This document shows positions 1 through 64,000 of a stretch of 64,000 bases of DNA, piece after piece (within the stretch, counting starts at the first letter, position 1; each line of letters opens with the position of its first letter). Origin of the DNA: Topomyia yanbarensis (taxonomy: Eukaryota; Arthropoda; Insecta; Diptera; Culicidae); assembly GCF_030247195.1 (NCBI RefSeq), contig NC_080671.1, forward strand, positions 434,186,539 to 434,250,538. Direction: 5' to 3'. The position numbers and the translations under genes were made by a program. The notes under the pieces were generated by a model. It saw only the letters and a program-made list of their open reading frames with translations, had not been told where the DNA came from and did no database searches.

Positions 1-1430
1 TGCCAGCAAATTGCTGGCAATTAGGGGGCTATTTCAAATGCAACATTTGGGCGATTCGTCGCCGTCATTTTTTGCCGCCCTACCTACCCTTTAATCGCCC
101 AGGGAACGCGCCATTTAATCGCCCTTAATTACCTAATATGAAAATTACTAATATTACTTATTTTCGAATTCATTATCTACTTACATAAACTTATCAGTAT
201 ACTAGGTAATCACTACCAAACTATAGGAAGAATCAATGGTGAAATTGGTATTGCACACCAAATCTCACCACAATCTGACTTTCACTAAGACTTTAGGTCA
301 GAGATTTTGTTCCACTATGCTCTAGCCAACAAAATACAAGCGAAAACACGCGAATTGTTTAAAAATAATTTTAAGCTTAAGCCAAACATGAACCGCTATG
401 TATGAAAAACGCAACAAACAACCAAGTCCATTTCAGCCGCCAGAACATTTGTCTAAGTATTGAAATTGCCTTTAAATCGCATTCGCAAATTGCATTTGTT
501 CCTAGGGGCAATTTGCACTGGCGAGTTGAGTCAAACGTCATACTGTTCAAATCGCCTGACCATGTTCGTACGCTTTTTTTTTGATCGGGACCTACCTACA
601 CTTTCGTCTCAAACATTGAACTCAAGCGCACAAAGCAAAATGAGTCAACACTGATGATGATGGGAAGAGCGAAAGAGACAACTATTAACACGACACTGTG
701 TTAACCGTGTTTGCAAATGGAGCTCAAATGTACTAGCGATTTTGTGTACGAATAATTGTGTTCGAGATTGTACATAAGTGTTCTGGAAATGAGCACAACA
801 CAAAAGAAAGCATAGTGTTTGAACGGACAAGCTCAGTCGCATGTTGGACGGCACTGGGTAGCGTACCTCCACAGCCAGTGTAACGGACTTCTAGCTCAGC
901 TACACTGGCTGTGAATACACACAGCGTAGTGATCTGCTCCGCCTGCCGTTCAACAGGCAAGTGAGCTTGTCCGGCCAAATCCGTTCTTTAAATAGTCGAT
1001 AATGACGTCATTCATAGAAGCGTAGCGCGCTAAGTACACAAATCTGTCGTACCGGGCGATATTTTGACTAAGTTGTACATTATTTAAATTTTTAATGCCA
1101 TGATATAAAAAATCTTTGGGTTTAGCTATTGGAATCTATTCTTAGATGTATTTCGGGGCGATATGCGCAAAAAAATTGAAAATTTATCATGAGATTGCTG
1201 AATTATATGCGTTTAGAATTGGACCATTTTTGTAAAATTTGCAGAGTGCACTCCCATATCGAAAACATGGAGGTAGTCCCACGTCAAAAAAAAATTTCAG
1301 AGGTCTGAAATTTCGATTTTAAAATTAGCATTATATAATAAGTAACACGTAATAAGCTTATATAATGGAAATCAAAGAATTTGGTTCAAAGTGATTTTGT
1401 GTTTAAATCTAATTTAAACTTGAAATTAAT
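1..1430. other. No gene recognised
   Basis: I see no supported gene here. Short open frames of 60-80 codons lack family motifs and are what chance gives in AT-rich DNA. Small structures: a 9-bp-arm palindrome at the very start (TGCCAGCAA, one base, TTGCTGGCA) and an inverted pair CAGCCAGTGTA / TACACTGGCTG around 872-914. Confidence 0.5.
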
Positions 1431-1469
1431 TTATAAGTTCATTACTTCTAAAATTTACTTAATCTCCGG

Positions 1470-2405
1470 AGTGTTGTTGATCGCGCAGGTCTTAAGCGTT
1501 TGTATGTTAACTTGCTGATCGCGCAGGTCTTAAGCGTTTGTATGTTAACGTGCTGAATGCTAGAAGAGAGCGAGATTCTCCATATCACTACAGTTCCCGG
1601 TCTTGTAGCCGTGTTGTTTAGTGGATACAAGCGTCATTTTTCCGATTGGTCCAATTGATTGTATGGACCTATGCTACTAGGGCCGAGGGTAACGAACTTT
1701 CGGACGTGACCGATTAGTGATCGCGCGAACACATGTAGGTTCGCACTTGGGATCGTGTTTATTAGTTTATAAGACCTAAAAAGTTCTCACAGTCATCGGG
1801 GTGATTTCATGTTGTGAGATCGCGGGCGTAGTTGTGTGTGGATGAAGCTCAAACGTTTGCATGTTGACTTGTTGGTCGCGTCTGCTAGTGTGAATAAATT
1901 CGATTTTGCAACATGGTCGCGTGTTTTCTTGAATGATCGCGCGGACCGTGAAACTGATACTTAATTTTCAGTGCACGGCTCGGAGAGTTCCCCCATATCA
2001 CCTGAATTCACGGTCATGGCGCCATGGAACGTGTTGTTTAGTGAATATGAGCATCATTTTTTGATTGGTCCAAATGAAGGCATGAGTCTAGGACCGAAGG
2101 TATAGACTTCCGTACGTCCCCGATTGATGGTCGCACGAGTGATGGATTAATACTTGGGACCGCGTGGGGTGTTTTAATGTTGGCGAGATCGTGGGCGTAA
2201 GTATGCGTGAATAATTCCAATTGCATGTTCGCGTTTGTGACCAGGGTTATGTCCTCGCGAAGGCCACGAGCGTTTGTACGTTTGATAAGGACGATATTGT
2301 GTATATGAGAGAATATGCAATTGATCGAGTTAGTGAGTTTTAGTATGAATATATTTAAAGATATGGTAATAAATGGAAACATATCATGCCGAATAAAAGA
2401 GTGCA
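1470..2405. repeat. Internally repeated noncoding unit
   Basis: The block is made of two diverged copies of a roughly 420-bp unit. Landmarks recur in order: CCATATCAC, then GTGTTGTTTAGTG, then CATTTTT followed by GATTGGTCC, near 1575-1670 and again near 1990-2070. At its left edge a 34-bp sequence (starting TGATCGCGCAGGTCTTAAGC) occurs twice in tandem at a 38-bp period (1478 and 1516). GATCGCG-type words are scattered throughout. No coding frame is evident. It could be the noncoding end of a retroelement or satellite-like DNA; I cannot assign a family. Confidence 0.55.
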
Positions 2406-2418
2406 AAAAGATGAATTA

Positions 2419-2829
2419 TCATACTATGTTGCGTTTCGGCTTCGCCTCATCAGAAACCAACACTAACTTATTGTCGGAATAGATTAGCGCCGGCTTGACG
2501 CAAATCCCTTAAAACTAAAACACACTATGTATTTCAATCGAACGACTGATCAAACGTGATGTCCCGTTCGAGCAGAAGTTCGGTTTATGCCGATGAGACA
2601 CAAGTGAAGCCGAAACTTGTCTTGGCTTAGCAGGCCTATGCGAAAGCACTATGCTATATTTCACCCTAAGGAGGAAAATTGGGTAAACACCAAAATTTCT
2701 CACCAGGGCGAAAATTTGTACAGGAGGGCACAAATCCTTATTTCATACTATGTTGCGTTTCGGCTTCGCCTCATCAGAAACCGACACTAACTTATTGTCG
2801 GAATAGATTAGCGCCGGCTTGACGCAAAT
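2419..2829. repeat. 87-bp direct repeat pair
   Basis: An 87-bp sequence at 2419-2505 recurs at 2743-2829 with one visible mismatch. The 237 bp between them are unrelated. A diverged relative of the same motif lies near 37866-37930 (GCGTTCCGACTTTGTCTC, then a TCCGAC ... GTCGGA pair). Each copy holds a short dyad built on CCGAC ... GTCGG. The paired arrangement resembles ends of an element or duplicated SINE-like units, but I do not recognise the family. Confidence 0.6.
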
Positions 2830-2887
2830 ATAGCATAAAGATTAATTAGAATTTTATGAAATGCTTCTACTTTTACATTTATTTAAT

Positions 2888-3901
2888 TAGCCTGTGCACG
2901 ATGATGAAGCCGACAATGACCCCCACAGCGAACAGTGTCCACCAACACTGCCATTAAGCTGTGGAACAACACCCACAAACACGGCCCACAGCAAAAGTTA
3001 AGCCACGTCGACACGCCACACAGAGGAGTATTTAACCGAACAAGCTGGCCGAAAGTATATTTTCAAAAACCATTATCAAGGACATTATATTATATCATAA
3101 TATTCCCTAGTAATTTCTGCATTAGATGGCAACCACGTTGCGTGTATTTACTAAAGTTTGGCAACGCTGTTCACTGTCCAAGGTAGGGGTTTTTTAATAC
3201 TCTAGGCTGTTTTAAAGCTGCGCGTGGAAACAAAATGTTCCAAACATTAGTGATTCGAATAGTTTCTACTCAAATATCCTATTTTTTAAAAAAAAACCAA
3301 GGTCAGGGTCATATTTTGGTGTAGACCGATCCATATACTCGAAAAATATTAGTCTTATTAAACTTAAATACAAAGAAAACAAAATCCGCCATTTTCTCAC
3401 TTCTCAAAATTGAAAAAGTTCATGTTCCCAATCCGTCCCAGTGAAAACTCTTGTGCCCTGATTAAGTTTAATACAAATACTACTAGATCGGCGAAAAAAC
3501 TTGCGCATAATTGCTCCTTTTTGAATGTGAGCTATTTGAAAAATTAGATATTTTTGACATTTTTCCTTGTTTCATTACATTGTCCGTGCGCAGTTCAAAC
3601 TTTTACAAGGGTATTTCTTTTCGAAATAATGTGTAATTCTTGGCAAGATTTAGGTTTAGTTGGCTGGGAAACAAAATGATGGTTTTATTGAACCAGAGCG
3701 CTTCCACTTCCACCTTTGACAGTTAACAGCGTTGTCAAACTTTAGTAAATACACGCAACGTGGTTGCCATCTAATGCAGAAATTACTAGGGAATATCATG
3801 ATATAATATAATGTAAGTTTTTGAAAATTTGACTTTCGGCCAGCTTTTTCGGTCAAATACTCCTCTGTGCGCCAGTCGGCTACGTCAGTGAGCACAGGCT
3901 A
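2888..3901. mobile_element. Fold-back DNA element, about 1 kb
   Basis: The ends are inverted copies: TAGCCTGTGCACGATGATGA at the left against the complement of TCAGTGAGCACAGGCTA at the right. Inside, roughly 180-bp arms at 3008-3185 and 3715-3890 are close inverted copies of each other. Open frames over the arms are therefore mirror images and not evidence of genes. The middle (3190-3710) is unrelated AT-rich DNA. I could not settle the target duplication; flanks are AATT-rich. It is a nonautonomous DNA transposon with no transposase, superfamily unknown. Confidence 0.7.
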
Positions 3902-4289
3902 ATGATTAATCATTAGTGAGGGCTGGTACGGAGTATGAAAAAAACACAAAACATGAAGAAGGCCGTCTCGGTCTCCTCGATGCACCACTGCCGAGGCGTA
4001 ATGTAATAGCAATCTGAAAGTAATTTTCTGTTAGAGGTTCTATAGCACTGATGCTCGCAATATGCTTAGTGATGTTTGCAATTCCGCCAAACCCATCAAC
4101 CTTGGAGAGGGTAGTTTTCAATCTGCCAATTTCATTTGAAAAATCGGACTTTTCTTAGTCTTTAGTGAAAAAAGTTTTATGCCAATATGGTCAAAGCTAT
4201 TTCTATTGGTCGCTAGTAGTCTAGACCCGCAAATTTAAGTAATGTTGCATACATTTTATTATGTATTGCGTCATTTGAACATCGTAGTG

Positions 4290-4690
4290 TTATTGGGTTT
4301 ATGAGGAAATTTGCTGTTTGACCGCACTCTTCAACCCGTAGCACTGGAATCGAAAGTGAGATAAAAAAAATATGAGACATTATTTACCACGTACACAGAC
4401 ATTTTCCCATCGCGTCGAGCTTAGTTGAATTGTATATGAGACACGGCTCTGCGGGCTTCGGTTAAAAAGTCAATGTTTGAAGCAATTGCATAACCTTTCT
4501 ATATGAAAAGGGCAAAAAGTTTCTGGATATTTCATCTGCAACCGCACTCTTTAATTCATAACTCTGGAACCGTAGCTCAAATTCAATCGAAATTCAACAG
4601 CTGTTAGAAAGGATACTATATCACTAATTTGTTTGTGAAGTTTGTAAAAATCGAATCAGCCATTCCAAAGAAAGAGGTTGTGTATTAAAT
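4290..4690. repeat. Interspersed mosquito repeat, copy 1
   Basis: This shares a long ordered set of phrases with copies at 6375-6720, 61160-61670 and 62920-63190: GACCGCACTCTTCAAC, then CTGGAA, ACACAGACATTTTCC, a CGTCGAGCT word, TATATGAGACACGG, CGGGCTTCGG, then TTGCATAACCTTTCTATATG. A second partial start follows at about 4540. The copies are strongly diverged. No coding potential is seen. Confidence 0.55.
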
Positions 4691-4789
4691 TCAGGGACTT
4701 TGTGACTCCCTCGAAATTTTCCATCGTAAGGGGCCAAGTCGTCTAAGAGGGTTTAATTGAACAGTACTGGTCTACAAGACGAACAGAGG

Positions 4790-5700
4790 TTGATTAGGGT
4801 CACGGCGAGAATATCTCAGGGACTCGGCCAAACACTCTGCAATATAATGTACAACGGAGCGTTAACACTGGAACTGCCCATGGAACTTAAGATCATAGGC
4901 TTTGGAAATCCTTGAGAAAGTGGAGATGTTAGCGGCAAAGGCAATAAGCACCAGGAAAAGCTAAATGGCTTATGTCGAGTTGCACCTGGCTCACCACAAG
5001 ACGGAGGTAGTGCTGGTTAGCAACTGTAAAAAAAATCGAGCGCATCAATGTCAGCGTCGGGGGATAATCCATCCCGTTGATACGTGCGCTGAAGCACCTG
5101 GGTGTGATGGTCGACGATCGGTTAAATTACAACAGCCATGTCGACTATCTATGTAAGAAGGCTGCGAGGACAAAAAACGCATTGGTGGGGATCATGCCGA
5201 ATCACGGAGGAGCAAGAGGCAGCACGAGACGTCTGCTGCGCTGTAATGCGTAATTGTCGGAATGATTCCCACTTGCGTCACTCTGGCTGAGGACGTGGGA
5301 TTCTGCCAGCGGAGCAATACTCGAAATGCAAAGAGACTGATCAGAGCGAGTTTGTTGGCTAAGTGCCAGCAAGAGTGGGACAACGCGAAGAAAAGAAGGT
5401 GGACCCACTGACTCATCCCAATTGTGTCAGTGTGGGTACATACTTCCATTATTTTTTGTACGGGCCCGGATGCTTCCGGAAATTCTTGCATCGGTTTGGA
5501 CATGCTTCGTCACCCCTTTTCCTGTAGTGTGCGAACGTGCAAAAGACACCGAAACACGCGGTCTTCAAATGCCCTAGGGTCCAAGAAGCTCGAAGTATGC
5601 CTGAGGTGACAGTTGATAATATCGCTGAAGTAATGTTTCACGATGAATAGAATAGTTAGTAGTATGCACGACGAACTACAGAGAAAGTGGCGAAGGGACC
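4790..5700 (+). pseudogene. R1-clade reverse transcriptase, C-terminal relic
   Basis: Broken frames on the plus strand read as the palm/thumb and C-terminal parts of an R1-type ORF2. A stretch equivalent to GPTLWNIMYNGAL (after the PQG box) is followed by ELHLAHHKTEVVLVSNCK and LKHLGVMVDDRLNYNSHVDY, then, in another frame, CFRKFLHRFGHASSP and TPKHAVFKCPR, the conserved C-terminal zinc region. The aspartate-containing catalytic box and everything upstream are missing or unreadable. Several frameshifts and stops make it dead. R1 elements normally sit in 28S rDNA; mosquito genomes also carry dispersed R1-clade lineages, and this has no rDNA flank. Start and end are approximate. Confidence 0.75.
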
Positions 5701-6340
5701 AACAAAATAGCACCGTCGGCCAGAAAGCCGTCGTGAAACCAAAAATCGATTTTCGAGAAAAAATCCGGCGCCAGGGAACTCTGCCAGTGTAGATGTAGCA
5801 CCGGACTTGGGTCATCGGGACTCCAGATCCACCACCAGAGAGTAGCGAGTAGATCGCGTCGAGCAGCTAGCAGTGGGTCGTTGGGGCGCCGGTGAATCGG
5901 AAGCTTCGCTTCACCAGGAATCGCTGAACGGACCTCAGCACCTACTAGCTGGCCCGTTGAGTAGATTAGGTCTACCGACGGGGACTAGATAAAGTAGACG
6001 AAGCGGGGAGCTAAATGACTCATGGAAACGAACATCGGTATCGGGAGCTATCTACCGCCGGCGAATACACAGTAGGGTAGATTCGCCGCCGTGTCCGACA
6101 GAATCGTAACGAAAATAAGGAGGCTTACGGAACAAACACCGGTACCGAAAGAAATGCCGTTGCCGGGGAACTCTCAGTCGGAGTTGGATAATATCCGAGT
6201 TGATCTCGATAATGCTGGGAGCTAAATGGTTCAAGGAAACGGGTATCGGTGTCGAGAGAAATTCCTCCATCGGAGAACGTAATACCTTGCCATACCATAG
6301 GAAAGAAGGGCGTAAAAAGAGTAAGGAGTCTGTGTGTCGT
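5700..6340 (+). other. Probable R1 3' untranslated region with internal duplication
   Basis: This GC-richer stretch directly follows the R1 relic on the same strand and has no frame. Phrases repeat about 210 bp apart: GGGAGCTAAATGACTCATGG with ATCGGTATCGGGAG near 6008-6050, and GGGAGCTAAATGGTTCAAGG with ATCGGTGTCGAGAG near 6218-6262. I infer the element's 3' UTR from position and orientation only. Confidence 0.45.
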
Positions 6341-6374
6341 GAGTCCCACACAGTGGCAATACACTACAAGTCAG

Positions 6375-6720
6375 GGTTTTGAAGCTGTTTTAAGCATTAC
6401 TATACAAAAAAAGAAATTTGCTGATATCGACGAACTGAGTCGAGTCGGGTATGACACTCGGCCTTCCAGTATTTGTATAAGCTTTCTCGTGAAATACAGA
6501 AGAATTGTCTATGTTGTCAATATTTTGGAAACTAAATATTAATAGCGTTCTGTCTGGGTACTAGGTCTTTCATTTGAAGTTAGTTTGGATAAGATCGTTT
6601 CAGCCATTGCTGAGAAACACGAATGAGTATTTGTCCGTTATGTACACACAGATATTGTCCCAAATCGTCGAGCTGAGTTGATTGGTATATAAGATTTGGG
6701 ATTGGAAAAAATCTTAAAAT
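6375..6720. repeat. Interspersed mosquito repeat, copies 2 and 3
   Basis: Two partial copies of the repeat seen at 61370-61670. The first has GATATCGACGAACTGAGTCG followed by TATGACACTCGGCC near 6422-6465. The second has TCAGCCATTGCTGAGAAAC, TTTGTCCGTTA, ACACACAGATATTG, TCGTCGAGCTGAGTTGATTG and TATAAGA near 6598-6695. The stem TCGAC ... GTCGA is retained in the first. Confidence 0.55.
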
Positions 6721-7109
6721 GTAAAACTGTTGATAACATATACAGGAAATACGTCCATTGTTCGGATTTCAAAAGGGTTGTAAAAAATGTGACAGAAATG
6801 GGCGTTTTCTCTATTTTTACAATGATGCAAAGGCAATTCACATAATTTGAGGAAGCTCATGATACCAATTCGAGAGGCACCGAATTGATCTAGTGCATAA
6901 TAAGTAGTACAACTTTGCATATTCTCGATACAGGAAATCGCCCAAAATTTGCACACTCTGACCGGTAAGAGGTGTTTGATGTAACTATCTGCTCTGACTG
7001 TATTGCGCATGAGTTGTAAAACTGGCTTGTCCAAACGAGTACGAACTGTCGTTATTTGATCATAACTTCTGGACTCACAACTGACATTCAGAAATCATTA
7101 CTCTCATGT

Positions 7110-7920
7110 TACAGCACAGGCAAATAGAAATCTCGGTTTCTCTATAAGAATCGCCAAAGAGTTCACTGATCCATATTGTTTGCGGGCACTCTATTTTTCA
7201 CTTGTGCGATCTGTCTTGGAAGCTTCAGCACCCATTTGGTGTCCTTACACAAGCATTTGGATCAACCGAATAGAAGCAGTGCAGGCAAGATTCCTCCGTT
7301 TTGCTCTTAGAACTCTGCCGTGGCGTAACCCAACAGAGCTACCACCGTACATCGATCGCTGTCGTCTGCTCGATATGGAAACCCTAGCCAAAAGGCGGAA
7401 CACATTTAGAGCAGTATTTGTTGGGAAGATATTAACTGGCCAAATAGATGCTGCAGATATTCTCTCACAAATAAATGTCAATGTGCCCCCGAGAAGTCTC
7501 AGATCGCATAACTTTTTAAGACTCGAGTTTCAACGCACCGAGTACGGTCAAAACGAACCCATTAGGGCGATGTGTAATGTTTTTAATAGTGTTTATGGCC
7601 ATTTTGACTTTTCTGTTTCTTGTGATGTTTTCAAAAATAGACTAAGAAGGTTGACTTAGATTTTAAGATTCATTTTTTGTAATATTTGTATTTTTTATTT
7701 ATGTAATGCTGTGTACTATGTTATTATATTTTATTGTAGTGTGAATCCATTGTAATCAGGTGTGAATATATGAAAAGATAATGGGTTTTTACGCCCATTT
7801 GAGGATTGCTTCTGAAGTATATCCTGAAATGGGCTTTTCCCATTCAACTACATTTCATGTAGACCAACATAGGTCAGATGAAAAACAAGAATAAATAAAT
7901 AAATAAATAAATAAATAAAT
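7110..7920 (+). pseudogene. Non-LTR retrotransposon 3' end (Jockey/CR1-type)
   Basis: An open frame runs from about 7110 to 7659, with a methionine at 7180 that is unlikely to be a true start. It contains LVRSVLEASAPIWCPY, IEAVQARFLRFALRTLPWR and MLDMETLAKRR-type text, the thumb and C-terminal region of Jockey/CR1-group reverse transcriptases. All catalytic boxes are upstream of the break, so this is a 5'-truncated insertion. It continues through a 3' UTR that forms a hairpin (GGGTTTTTACGCCCATTTGAGG, shortened: AATGGGCTTTTCCCATT near 7827) and ends in a tail of seven TAAA units at 7893-7920. This frame is intact, unlike most retroelement frames in the window, so the copy is comparatively young. 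Confidence 0.8.
7893..7920. repeat. (AAAT)n tail of non-LTR element
   Basis: Seven consecutive TAAA/AAAT units directly after the 3' UTR. Simple-repeat tails of this kind are produced by target-primed reverse transcription, so it marks the 3' boundary of the insertion. Confidence 0.85.
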
Positions 7921-8389
7921 GCTTCACCTTTGATCATTAAACGTCTCCCGATATGTCGTTACATATCGTAATCCCAAATATACGAACTCGGACCTCTTCG
8001 AACGGGGCTAGGCGACTAGGTTTACGAGTATTTCTAACGATTTTTCTGGATTCGGTACTGGATAAAACAAACTCACTCATAGTAGCAGCGTACAAGAAGC
8101 TTGTTCGCTTAGATTTATGCGTACTACTAGAGGAAACCTTTGGTGGAATGCCGAAATCGCTAGACCCAAAAAGTAATGTACATACTCGTTTGACGAAGAC
8201 GAAATACTCAGTGTCTTTTTGACACACACTTTCCGGGATGTACGGAGCCATCACCGACAACTCCCCTTGACTTCTTTTCAGCTAGTTTGAAGTCTTTGGC
8301 AGTTGCTCGTAAATTAAAAACAAGTGAATCAATCAGATGAGCGCTTGAAAATTTTGCTGTGCATGAATCTGCGGAAAATATGATTACTA

Positions 8390-8720
8390 ACTTGTTTGAG
8401 TCTGAAAATGGCAAAAAATGGGTTTCATTTTTCCGATCACAATTGTAATATTCTAGTCATAACACTAACTGGGTATTGCAAACTGAATTATCAGATGACT
8501 ACTATTCAGCGTGCTGAGTATTATTCGTGTGATCTTTGTAAATTCAACTACAGAACCTTATATCATTTGATATGTAGTTACCCTGCAGTTATACTATTTT
8601 GTGTATCCGGATTTTCCATACACAGAGGAACCAGTGTACAGTGAGCTAAAACTCACGAATGGAACAAACGGAAATATTATTAAACGAAATCTCTAAAAAC
8701 GAACATCTTTCAAGATAAAA
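8390..8720 (+). pseudogene. LOA-clade ORF2, C-terminal relic
   Basis: The frame from about 8396 reads LTGYCKLNYQMTTIQRAEYY, then CDLCKFNYRTLYHLIC, the post-RNase-H zinc-like module of LOA-type elements (mosquito Lian-like). The same module, better preserved upstream, lies on the minus strand at 53240-54650, where GHCKLNYHTATIQRAEYY is legible. The typical C..C...H...C spacing is visible. No reverse transcriptase or RNase H is recognisable upstream, so it is a short 5'-truncated or eroded copy. The frame ends at 8641-8643. Confidence 0.65.
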
Positions 8721-11330
8721 TTTAATTTATCAACAACCAGTTTGCTACGTAAATGGAGATAAGAATGTATTAAGAGAGCTTCAATAATTTTTCTCAAACC
8801 ATATTAGGTTGGTAGCAACAGAGAAAATGAACGGAAGCGGAAAATGGTGTTTATGCAGTAGCAGTATCTTTTTACCGTGCATTTGTACTCTATTTCAAGA
8901 CACTTTATATGACAAAAGCAGTTTCCGGAAGAAGAACTTTTCCCCAATCCATTCTTTTCCGGCAACGACAAAACTAAATCTAATGCCTGAACAATACAAT
9001 AGTGGTAAACCAAGTATAGACTACGGCGGGATTAAAGTTAATATCACAGAAACGTGATTGCGGCACCGAATGACAGCTGCTATTAGCGAGTGGCTGTCGC
9101 TGAGTGGAAGGGTGGCAAATAAAAACATTCATCACGTTTCACTCCGGAAACCATATATCGAATCACCTGCGAATGTGTATTCTCCACTCGAATGTGGGGG
9201 ATGCTAAAATTAGAAGAAGCAATCTAATTATCTCTACAGCGTTTCCGATTTGATTAGCGATACACGATGCCGTCCGATAGCGTGCGTCGAATCGAGGAAC
9301 AGTGTTGTGTGTGCAAATCAACCTGTAGAGAGAAGGCGTTCAGATATCGCCGGTAAAGTTCAAACTCCCTATACTATTGCATGCGAGTAGTAATGGTTAG
9401 CTCGCTCGCACTAGAGAGGTTAAAATGAATTATGCATTCGAGATGGTTTTGCCCTTCCGGGAGATTGGCTGAGTGTATTCAACTAACCGAGAGGATTCCG
9501 ATATTCAAACGGGCACTGGGATTAGATGCCAGTAATCTTGCTAATGGGTTATTGCCAGCTAAGTTTCCCTTTCGAAAGCGGTGTAGGTGCAGAATAACAA
9601 GTGGATTTAATTGACCTAATTCGTATTCACTGCCCTTTCGTCAGGAAGCAATCAGTCTGGAATATATTTCGTTACAGGATTTATAATCAATCAATCTTCT
9701 ATTGAAACAAGGAGTGCGTGGAAGTAAAGAAAGGGTGTTCTTAATGGATCAACCGATGTGTGAAGAGCCGTATGTGATATCAGTTGTTCGTGGAGGAAGA
9801 AGGTACCGGCTGACGGAGGTAGAAAGTAAATCAAAAGTAAAAGAAAAATACCACATGAAGTAACTGTTCAATATTTATAGAAATAATATCTATGCAAATA
9901 TTTCCCAACGAGTACTGAGATTCAATGGAGACCGGCAATTATCTGGCTGAGTGGTCTACCATTCCGTTATTCCATTTGTTCTTCCAAACTTGTATGCTAC
10001 TCGATCAGAGGGGTTCTGAACAAAATTCATAGAATTTTAGAATCATTCTGCAAAATTAATGCTTCGACATCAAAGCGGATATTGAACCCGTTACTTTCGA
10101 TATACTTTCTCAAAAAACAGCAAGTATGAATATAAATATGCGAATTTTTGTAAAATCGCATACCTGACACTTATTTGCATTCGATGCATATTAGAAAGCA
10201 TGACAGAACACACAATATTTATTCTATTGCCGACAGCTCTAAAAACTATAACAATTGATGTAGTGAAGCACCTAAAATAAAACGCAAATGTTTAGAATGT
10301 ATACAGCACATCCCGTATCGATAAAAGTCACTCATTTCGTTGACATGTCCAACTTGAAACTAAATAAAAATACTTGAACTTGTCGGAGATCCCTTTTGAC
10401 TATCAGCATCTCAAAAAGGGCAACGACACCGGAATATCCGAAATATGAAAGTCCACCGATAAATGCGAAGGAATCCGGTCGGCAGCTCTATAATCGCATT
10501 TTTCGGATCGGCTGCCCCATTTCTACAGCGTTATTTGTTGTTTGTTTCCCATCGAGAAAGTTTATTTGCTTAAATGTTGTCTACTTTCGTTATCAACCCG
10601 ATCCGGCAAGCTATTCAAATAGAAATTCCGCCAGTTTTTTCGACTATTGCTACACGAAAATAGGGGTATAACAGGGCAAGTGGTCATGCGATAGGGTTGA
10701 ACGAAGATCAAAGCAGGAGTCGGCTTAACTAAATGTCTAGAATATCTGAACGGTTTCTAAAAATTTTACTGGATTTTGATGTGGAAGCATGATGGTTTGC
10801 AAACAGTCAATGCAGAAAACACCAACCACCACCTCTAAAAAATTTCGAAAAGTTTGCAATAATTGTTATGTTACAATACTTCTATCATAAAATATTCGTG
10901 TAACCAGGCTCAGAAAAAATCATCACCATTTAACGATAGGAATGGGCTTTGCATAAAATTAAAGTATTTTGGATTTTGACAGATCAATTTGAATTAGGCG
11001 AGATTGTTTGTGTGGTAGGTATACTGTAAGAATTTAAAAGTGGGAATCTAATAGGATCTAGGTAATCTCCAGATTTGCGTATTATGTTTAAAATTTATTT
11101 AGAGCTTAGTAAGGCAAAAACTACCCTTTTGCATCTTCGCATGTTCAGATAGCTATTTCAGTCAACCTGAAAAACCAACCTTTCGAAAAGTTTGTCCAAA
11201 TTATGCTTTGCCGAAAACAGAAATTTTCTAGGATTTGTCATCGCAATATTATCACGATTGTCAGATAGAAAGGTATACCCAATTGCAGATATGTCAACTA
11301 AATATCTCAGAACATTTTCTCGCAGAAATA
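8721..11330. other. About 2.6 kb without recognisable gene
   Basis: Only short frames with no motif that I recognise, the longest about 90 codons near 10396-10671. No terminal repeats or splice-bounded coding blocks could be supported. It may be unique intergenic or intronic DNA. Confidence 0.45.
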
Positions 11331-11339
11331 TGTTATCAT

Positions 11340-12080
11340 CGAATGAATTTTACGGAGGAACTCAGACAGCAATGATTCGTTTGCCGGTAACTGCTGCCGA
11401 TATGGCACTGGAGGTAGGCAAAGTTACGTTTGGATAGTCGAAATACCCACTGAGAGCCGCCCCACGAGTGAATAAAAGATCGGAGAAATGCTTCAAGTGT
11501 TTGGGCTTTGTAGATTTGGTAGGGGCTTGTAAAAGCCCGAATAGATCCAGGATGTGCTGGAAATGCGGGGCGACGGGCCATCTTGCGAGAGACTGCACGC
11601 ATAAGCTGAAGTGCTTGTTTTGCATCCCAGCGGACGGAATCGACCATCAGACGGGTGGCTTTAAATGCCCTGGTAATAAGAAGGAGGCAGCAGGCCAACG
11701 GTAATAGATAACCCAGATAAATTTGAATCTCTGTGACACCGCACAGCAACTGTTGTGACACTCCACGACAGAAACAATGTGTGATGTCGCTTTGATTGCA
11801 GATCCGTATCAAGCACCCCCCCCCCCCCTGATAACGTTAACTGGGTGGCGGAGAGATAGGGAACACCTGCGATACATGTTATGGGAAGGAACTTCCAATT
11901 CTAGATGTGGTACAACGCTCATACGAGGGCTTCGTGATCGCCAAAATCAACGGCGTTTTCGTATGTAGCTGTTACGCTCCTCCAAGGTGGACAGTAGAGC
12001 AGTTCAGCCTAATGCTGGAGAAGTTGACCGAGCTGGAAGCTGGTAGTCATTGGTGGTGACTTCAACGCCTGGGCTATGGA
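11340..12080 (+). pseudogene. R1-clade ORF1 end and endonuclease start
   Basis: The sequence reads GGTQTAMIRLPVTAADMAL in one frame. After a stop and frameshift it gives the triple CCHC zinc-knuckle block CFKCLGF ... CWKCGATGHLARDC ... CLFC ... FKCP at 11490-11680, typical of R1-type gag-like proteins. Next come endonuclease pieces: ALIADPYQ near 11790, KINGVFVCSCYAPP near 11945, and GGDFNAWAMEF ending at about 12078, the conserved GDFNAW catalytic box. A ten-C run at 11816-11826 coincides with one frameshift. The relic stops abruptly where the Jockey/I element begins; the rest of ORF2 is not visible beyond that element. Confidence 0.75.
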
Positions 12081-12393
12081 GTTCGTTTTCGAGCTCTCAT
12101 TCGAGACACAAGTGTTTTATTGCCAGTCAGTGCAGTGTGTAGCGACAATGAGAAGTGCTAGTTCGCGTTCAAATTTATCTTGCATACTCTCCGCATCGTC
12201 GAGGTTTCAGATTTTCCCCTTCTTTTGTGTATCTGTTTCTGAGTACCGTTAGCCGACCAGTGACCAGTGAAGCAGAGAGTTTCTAGTAAGTCGTCTGGAT
12301 ACCGTTATACACACAGTTAAGTACAGTTATTTTATACGTTTCCCCTTCTTGATTCTCATATTAGCGTGCACAGGGCAATAGGCCCGTGCAAAA

Positions 12394-13036
12394 ATGACTT
12401 TCCCTGACGGCGGTTCATCTCAAGTTGAGATGGACGTCGAAACAAAACCGGCTCCCCGACTCAAAGTATATCTAAACTCGTCCACTTCGTGATCTTCTTT
12501 CGGACCAAAGACAAAAAGTGTTTGAATCTGTTGCTGATTTATCGAGTTCTGACAGTATTCGGCCATGACACAAATTCGCAGTGATAAGCTTCGGGTGGTT
12601 GTGGAGTCGTTTCCGATTCGAGTCTGAATTGCGAGGACCTGCTCAAATATGGGACTGGCTGTTTCAAAGACCCGATTTTTAAGCCAATGAAGATAATGGA
12701 GTGCAAACGTTTGCATTCAGTATCAGTCGCAGCTGACGGGACGAAAAAATACGTTAACTCAGACTCTTATCGGGTGACCTTCGTCGGTTCTGCTCTACTC
12801 AACTACCTCCTCTTTGACAAGGTTCGTCTACCTGTTCGCCTCTTTGCGCCGCGGGTCATGAACTGTACTAATTGCAAACAATTGGAACACACAGCCTCCC
12901 ATTGTAGCAATAAAGCCCGTTGTGGGAAATGCGGTGAGAATCATGCGGCTGATTCCTGCGGAAGGGATGTCGAAAAGTATCTCTACTGTGAAGAAAACCC
13001 ACTTGATCTCCCGGCATGTCCCGCGTACAAACAGCG
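12394..13036 (+). pseudogene. Copy 1 ORF1, 5' part (gag-like)
   Basis: The start ATG at 12394 is chosen because copy 2 has its own ATG at the same place (39437), followed in both by a similar acidic N-terminus ending MDVE(T/I)K. The frame breaks early. The third segment (from 12687) carries VRLFAPRVMNCTNCKQLEHT, then HCSNKARCGKCGENHAADSC and CPAYKQR: consecutive CCHC-type zinc knuckles used by Jockey/I-group ORF1 proteins to bind RNA and package the transcript. The frame stops where the Transib-like element is inserted, at codons YKQR, and resumes exactly at 15688. Confidence 0.7.
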
Positions 13037-15682
13037 CACAGTGGTCCAGGAAGCGAAATTAGCGAGAAACAATTGTTAACGCATTCATCTTTAGGTTTAG
13101 AGATTTGGTGTCTTAGAAACATTTATTGTGCGTGACAAACTGCATCTTTTGACTGAAACGGTTTTAGGGTGGTCCTTAAAATGTCAAAGTTGTAGACATT
13201 ATTTCAAATTGTAGTTCAGAGAGAATGATACTTTCTCCTGCAATATTCTAGAACAGTCAATTCTGAGCAACTTTGTTGAAGATACTAACTTTGTATCTCA
13301 AACCGTTTTCATTTTATAGTGATTCCCATATCATAACTTAGGGTGTCTCTCAAAAAAGCAGTTTTCTCTGTACAGTTTTTTAATATGATTTTTCTCACAA
13401 AAGTATCCTTCAGTGTACTTTTAGAGCATGATTAGAGGCAACTTTTGCTGAAGAAATAAAAATTTTATCTTGTCTGGTTCAAAAGTTAAACTTAATTTTC
13501 ACTTAAAAATACGCCCTTTTCAAATGTCGATATCTCAAAAGGGGGCAAACGAAAATTGATAATTTTGATTGCATTTGAAAGGCTGTACTTTTGCCTATAA
13601 TATATTGAAAAATTGGAGAACGCTTTTTTGTCTTTCTCAAATAAATCAAATTTAAGTAGAAGCATTTTTGCGTATAATCCTGAAGCGCTCATATTAAAAA
13701 AATATTTGTTTTACGCGGATTCTGTGAATTCTTGTAAAGACTTTTCAAGGATCACATACATTTGCAGGCTTTTCATAATGCAGATAGGGTAAAGACCACC
13801 AATCACCAATGACTTGACCTATAATTTGCTTCCAATTATTGCCAAGATTTCCCAAAATCTACACAAATTTAAAATCGATATCGTTCATTTGCAGGAACGG
13901 TTTTAGCAGCTAGCAGTATCACGATCTGCAATCTACTAACCTCAAACCAAAAAACAAAGTTGACCTTCCTATAACAGTATTATTCAAGTAAAAAAAATCT
14001 GATATCCTTCTGTTATATAAACGCAACAAATTATTCAACATAGTTTTTAATATTTTCAAATGAAATAAGATAATCATTCAAGTACTTTAAAACGACTGTC
14101 GTAGATTTGGTAGACGCTTAATTGAGTACATCAAGTGCAATACTGAAACCCAGAAACTAAGCATGATTTTGACTATCAAATGGGGAACTGATGAGAGTTC
14201 GACTCATTGCAGCTAAGATGTTTGGTAACGATTTCCAGTATTACACACACTAGCAGTAATCTTTAAAAGACGCGCTTATTGTGGTTTTTAAATCATCAAA
14301 CTAATCTTCTACTACAAAAATTAATGGACATGATCAAAGATTCATCGACGAAGATGAAAACAGAGAATTGCGCGAATGCAACAATTCATATACACAGTAT
14401 GTAAAAAAATTAAAGACACCCCTTTATCGTTTCAGTAGTTTTGGTCATAGGAAAGGTTTGTTGTATTGTATGATGAGCATTCTTTTAAAATTTTTGATTT
14501 ACCGTTTCGCAGCCAACAAATAAAAACTGGGTAAGTTAGTCGTCGTAATAAAGTGTGGCAGTCTAGTAGTGGTAATGGGATTAAATAGAAAATAATAAGG
14601 GTGTCTTTAATTATTTTACATACTGTTCACTTAGGCTTATTTACGTAGGGGATGCGCGCATGAAAAATCCGCCTAAAAAGACTTCAGTGTATATTTGCAT
14701 TTTTGATAGCTCCATTATGTTTGTTGGTGGTATGGTAGGGTGGAAGTAAGAGGAAAGCGATTCTAGTTTCTCTTGCACTCGTATACAAGTTATTTAATAT
14801 ACTGGTTCTCATGAGTAAAGCAAATATATTGACCCTAACGCATCGATCATAATTTATGTGCATTTCAACGATTATACATAGGTTGAGTAATTAATGATAG
14901 AGTGCGCCACCCTAACGAGTGAGCCCAAAATAAGGTCATCACCCTATTTGCAATATGAAAAGCCAGCAAGTGTATGTGATCCTTGAAAAGTCTTAACAAG
15001 AATTCACAGAATCCGCGTAAAACAAATATTTTTTTAATATGAGCGCTTCAGGATTATACGTAAAAATGCTTCTACTTAAATTTGATTTATTTGAGAAAGA
15101 CAAAAAAGCGTTCTCCAATTTTTCAATATATTATAGGCAAAAGTACAGCCCTTCAAATGCAATCAAAATTACCAATTTTCGTTTGCCCCCTTTTGAGATA
15201 TCGACATTTGAAAAGGGCGTATTTTTAAGTGAAAATTAAGTTTAACTTTTGAACCAGACAAGATAAAATTTTTATTTCTTCAGCAAAAGTTGCCTCTAAT
15301 CATGCTCTAAAAGTACACTGAAGGATACTTTTGTGAGAAAAATCATATTAAAAAACTGTACAGAGAAAACTGCTTTTTTGAGAGACACCCTAAGTTATGA
15401 TATGGGAATCACTATAAAATGAAAACGGTTTGAGATACAAAGTTAGTATCTTCAACAAAGTTGCTCAGAATTGAATGTTCTAGAATATTGCAGGAGAAAG
15501 TATCATTCTCTCTGAACTACAATTTGAAATAATGTCTACAACTTTGACATTTTAAGGACCACCCTAAAACCGTTTCAGTCAAAAGATGCAATTTGTCACG
15601 CACAATAAATGTTTCTATGACACCAAATCTCTAAACCTAAAGATGAATGCGTTAACAATTGTTTCCCGCTAATTTCGCTGTG
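13037..15682. mobile_element. Transib-like nonautonomous element T1 (2,646 bp)
   Basis: The left end is CACAGTGGTCCAGGAAGCG and the right end is the complement of CACAGCGAAATTAGCGGG. Flanks carry a perfect 5-bp duplication, CAGCG (13032-13036 and 15683-15687). Removing the element and one duplicate rejoins the host frame as YKQR|EENLK. Terminal inverted repeats run about 745 bp (to roughly 13795, and from roughly 14933) with few differences, which is why mirror-image open frames occur on both arms. The heptamer-like end and 5-bp GC-rich duplication are hallmarks of the Transib superfamily. The right end lacks 12 bp that the left has directly after CACAG. There is no transposase gene; the core holds a smaller element at 14394-14626. 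Confidence 0.85.
14394..14626. mobile_element. Small MITE nested in T1 (233 bp)
   Basis: The ends are 28-bp inverted repeats beginning ACAGTATGTAAAAAAATTAA, continuing AGACACCC, with one or two mismatches on the right arm. Length, AT content and an ACAGTATG terminus resemble Tc1/mariner-derived MITEs, but the expected TA duplication is not clear at either end, so the superfamily is tentative. It lies in the unique core of T1 and therefore inserted after T1 formed. Confidence 0.7.
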
Positions 15683-15687
15683 CAGCG

Positions 15688-16249
15688 CGAGGAGAATCTT
15701 AAGCGTTCCCTTCAGGGACCCGCTAAGCGATCTTTTGCAGAAAGGCTTGAGATAGCTACGCCACCTGTCTCTACGAACATCTTTACCAACTTGTCTACTG
15801 ACGAAGGCGACTATGATGAACCCCAGGAGGGAATATCTTCTGCTGTGCCTAGAAGTAGTAGAAAAAGGAAGAACATTTCCTCTTCCAAGCTTCGTCGTAA
15901 AGGCCAGAAGGTGCTCGCCCCCCCCCTAAACTAACTACTCAAAGAAGTACTAGTGCGAAACCGAAGCAAGTCGCTCCCGGTCTCAGAATCCTCAGCTCAG
16001 AAAAAGGAGTTCCCAGCACTTCCAGGAACATCAAAAACCCCAATTGTTCCCATATCTCAGCCAGAGAATGAAACCAGCGCTGGCCTAATAGATTTCTACG
16101 ACATTGTGGACCGCATTTTTACAGTACTAAATATTTCTAACCCTCTTAAAAGCATTTTGATAAGCATTCTCCCCGCAGTAAAAACATTTTTGATACAGTT
16201 CACTGCGAAATGGCCCCTGCTTTCAGCAATTGTATCCTTCGATGGCTAA
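15688..16249 (+). pseudogene. Copy 1 ORF1, 3' part
   Basis: The frame continues from codon 13036/15688 as EENLKRSLQGPAKRSFAERL, a basic linker after the knuckles, then a Ser/Lys/Arg-rich stretch, FPALPGTSKTP and a hydrophobic C-terminus (DFYDIVDRIFTVLNISNPLK ...) ending at TAA 16247-16249. Copy 2 has the same junction text (YKQRAERSLQG) near 44420-44450, without an insertion. A frameshift beside the C-run at 15917-15927 splits the reading. The stop overlaps the ORF2 start by 8 bp. Confidence 0.7.
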
Positions 16250-17253
16250 TTCATCGAAAGAGGTCACGGATTTAACCCTTAAATGCGCAATGTTGTTTTG
16301 AAACAATATTGCGAAAACCATCTCAAAATTATCATAGTAATGTATCAAAGCTGTGAGACAATTTTCAGAAAGTTTTAGAAAAATTGGTTTGCGCCTTTAA
16401 GGGTTAATCACTGTTCTACAGTTTAATTGCGGAAGCATTATCCCGAAAATCGATTCGTTTAAAATCTTAGACACTTCCACGATTTTAATATTATTCGCTT
16501 GGATCGAGAAGACTCTTCGCAGAAGTACTTTTGAAGATTAAAAAGTGCTATTCTTTCATTCGAATCGACCTCTCCTCGACACCAGGCATTGAAGTTGTCG
16601 CTTGCCAAACCAGAATAAAAGGCAAAGACCTTTGCATTGCTTCCACCTATATTCCTCCTAGAGCCTCAGTTAGCCACCAACGGCTTTGCGATATTGCGGA
16701 ACTCCTCCCCGCACCGAGGCTACTTTTAGGTGATTTCAGCTCCCACGGTACGGCATGGGGTTGCCTTCATGACAATAATCGATCACTCCATGAGCTTTGC
16801 GACAGTTTCAATATGATCATTTTGAACACGGGTGAAATGACACGGATTTCAGCCCGTCCAACGCGTCCGAGTGCCTTAGACCAGTCCCTCTGTTCGACAT
16901 CGCTGCGGTTAGATTGCATGTCGAAGGTAGTCTTTGATCCTCACGGCAGAGACTATCTTGCTAACAGTTCAGGACCACCTCACACAAAATATTGATTGGA
17001 AGAGCTACACGTCCGCGATATTCGATAAAATCGAGTCCACTCAAGAGCTTCCTCCGGAGGAAGAGTGCGGGTTGCTGGCTGGCTTGATTCTCGATACCGC
17101 GATTCAAGCTCAGACTAAACGCATACCAGACGCGAACTCACGCGGGCGTCCTCCCAATCCATGGTGGGACAAAGAGTGCTCAGACGTGTACGCGGAGAAG
17201 GCCGCTGCGTATAAGACCTTCCGGGACGATGGGCTGCTAGCTAGCTACCGACA
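16242..17253 (+). pseudogene. Copy 1 ORF2, endonuclease part
   Basis: The ATG at 16242 overlaps the ORF1 stop. The frame MANSSKEVTDL is cut by a TTAA-flanked MITE and resumes as ITVLQ.NCGSIIPK, the first endonuclease motif. The APE-type endonuclease continues with LCIASTYIPP, LLLGDFSSHGTAWG (catalytic box, with Ser for the usual Asn) and VFDPHGRD where SDH would be expected, so the last catalytic Asp/His pair is damaged. The linker TQNIDWKSYTSAIFDKIES follows in another frame and runs to GLLASYR at 17250, where T2 interrupts it. Confidence 0.75.
16276..16403. mobile_element. piggyBac-type MITE (128 bp)
   Basis: Flanked by TTAA on both sides (16272-16275 and 16404-16407) with inverted ends CCCTTAAATGCGCAA and the complement of TTGCGCCTTTAAGGG. 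TTAA duplication and CCC-type termini identify a piggyBac-like MITE. Deleting the element and one TTAA restores the codons GAT TTA ATC ACT in the endonuclease frame, confirming exact boundaries. Confidence 0.85.
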
Positions 17254-18184
17254 CACAGTGGCACCTGTTTATACAAAGTTGTGACAAAATTATAAAAATT
17301 GGCCTATGTGCCTAAAAATTGGGGTTTTAACTAATTTTGGGTCGCTGAATCCATTTCTGCTATCAGTTTTGAAATTCCATATTTCTATTTTTCGACAACT
17401 TTTATGTAAACCCATTTGAAAGTGTTGGTCGTTAAAGGGTTAATATATACGTTAATCGCAGTAGCCAATCACATCGGATAGCAGAAATGGTTGACGAAAC
17501 TAGTAAAAATTACTAATTTTTCAGTAATATTATGTTGTTTAGGCAACCACTTTGCAAGGAGATTTATGAGCTACAGGGCGTCTCCATATGGGTATTTTCA
17601 AAAACATAGATACGTTTCTCTTAGTCTCAAATTTGCCGAAAATAGCCAACAAAATCGATACATATGGATATGGTAACTTCGGCGCAAAAATGCGCAAGAT
17701 GAGGCCTATATATCTTGAAACTACACTAAATTTTGAGTCAGATTCATAATAAGTGACCCATGGGAGACCATCTCAAAAATTGGAAGACGTATACAAATAA
17801 ATTATCGATATGACATTGAATTTCTTAATTGAATTTTCTTGGTGCAGAATAGAGGTTAATCATTTCTACGCTTAAAGCTTACATCTATAGTCTAGCATAT
17901 TCATTATTCTTTCCAAAGAACTTAAAATAATTGCAATCGGCCATGTAGTTCTTGAGATATCGCCATTTGAAGTTCTATGGTACTAACAAATTTAATGAAT
18001 TGAATTGAACAGAAATCCTCGACATCACTTGCTTCAACGACATGTTAAAAATTCATTTTAAATCCGGTTATCTTAAAATTTTGAGATACTTTTATTCAAA
18101 CTGAGAGAAAAAATAAAATAAATATTTACAAGAGATTTACAAGACATTGATTTTTGGGGTTTTGTCACTCGTCGTGCCACTGTG
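17254..18184. mobile_element. Transib-like nonautonomous element T2 (931 bp) with 12/23-type ends
   Basis: The ends are perfect 11-bp inverted repeats, CACAGTGGCAC and GTGCCACTGTG. From the left end: CACAGTG, 23 bp, ACAAAATTA (17284-17292). From the right end, read inward: CACAGTG, 12 bp, ACAAAACCC (complement of 18157-18165). The host codons Arg-Gln-Tyr, known from copy 2 (CGACAGTAT), are rejoined as CGACA|GTAC if one terminal G is assigned to the host, so no target duplication is visible. The interior is AT-rich with one inverted pair around CCATTTCTGCTATC (17350, 17480) and no transposase. Confidence 0.8.
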
Positions 18185-20250
18185 TACGCGATGGCGGAAA
18201 CGCGCATGCAGAGTTTGATAAAAACCAAAAAATGTAGCCACTGGCGCCGGTTCGTCGACGGACTAACGAAAGAAACATCGATGAGCACTTTTTGGGGCAC
18301 AGCCCGGCGCTTACGAAACCGAAACAGTTCCAACGAGAGCGTAGAATATTCAAACCTTTGATTATTCGATTTTGTCAAGAGGATTTGTCCGGATTCCGCC
18401 CCGGTACAGAAGAGCTAGGGCAATTTATTTAAAAAGGTTCTTGAGGGTAACATTGTCCGTCATGACTAGAGGCAAGTGAAGGTAATCGCCATCTAAAAAC
18501 CAGTAAAACTAGCCTCCGACCACAACTCGTATCGACCGATTGCAATGCTGTCCTGTATCCGAAAGTTGTTCGAAAAATGATCTTGTTTCACCTCGACAAT
18601 TCGGTTGAAACAAATGGCTTACTCTCAGATATTCAATTTGGCAAAGGGACGAACGATTGTCTTACGTTGCTCTTAATATAAATTCAAATAGCCTACGCGT
18701 GCAAATAACAGATGGCATCAATTTTCCTATATATAGAGGGGGCTTTTGATTTAGTTTCTATCAAATTTTTTTCTAAGAAGCTTCACAAGCATGGTCTTTC
18801 ACCGACTCTAAACAACTTTTTGATAAACTTGTTGTCTGAAAAAAACATGCATTTTTCGCATAGTGACTTATCGACATCACGAATTAGCTACATGGGTCTT
18901 CCCCAGGGCTCATGTCTAAGCCCCTTTCTCTATAACTTTTACGTGAATGACATGGTCGAATGTCTTGTCAGTTTCTAAACGCTAAGGCAGCTTGCAGATG
19001 ACGGTGTGGTCTCTATTACAGGTCCTAAAGGCGCCGATCTGCAAGGACCATTACAAGATACCTTGGACAATTTGTCTGCTTGGAATTGGGTACCGAATCC
19101 TCAAAGGAGAAAACTAAGCTAGTCGTATTTTCAAGGAAGCGTGAAACAGTTCAACTACTATTTTAATTAAATGGGTCAAACTATTGCTCAGGTTTTAACT
19201 TCCAGGTATTTCGGGGTATGATTCGACTCTAAGGGTACCTGGGGATGTTACATTAGGTATCTGAAACAGAAGTGGCAACAAAGAATCAAATTTCTTCGTA
19301 CAACAACTGGAACATAGTGGGGCGCCTACGTATAACACCTGATTAGGTTGTACCAAACAACGATGTTGTCGGTGGAGATTGAGGGTTTCTGCTTTCGCTA
19401 CACTGCGAACATTCATTTTATCAAACTAGAGAGAATCCAGTATTATTGTTTGCGAATTGCCTTGGGCTACCTGCATTCGACCCATACAATAAGTCTCGAA
19501 GTTCTGGCGCGCGTTCTTCTGCTGAAAAATCGAATTTAGGATCTCTCATATCAATGCCTCATCCGATGAGATATCTTGAACCCGGTGGTGATTTAAATTT
19601 CGGCAGCCCTCGTGGAACAACGTTAGGCTTGGGTGCCGGCTTCACTCTATTATTCCAAAAGATGTCTACGAAACCTTGATTTACGTGGATGGATGAGGGT
19701 CTTATTATGTCGTGGATCATGTCAAATCCTTACTCGTCAGATACGCATCTTCGTCGTATTGGATTTGTGAAAAGCGGTCTCTGTACTTATAGGGATGGAC
19801 ACCACGACATCAAGCATATTATCTGGACGTGCAACTAATATTGTGGTGTTAGGTCTCAGATATTGGCTTCCATTTGGGGTCGAGCAAGATCATCCAACGT
19901 TCCGTTTCAGAATTTAATAACAATCTGCGATCTTCCCTAAATGTCCCTCATCTATCTCTTCCTAAAAACAATCAATATACAAATATAGCCATGTTTCTCT
20001 TTTCCTCGTTCAGAGAAGTCCCCTCCAGTGGCACTAGCACTAGAGCGAAAATAATGAAACCGAATCATAAGAATCCCGCGACATTTGTATCATGGTTTTT
20101 AGGAAAAATTCGCATATATTACGAAAGCTTTCTATACGAAACCTATTTGTAGCAAATATATTTTCTCAGTGCGGAAACGAGAGCCAAAACGCCTATATGT
20201 ATCAAACCAACCCCTGTAGTCGGCACTTCTGCCGGCCTGTTCAGTCTACC
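18184..20250 (+). pseudogene. Copy 1 ORF2, reverse transcriptase part
   Basis: Reading continues after T2 as YAMAETRMQSLIKTKK, then HWRRFVDGLTKETSMSTFWG (RT N-terminal region) and SYRPIAMLSCIRKLF. The clearest block, 18712-18978, has FLYIEGAFDLVS (box A, with Asp altered in the usual FLDIKGAF), GLPQGSCLSPFLYNFYVNDM (box B) and then, after a stop, LRQLADDGVVS (the DD catalytic pair). Thumb text KLERIQYYCLRIALG follows near 19420. C-terminal HHDIKHIIWTCN at 19800-19835 is the zinc-like end. At least eight stops or frameshifts. No RNase H could be read between thumb and C-terminus. Confidence 0.75.
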
Positions 20251-20340
20251 GGAACTAAGATTAACCTACCAATAAGAAAAGGTTACCAGGATATATGACA
20301 CCAATAAATCCAGTAGTCCGAGCTTCCAAGATCTTGACAA

Positions 20341-21477
20341 TAAAAAATTGACTTACTTATAATCGTTGGTAAAAAGACAAAAACATAAAGTCGTGGGTAT
20401 CGACCACTGATTCACCATCATGTGCTGTTTAGCCCTATGCAAAACTGATTCAGACATCACATCATTAGAAGTGAACACTACACTGTTTCATATTCCTAAT
20501 TAGGGAACCTTGCGCTTGTTGAGCTCGTGTTCTATTCTCAAATAACTGTGCTAATTCCAGGGGCGATCAGGTACTCCCAGGCTTCGCGCATCACTTATAA
20601 AGTTTATATGGCAATTTATTTGGAAAAGTCACTTTCTTACATCTCCGTTTATACCGCACAATCTCGAATGTGCCTTGTTTCTGAAAATCAACATCCAGTA
20701 CTGCCAATGAAAAATCAAACACTGAAGAAGACCATAACACCAATGCAATAATAGTTATAATGGTATGAACGAGTACGATGACATGATAGAAGTCATACTG
20801 ACAAATATCTTTGATGCAGTAGGTGACGAAATATATGTTTTCACGGACCCCCGGTTCAGTTAGGTTCATTGTGCCTTGTCAAATAATCATCAAAATACAG
20901 CGTTTATATTATTTCAAATATGATTCGTGAACACCAGTCAACTTTGTGTTTTTGAAATAAATTTACCTATTCAAAATCACCTTGACATAACAATGCGTGT
21001 TTACCCCCGCATGTTCAAGATCCAGGCAGAAAAACATGCAACATGTTGTTAAACATGAAAACGCTAAAATCAAGATCCCAGTTCTATGGAAACACGTTCT
21101 GGCAATGTTTGCTTTCGATCGGGATATTGCAGCTATCGGGCTTTAATTTAGAGAGGTGAAAGTCGTTACATAAAAAAAACTTCTTCCCGGATATTTCCAA
21201 AAGAGTGCCTGTGGTGAGAATGTCACAGGCAATTTTTTTTTCTTCTGATATCATTATCCAAAGCATATATGATGGCATTATCAATGCTCAGATAAGGCCA
21301 TGGACTCACACAGGTCTGGTTATGTTATTTTCTTTCTATTAGTGAATAATTTCTGGGCAGTTTTCTCTTATAGATGAAACCATTGAAACATATGTTTTAC
21401 ACTGTCCAAAACTTCATGACATCCAAAATAAATATTTTTGCTTGGAATTCTTCTTACTCAAATCTATGATTTTCTTA
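20341..21477. other. About 1.1 kb without recognisable gene
   Basis: No coding motif is seen. A 35-bp fragment near 20975 (ATAACAATGCGTGTTTACCC, then CCGCATG) has a diverged partner near 28557 (ATAACAATGCGTGTTCCCCC, then TGCAT), so this is probably eroded repeat DNA. Confidence 0.4.
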
Positions 21478-21485
21478 ATCTAAGT

Positions 21486-21724
21486 CAGTGATTCTCAATC
21501 TGGGGTCCGCGGACCCCTAGGGGGCCGTGAAGTCGTTGCTGGGGGTCCGCGAAGAAAAATATATTTTCCGAGTGTATATTGTAATTTCAAGTCTTGTTTC
21601 CTAACAAACTGACAAATGTATTACCATTGATAGCATACAAAGTCGCTGTTTATCCGTGGGGGTCCGCAGCAACCCAGGGTGATTTCTAAGGGGTCCTTGG
21701 TACGAAAAAAGTTGAGAACCGCTG
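21486..21724. mobile_element. hAT-type MITE (239 bp)
   Basis: The ends are inverted: CAGTGATTCTCAATCTGGGG and the complement of AGTTGAGAACCGCTG. A perfect 8-bp duplication ATCTAAGT flanks it (21478-21485 and 21725-21732). An 8-bp duplication and CAG(T/C)G(A/G)TTCTCAA ends are diagnostic of the hAT superfamily. Sub-terminal GGGGTCCGCGGACCCC is a perfect palindrome, and GGGGGTCCGC recurs twice more inside. There is no transposase. Confidence 0.9.
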
Positions 21725-22529
21725 ATCTAAGTAGTCTTCCCCAATCCCAATGGGTTTGGAAGAATGTTCAAAGTCAATAAAGCTAATGGTTTTATTCATG
21801 CTTTGTTGAGAAATCAGTAGTGTTCGTCTTTGAGGACACACTTTCGCGAATACTACAACAAAGCCATCCGAAGCAGCCAGCTGCTTGGTCAGGGATAAAG
21901 CCCTAGCCAAGTCTCGAACAGAGGATAATATCGACCACAGTCGACCGGTGGCTGCCGGTCCAGGGGACCTGGCCCTCTCCCGGGTAAGTCGCAACACTAC
22001 TTCTCCAACCAACAAAGAGCCGTACGTTTCTGTTTTCAGACAGCTAAGCACATCAACTCGCCTGCCTCTCCCACCCATCGGGCAAACAACAAAAGTAACC
22101 CAACGTCCACTGACGAACACCAGTACAAATCAACCAACAAATAATAGGTATTACACCGAAATTCCAATCCATCGGGCACAGAGTTCTATCACCGGATGCT
22201 TTTGATATTCAATTAGCTTCCATAACTGGCAACCGATCGAAGCAACATTTAACCTATCCCCCGTGGAGCCCTTGCCATACCTGTTCTGTTCACCAAAAAG
22301 ACCGTGTAGGAGGACCACCAAGCTAACCTCAACAAAATGCAGTCCCATCTCACAATGCAACGATATTATCAACGAGCCGAAACCTCAAGGTAACTATCCT
22401 GTCACAGAAAGCATGGAAAGAGCGTCCGACCACACACCTTACCGGACCCAACCAACCGCGGATCACAAATTCAGTTCCGATGATTGCAGCATATCAGTCA
22501 ATGATAACTACTTCACCTCTCGGCTCACA

Positions 22530-23240
22530 CTCGCTTTACAGTGGAATGTGAATGGCCTACGGTGTCGCTTGGACGACCTACAGTTGCGAATTACTCAACT
22601 TTAATCAATATGCTTGGCTCTCCTAGAAACTTATATCCGGGACGGAACCAGTCCCGAACGGTGGCTCGGCAACCGGTACTCGTTGGAGACTAGAAGCGGA
22701 AATAACATCTTTCAGCCCACTGACCGCGGAATCTGGACTGACATTCCATCAATACCGGTACAACTCAACATGAAGCTTATAGTCGTGACACGAATCATAT
22801 CCTTTCCGATCAGATGTACAGTGTCCTCCGTCTACATCTCCGGCGGAGTGCGCAATATCGGTTCAAAACCGAAGAACATGCTGGAGCAACTAGACACCCC
22901 CTTCCTGGTGATGGGGGACTTTAACGACCATCATCCGCTGTGGAGAGCTGGTATAAGCGACCAACGGGGTAACCAAATTGCCGAAGTCATGGAAGAATGT
23001 AACTCTATTGTACTTAACAAAGGAAGTTTCACCTGTATCCTAGGGAAATGCTCTTCAGTCTTCGACATATCTTTCTGCTCCTCGGAGCTCGCTGGGGCCT
23101 GTGGTTGGTCCGTTTTCGAGGATACCAGAAATATCGACCGGTATATCCAACCACGAGTCGCCGTCGGCGCTGCCTATACGACCAGACAGGTTGGGTGTCT
23201 ACGAGGAGGCAGTCTCGTACTCCCCCGCACCAGGCCGTGA
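22530..23240 (+). pseudogene. I-type ORF2, endonuclease domain
   Basis: The frames read LALQWNVNGLRCRLDDLQLR (endonuclease motif 1; compare LQWNIRGLRSN in the 32-kb element), LALLETYIRDG (catalytic Glu), SSVYISGGV, LVMGDFNDHHPLWR (catalytic Asp/Asn box intact) and FDISFCSSELA. The terminal SDH box is replaced by frameshifted text after GWSVFEDT. One stop after QLRITQL (22605) and a frameshift near 23100 inactivate it. Confidence 0.75.
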
Positions 23241-23539
23241 ATACACACACGAACCAACTAATGACTAAACTCGTTCAAGCCACCGAGCGTAGTGTTTCTC
23301 GTACAAGTGGTAAATCTCTACACCGAGTCACCCACTGGTGGAATCTGGAGGTCAGCCAAGCCATCAAAGACCACCGCAAGGAATGCGTTTCTCCTAGGGA
23401 TATTTCCACCACCGAAGAGTGAACGTCCTCAGCGGGAAAAGAAGGCAAGTCGGCTTCACCCTCGAAGTAAACGGAATCAAAACAGTAAGAAATTGCTGAG
23501 GAACTCGGCATACACTACAGTTCGTTATTCTCAGACGCT

Positions 23540-24850
23540 GCTCTCCCTCCAACATTTTTAGCACTCAGAAGACTTGGAAGAGCGACCGTATCCTTCCCAC
23601 TGGACTCCGGAAAAGACTTCAACAGGCTAGAAGAGTACCGTTAGAATTTTTGAACAGCATCTGGAATGGCCAATCCATCCCATCCTCTTTGAGAACGGCC
23701 CTTGCAATCCCCATATCAAAGAAGGGTGACTCAATCCGTACGGCGAAAGACCGTTAGCCTGCTCCTCTGCATGGGGAAAACTAAGGTGCGAAAGATCAAC
23801 AATGACCTACCTCGAAGAAAACTCCTATCTTGACCAACGCCAATTAGCATTTCGCAAAGGTGGAGGGACTTTAGTTCACCTCGGAGCCCTTGTAGGAATC
23901 CTCCAGCAGGCCCTAGCGGACGATCTGCATGTCGGCATAGCAATTTTGGAAATCGCCAAGGCGAGGGAGGTTCACCGGGCTAGCTGGGGAATCGCCGGAA
24001 ACCTGAGGAAAAAAAAGGACTACCTCAACAATCGTGTCTTCCTAGTGTAAGTCGGGTCTACAGTCCAGAAAGGCGTGTGGAAGAAAGCGGTATTCCACAG
24101 AGATCCGTTCTCGCTGTCACGGAATTCCTCGTTAGCATGAACGCCCTCTTTGCATTTCTGGTATTTTAGTCTACGCCAACGACATCATAATCGTCGTAGT
24201 GGGAGGATCGAACGCTCGAGCACGGATAATGCTCCAAGCCGCAGTGAACGCCATCGAAAAATGGGCTGAAGCAGTGGGGTTCAACATAGCAGCCGTCAAA
24301 TGCTCAGTATCACGCTGTTGCAATTCCCATCACCTAGCCACAGTCAAACTTAGAAATATACTTATACGTTTACGCAGAGAACTAAAAATCCTCGGTATAA
24401 CGCTGAATCGCCGTCTCACTTTCGTATCGCACTTCCAGATTGTCAAAAGAGATTGTGAAAGCAGGAAACGTCTCATTCGAATCATCAGTGCCCGGCATCT
24501 GACATGGAACAGGAGAACTGCTCTGAACGTCTGCAGTGCGCTCATCAACAGCAAAATATTCTACGTTATTGAAAGCCTGAAACTTGGACGGGTTTATGAG
24601 GATCCTTGCTCCTCTATACAACAGAACAACTCGGTTGGCCTCTAACCTATTGCCGAGCACTCCCGCCGCAGCAGCCTGTGTCGAAGCAAGCATTCTCCCC
24701 TTTCTGTGGACGGCCGCTAACATCATTCGCTCATAAAACGGTATAACGATTTCAAATCGGCAAGCAGCGAGCCAGAGACGAGTTCCGTTGATGAGTTTTA
24801 AAAGATCCATCTTCCATCTGTTCCGTATTGAGATAATGTATACAACACAC
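23540..24850 (+). pseudogene. I-type ORF2, reverse transcriptase domain
   Basis: Recognisable pieces: NSIWNGQSIPSSLRTALAIP (finger region) near 23650, DQRQLAFRKGG (motif before box A) near 23832, ILVYANDIIIVVV (box C; YAND in place of YADD) near 24170, and LKILGITLNRRLTF ... LNVCSALINSKIFYVIE (thumb) in the clean frame 24199-24645. LPSTPAAAACVEASILPF follows near 24650. Box A and the PQG box are not legible. YAND would lack the second catalytic Asp. Confidence 0.7.
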
Positions 24851-24854
24851 ACTT

Positions 24855-25570
24855 TTTGGCCTTTTGAAACATTTCATTACTCAGTCTGCTTGGGATGTGC
24901 GCGGGGTTCTTCTGTGAAAGTTTTCAGCAAATCGTAGAAAATTACCGTTTAAAATTGGAATTCAAATCAAATCAAATCTCTGATCTTGCAGTGTAGATTT
25001 GCGTTCTGTGTTTCCTGTTTAAATGTCCAAAATAACTTGACTAAGATATTACTGTTACCGTTGTAAGTAGTTTGTGTAAAATGTGAATATCGAATGTTTT
25101 TTTTAAATGATTGTCAAATATTGTAGTTTTGCCCTGAAGATGAAGGCGTAGACCTTCGAAACGTTGGTATTAGACGAAATATAGATATTGTCGTATGAAA
25201 CCCGTGACCAAAAAGCCATCTGTTCTGGCATCACTGCACCGATCCTACCGTATACTGAGAACCTTGGGCCGAATGACAGCAGTGTGACACTGGGACAAGA
25301 GGCGGGAGTTGACCAGGTGACACAGCAAGTCGATAGAAGCAACGTGTAACAGAAAATTGCGGTTAACATCATTTGTGAGCAGATTAAATTTGTAATATTT
25401 CATTATTATAGTTAAATATTTCTTTAAACACCTTTAATTTTTAGGTGTCGATTTATAGATATTGGTTATTTACATTATTTGAAGGGAATTGAACTAAGGA
25501 GAAGACTAAATGTAAGCAAATTTACGCTATTCTGAAATTAACCTAACCTAACAATACAATTGAATTATAG
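24855..25570. other. Foreign insert with Penelope-like ribozyme-style motif
   Basis: This block separates the reverse transcriptase from RNase H and has no frame of its own. At 25134-25164 it reads CTGAAGA, then T, GAAGG, CGTAGA, CCTTC, GAAACGT: a CUGANGA core, a 5-bp stem with a loop, and GAAA, as in hammerhead ribozymes carried by Penelope-like elements. Boundaries could not be fixed, so a truncated Penelope-like copy is an inference. Confidence 0.4.
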
Positions 25571-26050
25571 CTTTGAGCTACCCAGAAACTAATCGTCGCT
25601 ACGAAGAACTCTTCATCCCTTCGAACACCATCTCTTCATATTGCTAACATCGTATTCAGGCACGCTCTGGGATTCCTAGAATTCACCGGCACAGATCTCC
25701 CAGGAATAGCTCGCGTCCATAGAACCCAGAACTGACCCTGGTACACGAGAAGTCCGAACACCACCTTATCTAGGTTACTCATAGTCGGAGAAAATAGTGG
25801 GGTCTGCGGTCTGTCATACCGCCTCCCCACAAGCTGCTCCGTTTTCTCGGCAGAAGCTGCTGCCGTCAGTCTGGCGATTGTAAGGAGACCAGATGGAATG
25901 CCGATATGGTGGGTAACTGGTCACTACGGGATCACCAGGAACGAGGAAGCCGACTCATTGGCAGTTCGTGGAAGACAGCCCCGAATAGTGCTAACCAAAT
26001 TGGTCCCATTGACGGATATCATCTACCACTATAAATCAAAAACCATGGCT

Positions 26051-26212
26051 GGGGATGGGCGTAGCGTAGTTGGTAATTCGATTGCCTTATACGCAGCGTA
26101 CCTGGGTTCGAGTCCCGACCCCGCACATAGGGTTTGAAATTTTTCATAAGACATTTTTCTAATCCGAAGAGGCGAATGACCTTAAGGTTAAAACCTCTAT
26201 AATTGAAGTAAA
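26051..26212 (+). mobile_element. tRNA-derived SINE (162 bp)
   Basis: The head is tRNA-like with an A box TAGCGTAGTTGG at about 26062 and a B box GGTTCGAGTCC at about 26106, in a cloverleaf-like 75-nt region ending GACCCCGCAC. A tRNA-unrelated body follows (GAGGCGAATGACCTTAAGG), then an A-rich tail. A 13-bp duplication AAAAACCATGGCT flanks it (26038-26050 and 26213-26225). Removing the SINE rejoins the RNase H codons. A functional tRNA is unlikely, given the flanking duplication and the A-tail. Confidence 0.9.
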
Positions 26213-26320
26213 AAAAACCATGGCTCACTTTATTAGCCACTGGAAGAGCCAACTAGGTCACCTCCAAGAAATCAAGGGACGACCGTAACCATGGACCGAC
26301 CGGAGTAATAGGCTCGAACA

Positions 26321-27971
26321 CACAGTGGCACGACTTAGAACAAAAGGTGGACTAAAGTCCAAACTTTGCCGAATAGGTTCAAATAGGACGGTTTTAGGTA
26401 ATATTGGTACGCTAAATTTGTTTTTGATTTTAAAAGATTTAAAAAATAAACATTTACCATTCATTAGGGTGTCTCAAAAATATACTTTTTTCGAAATCGT
26501 GCTTAAAATTTGTGTATATTAATTTTTGTACGCTAAATCGTTTGTGATATTAACACTTGTTAATAAAATTTTCATTATACATTAGGGTGGTTAAAAAATA
26601 ATTATTTTTTTTGTTAAGGTTCAAAATTTCTATTAAAGAAATTTTTGTGCGCTGAATTCCTATTTTGGTTATAAAGTAGAAATTAAATTTACTGCTTATT
26701 AGAGTGGCTCAAAAGTAAGTATATTATCTAAATCTCAAAAGTAAGTAAGCCTTTTATAATGATTTTTTTCAATAGTAATTTTGTAATTTATTTTTCATAT
26801 TGAAACGTATTGAATGACATCTCTTTATGGGGCTTCAGAAATTTACGTTGTTTTTACGGATCAAATAAGATGTGTTCGACTAATTTTTTTAATTCATTAG
26901 TGGGTTGCTTGATATGAAAACTACATTTTCCTTCATTTTCAAAACAAGCATTTTGAGCGTCTTAGTGGGATATTTAATTACATTCACTAATCTACAAGAT
27001 GGCTAACATTTTTTTTCGCAGGTGTGTTTTAAGTTACCTAGATTTCTTATTTCATATCTTAAATAAAAATGAAACCAAAATCCTTTTTACAAGCATATTT
27101 AAAAATGGTCTCTTTTTTAATTTCGCATACCCTTAAGTGTATATCAGTGCTATGCAAACTCGGCTCAAAATAGTCTCACCAAATGACTAAAACTCATCTG
27201 TGTACACTCAATTTGACAGTCATTGAGAAAATTAGCAAAAATATTTCCAGAAACATTTTATGACACATTTCAGATGGTTGAAAATATTTACTGATTTACT
27301 GATTACTGATTTTTAAACATTATCTCTAGATCACTAGTAAAAGCCTTGTAGATCATGCCCTCAATGCTATTTGAAAGTTGTGCATACATTTGTGTTATTA
27401 ATCTAGCTATAAAATGATTTTTCAAATTCAATATCAGTAATAACCATGCGTCTCCATTAACAGTGTTTTTAAATTTTGACTGTTTATCGCAAGTTTTCGC
27501 AAAACTAGCATACACTATTTTAAAGAGAAAATTAAAGGCTTTCGTATGAGTATAGTGTGATCGCGGGCATTCATGGGCGTCGTTGTTTTTATCGCATTAG
27601 AAGTTCGAATTCAATAAAAATTCATGACAAACAGTTATCTAAACACTAACTAAAGCAACTAATTGGTTTTTTTTTGGCAATTTTACGACGCAATTTTATG
27701 ACACGGATAATTTTGGTGAAGTGATGCAACGCATAAAATCAACCTTTTCTTTGAAAAACGAAAATAACCCTGTGCAGTTCCTACGGTCAAATAATGCAAA
27801 AAAACACTTGAGTTATGCCCTTCAAAAAGCTGCCAAAAATTCATTTCACGTTCAAATCACCTAAAATCTCGCAAAAAAGTCTCTGGTGGCTCAGCTGATA
27901 CGAGAAAAATACTAGTGAGAATATCGCATGACCTTCATATATGGACTTAAGTCTGTGCTCGTCCCACTGTG
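26321..27971. mobile_element. Transib-like nonautonomous element T3 (1,651 bp)
   Basis: The left end is CACAGTGGCACGACTTAG and the right end the complement of CACAGTGGGACGAGCAC. A perfect 5-bp duplication GAACA flanks it (26316-26320, 27972-27976), and its removal rejoins the retroelement sequence. The left end reads CACAGTG, 12 bp, ACAAAAGGT; no matching nonamer is seen at the right. Near the left the words ATTAGGGTG, ATTAGGGTGG and ATTAGAGTGG start at 26463, 26581 and 26698, and AATTTTTGT(A/G)CGCT(A/G)AAT also recurs, giving a decayed tandem of about 117 bp. No transposase frame is present. Confidence 0.85.
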
Positions 27972-28405
27972 GAACAGACTCACGCCTACGAGTTGGACAC
28001 ACCAAAATAACTCACGCACATACTATCACTCGAACTGATGCCCCCCCCCCCTCCTCTGCCATGAATGCCGCGGAACATCTTCTGGTCGATTGTTCAGAGT
28101 TTCAAAACCTCCGAAACTTCCGCATTTCATCCGAGACATTCTGGCAAACGACCCGACAAGTAAAAAAACAATTATCTCATTCTTGAGAGATGCTAAACTG
28201 CTCAAGAAATTATAGGAACCCCCACGGACTGTTACTCTAAAACCCAAGCCGCTCCAGCGACCCACAACTTAACAAACTATCACTCAGCCTTTAGAATATC
28301 GCCAATGAAATCTGAAATAGAATAAAATATAAATTTGTATACATTTTATTATCTTCTCGGGCGAATGACCAAGTATGTTAAAGTACATAATAAACAACCA
28401 ACCAA

Positions 28406-29261
28406 ATTATAGACGATATAATTTTCTCATTGCAAGTATTGAGATGACCCATGGTTAAGTTACGCCATGGCTAAGTTGAGCCATATCAAATAATCGAAAT
28501 ATAACAGATTGGGTTGTTCAGAAATGATTAAATTCGCCAACCCCAAATCACCATATCATAACAATGCGTGTTCCCCCTGCATATCCAATAACTAATTGAC
28601 TTACACGATAAGCAAATGGAGTAAATATTTGGTTCGATCATTTCAGTTCAGATCGATTGTAAAATATTGCAGCGTCCATCAAGATGCAAACTATCCTTTC
28701 TAACTTTACATAATGAAAAAAATATTTAAATTCTGTTCAAGGCTGGTGTAGTTCCGAATAAATCCAATCAGTTAGCAGTTGTTCCAATTCGAAAAGATTC
28801 CTCATTCCAACACCGTTGCCAACTTTGCCCCACTCTACTCGTTATTATTTTTCCTCAAGATCCATCTAAGATTTCCATAATTCTGTACGATGGAATGGAA
28901 AAAGCTTTTCCTCAGCAGCACCCGAAACCAAGCGTGTACCGACGAAATAGCGAGAAAAATTCAACACAAGGGCATTGGGTGTTTTCCGTTGGGATGTCTG
29001 TCTGGCACGATTCCCAGCACCACCCGCTGCGTCTAGTATCAAGCCTTAGCTTTTTATGACGCTTGGAATGAGATAAAAAAAAAACAAAAATCTGTATAAA
29101 ATCTGCATGAAACGAACAAAGAAACTCCACCCGAGGAAATATCGTGGTATGCAAGACAGGTAAGTTTTTCCGTGGCAACAAAAAACAAAACACTCTTTTA
29201 TTTCTTTTCTTTGTGTAGTAGCAGGAGAGAGGAAGGCTGCCCAAAACATATGCTGAACAGC
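28406..29261. other. Intergenic stretch, no gene seen
   Basis: No supported feature between the tail of the I-type element and the poly(A) signal of the small gene. Frames on the minus strand at 28912-29318 lack motifs and overlap the 3' end of that gene. Confidence 0.4.
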
Positions 29262-29267
29262 TTTATT
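29262..29267 (-). terminator. Polyadenylation signal AATAAA
   Basis: AATAAA on the minus strand, 16 nt after the stop codon of the three-exon gene at 29284-30183. It is the canonical cleavage/polyadenylation hexamer, in the right strand and position, and supports the gene model. It could be chance in AT-rich DNA, and a 3' UTR this short is unusual though not unknown. Confidence 0.6.
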
Positions 29268-29283
29268 GTTTCTAATCGTTTCA

Positions 29284-30183
29284 TCAGAGGATAGCTCGTG
29301 CACTTTTCGTGAGTTCACGTCTTTGCCGGAGAATGTACCTCTGAATAAAATAAGTCAGTAGCATCTTTACGTTGGTAGAAGCAGATAACTTCAGTTTTAA
29401 TTTATCTTCTAGAGAGATTTTACGCTAATTGACCTGCTCACATGTATTTACACAATGGAGAAGTTATGGATGTACTTTAAAAACATTCGAGTTAAATTTA
29501 ATGTCTGTGGAATATTTCTTTTTTCACTTTTTAAGCGTTTAACGCTACTAAAATTGACGCTGACCCATGCGATTCGGCTATGAAGCTTGTATCAAAGCTA
29601 TGGCCATCGAAAAATAAATAGAAGCATATTTCAATTCCGACGGCATCACGGAACCAATTTCGACCAAATCACTATCTTACTTGACGATAATGGCAAACCC
29701 ATAAAAGTGGTCATTGAGACAACTCAAATATTCACCCCCCCCCCCCGGAGGGCTCACTGACCCGAGAAAACCGATCTACTCGATAAACAGAAGTACCTTA
29801 ATCAACGTCCCAAAAATGACGGCGCAGATAAGAAAAACAGTCCTGGCACGAACTCCATTGAGTAAATCGGTCCTATCCCCTTTCACACGCACTTCACACC
29901 CGTTTCCCTTTACTTCCTGACAAACGGAGACGTCAAGAATAACCGGTCCGTTTAGCAAATAATTTCCAATCTTTCCTTCCGCACCCAAAGTTCCCTTACC
30001 ACCAGTATTACGTGATTTACTTCCCATTTTTTTCTGCCACCATCCTAGCCCAAATGACATGACAAAAAAGCAAACTTTTCCCCGAACATGAAAGGCGCTT
30101 ACCTTCGTTGAGCGACTATCGAAAACAACCAACAAGCAGGTAATCCCAGCAATGAACTCCGCCATTTTCGGGGCCATTTTGGT
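29284..30183 (-). CDS. Small three-exon membrane-protein gene (83 aa), unidentified
   Basis: Exon pieces on the minus strand: 30183-30103 (ATG at 30177, context CAAAATGG), 29916-29797 and 29340-29284 (TGA). Introns have AAG|GTAAGC with TTTGTCAG|G, and AAG|GTACTT with TTATTTTATTCAG|A. All coding junctions are phase 0 (25, 40 and 18 codons). The N-terminus MAEFIAGITCLLVVFD is a hydrophobic segment that may be a signal anchor. Exon 2 is hydrophilic at first (KGNGCEVRVKGDRTDLLNG), then hydrophobic (TVFLICAVIFGTLI). Exon 3 is basic (KRYILRQRRELTKSARAIL). This suggests a small integral membrane protein with a basic tail. I do not recognise the family. A preceding 5'-UTR intron of GC-AG type is likely. 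It is the only convincing host gene in the window. Confidence 0.65.
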
Positions 30184-30249
30184 CTGTCGTGAAAGAAATT
30201 AATAGTTGTCAAATAGTTGTTGCTTGGGATAAAAGTGAAATTAACTTGC
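30184..30249 (-). other. Probable 5'-UTR intron of GC-AG type
   Basis: Read on the minus strand, CAG|GCAAGT (exon end at 30250) is followed 66 nt later by CTATTAATTTC and TTTCACGACAG|ACC, directly before the ATG exon. AG|GCAAGT is the strict consensus of the rare GC-AG class, and TATTAAT is a plausible branch site. The upstream noncoding exon is not delimited. Confidence 0.45.
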
Positions 30250-30399
30250 CTGTGGCTGATGTTTCAAGCAGTTCCGAATGCAAATAATTTTCAACTGCAA
30301 CTTTCACAACAACATCAGTTGGCCTACTGTGACCAGGTCGCTTTGAATCGCATCTTCGAAAATCTGTAGGGCGGTGCAAATTTTGAAACAGGACAGAGT

Positions 30400-31079
30400 A
30401 GTAGCCAGTTGAATATGGAGTGGAACACGTTTCAGGACGGTGCCGTGCCTGTAATTGAGTGTCGAAAACGGCACAATGGCCAATTCAAGTAACGAAGGAA
30501 AATTAAACGGAAATTAAGATTTGGGATTGGCGATCAGTTTCGGCTGTTTTCGACAATATTCAGAAACTTTACATGCTCTCCTACCTTTCGACTTTTGCTG
30601 GTGGTTTGGGGGCAAAACTATTCAATCCTCGCAGTTTGGTCTTTGAGAAATTGAATGTTGTAAGTTTGTTCGACTAAATCCCTATTTATTCGTTTATTCA
30701 GAAACAGTGTCTGCATCGTTTGCTTTATGTTTAGAAAATTAATTTAAACATGTTATAGTATTTGTTTTTTGTAGTTTTGTCTTCTCCTTTAGCATTTCCG
30801 TATTTTTGTCTATGTATTTCTTTTTTGATACGTCTATCATCCTGACTCATTGCATTTTTATCTTCCTTTCTTTCCGTCCATTTGTTTCTCTGGTGTTCTG
30901 AATTTTTGTCTTTCTACCTTTCTGTTTGTCTTCCTACCACTCTTATTACTTTTCTTTCATATTATTTTTTTGGTATTAATTTTTTATCTTTCGGAGTTTG
31001 TCTTCCTGCCATTGAACAAGCAACCATGTTTTCACATTAAAAAGAACAGCAAACTAATTCACAGTTTGCGCGAAAGCAA
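30400..31079. other. No gene seen; pyrimidine-rich stretch
   Basis: From 30770 to 31000 the plus strand is strongly T/C-rich (TTTCTTTCC-type words). No frame or repeat family is recognised. It may be intergenic DNA upstream of the small minus-strand gene. Confidence 0.4.
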
Positions 31080-31187
31080 TCAAAAAACTTTGAAAGTTCG
31101 ATTTGCTGCATCATCGCGCCCTGGAAAGAAAACAGCAACTCCCAACATTGCCAGCACTGCCAGAAAGGTTGCATACAGGAATTTCAT
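31080..31187 (-). CDS. Candidate secreted short peptide (35 aa)
   Basis: From the ATG at 31187 the minus strand encodes MKFLYATFLAVLAMLGVAV, a textbook signal peptide (basic n-region, long hydrophobic core), then FFPGRDDAANRTFKVF and a stop. The frame extends upstream without a stop for 51 codons, but those are low-complexity and unlike protein. A TATTTAAG box and a TCAGTC initiator lie about 140-165 nt upstream on the same strand. The mature part would be only about 16 residues, so the gene may be spliced with an exon I cannot find, may be a fragment, or may be chance. An internal TTTTCTTTCCAG also looks like a splice acceptor. Confidence 0.35.
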   Translation of the reverse strand: MKFLYATFLAVLAMLGVAVFFPGRDDAANRTFKVF

Positions 31188-31325
31188 TGCAAACTGAATG
31201 TCCAGTGTCCTAAACTGCTGCTGAATCGTTTTTTTTAGATTGCTTAAACTTTCAATTTTCCTTCCACGGAGCCGTAAATATTCCAATCCCCCGCCCCCTT
31301 TTTTGTTTCGAATCTGACCGGTACA

Positions 31326-31353
31326 GACTGACCGGCGCAAAGTTTCTTAAATA
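31326..31353 (-). promoter_or_regulatory. Candidate TATA/initiator promoter
   Basis: On the minus strand TATTTAAG (31353-31346) is followed about 24 nt later by TCAGTC (31331-31326), matching the arthropod initiator TCAGT. It precedes the candidate secreted-peptide frame by about 140 nt. The spacing is slightly short for a TATA box. Confidence 0.3.
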
Positions 31354-31387
31354 CGGGAATGTAGAATGCGGATCGCTTCGGTTCGCT

Positions 31388-31850
31388 GGGTTTCTTCTAG
31401 ATGAGTAAAGTTTCCGAACGGGTCAGTTGAGGTGAATTTGCCAAGCAGAATGTTATTATGAGTACTTGGGATTTTACGAAAGTTCAATGCTGGAAAGTGA
31501 GAATATATTTAACCATGGAACGGTTCAGTAACTTTTGTGTGCGTAAACGACGTTGGTTTTAATTTTCAGTTCGACTTTGAAACAGTACGAGCCTTAGTCG
31601 TACTGATTTTAGTTGCAAGAGACCTAACATGCTCTTATGCTTCAAGGATTACGTCGACATCATTGCAGTCGATCGCAGAGCTGTGGGAGAGGCACTTGCG
31701 CCATTCAAAAGAAACACTGACTGACTATCAATCATTACAAGACTAATCAAGTCGTACCTGGTAGAGATTGAGGAAGTTGAAACGGTGTTGGTTCCGATGT
31801 GGAGATGAAGTATGGTGCGACGTTCGTTCATGTATTTTGAAACGCCAGTG
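31388..31850. other. No gene seen
   Basis: Frames of 70 codons on both strands at 31537-31867 have no recognised motif. Nothing else is supported. Confidence 0.35.
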
Positions 31851-32161
31851 CACAGTGGAATCCACAATTTAGGAAGACAACAATGTTTGTAGCTAAACTT
31901 TATATTTTAGAGCTTCAGGACAAATATTCAGTATCGAATAGGCCATCTACAGATGTAGATGGTATTGGGGTGGCTCTTATTGTTAGGGTGCCTCAAAAAT
32001 TATTTTCTGAATGTGAGGAGATAGGGGAATTGACTACAATGCAGATGAGCAAAAGTCAAAATCAACAACAATTTCTTCACTATGCTATATTTCTCCTTAG
32101 TGGAGAACAATTTTTGTAAAAACTATTCTTTCTCTTTTAAGGAAAAAAATTGTTAAAACCC
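31851..32161. mobile_element. Possible Transib-like left-end fragment T5
   Basis: It begins CACAGTGGAATCC, and 134 bp later carries TTAGGGTGCCTCAAAAA (31983), the same internal word found in T1, T3 and T4. No right end or target duplication was found; the I-type element at 32174 may have inserted into it. Nonamer match is poor. Call rests on the shared internal motif. Confidence 0.35.
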
Positions 32162-32891
32162 ATCTTTGTGCTTCATCTGAGTTGGAAACACCGTTCCGTA
32201 CGGTATAAACAGCGCGCATTCGGGAATTAAACACAGTGTTTTTTCGGTGTTTTTCGCGATATTCGCGGTTTATTTTTCGACAAAAACGTGAACGAAGTGC
32301 TTCTCTAGTGGTGAACAGTGAAAGTTTGGTGAAAATCGGTTCAGAAACGGCTGAAAAAAGTGAATTTTAGTTTTGCCCACGCGGTGCGATAGGTAAACAA
32401 ACAGCCATCGCTGTGCCTACCCGCGTGGTTGCCGGGCCGATCTTGCATTCACTCGCTGGTGGAGTGTGACAGTGTGCTGAACGGGCGATATTTTTCGAGT
32501 CGCAAAAAACGTAAAAAGTTTTTGAAAAATTATTGAATTTTTTTAACGTTGGATTTGGTGGTATTTGAGATACCAGTACAGTGTGTACCGATATTTGTAC
32601 GGTACAGTGCGGGCCAAAAGTGTATGAACGGCAAAAAATAAAAATTGGAAAAGTGCCTTTTTCTTGCTTGTTTTGCTATTTAGAGGCTGTGTAGAAGCAA
32701 GCAAGCGAACAGATTCATCACTGCGCATCTACAGTGTGTCCCAAAATTGTGGGAACGCTTCGAAAAAGTCGACGTTGAAGGGGCAAATAAGGTAAGATCT
32801 TTCTTTTTCTTCACCTTTTTTGTCCATTTGGGGTTGGTATCGGGTGACCGTGCCACATAGCAGTTTCCAACGTCTGGTGGCGTAATCCAAG

Positions 32892-34150
32892 ATGGCGGCC
32901 GCTAGTAGCGGTGATCCGGGAGGGTCAAGTCAAACAAGATTGCCGGTATACATGGATCCGACGAACAAATTCGGCGAATTGACGTTCCTGCAGCTGACAG
33001 GCAAAGACGGTGTACCTTTGCCGAGAAACCCGTTCGTCATTGGTAAATCGGTGGAGGTTGTCGCTGGAGGCCCAATTGAAAGTGCGAATACCGAAGCTCA
33101 AGGGACACGGTATACCCTTCGAGTTCGTAACCCAGTCCAAGTAGCCAAACTAATGAAAATGACCAAGCTCATTGACGGTTGTGGTTGAATCCCATCCGAA
33201 TTTGAACGTAAGCAGATGCGTAATTTTCTGCTACGATCTGATTCACCTTGAAGAAAAGGAGGTTTTGCAAGAAATTATAAGCCAGGGTGTGATTCGTGTA
33301 CAGCGAATTACACGAAAGGAAGAGGAGAAAAGAGTGAATACGCCAGCGCTTATCTTGACCTTCTGCAAGACCACATACCCGGAATACATGAAAATCGGTT
33401 TGCTTCGCGTCCCTACCCGCCCGTACTTCCCAAACCCGATGCTTTGTTATGGTTGCTTCAAATACGGCCATACTCGTGTTCACTGTCCTGGCCCGCAACG
33501 TTGTCCTAATTGCTCTGGAGAACATCAAGGTGAAGAAAAATGTCGAGCAGCTCAGTTCTGCCTAAATTGTAAAGGTGATCACCAACCAACAAGCCGCCAA
33601 TGTCCAAATTACAAAAAGGAAGTAGAGGTCATAAAAATAAAAATCCGCGACAATTTGACATTCCCGGAAGCGCGCAAACGAGCTGAGCAGCAAAATCTTG
33701 GAAGTTACGCCCAGGGTGCAGCGCAATCAAACGAGATCCTGAATAAATTGAAAGAACTGGAGCAGACAATGAAGAAGAAGGATGAGCAGATCGTTAAGCT
33801 TCTGGCAGAGAACAAACGCAAGGACGACAAAATTGAGCAAATGATGCGTACATCAAACAACATTCCGCCAGCCAAGAAAAACCACAGCACAGCAAAGAAC
33901 AAAAACCAACGAATCAGACGGCCGGGCCAATAACACGATCCAGGAACAACTCACCAGCGATAAATACGGACTCAAAACGAGGAAGACCACAGAAACAACA
34001 CACCCCTTTCAGCAAACCAACGACAACCTCACCGGATAACTTAAGCCCACCACCAAAAAGAACCGCTGCCACTACCACCAACGAAAATATGGAATATTCA
34101 GACGATGAAATTGAGATTACCGAGACGCCCCCTAGCCAGCCTCTTCGATA
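32892..34150 (+). pseudogene. I-type ORF1 (gag-like RNA-binding protein)
   Basis: Starts MAAASSGDPGGSSQTRLP at 32892. A one-base frameshift near 33177 shifts to the frame TVVVESHPNLNVSRCVIFCY ... KIGLLRVPTRPYFPNP, the RRM-like/zinc-knuckle core. Zinc knuckles CYGCFKYGHTRVHC, CPNCSGEHQGEEKC and CLNCKGDHQPTSRQC are intact at 33440-33610. A Lys/Glu-rich coiled-coil-like segment follows (ELEQTMKKKDEQIVKLLAEN). A second frameshift near 33890 leads to PITRSRNNSP and an acidic end, MEYSDDEIEITETPPSQP, stopping at 34150. The protein would coat element RNA. Both breaks could be sequencing errors, since the surrounding frame is clean. Confidence 0.85.
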
Positions 34151-37100
34151 ATTCTCATTTTCATCAACGTTTGGATACCAACGACAACCCACGCACGAAT
34201 ACTAACCACGAGATAGATCGGTTTGGAAGAGAGGAAAGTGTAGTACTCCTTCCAACGCAAGCACAGCAGGATGAAGGAACTATCCGGGCCGTCATACCCC
34301 AACCCGTTGATAGTGAATTCACCTCTGTGGCCGACAGGAACACCGATTTCACCACTACAACTTGTAAACCAGCAGACCAAAAACTCACGATCGACGAACA
34401 GAAGGAGATCAGCAGAACTACACAAAGTCTATCCCCAATGCCGACCGCAGTCGGTGTTCGTGAGCATAATAGTGTAGTTTGTACGACAGCGGTTGGCACT
34501 GTGGGGCTGGACCTTCCTCAGGTCAGTTCCGAAATTGTCAATCCCCTTGCAGGTACTGCTTGTTCTGATGTTCTTCCAGGTTTGACTGACAACATCGACG
34601 ACACGCTCCTTCCACATCACCACTCGCTGTCGCCCGGAGAAGGTCCATCGAGATATTCGTTTCGAGATGGAACAGCTGTCACCGCAACAGTAGCGTCGAA
34701 GCAAACAACGAAAACTACACAAAGTCTTTCCCCAGTGCCGGTCGCTGTCGGCAATTCTGGAAGTAATCGTGTAGTAGTTTCGACAGCGGCTGGCACTGTG
34801 GGGCTAGACGTCCCACAGGTCAGTCCTATTCCACCTCGCTTACGAACGGATTCTGTTGCGGTTTATCCCGTTACAGATGTGACCAGCACGCATCGAACGA
34901 GTAACCGGTTTGGGGAAGAAGAGAAGAAAGTAGCTTCCCCACTTCATCATGAAGGGATCGACCGGGGGGAAGAGGACTGTCTCTACCTTCCGGATATACA
35001 GTTTTCGCAATTCTCCTCCTGGCTTTCCGCCGGTGAAGGCACATCGCAACAGCAGTTCCAGAACACCGATCTCCCAACCACGTCGAGGAACCCTGTCGGT
35101 GAGCCAATACGAACTCGTAGACGTTCACCATCAACATCGTCTTCGTCAGCGACAATCACCAGTCGCAATAGCAAAAGTTTCGCACTGCAGTGGAACATTC
35201 GGGGCCTCCGTTCCAATATCGATGAACTTAAGCAGCTGATCGCCCAACACGAGCTAAAACTGATAGCGCTACAAGAAACAAAAGTGGACAACCGAGTAGT
35301 TCCAGCAGATTTCATCGGTAACAACTATACCCTGCTGCTGAAAACTGGTAGCTGTCGATACTGGCAACAAGGAGTAGGTCTTGCCATTCGGGATGGTGTA
35401 CCCTTCGAACGAATCGATGTCGACGACAATATACAGGCAATCGCAGTTCGGATCCAACTGCCACAACAAATGACGGTGGTATCGATCTACGTCCCTCCCA
35501 ATACTCAACAGTGTCAAGAACAGCTGGGTGACTTCCTTGAAACGCTTTCACGTCCAGTGCTGGTACTAGGCGAGTTTAACGCGCACCATATTTGCTGGGG
35601 TTCTACGAAATCTACCGCACCAGGCCACTTCATCGCCAAAAAAACGCTATCGGAACGATTACTCATCCTCAACGATGGATCGCAAACTCGGATTGATCCA
35701 GCTACCGGTATTACTTCGGCTATTGATCTCTCGATCTGCTCAGAATCGGTGGCTTCGAAATTTGTTTGGCGAACACTTCCGGACACCCACGGCAGTGATC
35801 ACTTTCCCATTCTCGTTTCCATTCCCGGACTGTCGACTATCCCAACGAAAAGACAGAAATGGATTTACGACCAAGCAGATTGGACAACCTACGAGCGATT
35901 GACTGCCAACGCTATTCGACCGGGCGTCGAAATATCAATCGACTGTTTCGTTGACCGGTTGATTAGAGCAGCAAACACAGCGATACCTCGCACTACCGGC
36001 AGAGTCGGTCCCAAAGCGGTTCCGTGGTGGTGTCCAGAGGTGAAAGCAGCTATCAAAAATCGGAGAAAAGCACTTAGAGCACTGAATCGTATACCAGCAG
36101 AGGACCCACGAAAAGCGGATGCACTGAAAAGCTTCCAGGAATCACGGGCAGCAGCAAGAAAGTCTATCCATGACGCCAAGAAAAAATCATGGGAAGACTT
36201 CGTCGCGAAGATATCTCCAAGTTCAACTACGTCGGAGATGTGGCAGACAATGAACACGTTGAGAGGGAAACGCCAACACCGCCCAACTGTCATCAAGCTG
36301 TCCAATGGTTACACGGATAAGCCAGAAGAAATAGCTGAAGAACTGGCGCAACACTACAGCGAAAGATCCGCAACCTCCAGCTATTCGTCGTTGTTCCAGA
36401 GGGAGAAAGAAAAGGCCGAACGAAACCGCATAGACTTCTCGCCAGATAGCGATGATATTTACAATTCGGACTTCACCCTGAATGAGTTGCTGTGGGCACT
36501 CGACAGAGGAAGAAGTGGCTCTTCAGGACCGGACTGCATCGGCTATCCAATGCTTCAGCGACTGCCATTGTCTGTGAAAACTGCCATGTTGGAACTTTTC
36601 AACAGAATATGGCGCAGTGGCGTATTCCCTCCCTGTTGGCGAACCGGAATCATCGTACCAATTCCAAAGCCAAATTAGAGCGACACGGGTCCATCTGCTT
36701 TCCGACCAATCACGTTAACGAGCTGTATGGCGAAGGTATTCGAGCGGATGGTGAATCGACGGTTAACCACCGAACTAGAGTCGAACGGGCGTCTCGACAA
36801 ACGACAACATGCCTTCAGATCTGGTCGGGGTACTGACACATACTTTGCGGAGCTGGAGAGGTCATTACTCGACCGTGACGAGCACTGTCTGATAGCGTCG
36901 TTAGACTTAGCCAAGGCGTACGACACCACTTGGAGATATGGCATCCTACGAACACTACAGAAATGGCAAATACGCGGAAGGATGGTAAACATTGTCAACA
37001 GTTTTCTGGCAGAGAGAACGTTCCAGGTCAACGTAGAGGGGCATTTGTCGCCAGCACATCCGCTGGAAAACGGTGTGCCGCAGGGCTCAGTGTCTGACTC

Positions 37101-37685
37101 GGCCAGTTGCTTATCGGCATTAGAAGCTGGCACATCGCAACACCCGTGGATTCAGCAGATTGAAAACATGTTACGAGGCCGTCCAATCAAGCTGTGCTGG
37201 ATTCCAGGTCATGCTGGTATCCATGGTAACGAAGAGGCAGACCGCCTCGCAGGAGAAGCCAGGGGTAATGCCCCCTTGCAAATAGCCGTTCCGGGAGCAG
37301 ACGCGAACAACCAAATGAAAACAGCTATCCGAAATCAGTGGTGCCGTCGACTGAAGTAAAACTTCGCCAAGGTTAATTCGACACAGGGAAATGGACTTAC
37401 CGCGAGAATTCGGCTGAACAGCGAGTGCTTACCCGGCTTCGAATAGGGCATACCCGGCTAACACACGACTTTCTGCTAAAGAAAACTTCACCACCAGTGT
37501 GCGCCTGCTGTGGGATCATTGTAGATGTCCGCCATGTGATCCTCTACTGCAGAAAATACGACGACGCTAGAAGGAAGCACGATATTGAGTCGGCTAGTCT
37601 GCGAGCGGCTCTGCGCAACGATAGGAAAAATGAGGAGAGTATGATAAAATTCCTCAGGGAAACTAACTTGTTTAAAATGTTGTAA
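34105..37685 (+). pseudogene. I-type ORF2: endonuclease, truncated reverse transcriptase, RNase H
   Basis: The frame opens at 34105, overlapping ORF1 by 46 bp. About 355 residues precede the endonuclease and contain a duplicated unit (QSLSP.P.AVG ... GTVGLD.PQVS). The endonuclease starts SFALQWNIRGLRSN (about residue 356), then LIALQETKVD, VVSIYVPPN, LVLGEFNAHH (Glu for the usual Asp) and DTHGSDHFPI. RT begins IIVPIPKPN, meets TAG (36676-36678), and resumes in frame with SAFRPITLTSCMAKVFE, LDLAKAYDTTW (box A) and NGVPQGSV (box B). Directly after PQGSV it jumps to SDSASCLSALEAGTSQHP of RNase H, so box C (YADD) and the thumb are deleted. RNase H ends WIPGHAGIHGNEEADRLAG. A frameshift near 37360 precedes the zinc-like end RLRIGHTRLTHDFLL ... 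CACCGIIVDVRHVILYC. Confidence 0.9.
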
Positions 37686-37830
37686 CTTTATACTTTGAAT
37701 TGTAAATGATAACTGACAACTGCATTGTAAAATTTTTCAGGTAAAATATTTTTCTTTCGACACGAATGCACCACTTCTTAGTGTAAAGTGTCGTTAATAA
37801 ACAACAACAACAACAACAATCTTTGTGCTT

Positions 37831-39110
37831 GAAGAGTACAAAACCTACAAATAAATCAGTTATGGAATTTGCGTTCCGACTTTGTCTCATAAGAATCCGA
37901 CAGTTAACGGACTAAGCTAGCGTCGGATTGACTCTAGCTCCAAAAAACGGAGACAGAACTTGTGTTCATGAGCAAGTTTTGTTGTGTCTCAAGCGATGAA
38001 ACTGCCCCTGGATACAGCCAGACTCATTTTAATTACTATCAGTATAAAATTGAATTATTATAAATTATTATAAATTATTATGTATCAAACGAGCACTAAA
38101 GCACTCCTGTCCATGTTCCAACAAACAACGGATCATTACGGCAAACATATGCGATTTTGTCCATATTGAATTGATCGTCCTTTTCACCAAATCGGAAATG
38201 CTAGTCGAACCACGAGCGTCGTTGTTTCCCACAGAAATTTTTTCGTCGATTGTGTACCTATATAGTTTGATGTGACTCACAAAAGCTTTTTTGTTCATCT
38301 AGTTATAAGGACATTGCACCACTGCTGCGCCACAGAGTGGCCGAACATTTCAATTGAAAATATGTAGCTAGGTATGTTCAGTTCGTTCAGCTAAACGCAG
38401 TACTGCACTGGTTTGGTGGATCGTAAGCACGAGCAGATGAGGAACTCTGGAATTGCGAAACATGGCTAAATGAATTGTTTGCCCTGTCAATATGTATAGT
38501 TTTCTATTTGACCAGTACCTAGGGTTTCATGTTTCCCCTTTTCGAACCCGGACGCAGTTCGATTGTGTGTTCCGATTGGTATTCACTTTTTGGTTAAGTT
38601 GGACAAACAGCTCTGATGATTTTATTCGAACGTGAATAAGGTTGAACGATATCATGGATTGGTGAGATTTTTCTTTGCCAATTTCACCAGTCAACCGATC
38701 TATTTGGGAAAGAACAGGTGACTGATATTCAGTATTCAATTGCATTAAATTTGCGATAATCGTTCAGCTACACATATGAACATGAATCTGCTCGTTGAGT
38801 GTCTAATGTTATACAGCTTACCGTTTAACCGTTATCTTTGTCAATATACTTCTATCGATAGTTTCATTTATCACCTATACATTTCAACCGCATTTGGACA
38901 TTCCTACACAATCCTATGATTGGAACGATAGTATCGGGCATCAGGATGGAGGTTGCTAATGACACATCAAATAGACAATCAACTACTGCGGAGCCGTCCA
39001 TATGGCGCTGATTTAAAAAGCCAATTCGAACTTCGCGTGAAGAGTTATTCTGAACACGCAGAGAACAGACATCCATCTCTGGTGTATGAGTAGTAAAAAA
39101 TTTACTACTT
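37831..39110. other. About 1.3 kb without assigned gene
   Basis: The first 100 bp contain a diverged relative of the 87-bp repeat at 2419-2829 (CCGAC and GTCGG words). Three minus-strand frames of about 70 codons (38068-39076) look slightly protein-like but have no motif I can name and are within chance expectation. Confidence 0.4.
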
Positions 39111-40164
39111 ATTAAAATATAATTTAGTAGTAGTCATTAGGTGCACTATACATTCATTCGGTGACTTTTGGACCGATCAGTCGATCTTTCCAGTCCGTGC
39201 AGTGCAACATTATAAAGAATAGTGCTAATCCGCTATCAAGGTTACAGCATTAATTTCCTTATTTTGTGTTTTTGCGCGTTTTCCGTTATTTGGCCAGCAG
39301 AGCAGTGAAGTAGTGTTTCTTTTCTAGTAGGCCGCCTAAATACCGTTATGTATACAAGTTAAGTAGCGCTCTAATATTACATTTTCCATTCTTGTCTATA
39401 ATACTAACCTGCACTGCGCAATATGAGTTTGCAAAAATGACTTCCGCTGATAATGATTTGCCTCAACTCAAGATGGATGTCGAAATAAAATCGCCTCCCC
39501 GCACTATGGGTCACAAGGGCGGTTTTTCGGTACAAAAATCAATAACTCCCAAACCGTTCATTTTAGAGAAATTTTGTCTGAAAGAATATTTTTGGAAATT
39601 AAATTGGCTTTCTTTTAAAGTAAAATGTAACTAGGGTGGTCCTCTCGAACATTCTTTTCGAAAAAATATTTTTCGAGCTAAATGGTGTAGCAAGGTACTT
39701 ACTTCAGCAAAGTTGTAGAAAAATAATTTTCAAGTAACATTTTCAAATGCATCAAAGTTATAGCATTATTGGTTTTCATGCTATAATTATTTTTCTTCTT
39801 TAACCTAGGGTATTTCTGAAAAAGTCAGTTTTTTAGCTATAACTTTTTAAATAGTTAGTCTATCTTAATACTCTCTATGAAGCAATTTTAGTACTTTTCA
39901 TTGCGCATATTTTTGCTGAAGAATGTGAATCGATATCATTTTTCGTTATCGAGTTACGATCGTTTTTTTAAATAAAAATGATAGTTTTCAATGACCTCTA
40001 ACTCAGAAGGTTGCAAAAAGTAGCAGCTAAATTTGTACTTTTTCGAAAGTGCATCAAAAATACTATAAAGTATCTCAAAATCAACTTTTGCTTTTTTATC
40101 CTTCAGCGAAAAATGTTGACATCAACATTATGATCAAATTACATCAGCTTACGGCTGTTTTTAA

Positions 40165-41428
40165 CCCTTTCATGCCCAACTTTTTTCTAGTGCATGTAGG
40201 GTTTCAAAACTATTTTTCCTTGAAAACGGTTGGGTCAAGAAACACGAAAAGCCTATTTTCATAAAGATAGGTGCTTCCGGACTTGCCATCAACACGTCGA
40301 AAACAAAGTACATGATAGGAAGAGGTTCACGAGAAGAGAATGAGAACCGCCCGCTTCGAGTTTGCATCGGTGGCGACGAAATCGAGGTGGTTGAAGAGTT
40401 CGTGTACTTGGGCTCACTGGTGACTGCCGACAATGATACCAGCAGAGAGATTCGTAGACGCATCGTGGCAGGAAATCGTGCTTACTTTGGCCTCCGCAAG
40501 ACACTTCGGTCGAACAGAATTCGCCGTCGTACGAAGTTGACCATCTACAAGACGCTGATTAGACCGGTAGTTCTCTACGGGCACGAGACCTGGACCATGC
40601 TCGTGGAGGACCAACGCGCACTTGGTGTCTTCGAACGGAAAGTGCTGCGTACCATCTACGGTGGAGTGCAGATGGAAGACGGCACATGGAGACGGCGAAT
40701 GAACCATGAGTTGCATCAGCTGTTGGGGGAGCCGCCCATCTGTCATACCGCGAAAATCGGACGACTACGGTGGGCCGGGCACGTAGCCAGAATGTCGGAA
40801 AATAGCCCGGTGAAAACGGTTCTCAATTGCAATCCGACCGGTACAAGAAGACGTGGCGCGCAGCGAGCACGATGGATCGACCAGGTGGAAGACGATTTGC
40901 GGACCCTTCGCAGACTGCGTGGCTGGCGACGCGCGGCCATGGACCGAGTGGAATGGAGGAATCTTTTGTATACGGCACAGGCCACTTCGGCCTTAATCTG
41001 TTAATAAATAAAAAGGTGCTTCCATGGCAGTGCTAGAAGCTGGTCAATTTTTACCTTGTAATGCTCAATGCAATTCTCCTAGAATAATTACAATAGTCCA
41101 ATTACGTAGAAAACGTAGCCAACGACAGTCTAAATTGATAAGTTTTATCAGTTTTCAATAATATTGCACCATAACGAAGATATATGAAAAAATCATTTTC
41201 CGTCGTCAACGTAAACTATCCCTGGCAGCACTGCTCTATCGGAATCCAATCAGACTAATTACAATAACTTCAGTTCTAGAGCTGATCCTTGTAACTGTAA
41301 TTACTGAAATTAAAGGCAATAATCACATTAATGAGCCTTACTTGTTTTTGTGAGCAAATCTCGCCTCAATCAAAAGTTATAGCTGTTTAAAAACGTTGTT
41401 GTCCACAAACAACATGGGCATGAATGGG
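40165..41428. mobile_element. piggyBac-type MITE nested in T4, carrying an RTE
   Basis: TTAA at 40161-40164 and 41429-41432; ends CCCTTTCATGCCCAAC and the complement of CATGGGCATGAATGGG, matching over about 14 bp with one or two differences. TTAA duplication with CCC termini indicates a piggyBac-like MITE. Without the RTE insert (40279-41013 plus duplication) it is about 520 bp. Its palindromic CATGCCCA words resemble other TTAA MITEs in mosquitoes. Confidence 0.75.
40279..41013 (+). pseudogene. RTE-clade retrotransposon, 5'-truncated 3' end
   Basis: The open frame is uninterrupted from the first base of the insertion to TAA at 41002-41004 (241 codons). It starts GLAINTSKTKYM (the RTE palm-to-thumb motif), then EEFVYLGSLVT, RIVAGNRAYFGLRK, YKTLIRPVVLYGHETWTM and GRLRWAGHVARM, all typical of RTE elements such as mosquito JAM1. 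The 3' UTR is only about 9 bp (TAAATAAAA), a known RTE trait. A 10-bp duplication AGGTGCTTCC flanks it (40269-40278, 41014-41023). No reverse-transcriptase catalytic box is included. The intact frame indicates a recent insertion into the MITE. Confidence 0.9.
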
Positions 41429-41823
41429 TTAAGGGCCTGGTCATCGCCATTTAGCACCTGCTTTACTAGATCAAAAAGTCGAGTTTTCAAATGATTTTTT
41501 GAGCTTGTCAAATATATGTACACAAATATTGAAAACGTTAGGCTCAGGCAGATATTTATTTTACTATTCTACATAACTATTTTATTATAATCGACATCAT
41601 CATAATTATTATAATCACAATTATCAACATCATCAGCATCGTCGTCGCTATAGTTATCCGAATCGTGTTTCTTTTCCTAAAGATTAAGTTTCCTTTTCCT
41701 TTTCAAGCACAATTCATTCACTCGGTTTTTTGGACGGCCTATAATTTTGAACATTACACAAACAGTATAAAATGTAGAGCATGTTACTTTAAAAAGCGAA
41801 TGAATTAAGGATTACCCTTCATT

Positions 41824-42141
41824 CTATTCTGAGTAAGCGATGAATTTCTGTGAATGCTGGTTTGGGAGGAAGTACATTTTTTTTGGAACTGTTAACAGCT
41901 TCTCAAAATATTTCGAATTTTTATCGAGCACTTTCGTCTCAATTTGATGACTGTCTTTCCAAAATCGATCAAACCTTTTACATGTTTTAATTGCTACAGC
42001 TTTTGCATTCCGAGCGAAATTCTTTTTTTCATTTTCTCCCACATCAAATGATCTCATAATTTTCTCAAACCCAGCCTTTATTTTCTTTCTATTTTCGCCT
42101 TTGGTCACTTTCCAGAGATCGAATGATTTTCTTTTATCCAT
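41824..42141 (-). CDS. Unrecognised 105-aa frame inside T4
   Basis: Minus-strand frame starting MDKRKSFDLWKVTKG. It is rich in Lys/Glu/Phe with amphipathic helices (KKIKAGFEKIMRSFDV, then CKRFDRFWKDSHQIETKVL). It is the only non-repeat frame of note in the unique core of T4. I see no Transib/RAG1 catalytic D-D-E context and no zinc motif. The repeated pattern of aromatic and basic residues resembles small DNA-binding or coiled-coil proteins, but this is a guess. It could be an exon of a captured or element-borne gene, or chance in an A-rich strand (the coding strand is A-rich, which favours long Lys/Glu frames). Confidence 0.3.
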   Translation of the reverse strand: MDKRKSFDLWKVTKGENRKKIKAGFEKIMRSFDVGENEKKNFARNAKAVAIKTCKRFDRFWKDSHQIETKVLDKNSKYFEKLLTVPKKMYFLPNQHSQKFIAYSE

Positions 42142-42645
42142 TTTAACGGATAATAATACAAAGCACTACACGCGTTCATCAAAGCAGTCGTCGGCTACTG
42201 CGATTCGATACATGAATGGGATTGATACCAATTAAACTGTCACGACTCGTGGTGTTGTTGTTTATATATGACAACGAAGGACAAAAAAGCAAAAGTTGAT
42301 TTCGAGATATTTGATAGTATTTTTTATGCATTTTCGAAAGAGTACAAATTTAGCTGCTACTTTTTGCAACCTTCTGAGTTAGAGGTCATTGAAAACTATC
42401 ATTTTTATTTAAAAAAATGATCGTAACTCGATAACGAAAAATGATAACGATTCACATTCTTAAGCAAAAATATGCGCAATGAAAAGTACTAAAATTGCTT
42501 CATAGAGAGTATTAAGATAGACTACCTACTTAAAAAGTTATAGTTAAAAAACTGACTTTTTCAGAAACACCCTAAGTTAAAGAATAAAAATAATTATAAC
42601 ATGAAAACCGATAGTGCTATAACTTTGATGCATTTGAAAATGTTT

Positions 42646-43547
42646 CATATTTGGAGAAAAAAATTGTTCTACACATACACACAACTTTTTGAGTAAAAAA
42701 CTTATTTGTCTTGAAATACCTCTAACTTTAAAAGTATGTTTTGTATCTTAAATGTTTTAGTTCCGTTCGAAAGGTGAGAAAATTTCGCATTGAGTGATGT
42801 CCTCACATGTTTCAGCTAATGAGTTTAAGTAGCCTTTTCAAAGTAATTTATTGAAAATTAAACAATTTTGAACGATTTTTCGTTCATTTCTTGAAAATCC
42901 TAATAGTTAACCTCATCATTTTAATAATTCAGATTGTTAGTCTTGATGAGCTGCTTAATTCGTTCTTTCACATGATACACTTACCTTTTCTTATTTTCAT
43001 GATTTTGGGTTATTCAACTTGGATATTTTTATTTCATTTTCACTAGTACTAGCTCTAATTGAAAAATTATGGCACTTATTGTACTTTTTTTCTTTTTATT
43101 CGAAAGCCAGGAAAATTTGACAGTGAAAAATGTATTAATACCTTTCAGTTAAGTGAATTTAGTATTATTTCAAAAGTAAATTAGTTTAAAGTTAGTGCTA
43201 TTATTGACATTTTCGTTAATTTTCTTAAAATAGTAAATAATAAACATCACCATTATTATTATGAAAATAATGCATCTCAGCAAGTTCTACAGTTCTTTCT
43301 TTGACTCCATTCAATTATCTCTTTTGGTTTCGACGCAAAATCGTGTTTATCACATCGTTTCATATGGAAAAATAACGATTTCGAACCCACTACATTTGTG
43401 GCGAACTCATGCTGTGTTAACTATTAAATAGCAGCAAAATGAAAAGAGATTTAGACAAAGTGTCAAATAAAAAGTTATAGAGAACATTAAGGGGCATCAA
43501 ATGAACAATAGTAACGATAAATTTTATTGATTAATAATTAGAATAAT
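42646..43547. repeat. Recipient copy of a 902-bp near-identical block
   Basis: Matches 45954-46855 at a constant offset of 3308 bp, with one difference seen (TTATGGCACTT here, TTATGACACTT there). It lies in the right inverted repeat of T4 and is followed by AATT and then a 141-bp second copy of T4 sequence: 43552-43692 repeats 42506-42646. No inverted ends are seen on the block. It has no coding content. Confidence 0.9.
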
Positions 43548-44525
43548 AATTAGAGTATTAAGATAGACTACCTACTTAAAAAGTTATAGTTAAAAAACTG
43601 ACTTTTTCAGAAACACCCTAAGTTAAAGAATAAAAATAATTATAACATGAAAACCGATAGTGCTATAACTTTGATGCATTTGAAAATGTTTCTTGAAAAA
43701 TATTTTTCTACAACTTTGCTGAAGTAAGTACCTTGCTATACCATTTCGTTCGAAAAATATTTTTTCGAAAAGAATGTTCGAGAGGACCACCCTAGTTACA
43801 TTTTACTTTAAAAGAAAGCCAATTTTATTCCCACAAATATTCTCTCAGACATAATTTCTCTAAAATGAACGGTTTGGAAGATATTGATTTTTGTACCAAA
43901 AAACCGCCCCTGTGACCCATAGTGCCCCGGCTGAAACTGTACCCACTTTCTGCATCCGAACCTTTTGTAATTTTCTTCCGGACCATCGGCAGATATATTT
44001 GAATGTGTCGCAGATTTCTCGAGTTCTGACGGAACAATGTTCGGCCGTGACAAAAATTTCGAAAGTTCACTCTGACAAGCTTCGTGTGGTTCTAAATAGT
44101 TTAAAACAGGTGATACTGCTGGTTAGGGGTCCTTTACGAAGAAGTACAGTGTATTTGTACCAGCAAATCGTGCGGAAATCTGTGGGGTCGTCTCCGATTC
44201 GAGTTTGAATTGAGCGGATCTGCTGACACATGGGGTTAGATGTTTTAAAGACCCCATGCTTCCGCAATTGGGACACATAGTCCCCCTATGCATTGTAGCA
44301 ATAAGGTTGTGAGACATACGGTGGAAATCATGTAGATGATTGCTGTGGAAAGGATGTTGAAAAGTGTTTCTACTGTGGGAGAAATTTTTGCATATTTTCC
44401 TCACATGTCCCGCATACAAACAGCGCGCTGAACGTTCCCTTCAGGGACACACGATCTTTTGTACAAATGTTAAAGATAGCTAAGCCACCGACTTTTACAA
44501 ATATTGAAACACGAACCGAAAAAGA

Positions 44526-45018
44526 ATGCTCAAACGTGTAACCGCTAGCTATCGACAGTATACGAAGTTAGATAGGCGAATAAAGAGTTTAGTGAAAGCC
44601 AAAAAACGTAGTTACTGGCGCCGGTTCGCTGACGGATTACCGAGAGAAACATCGATGAGCACTCTTTGGGGCACGGCCTGGTATATGCGAAACCGAAACA
44701 GTACTAACGAGAGAGTGGAATATTTAAACTGTTGGATATTCGATTTTACCAAGAAGGTTTGTCCGGATTCCGCCCTGGTACAGAAAATCTACCGTGCCGC
44801 GTGCCCTCACGATACTGCCAACGAAACACCTTTTTAGATGGTGTCTCGTCCAGAATCAATTTTAGGTCGTTGCAGAATCTGCCAGACTTTACCAAGAGAC
44901 GCTTGTTGGTTTTATTTAATAAGTTTCTTGAGGGTACCATTGGCTTTCATGACTGGAGGCAGGTGAAGGTTATCGCCATCGAAAAATCAGGTAAATTGGC
45001 CTCCTACCAGAGCTGCTA
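44526..45018 (+). pseudogene. Copy 2 ORF2, linker and start of reverse transcriptase
   Basis: Reads ASYRQYTKLDRRIKSLVKAK, then RSYWRRFADGLPRETSMSTL, YMRNRNSTNERVEY, RAACPHDTANETPF and, in another frame, FRSLQNLPDFTKRRLLVLFN and FHDWRQVKVIAIEKSGKLAS. This is the region just before the reverse-transcriptase palm. It serves as the intact reference showing that T2 interrupted Arg-Gln-Tyr codons in copy 1. It stops at the Mutator-like insertion and resumes at 48306 as YHNSYRPIAIL. Confidence 0.75.
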
Positions 45019-48000
45019 ATTTTCAGCAGGTTCTTTTGAACTTGAAGTTGGAACAAATCTCAAAGCATGCCCTACTATGTTCAATTAGAAATGGTTCGTT
45101 TGCATCATTCAATCAAACAGCCGAGTTGCTCAATCATTTTCCATTCATTTTCAATTTCATTGACCCTGTGAATATCTTTCTACTGACAATTTTTTTTTTT
45201 TCAAGCAAAGCTACTCTGAACATACTTCTTACTGTTTATGTAAGGTTCAAAACGCAAAACATGTCAACATTTAACCCAACCTGGCCTCTACCTAGCAGAT
45301 GGCAACTTTAATTGGTGAATGAAAAAGCGCACACGCTAAATTACTGTTTATAGCTGTTTCTGAAGGAAATCACCTGAGTACTTAGATGAAGACATTTCAG
45401 TTTCTCTCCATTCAAATACTAAGATTGTTTTCTTTAAAAAAAATATGAACTGTTATTTTCCGTGTGTTGCTTTAATATATTTTTCCTCATATTTTCCCAT
45501 AGTACCAATGTCAAAAACTTCAAGCGAGGTTGACGGGAGTATAAAAATGTCCGAATGAAGTCAAATTTAGTATCTGAGCTTACTTTGACATTTGTAACAT
45601 TATGAAAGGGGGGGAATGTACTTTGAGAACTCAATACAAAAGTTTTTTTTTTCAATGCCTTAATCTTCATAGGAAAAAGGCACAAGATCATATAGCCGAA
45701 CCTCGATTTTCTCATCATCCACATAAAAGCCGCCCGGAAAATTTTCCAAAATATACCTATTTTCTTGTGTTGTGCAGGGGACGCAGGAGTTTTCTTTTCC
45801 TAAATTCCTCATTATTAATGGTAATTCTTAGTGCATTATTCTTACGTACATGTGGTATTTAGTAAATATCTCTAATAATTTTTACTTTCATTAAACTCTT
45901 TATACAGGGTGTTTGGTTCATGATTAAGAATCTCTCGGGGGGTGATAGACTGCCATATTTGGAGAAAAAAATTGTTCTACACATACACACAACTTTTTGA
46001 GTAAAAAACTTATTTGTCTTGAAATACCTCTAACTTTAAAAGTATGTTTTGTATCTTAAATGTTTTAGTTCCGTTCGAAAGGTGAGAAAATTTCGCATTG
46101 AGTGATGTCCTCACATGTTTCAGCTAATGAGTTTAAGTAGCCTTTTCAAAGTAATTTATTGAAAATTAAACAATTTTGAACGATTTTTCGTTCATTTCTT
46201 GAAAATCCTAATAGTTAACCTCATCATTTTAATAATTCAGATTGTTAGTCTTGATGAGCTGCTTAATTCGTTCTTTCACATGATACACTTACCTTTTCTT
46301 ATTTTCATGATTTTGGGTTATTCAACTTGGATATTTTTATTTCATTTTCACTAGTACTAGCTCTAATTGAAAAATTATGACACTTATTGTACTTTTTTTC
46401 TTTTTATTCGAAAGCCAGGAAAATTTGACAGTGAAAAATGTATTAATACCTTTCAGTTAAGTGAATTTAGTATTATTTCAAAAGTAAATTAGTTTAAAGT
46501 TAGTGCTATTATTGACATTTTCGTTAATTTTCTTAAAATAGTAAATAATAAACATCACCATTATTATTATGAAAATAATGCATCTCAGCAAGTTCTACAG
46601 TTCTTTCTTTGACTCCATTCAATTATCTCTTTTGGTTTCGACGCAAAATCGTGTTTATCACATCGTTTCATATGGAAAAATAACGATTTCGAACCCACTA
46701 CATTTGTGGCGAACTCATGCTGTGTTAACTATTAAATAGCAGCAAAATGAAAAGAGATTTAGACAAAGTGTCAAATAAAAAGTTATAGAGAACATTAAGG
46801 GGCATCAAATGAACAATAGTAACGATAAATTTTATTGATTAATAATTAGAATAATTACAAAAACTCTCCAAAAAACACAAATTTTGCGTTATTTCGTTAG
46901 TAAAAAATCATTTAGTACACTTAACTAAAAGATATTTGTACATACACTGATAGGACATTTTCTCAGCTTTCCAATGAAATCTTGTAAATAACGATATAAA
47001 GCATATTTTTTAGATTAGAGTCTTTTAAGCACTTGCAAGTCGGTTACAGGAAAAGTATAGTAATGAAATTTCAAAGAAATGAGAAGAGATAGAAATATGA
47101 CGTCCAAGAACAAATTATGAATCGTCCTAAAACCCAACTTTTGGATAATGGATATTGCTATAATCATACTTCATTATTTCGAGAAAATTAGCAAAAACCT
47201 CCTCAAAAACACTAACTTTTAACTACTTTACAGCTAAAAGGTAATTAAAACTAATTACTTACGTGGCCACTATTTTTCAATGAAAATCTGGCAGTTCAAC
47301 TAAAAATTTCTGGCAAATCTGGCACTTGACCGCGACCTCAAGGTCATCGAAATTTGATATACATTATAGTATTCTATAGCCTGCATCAACGGATTTTTGT
47401 AAAATTTGGGACATTGTTACCCAAATTTCCAAAATGTGTGTGAAGCAGCTTCTAAAACTTAGAAATCTGGCAGAATGAAATTTGGCTTTTGTCTGGAAGC
47501 TGCCAAAAACTGTGGCTGTGCCAGATAAATCTGGCATAATGGCATCCCTGTTTCCGGACGGATATGGTTCAGTATGATGTCCGGGAAGAAGATGAAATCT
47601 GCGCTGAGCCTCGAAAATTCATTCTATAGTCACAAATCGTGTTTGTGAAATAGTTCACAAGATACCGCAAAACGGTTACACTTTCATGGTTCAGTTAATA
47701 TTGTCATGTTAGTCCGAGTAAAAAATCCAACTGTAACCCAAAAATAACATACGACGTGAACTTCGATAGTAAGCTCAAGAATAAAATATCACGATTACAA
47801 GCACATTAATCACAAAAATCGTAACTGAGATCCTAAAATCACGAATATGAATCACGTTATTCTATCAGAAAAATAGTAAACTCATGAACTTAAACAGAAT
47901 TTACGAGAATTTGTGACTATGCTGCAGGAGCCATGTTCATTGACGAACTGGTTAGTTAGTACAGTAAATACAAGTACATTCAAAAATTGTGAACAAGAAG

Positions 48001-48305
48001 CATAAAAAAACTTTACCATGTCCAGGGGACAAGTACAGAAACCCACCCAAACATTCGAATGTACGCCATGCCCAGTTTTGAAGTTTCTTCGGGAACGTTC
48101 ATAAATTCATAAACAATAATTCATAATTTGGGGATACACAGGTTTATATAAAGTATATCAATCAATTTGAAATGAAGACGTACGGATTAGTTTAGAAAAT
48201 CCCGCCAACTTGAAAGTAAATGATTAAGGGAGGCTTTGAATTTGAATCATGGTTCGGTTTGATTGAACTGAAAGCTGGCATTTGAAAATGAAAATTTGCA
48301 CCTCT
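45009..48305. mobile_element. Mutator-like nonautonomous element (about 3.3 kb)
   Basis: Inverted ends AGAGCTGCTAATTTTCA and AGAGGTGCAAATTTTCA (right end complemented) differ at two of 17 positions. A 10-11-bp duplication GCCTCCTACC(A) flanks it (44999-45008, 48306-48315). Long direct duplications of 9-11 bp are typical of the Mutator/MULE superfamily, so that is the inferred class. Its removal restores the SYRPIA reverse-transcriptase text. Inside are the donor 902-bp block (45954-46855) and a cluster of ATCTGGCA words at 47285-47540. No transposase is legible. Confidence 0.7.
45954..46855. repeat. Donor copy of the 902-bp block
   Basis: Part of the Mutator-like element and continuous with its surroundings on both sides (preceded by ACAGGGTGTTTGGTTCATGA-type text, followed by TACAAAAACTC), so this is the likely source of the copy at 42646-43547. 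Confidence 0.85.
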
Positions 48306-48730
48306 GCCTCCTACCACAACTCGTATCGACCGATTGCAATACTGTCCTTTATGCAATGTTTGTATCCATTGGATTTTAACATTACAGCATAGCTTTCTAT
48401 TCCTTACGGGATAGAAGAAATTCTTGCGTATTTAGTGTGATAGTTTGATTTGTATATATAAATTTACACATATATACTACAAAACTTACCAGTATTACTG
48501 TTTTCTACCGTCTTTCCTATCTCCTATTTTTGTCGCATTCAACTCGTATCAATATTTCCTGTTTATTGAAGAAAGAGAAGAGAAAATAAAATAACTGACT
48601 AACGTCGTGTTTCCCTCAGCGCTTTCGTTTCTCTGAGCCTGATATCACGGTCTGCTGGACATGTGTAGGTAGTTCCATTGGAGACTTCCAAAGAACAATT
48701 CACGGTGAGTGAAGTATGAGGTCATCCTTA

Positions 48731-49682
48731 GGGGAGAGTGGGTACACTTTATCCCACTTTTGTTTTTTTCACATAACTTTTAAGTGAAATAAAAATTTTG
48801 AATGCAAATATCGTCATTTTGCAGTCAATTTAAATTGTAAGAGCTGTGAATAATACGTAAATCCAAATACCATGTCCTGTCAGTAATATTAACAGTTTTG
48901 AAAATCATGTCAAAATAAAGTTTTTGTAAAAACGTGTGGTAACTTGATCCCCTGCCTACTAGGGCTAAACAAACAGACCACACTATGACTAATAGAAACG
49001 AGAGTTAAGCTAACCACCTAGCTTGACAAAAAAGCTACTAAGACTACCTTTTCAGTTGCACGCCAAGCTTTAATACCAGCAGAAAGTGAAGCCAGATATT
49101 TGCGGTAAATCAGTGCTGTTTGACTGCCTTCTCCAACTTTCAATAACTTATATCAAAATTTGTTCGCGAAACAAACATTTTAGTTTAATTTATACTATCG
49201 GATACTTTATGTAAGTGATTTTTTCTATTCCTATGCATTTCGGAAGTGTGTGAGATGGTTAATGATAGGGATCAAGAGTACCCAGTGTTATAGGGATCAA
49301 AGGTACCTGTTGTATGAGGCGAACGAAATTTAGTTTTTTGTAGAAGTTGTGTAACTATTTCTTCGAAAAACGTGTTTTTCTAGACAAAAGCCCTTATAAA
49401 GTAATTGTAGTTGAAAATATTCATTAATATTTTTTTCGACGAACTCATACAATCGTTCAAAAAAATCGTAAAAAGATCTTCGAGATGAATTTTAACCTAT
49501 ATTTTCGAAAATACGATGCAACTTTTCCAAAACAAATGAAATACATTTGATTTGTTTTTTAACTATCATAAACTACCAAATATGTCATTTTCTTTTTATA
49601 CTGTGATACCTTTTTGTGTTTAGATTATGCGATATGGAAGGGGAATCACATATCCCCAAGGATCAAGTGTCCTCACTCTCCC
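48731..49682. mobile_element. MITE with GGGGAGAG ends (952 bp)
   Basis: Inverted ends GGGGAGAGTGGGTACACTT and the complement of AAGTGTCCTCACTCTCCCC; TA on each side (48729-48730, 49683-49684) is the probable target duplication, which would suggest a Tc1/mariner-type origin. The motif GGGATCAA..GTACC occurs about five times in both orientations (48740, 48950, 49268, 49290, 49658). A short frame at 49616-49939 merely overlaps the right end and is not a gene. Confidence 0.7.
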
Positions 49683-50235
49683 CTACCTACCCTCAGCAGG
49701 AGCGTCTGTTGATCGATTTTATCGCCTGTGTTGAGAGGTTTGTGGTCTATCTCCATTTGGCTGTCAGACGTGCGGTGTGGTTTTGTCCGGGAGGTGAAGG
49801 TAGGCCTTCACTCGTTGAGTCGGCTGTCGAGTACGTAGTACTTAGTACACGCGGTTTACCTTGTGGGTATTATGAGAGAAACGAGGACGAGATTTTCGTT
49901 CTATGTTTGTGGATTGCTTTTCGGGAGAGAACAAATTGAGACGATACCTAGTGGTCGTTTCTCGACGGAGAAAAAGTCAATTTTTGGATTCGTCAATTTT
50001 TCACCGAAAATGACGCTGCATTTTCGCATTTTTCGGTACGGTTTTTGCTTATGGGAATTCACGGATTGACCACTTTTAACGGTTCACTACATTTATTTTG
50101 ATCGCTTTAACTAATTTAACTACCCTTCAACGACCCGCGCAATGCGGTGTAAAGGTTTTTTTCACTTTTCGTGATTTGGTTGGATATCTGTTTTTATTTA
50201 GTCGCGTCAGTATCTCGATCACTTCTCCAAGAAAG

Positions 50236-50480
50236 AATCTCAAAGAGACAAGTAAAAGTTATTGCCACCAAAAAACCACGAAAATCGGCCTCCGACCACA
50301 ACTCGTATCGACCGATCGCAATGTTGTCCTGTATCCGGAAGTTGTTCGAGAAAATGATCCTATTCCGCCTCGACGATTGGGTCGAACCACATGGCTTAGT
50401 GTCAGATATATAATTTGACTTCCGTAAAGGTAAATGGACGAACGATTGTCTTGAATAGCTCGAACTGAATGAAAAAAATC
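50236..50480 (+). pseudogene. Jockey/I-group copy 3, reverse-transcriptase fragment
   Basis: Reads QVKVIATKKPRKSASDHNSY, then RPIAMLSCIRKLFEKMILFR and LDDWVEPHGLVSDI, a stop, then FDFRKGKWTNDCLE. It is the same segment as 18474-18690 of copy 1 but with fewer stops. Both ends are truncated; the start overlaps the part where copy 2 is interrupted, so it is an independent fragment. Confidence 0.75.
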
Positions 50481-50489
50481 TCATTTTCA

Positions 50490-51640
50490 CTATGTCGAGA
50501 GTTATTAGCATTCGTGTTTATGGATGGTGTTTAGGACATCTGCGAATTAAAATTGAAATTGTTCAACCCTTACATGGATATTCCACGCAGAGTATAATGT
50601 ATTTCACTCATGTGCAGAATATTTTTGGATAGAACAAAAATTGGATCACAATGAAACAAAAAACCCCGGGAACGAAATATCTCCCACAGAAAACGTATCA
50701 CTTCCCTGACAAGAAATGATAACATACATATTGCTAATGCAAATTTTTGCAATCTCCTGTGACCCACAGGGAGAAACTAGCATGCTCTCGTACCTTCCAC
50801 ACAGAAGTATGCGGCACTGAACTGTTGCGATGCAAAGGTGTTCCGCGTTGATGACAACAATTTTTCGAACCAGCTCTGTACGAATAAATCACATTAAAAT
50901 GTGAAGCATGCCGTGACAAAACATCCTGCGGCTGGGAGGGGGAGTTGGTTTGGCAGCTTCCGGGACTTTTCAAACTGAAACATTCGGAGCTACGTGACCG
51001 ATGCGTAGTGAAATAATAATTGGACTGGGACTCGTGCTTCGTGCGTGCTGTGGAATGAACTTTAATTGCAAATATCATCAGCCAATTATCCGGTGCGTGT
51101 CGCGTGCTGTATTGATATAACGAAATCGAACACACATCATTTAAAATTCATAACAATTCTTCAATAATATATAAATGTAATTATATTCACACCGACCATA
51201 ATTACCGAAATTTCATTAAAATGAAAGCTTACGTTTCAATTCATTATGAGGATGAGTTTACGTGAAATATGGACAGTATTGGAATGGACATTCGTTTAAC
51301 CGCAACGTAGAATTTCAGAGAACAATTAATGACATGCAGCAAATTTTGAAATATTTGTGATATCGATTTCAAAATTCCTATTTGTTGATTTTCTTTCGAA
51401 CATCCGTTGTCGACTTCCATGGTTAGGATCTTTCACGAAAACTGGCACAGTCCAGTTATTTTCACACTGAAGATGCGGGTCTAACACTGGTTGGAGATGG
51501 GCTTAGGAGTCTTGGATACACTGCATACTGTTGAATTCGGTAATTTTCTTGCTTTGAATAAATTTAAATTGTCAAACACATTTTTTTAAAGTATTGATGC
51601 ACATTTTTTCCTACTTTCGTGATCTATTTTGTATTATACT
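50490..51640. other. About 1.1 kb without assigned gene
   Basis: A 133-codon minus-strand frame (50734-51135) has no recognised motif. Nothing else is supported. Confidence 0.4.
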
Positions 51641-51665
51641 GCAACGCAAGAATCCGATTCTGTAT

Positions 51666-51818
51666 TCCGAACGAATCGAATTATTTCGATCGAGTAGTTA
51701 AATCCCATTCCCCATTTCGTTCGAGTTGTTTATAAATCCGAAAATCATCCGTTCGAGCTGCTTATTTTTCGAACATCATACGTTCGACCATAAGACCCAT
51801 TCCCGTTTTCGTTCGATT
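51666..51818. promoter_or_regulatory. Cluster of CGTTCGA-type motifs upstream of Myb-like gene
   Basis: CGTTCGA occurs near 51719, 51750, 51781 and 51810, with reverse or near forms CGAACGA (51668), TCGATCGA (51687) and TCGAAC (51768). The cluster ends about 150 bp before the Myb/SANT-type frame. Clustered palindromic sites beside a transposon DNA-binding protein gene may be its own recognition sites; this is inference. Confidence 0.35.
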
Positions 51819-51975
51819 GCCCGTTAACTGTCATTTGATTTACGATAGATATTTGATGCGGGTTTTGTTTTTTCTCAACGATTATAGCTTACGTTTACGA
51901 TGTAAATAAATTAAGGAAGTTTGAAACCTAAAGATGTAAGTTTAAAATTTTATATTTTTCCAGTCAACATAACTT

Positions 51976-52817
51976 TTGTACATAATTTCAGGGAAAAACA
52001 AACAAACAGAACAAGTACAAAAAAAGCAATTCGAACGAATAATTCAATTGCTAGATGAGAAGCCGGACATCGCAAAAGGATTTTCACGTGGAAATTCCAC
52101 GAATTCCATATCCTTCTGGGACAATCTATCAGCCGAGCTTAATTGTTTAGGACCACCTAGCCGCGATGGCACTGGCTGGAAAAAGGTAATTGTGTTAAAA
52201 TATATCCGAAAAAACGATGACGATTATTTTTTATTAAATAGGTGTGGGCTGACTACAAATCAGCATTAAAGCGCAAACTTGCCCATAACAAAAGGGAACT
52301 AAATGCGACTGGCGGAGGACCTAACAAGTTGATTCATCTATCTGAACTGGAAGAACGGGCTGTGCAACTCACTGGATTAACAGCCACCGTGGACGGAATA
52401 TTAGGTAGCTCATCACAAGGTGCTCCAAAGGCACCCAATAAGGAGAATGTGGGCAACAACAGCTCTTCCGATGAATCCGCTAGCGGAATTAATGAGAGTG
52501 GCCTTTCTCGGCATTCCCGGGCCAAACGAACAAGGTAAACTACCGGCAAACTGGTGGAAATTCAGGTTAAGCAACAGCAACAATTTCACGTTGATGTCAA
52601 ATCCTTCATGAGTAGCTCGAACAAAAAGTTGGACGATCTTATTCATTACCAGCGCAAATCAGCAAAAGCGTTGATGTCAATTGATTCGACTCTTAAACAT
52701 CAGTCAAATGAACAGCATCGTCACAACAAAGAAATGGAAAGACTTACCATGGAGAAGCTTGAGCTGAAACGTAAAATTCACGATATGCAAATCGCTTATG
52801 TTTCGGAATTGCAATAA
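51976..52817 (+). pseudogene. Myb/SANT-like transposon-associated protein (Harbinger-type), one stop
   Basis: Exon A 51976-52185 contains KQFERIIQLLDEKPDIAKGF, SFWDNLSAELNCLGPP and DGTGWKK; exon B resumes VWADYKSALKRKLAHNKREL and NATGGGPN. The pattern of three spaced tryptophans/aromatics (FW, W, W) and NATGGGP is that of the trihelix Myb/SANT domains of Adf1/zeste type encoded by Harbinger-related and other insect transposons, which guide transposase to DNA. The 56-bp intron 52186-52241 has GT...AG. The C-terminal half is a predicted helical region (KEMERLTMEKLELKRKIHD). A single in-frame TAA (52536-52538) separates the halves; the frame is otherwise continuous to 52817. Upstream GTAAGT and TTTCAG (51936-51991) suggest a further intron, so the true start is uncertain. 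Confidence 0.65.
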
Positions 52818-53235
52818 TATTTTGAAACCTTAAGTAAACAATAGAATACTTACAATCTAAAATAAATTTTATTTAGTTTGACAAAAATTAACAAATATTG
52901 AGAAGACATTGAGGATGGTTCAATAAGTTTTGCTGCCGCTGTAGTCAGTCTAAAACCGTGATGGTCTCAAATGTATTAAGAAATCGTATCCAGTTCACTA
53001 GGTTCATGAATGTTTATCGTCAGAATCGCAGAGTACGAAGACTCCTCAGACCTCCTTAAACCTCCTTAAATTTAAAAATAAGAGAAACGAAAGTAATGAA
53101 ATTAAAAGACGGATAGGTATTCCAGAGCGAATCAGTTATAAATTTGCAATGAAAAACTATGACTAGGCAAGTTCATATGGAAATGTGAAGAATCTTTCGT
53201 CTTCTGCTAGTAGAAGTTGGGAGTTCCATCCATGG
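52818..53235. other. No gene seen
   Basis: AT-rich DNA with a doubled 12-bp word CCTCCTTAAA near 53048-53070. The boundary of the Myb-bearing element could not be found. Confidence 0.35.
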
Positions 53236-53239
53236 CAGC

Positions 53240-54650
53240 CACGTTAATAGAACAGAACATATTAGTCAGGAATCAGTAGCGTCTGGCTCGTTCCCCATGT
53301 TGATCGGAGATTTGTGCCTTGCCAAGAATCGTCCTTTCATAAATTTCCCTGACGGGAAGAATTGGGAAAGTGGTAAGGAAAATAACGACACAGAACAATT
53401 AAAACAGTGCATTCTGCATCCCCGGAGGGATGCTGAACGCTCTGCAGGTGCTACAATAGCAAGAATTAAACCCCGTAACCCCCGGAGTGGAGGGATTTAG
53501 AATTTTTATTTAAGCAGTGAGCGGATATATCAACACCCTCGAGGGGATATTGAAATAACAGAACGACATAACTCCCGTAGAGATATTGTCATTGAAATAC
53601 GGCTAAAACTATAGCTCTTCACCACACTGGATTAGGAACAATAGCATATCCTTCAGTTTCAGCACTATGTACTCGGTTCATCTATGTATGGTGAACCAAA
53701 AATCCGGATACGTAATTGCATTACTACAGGGCAGTTTCATATCAAATGATATGATGTTCACAAAGATCATTTGAATAATACTCAGCGCGCTGAATAGTAG
53801 CCGTGTGATAATTGAGTTTGCAATGTCCAGTTAATGCCCTGACTAGAATACTTCAATTATGCTTGGAAAAAAGCCGCAAATTCTTTGACATTTTCGGACT
53901 CACATCCGACAGAAAAGACTGTTTTTGAACGCAAGTTTGCAAGCCACGCCAATGGTTGGCAAGCTCAGATGCTGCCCAAGAGCGAATCTTGTGCTTTATC
54001 CAACTTATCGATAGTGGTTAAACTGGTTCTGGGCCAATACAGTCAGTCACAGCACCAACTCTAGCCAATTCATCCGCCCATTCTTTTCAAGTAATACCGG
54101 AATGTTCGGGTACTCAAAGAAGGTAGACAGCATTTGAAATGCTAAGTTGTTCGACGTGAGCTTTGAGCTCGGCATGCGATTACTAATTTCGATCACGAAT
54201 CTGTCGAAGTAAGTGCTTTCAAGGCAGCCTGACTGGCAGAGTAAAAATAGATTCTTTTACCGCAAATGCCCTGTTGAAGTGTCGATTGTACGCCACACAG
54301 AATCGCAAAGATTTCTGCTTGGAATACGGTACAGTATCTACGAAGCGAATGGGATTGGTTTAATCTTATTTCATGACAATAGACAGCAGTACCTGCTCGG
54401 CCCTCCAACAAAGAACCGTCAGTATAACAAACTACGTATTCTGCAAGTTGTCGCTCTATCCATCCCGACAGCCATTCCTCCCATCAGTGATGGCATTTCA
54501 CCCTAGTGATGCACTGGCGCGTAAGTGTGATGCCTACACAGTAGAGTTCCTATATATAGAGTTAGGCGGACACAAAAGCCGGAAAACTGGCAGCTCTTAT
54601 TCCAGGAAGAAAACACTAGCAACCCATGCAAATGTTCAAGCTCTAGCTTA
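53240..54650 (-). pseudogene. LOA-clade ORF2: RNase H and C-terminal region
   Basis: On the minus strand, CYTDGSLLEGRAGTAVYCHE (RNase H start, with catalytic Asp in TDGS) is followed by YCTVFQAEIFAILCGVQSTL (catalytic Glu) and IYFYSASQAALKALTS, where the usual SDSQAAL has lost its Asp (Asp to Ala). VPEHSGIT.KEWADELAR (in place of VPGHSGITGNEWADELAR) and LTGHCKLNYHTATIQRAEYY come next in shifting frames to about 53750. The 3' UTR continues to roughly 53240. It belongs to the LOA group (mosquito Lian-like), as does the relic at 8390. Several stops make it dead. Confidence 0.75.
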
Positions 54651-55228
54651 ATGATTTCATTGTCGTCGTGAGTACGAACTTTACATGTACGAATAGAAAA
54701 CCAATTCGAAGATCTGATGATATGGTTTCATACTTGTGCGAATATCTCTTTGTGTTACAAAAAAAATCTTGATCTTCTCGTTTCTCTACACTCGATAACA
54801 CAAGAAAAGAGTAAAATAATTTTGGCCATAATTACAATACCTTTTCCATATACATCCAAAGAGAACATGTTATGTGACGTCATGCTCGATTGGCTCCGCC
54901 TTTTGACGTGTTCAATTGGCTCCGCTCAGTGTCTCCGCCTAACTATGAATATAGTAACTATACTACACAGAGGATACAATGATCACACACCACAGAAAAA
55001 AGCAGAACGCTCTTTCTTTCGGAGCTGTATAGACCGATTTCAAGTGTGCGCTGGTGTTGAGGTAGTTGGGTGCGAGATAACCGTGCTCTCTTGCTCTTTA
55101 AATTCTCTGTGGCGCGCTCAGATAAAGTCACCACCGCGCGCGCCCCAGTGTCGCTGTGGTGTATTCACTGGCGTGGTTTCACTGGCGTGTATTCACTGGC
55201 GTGTGATCTTTGGTTTGTTTTCGTCTTA

Positions 55229-55480
55229 GGCCGCTTACAGAGTGGCGGCGAGAAGCTGAGCCGGTGCTGATGCTGACATTAGAATGCGAGATGCGAGAAA
55301 CCTGCTTGCTGCAAACCAAAGGGATGATGTCAGAGTGAAAGCTGAGCGGATCGGCGCCGACTGCCTGCTTTTACTCTGACAGGCTCCATTTGATATGCTG
55401 CGAGCAGGTTTCTCGCATCTCGCATTCTAATGTCAGTACCAGCCCCAGCTCAGCTTCTCGCCGCCACTCTGTAAGCACCC
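55229..55480. mobile_element. Harbinger-type fold-back MITE (252 bp)
   Basis: Flanked by TTA on both sides (55226-55228, 55481-55483); the right arm of the host repeat near 63780 shows the empty site CTTACAAGCG. Ends are GGCCGCTTACAGAGTGGC and the complement of GCCACTCTGTAAGCACCC, with arms of roughly 80 bp. Near-perfect arms (AGAATGCGAGATGCGAGAAA) would fold into a long hairpin. A 3-bp TTA duplication with GG-starting ends is diagnostic of PIF/Harbinger. Confidence 0.9.
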
Positions 55481-55760
55481 TTACAAGCGACATTGCGAGT
55501 GAGATTGATTTGATTTGCACAGGTTGTTGCGTTGTATTGTGTGGATGGTGGTGGTTTATTTCAAGCTTATATTATTTTCTACTGAAGATTTCATACAAGT
55601 TGCTTGGTAAATCGAACGAGTTTATAAAATATTGTTACACTACCTGCAAAACTAAAAGTACTCGGTCCTCGGAGCTAATTGGGAAAACTTTTTACGTATC
55701 ATCGTTTAGAGAGTTTTATAATGACCAGAGGCACCTGATATGCAAACTCGTGTTATAAGT

Positions 55761-58280
55761 ATTAATAGTTTTATTATAACTTAATCCTACAAGTTTAAAC
55801 GAAATCTTAGATTTCGTCGACAGGCTTGACATATTCAGTAAAATTAGGTATACGATAATAAATTTACATACAACATCACAATTACACCGTTATGCATTTG
55901 TTTATTTGTCTATTATTTTGCGTGGAAATCGTTTAAACAGCAGGCGAAAGCGAATGTTTCAAGAGCATGGGAGCTAGGACCGGGATTCTGCGCGTCAATG
56001 AGCGAAATAAATTGGCTCAGTTTCGGGGTCAAGAAAAAAGGCCACTAGTGTTCACGCTTATTTTAAATGAACAATGAATCTTGTGTTCCATAAAAGTATG
56101 TTATAAATGGGTCAGCAGCAACAATGTTTATTATACGTATTCTAGATTTTTGCGTCAGTTAGTATTTTAGACCGTAATTTTAATGCACGTAATATCAACA
56201 GCAAAACAAAATATTAGGTATCTGGTAGTATCTGTCGGAATCTCTGTCAATCTCTATGAAATTTTCGTATTTTCAAGTAACAAGTAAGGTGTTTCCTCAA
56301 GTTTAAACAAGCGATTTTTGTGTGATAAATTATTCCTCATTATAACTTTCTTGAATGAGGTGTTTTATCAAAAAGGTAGCGTTGGGAAAATATCAAAATA
56401 TCAATGTTCACAACAGAATCTTTTCATCGCCGATTTTCTAATAAAAAGTTCACTGATATAAAATATCGCTACGGAAAAAATCGTCAGTGAACTTCAAGAG
56501 TGCCGATGTTTGGGAACATTATTCGGTTCAAGAAAATATCGGAAGAAGAAAAGATCGCTTGCGAACTTTTATATCAACGAATATATAGAAAAAAATTCGC
56601 CTTATGAAAACATCTTGCACGATCTTCGAACAGGGGATTTCCGAGGGATTTTCAAAGATTCCAAAAACCTGTAGATTAACATGATATAAAAAACTACGTT
56701 CTATAATATTACGGCGATAGCTCAATAGGATAAAGCGTCAGGCTACTTTAGTGTCAACGAAGCTTTCTTCAGAAGCCATCGTATAAAAAAAAATTCATCA
56801 ATCGACAGAATCAAAATGGGAAAGAATTAAAATGGTGCTTGAATGGTATGTTGTCAAAATATATACATGGAAAAAAGCAGATTCTGGTATGGTGGCCGGT
56901 TCTTAACAACCCGTTGTTTGTATGACCGAGTATGAAAGTTATATATAGTTGAGCTAATGTATCTATAGTTGCATGTCCCATAGGAGCCGTAATTAGCAAT
57001 GGCTATATTAATGATACATGGTAGTGGTAATGGTACAAGAAGTTTCACATACATAAATTGGTTAATAAACAATCTTAACATTTTTTATCATTTTTGGGAT
57101 TAAACGTTTAATATATTGACATCGCCCATAGAACTTTTCATCGATTTTTTAGCAGAATTTTCACTCAAATATTCTAGTTCTTTGCACACATACCAAAGAT
57201 ACGTTGAACGTTTTCCCATATTTGCAATTAAAATTCTAGGGCAGTTCATAAGACACGTAGAACAACTTTCAACATTCTGCTTTTATTGCACTATATTATT
57301 AGTCTAACTAATGCTATCGTTGTAATGCAGTACAAGTGCAGATTTTCAAAAAAATTATATTAGAATTAGAACGAAATATTTTTTGTATCTCTACGTCGCT
57401 CGAGAATAGCCAAAAAAGCGTAAAATATTTGGCTTTTACTGACCCAAGCATGACTAAAATGCGACTTACAGCTTAAGTGCGGAACTATTAAACTAATATG
57501 TATTTACTTTGTTAGCATTACTAGAGCATTCGAAATTGATAAATTTTGAGAAGAATATGGAATATGTTGAGGATAATTAGTATTGTCTGATATAATATTA
57601 CTAAATATCCATAAAAACTTATTTCATCAGGAATCAAATCCTATATTTCTGCTTATCATAAAATTTTAATCACCTAATTGGACTAAGAATAAATATCACG
57701 GAAGTGTACTCGATTCGAAGTGTATGTATGAATACTTACAGGTGAATTGATTAATATATGTATAGAATACGAAGTTTACGTTAATTTTTGGGATAAACGT
57801 AGATCGTATTCCTTTTTCGGATCGAAATGAAAACAAAAGCACATCCTCATGTCACGAAATCAACTATAGGTTCAAGGTTTACACAAGAAGATTTTTATTC
57901 GGTGGGGTCATAAACATCCTCTGATACATAAACTAAATATTATAAGTTTTACAAATTATAAAATCACGGCAAACAGATAAACGTTCTTTGGAACAATTTA
58001 GTATGTACTGCAAAGACGGTGGATTTGCCATTTTGAACTTCTTTGCTATACTCGTACCCGAACATGTTAGGTTTCAATTTTAATTCTCTCTCTTATTATA
58101 CCATCGCATGAAAATTCGAGAGAAAACCAGCTAATTTATTTAAATGATGGCACAGAAGAAAAATGCCGTCAAATGATTCCAGAACTAATTATTGAGGGGT
58201 TACACTACTATAGAGCACGAAAAATAGGCATATTTCGGGAATTTATCTTGACGCAATAATGAGATGAATCGAGATCTTGT
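55761..58280. other. Interior of the inverted-repeat region, no gene seen
   Basis: AT-rich DNA with frequent stops in all frames. Frames of about 60-75 codons (56528-57307) have no motif. A tRNA-like A-box word (TAGCTCAATAGG at 56718) has no B box. Confidence 0.45.
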
Positions 58281-58284
58281 TTAA

Positions 58285-58382
58285 CTTTCCGGCAGTGTAC
58301 GCTGCTCTGAAAATCTAGCGAACCCGTCTTAAAGCATCAGCGGCTGCTCGTTCAGTGGGCCATAAGCGCGACTTCCAGAGGG
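58285..58382. mobile_element. Possible TTAA-flanked MITE, with a relative at 59737-59823
   Basis: TTAA on both sides (58281-58284, 58383-58386); weak inverted ends CTTTCCGG and CCCTCTGG. The core GAAAATCTAGCGAA, CGTCTTA and CAGCGG is shared with 59758-59795, which also lies between TTAA words. A piggyBac-type MITE family is plausible but the ends are poorly matched. Confidence 0.4.
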
Positions 58383-59829
58383 TTAATGAGATATATAACA
58401 TTACTTTATTGCAAAAAAATGATTTATTCGAGTAATTTCGTCACAAGATGGCGGATGTGCAGCACTTTCCCGTCGGGGATTTTTTTGGAAAGGGTCCACG
58501 GCCGGAGCTCCATGTCCCGTAATTTTTGATCCAGAGCCAAAAACCAAAGCTTTTTAAACTTCTTAGAACGACAGCAAACAGCATACGTAAGATTTTTTCT
58601 ATGTCTTGATTTTTCGCGAAATGGCACATTTTTAGTCGAAAAACGCTAAAAATGTGTTAAAAGTGTCGATTTTTAAAATTTGCATATTAAGAAATTATGC
58701 AATGAAAAAATTAAATCCCACGTACATCGCTGGAGAAAGTAATCTTGAACATGCTGTAAAAATTTTAGGCTGATCAAAAATCATTTGTTCGAGTTACATT
58801 TCCGGCCAGATTAAAAAAAATTATTTCGAGAAAAACACGGTTAACGTTTTCAGTATACTCGAGGTATACATAAGAGGCGTTGCGAAAAAACTTGAATATT
58901 TATTTAATGTTTTCGCGATTCATTTTTTGGAATATCATTTTCAGCATCCTAAAGCACCAGTAAACAAAATTCAACTAATAAATAAAAATTAAATGCTTTA
59001 AAAAATCTACAGTGCTGTAACCCCTTGAAAGCACTGTACCGGTCAAATAGAAGCGCTTCTAAATTGGCACGTCATTATTTTTAATAACGCGCTACAGAAA
59101 AAACGCTTTTAATCCTCCTAACAGTGTGATGAGACATTTCTTATAACTCTTATCACTCGCTTCGGATATTATATCGTTTGAGAACATTTAGAACTTGATG
59201 CTTCGCGATGTTTATGATAACACATACTACATGGCATAGTGGCAGGACTCAGAGAATCGCTCAAATCAGCATAGGACAACATCAGTGCTAGAAATCTCAA
59301 ACCAAATCAATAGGAAAGCGAAAAAATGGCCCATAAAATAGACATACCATCGAATTATTGTTAATGCTCTGTTAATAAAATATCTATATTGTGGTGGGAA
59401 ACTGAATTTTCCTAAAGGGATTATTTATTAATCATTCGCATATATGTAAAAAGCCTTATGTTTACATTTGTGAGTATCGCCCTTTTCACAAAAAAGCGTT
59501 GAAATGAAATCGCAGCTCTGAAGTGAATGCGTGCATAGTTCCAAATTTTACTTCGACATCGACTTTTTCTAAAGGTGACTTCCCAGTAGTATCCTTGATT
59601 TGAATTATTATCGTTAATCCTAATGCCAAAGAACAAATAAAAACCTCTCGAAAACGAACCGTTTGGGGAAATCATCATCATTACTGGAATTTTCATTTTC
59701 ACGAAACTTTTCGATAGCCTTCCGTCACTTGCGTTAATGCACTGGGTGCACAGTGCTCCGAAAATCTAGCGAAATCGTCTTAGGGCACCAGCGGGTCTAA
59801 TTCAGAGCTATCTGCGCGGCGAGTTAAAT

Positions 59830-61155
59830 CTGTAAAGAACACTAAAAATTAATTTCTATTATTAATTTTCAGTTCAGCAATTCGAGAGATCGTGCTCACC
59901 GCAAGCCATGAAAAATAGACTACGTTGTGAAGCGATGGTCACTATTTATTAAAAAATCACGGTTAAATAAAAAATTAAAGTATTAAAAAATTTCAAATAG
60001 TTTATAATTTTCACAAACTTATTAGGAAAAATTGTTTAATAAGCTTTCGTAATATTGTGTAGGAAAAAAGCTGAAAATTTCAGTATTTTCTCTATCTGCA
60101 ACATATAAACCCTTAAGTATTCCAATTAATTGGTATACGAATTGGAATAGGTTCGCCAAATTTTGGAAGAAGTCTATAAAATAACCCCTTGAAAGCTACC
60201 TAAAAATTGTTGTAGTTCGATGCAATAAAAAATCATATTTGGCAATTCATATTTGGCTGATAAAATTGGGGTGTCAATGTATTATAATAGATATTCAGCA
60301 TTCGAAGAAGTTTCTTGTGAACGAGTGTAGAACGACTTTGTTTCTACTTACTTGAAGTCAGCGGCGTAGCCAGAAATTCGGTTTGGTGAAAATCGATCTT
60401 ACTGTCCAAACGGCATAATTCCGAAACCATAATTTTTAAAGTTTTAAAATTATGCAGAATTATTTTCCAGAAAATAGTAACAAGGTTCGTGTCTTTAGAG
60501 AACTTGTTGAGACTTTATTGTAGTCATGAAAATTAACCTGAGAAAATTCACCATAAATACTTCTTGGACGATATACCGTCAAAATTATTTTATCAAATGA
60601 TGCGCTGTTTAACGTTTGTAAAACTCATTGAAGATACTAAGCTTCCGAAATTGACGGTTTCAAAATGATGCTATCTTGACCTTAAATTACTGTTTTTAAA
60701 CATTTGAATTATACTTATAATTGGTCATACAACAAAAATCAAATGCTCATCAAAATTGATCAGAACCTGCTAGAGTCGAATGGAAATCGTCATTTTTCAT
60801 AAATTTCTCTCTGCATTCGGAAAGTGTTATCCTCGTTATTAATCATATTACGTTTTCGTCTCAACTCGACGCATTCCCAAAATAAAAACCTGTTTTAATC
60901 CACCTAGTGGTGCAATTGTGCTTTTCTCATTTGTCCAAACTACGATTCCATGGCTGGTTATGTTCAATACAATGGTGGAAATGAATATTACATGTTCAGT
61001 ACGATTTGCACATCGACAGCCACGATCTTGAGATACTATGTGATACTGAAACATCGCTTGAAACCAGCGGCGGATCATGGAGAAAGATCCGGGAGGTCCA
61101 GGTCCTGCCGAAAATTTTCAACTTGTTAAGAAATTTTAAACTAGTTTTAATTTTA
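59830..61155. other. No gene; possible hAT-like terminus
   Basis: CAGCGGCGTAGCCAGAAATT at 60359 and CAGCGGCGGATCATGG at 61066 resemble termini of common insect hAT-type MITEs, but no paired end or 8-bp duplication could be matched. Confidence 0.3.
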
Positions 61156-61159
61156 AAGT

Positions 61160-61670
61160 AGCAACCCCTCACTGCATACTCCCTCCGGGCTGGTATGATT
61201 GACGATTTTTAGAGTAATTGCATAACTGTTCTATATGAGAAAGGCAAAACTGTACTAAAGTCCAAAAAAGTCCATTTTTGCCAAACTTCTCAATGTTTCA
61301 TGAATTTTAAAGGCTTTTGGAATCAAAAATACAAATTTGATTTGAAAATTTTTCATTTCAGTTTATATGGGAATTTGCTGTGTGATTGCACTTTTCAACT
61401 CGTAACTCCGGAACCGGAAGTCCAATCAATAAAAAATTCAATAGCAGCCAATGGGAAGGTTGTACCTTTCATTTGAGACTAACTTTGTGCAAATCGGTCC
61501 AGCCATCTCTGAGAAACAGAGGTCACATTTTTTTCCACATACACACATACATACACACACAGACATTTTCCGATCTCGACGAACTCAGTCGATTGGCATA
61601 TGACACTCGGCCCTCCGGGACGGGATTAGATTGACGAATTTTAGAGTGAATGAGAAAGGCAAAAACATTT
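61160..61670. repeat. Interspersed mosquito repeat, copies 4 and 5
   Basis: Best-preserved copy at 61370-61670: GTAACTCCGGAACCGGAAGT, TTTGTGCAAATCGG, CAGCCATCTCTGAGAAAC, a CACATACA run, GACATTTTCCGATCTCGACG, AACTCAGTCGATTGG, TATGACACTCGGCCCTCCGG. A 3' half precedes it at 61185-61255 (CTCCGGG, then TTGCATAACTGTTCTATATG). Confidence 0.65.
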
Positions 61671-62915
61671 TTAGAAAATGTTGAAAGTTATGCATTTTTT
61701 TGGTGAGCAGTACTATGTTTCATTAAATCAATTTTAACTTCGCTTCCTATTAAATAAAGACCCTTATTATAGTACATCTCTACAAAAACGAGCTCAATTT
61801 GAAAATTAATCTGAGGATTATGATTGATTACAGAACTCTGGAATTTTCTATTGGAATGTTTTCAGGCAGGAATTTGATATTGATGCTATTAGACAACTGT
61901 GAAATCAAGACCAATAGATCAGTTACATATCAGGACCCCATTCCGACAATTTATCAAAAGTCCTCATGATGTTTACAACAACAGGTTATCAATCTACGGA
62001 TCAGATAATTGTTATTGTAATATTGAATTAAATCAGTCAGCATCAATAAATTTTCAACTTCAATCCAATTTTTTTTGTTGGGTGTGGTGGGGGGGGGGGT
62101 GTTGTATGGTGGTAAACCCCAAAACATTCTCTTGGCTATGCCGTTGCTTGTAGCTATTTATTTCGCTTTTTATTTTCCGATATTTTTCAGATCGATCCGA
62201 TGGTTATAAGTTAGAAAAATTGCAGTCAGAAGGTTCGTACAAATGAACATTTTTGCACTGATAAGTTATCAAGTTCCTTCCAGACAACTTGGAAGTGTTC
62301 GGTGATTATTTCTAGCGGTTGTAGATAGAAAAATGAAATACAAAATTTGTTTTATTGAAATAATGTTTGGCTTAGTTCAATGGATTATTACTATATTGAA
62401 CAATAAATAGGCGACAAAGAGTAATCCACAAACAACAAGCCATAACTTTCAAAGTATTCAAAATAGATATTTGAAGTCTTCAGTAAAGTTATTCGCAAAA
62501 GTAAGAGCTACAAATTTGCTGAAGACATCATTTCGATATAATCACTTCCAAGAAAATTTGTGAAAATATCTCACTCATAGGGGGATTAATCAGCAAAAGC
62601 ACAATACCAAAAGAAAGGGCATATTGCCTTCATTAAATTCTCCGAAGATACTATTGACCTAAAATAAGCCGTTTTGGCGTTAATAATAGATTACATGTTT
62701 TTGGTCATATTTCTGGCAATGGGAAATGATAAAAATCTTTCGCCCGCATTTTATGTTAAATATCTCTTTTGATAATAGTTCGATTTCAACAATCTATAGC
62801 TTTTTCTAAAGGTATTCGTTAAAGCTGTCAAAAAACATATAAAGTGTTAATCTATATTGTCAATTTCGGCAGATAATTAAAAAAAAACTGCAAAAAACGC
62901 CATTTTTACGCATTC
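61671..62915. other. No gene seen
   Basis: A stretch at 62450-62880 has phrase-repetitive AT-rich text (CTGAAGAC, GAAGATACTA and ATATCTC words). A ten-G run lies at 62090-62099. No coding frame is supported. Confidence 0.4.
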
Positions 62916-62919
62916 AAAC

Positions 62920-63190
62920 ATTCATATCTTGGAAACTAAACATCAGAATCAAAAACAAATTAATAGCGTTCATACTGTTTTTTAGTTCTTTCATTTAAAA
63001 TTGGTTTGGATAAGATCGGTTCAGCCATTGCTGAGAAACTCGAATGAGAATTTGTCCGTTACATACACACACACACACACACACAGACATTGTCTCAAAT
63101 CGTCGAGCTGAGTCGATTGGTTTATAAGACTCTGCCCTCCGGGCCTCGGAAAAAATCTTGAAAGTTTGAGCGAATTCTATACATTTCTTT
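62920..63190. repeat. Interspersed mosquito repeat, copy 6
   Basis: TTCAGCCATTGCTGAGAAAC, GAATTTGTCCGTTA, a (CA)n run at 63063-63083, GACATTGTCTCAAATCGTCG, AGCTGAGTCGATTGG, TTTATAAGACTCTGCCC and CTCCGGGCCTCGG. Closest to copy 3 at 6590-6700, forming a subfamily distinct from copies 1 and 5. Confidence 0.65.
63063..63083. repeat. (CA)n microsatellite
   Basis: About ten CA units within the interspersed repeat. The same position holds shorter CA/CATA runs in the other copies, so the microsatellite is part of the repeat family. Confidence 0.85.
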
Positions 63191-64000
63191 TATAAGAAAT
63201 GTAAAAAACAAGTAACAATGTGAATTCTCGTGAACGTTATCTTGTTTTATGTGGACTTTATCTCGGAAAAGTTGGACATCGGATAAGCCTTTTCTCGCGT
63301 GAGTGAGAGAGAATTACAATGCCTGCGTATGATAATAATCGAAAACGTGTGTAATACCAGGACATTACTTGTAATGGATCACTTTACTTTTTGGCGTCGC
63401 CAAATTCGCAATCAAAATAAGTTAACTTACCATTGAGTTATTCAGTCGAACAAAAAATAGGCCGTACCTAATGTGGATGTACAAATCCCGTCTTACATCT
63501 GTTATACGATTAATCTGATACTACAGATCATTATAAAACTTTGTTTATACCAGCCGATACATTGATACGTAAAACGTTTTCCTTGTTTGCCCCTAGGCTC
63601 GAATACTTCAGGTTTCCCACGGTAGTGTAACAACACTCTATAAACTCGCAAGCTTTACCAAGCAACTATGAAATCTTCAGTAGAAAATCATATAAGCTTG
63701 AAATAAGCCACCGACATCCACACAATACAACGCAACAACCTGTGTAAATCAAATCAATCTCACTCGCAATGTCGCTTGTAAGACGAAAACAAACCAAAGA
63801 TCACACGCCAGTGAATACACGCCAGTGAAACCACGCCAGTGAATACACCACAGCGACTCTGGGGCGCGCGCTGTGGCGAATTTATCTGAGCGCGCCACAG
63901 AGAATTTCAAGAGCTCTTCTCCACACTCTAGCTCGTTCCAGTGTTGGGTGTATGAAAATTTACCTCTGCCATCAACGTGCGCTTACACATATCAAATACG

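Follow-up and report, generated by a model that had tools for sequence, protein, structure and literature searches.

How the 12/23 rule arose is the question touched by T2, a short transposon in the 64,000-nucleotide stretch of Topomyia yanbarensis DNA analysed here (the window), both ends of which carry the heptamer CACAGTG followed by a second box, set at 23 bp on the left and at 12 bp on the right. With the V(D)J recombination signal sequence (RSS) pair T2 shares the heptamer, the spacer lengths of 12 and 23 bp and a right box agreeing at eight of nine positions with the nonamer consensus ACAAAAACC (as given in the accessible part of PMC8289069); it differs from that pair in a left box that scores just 6/9, in an additional box at spacer 12 and in moving as a transposon with target duplications.

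Anatomy and insertion site of T2

The features of T2 are collected in Table 1, and its coordinates, both heptamers, the 23-bp spacer with a 6/9 box on the left and the 12-bp spacer with an 8/9 box on the right were all re-read as the initial annotation had given them. Left and right ends are identical over the outermost 11 bases, and further inward GTGACAAAATTATAAAAAT and GTGACAAAACCCCAAAAAT align best at an offset of exactly +11 with a score of 11, which is reached at any offset by 15 of 2000 shuffles. Boxes scoring at least 6/9 and at least 8/9 at exactly 23 and 12 bp were met with a frequency of 2e-5 in 200,000 random window position pairs, a frequency that rises to 0.0047 of random window position pairs when at least 6/9 is accepted at both places with a tolerance of ±1 bp. 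The description of the left end as 23-RSS-like stood in part: the box ACAAAATTA does lie at spacer 23, but the A-rich box ACAAAGTTG at spacer 12 allows another reading, and the 23-type reading is therefore not the sole one. No transposase-like frame is seen by eye in T2, the longest frame wholly within the element having 77 residues.

T2 interrupts host sequence that we take to be non-LTR retrotransposon coding sequence. A paralogous, uninterrupted copy of this host sequence starts at about 44544 in the window and has no insert at the T2 site, where it reads CGACA-G-TA; compared with the flanks of T2 (CGACA and TACGC), this means that one base was lost, not five duplicated. T2 itself is thus without a target-site duplication (TSD), and a later deletion taking one duplicate would be a simple explanation for the missing repeat.

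Table 1. Positions in the window of the T2 and T3 elements and of their terminal features
Feature	Positions	Strand	Remarks
T2, whole element	17254-18184	.	931 bp; non-autonomous Transib, without transposase frame
Host sequence broken by T2, left part	16531-17253	+	resumes at 18185
T2 left flank CGACA	17249-17253	+	right flank differs, reading TACGC at 18185-18189
T2 left heptamer CACAGTG	17254-17260	+	
T2 left spacer, 23 bp	17261-17283	+	equal length in the majority of 20 family left ends
T2 extra A-rich box ACAAAGTTG at spacer 12, left end	17273-17281	+	5/9 to nonamer consensus
T2 left nonamer-like box ACAAAATTA	17284-17292	+	6/9
T2 right nonamer-like box ACAAAACCC	18157-18165	-	8/9
T2 right spacer, 12 bp	18166-18177	-	
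T2 right heptamer CACAGTG	18178-18184	-	
T3, whole element	26321-27971	.	1651 bp; 23 left / 12 right; TSD GAACA (perfect)
T3 left second box ACTAAAGTC at spacer 23	26351-26359	+	
T3 right second box ACTTAAGTC at spacer 12	27944-27952	-	

The T2 family and other elements of the window

Relatives of T2 were sought in the source assembly of about 1.168 Gb, where 40 of 1474 first-look candidates were scored and yielded at least 70 matches, a figure that is not a copy number. Thirty family loci were fetched, T2 (L001) included and with one sequence represented on two contigs (L021 and L022), and among these the left end is complete in 20 and the right end in 28. Symmetric spacers among the relatives had been named in the initial annotation as the outcome that would speak against it; instead, both majorities agree with the 23/12 spacing of T2, reading CACAGTG-GCACCTGTTCATACAAAGTTGTG-ACAAAATTA on the left and CACAGTG-GCACGACGAGTG-ACAAAACCC on the right. 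At spacer 23, a box scoring 6 or 7 of 9 is present in all but three of the 20 left ends (17 ends; the others 5, 3 and 2), the right box at spacer 12 scores 8 of 9 in 24 of the 28 (7 in three, 6 in one), and the A-rich box at spacer 12 of the left end is likewise kept in the family majority, with a score of 5 in 15/20. Eighteen near-full copies diverge by 4.9-8.3% from the majority, T2 by 4.9%. Allowing at most one mismatch, the 12-end pattern of T2 occurs 407 times in the genome and its reversed control not once, and a search of IMG/VR gave 0 matches.

Across the 18 two-ended loci, the 5-bp duplication is exact in 13, off by one base in two and mismatched in three (T2 among them), the majority being CGNCG. 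The description of T2 as Transib-like is therefore borne out by the CACAGTG ends of the family majority and by CGNCG-like duplications in 13/18 two-ended loci. Both T2 and the family majority have the Transib superfamily end, starting with CAC and forming an RSS-heptamer-like 7-mer; the 5-bp GC-rich duplication of that superfamily is found in the T2 family, not in T2 itself. With boxes at 23 and 12 that are conserved in its family, T2 falls into the 12/23-asymmetric group. Assignment to another superfamily is ruled out by the 5-bp duplications together with the HzTransib-like transposases described below, and T2 is a non-autonomous Transib element.

A second 23/12 element of the window, T3, has the ends CACAGTG-23-ACTAAAGTC on the left and CACAGTG-12-ACTTAAGTC on the right. 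Its inner ends, too, align best at +11 (4/2000 shuffles reach the score), and both ends are kept in 10 sampled genome copies, picked from 46 matches, with an exact duplication around nine of the ten. The second box of T3 is ACTWAAGTC, 5-6/9 to the V(D)J nonamer and better described as the near-palindrome GGACTWAAGTCC than as that nonamer. On sequence grounds, the feature that recurs among the families is the spacing and not the nonamer, because the left box of T2 (6/9) and the box of T3 (5-6/9) match the latter weakly. T3 also contains an internal direct repeat with a period of about 120 bp (blastn self-match 72%).

The window was scanned for exact duplications flanking CAC...GTG ends with at least 11 of 14 terminal bases matching, which gave three elements at k=5, one at k=3 and none at k=4, 6, 7 or 8. 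A match to CACAGTGGCAA at 6349 was set aside, no partner end being seen. The S element (39502-43924) is a Transib-type element of 4423 bp with 374-nt arms, the TSD CCCCG and symmetric ends reading CACTATG-23-ACAAAAATC on both sides; its interior holds a reverse-transcriptase-like frame at 40312-41004, named by eye, and a minus-strand frame of 105 aa at 41827-42141, for which no PDB, Pfam or protein match was obtained. M851 (3019-3869), 851 bp in length, has symmetric CACAGAGGAG ends and the TSD CGCCA, and a relative bearing a transposase (L091) resembles it at the 3' end.

Transposase-carrying relatives and the offset between ends

Transib transposases abound in the genome, as seen from a RAG1 profile search and from further searches. 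The former, a six-frame search with RAG1 PF12940, gave weak matches, none of which reached the cut-off (best E 0.0028); the frames to which they led are as long as 718 codons. The 718-codon frame (L058) matches HzTransib 6pqn at 1.3e-116 and RAG1/RAG1L structures weakly, and scores 27.1 bits against Pfam RAG1 PF12940 at a cut-off of 25. The transposases found resemble HzTransib far better than RAG1 structures. Of 657 protein matches, 120 were listed, and those relatives that bear a name in the list are insect proteins.

Two transposase-carrying families have the 12/23 layout, and in both the 12-end lies upstream of the gene. The T3-type element at C1:71585730-71589542 has a 5' 12-end, a 3' 23-end and the TSD CGATG on both sides, and its stop-free frame of 642 codons, at C1:71586726-71588651, matches HzTransib 6pqn over residues 157-608 with an E of 2.5e-110. 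Within this frame D254, D358 and E567 align with 6pqn chain residues 109, 208 and 419, so that the three catalytic acidic positions are kept; the catalytic residues of HzTransib are named D126, D225 and E436 in the accessible part of PMC6941560, with which a constant shift of 17 would equate the chain residues. Pfam gave no family at 0.01 for this transposase. An identical frame is present at C3:61987660-61989585, and a further T3-type relative at C3:104600893-104605040, its frame decayed, is flanked left and right by the TSD GAGTG. The second transposase family (L112/L114) is represented by C3:319461023-319466988, also with a decayed frame, which is flanked on both sides by the TSD CACAG and has the ends CACAGTG-12-CCAAAACCC (5') and CACAGTG-23-ACAAAACCT (3'). 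A second copy of this type on C2 (L114/L122) has like 12/23 ends and no matching duplication adjoining. In L122 (G000:C2:100493300-100496600) CATTG flanks the 3' end and recurs 8 bp outside the 5' end (CATTG-TTTTAAAC-CACAGTG), as a would-be duplication that is oddly displaced.

A further locus, L100 (G000:C283:14050-15550), has a 3' end CACAGTG-12-ACAAAACGC adjoining a decayed Transib transposase; its other end was looked for and not found, and a 23-type end there would give L100 the reverse polarity of the other two transposase families. The autonomous partner of T2 foreseen in the initial annotation was not found. The two transposase-carrying 12/23 families have its layout but not its end sequence, and a by-eye comparison with the listed transposase matches placed none near the first 100 listed of the 407 12-ends.

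For the comparison of offsets, the first 20 transposase 3' flanks were read, ten of which have a strict heptamer end and two more an end with one mismatch, and the heptamer was found in 5/9 further transposase 3' flanks. L083/L096 end in CACATAG, by homology. The 5' ends, sought for six families, were located for three (F1, F7 and F8). Nine families with both ends read were counted, and F9, F14, F17, L083/L096, L091, L100 and L116, each known from a single end, were dropped. An offset of +11, taken from the best inner alignment, was found for T2, for T3 with its transposase copies and for L112/L114; the offset is 0, that is, the ends are symmetric, in the S, M851, F1, F7, F8 and L060 families (S and M851 being classed as Transib-type from ends and duplications alone), and no value other than 0 or 11 occurs. 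These all-or-none offsets point to DNA helical phase as a probable constraint on spacing.

Readings of the asymmetry and their meaning

The 12/23 layout as such, which the initial annotation had implied to be new, is already in print. The accessible part of PMC8355894 lists as 12/23-asymmetric the Transib5 element of D. melanogaster and Transib2, TransibN1, N2 and N3 of An. gambiae, taking the list from an earlier paper and proposing a functional role for the asymmetry. As described there, these elements are like T2 in having Transib ends in which a heptamer is joined by a nonamer-like box, 12 ±1 bp away at one end and 23 ±1 bp away at the other, and T2 and T3 are therefore further members of a known layout. 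HzTransib of Helicoverpa zea (6pqn and five further PDB entries) resembles the T3-type transposase in its catalytic D, D and E and in making 5-bp duplications, but it differs from T2 in having symmetric ends whose likeness to the nonamer is slight or absent, as stated in the available portion of PMC8289069. ProtoRAG of amphioxus has asymmetric ends, as T2 does, and per the same portion its activity prefers its asymmetric 27/31 pair; unlike T2, it has a spacing of 27/31 bp, a RAG1-like/RAG2-like pair and ends that do not resemble RSSs. The literature searched, as far as its text was accessible, contained no report of a pairing-preference assay of any asymmetric Transib.

We consider it highly probable that T2 owes its mobility to a Transib transposase acting in trans, which recognises its bipartite 23/12 pair of ends, and that the asymmetry is inherited in its family. 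Each end would consist of the CACAGTG heptamer, at which the transposase would nick and form a hairpin, as proposed by analogy to HzTransib and RAG, and of a second box (ACAAAA...) that the transposase would contact and that lies 12 bp inward at the right end and, one helical turn deeper, 23 bp inward at the left end. A transposase recognising the 12/23 pair would then mobilise the element and insert T2-type elements into 5-bp, CGNCG-like targets. The inherited asymmetry would place the T2 family in a small group of Transib families of this genome, two of which carry a transposase. We infer that the spacing shapes synapsis and, as the initial annotation did, that the 12/23 pair may be preferred over equal ends.

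Three other accounts of the asymmetry were weighed. The offset of 11 bp may be a historical indel, inherited without any role in synapsis; the transposase would then need nothing beyond the outer ~15 bp, and the inner blocks would be alike because the copies share a recent ancestor. T2 copies are indeed just 4.9-8.3% off their majority, with an interior about as conserved as the ends, and PMC7204232, in the part available, argues that the RAG-like transposases of invertebrates depend on the outermost 15-17 bp and show rather little sensitivity to asymmetry. The two asymmetric transposases, moreover, pair with a support of 92 in a thin, unrooted tree (6 sequences, 232 columns), and one ancestral event could therefore explain all cases. 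Yet three groups whose second boxes differ share an offset of exactly 11, with 0 in the six others, and the two transposases are only about 46% identical, so that the 12/23 layout has outlasted much divergence; we regard this account as possible, if somewhat doubtful.

We think it improbable that the pair is functionally 12/12, with an A-rich box at spacer 12 in use at either end and the left box at 23 as an extra. Such boxes are present at the left ends of T2 (ACAAAGTTG), T3 (ACAAAAGGT) and L112 (ACAAAAGCT), and the conservation of this box in 15/20 T2 family left ends fits with their use; however, the longest inner match falls at +11, not at 0, in 6/6 pairs of three families, and the right box of T3 at 12 (ACTTAAGTC) is like the left box at 23 and unlike the left box at 12. 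That the asymmetry arose in T2 alone, by a private deletion or as a match by chance, as the missing duplication of T2 and the commonness of 6/9 A-rich 9-mers (1.8% of window positions) might suggest, has a negligible probability: it is refuted by the layout kept in the majority of 20 left and 28 right family ends and by the copies of T3, which repeats it.

A stronger proposal can be formulated, which we think rather unlikely. A Transib transposase lacking RAG2 would enforce true 12/23-type pairing on ends one helical turn apart, and the rule, or its basis in DNA geometry, would predate RAG2, having arisen in Transib when one of two ancestral 23-type ends lost a helical turn and, with it, the A-rich spacer-12 box. 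The accessible text of the literature searched describes no 12/23 family that has an open transposase frame downstream of its 12-end and is set beside symmetric families of one genome. The genome studied here combines symmetric Transibs, 12/23 families that lack a gene and a 12/23 family whose 642-codon transposase frame is open. Two identical copies of that frame exist, and the C1 copy, the one whose ends were read, is bounded by perfect target duplications. With symmetric, gene-less 12/23 and transposase-carrying 12/23 families in one genome, the role of spacing is therefore testable without RAG2.
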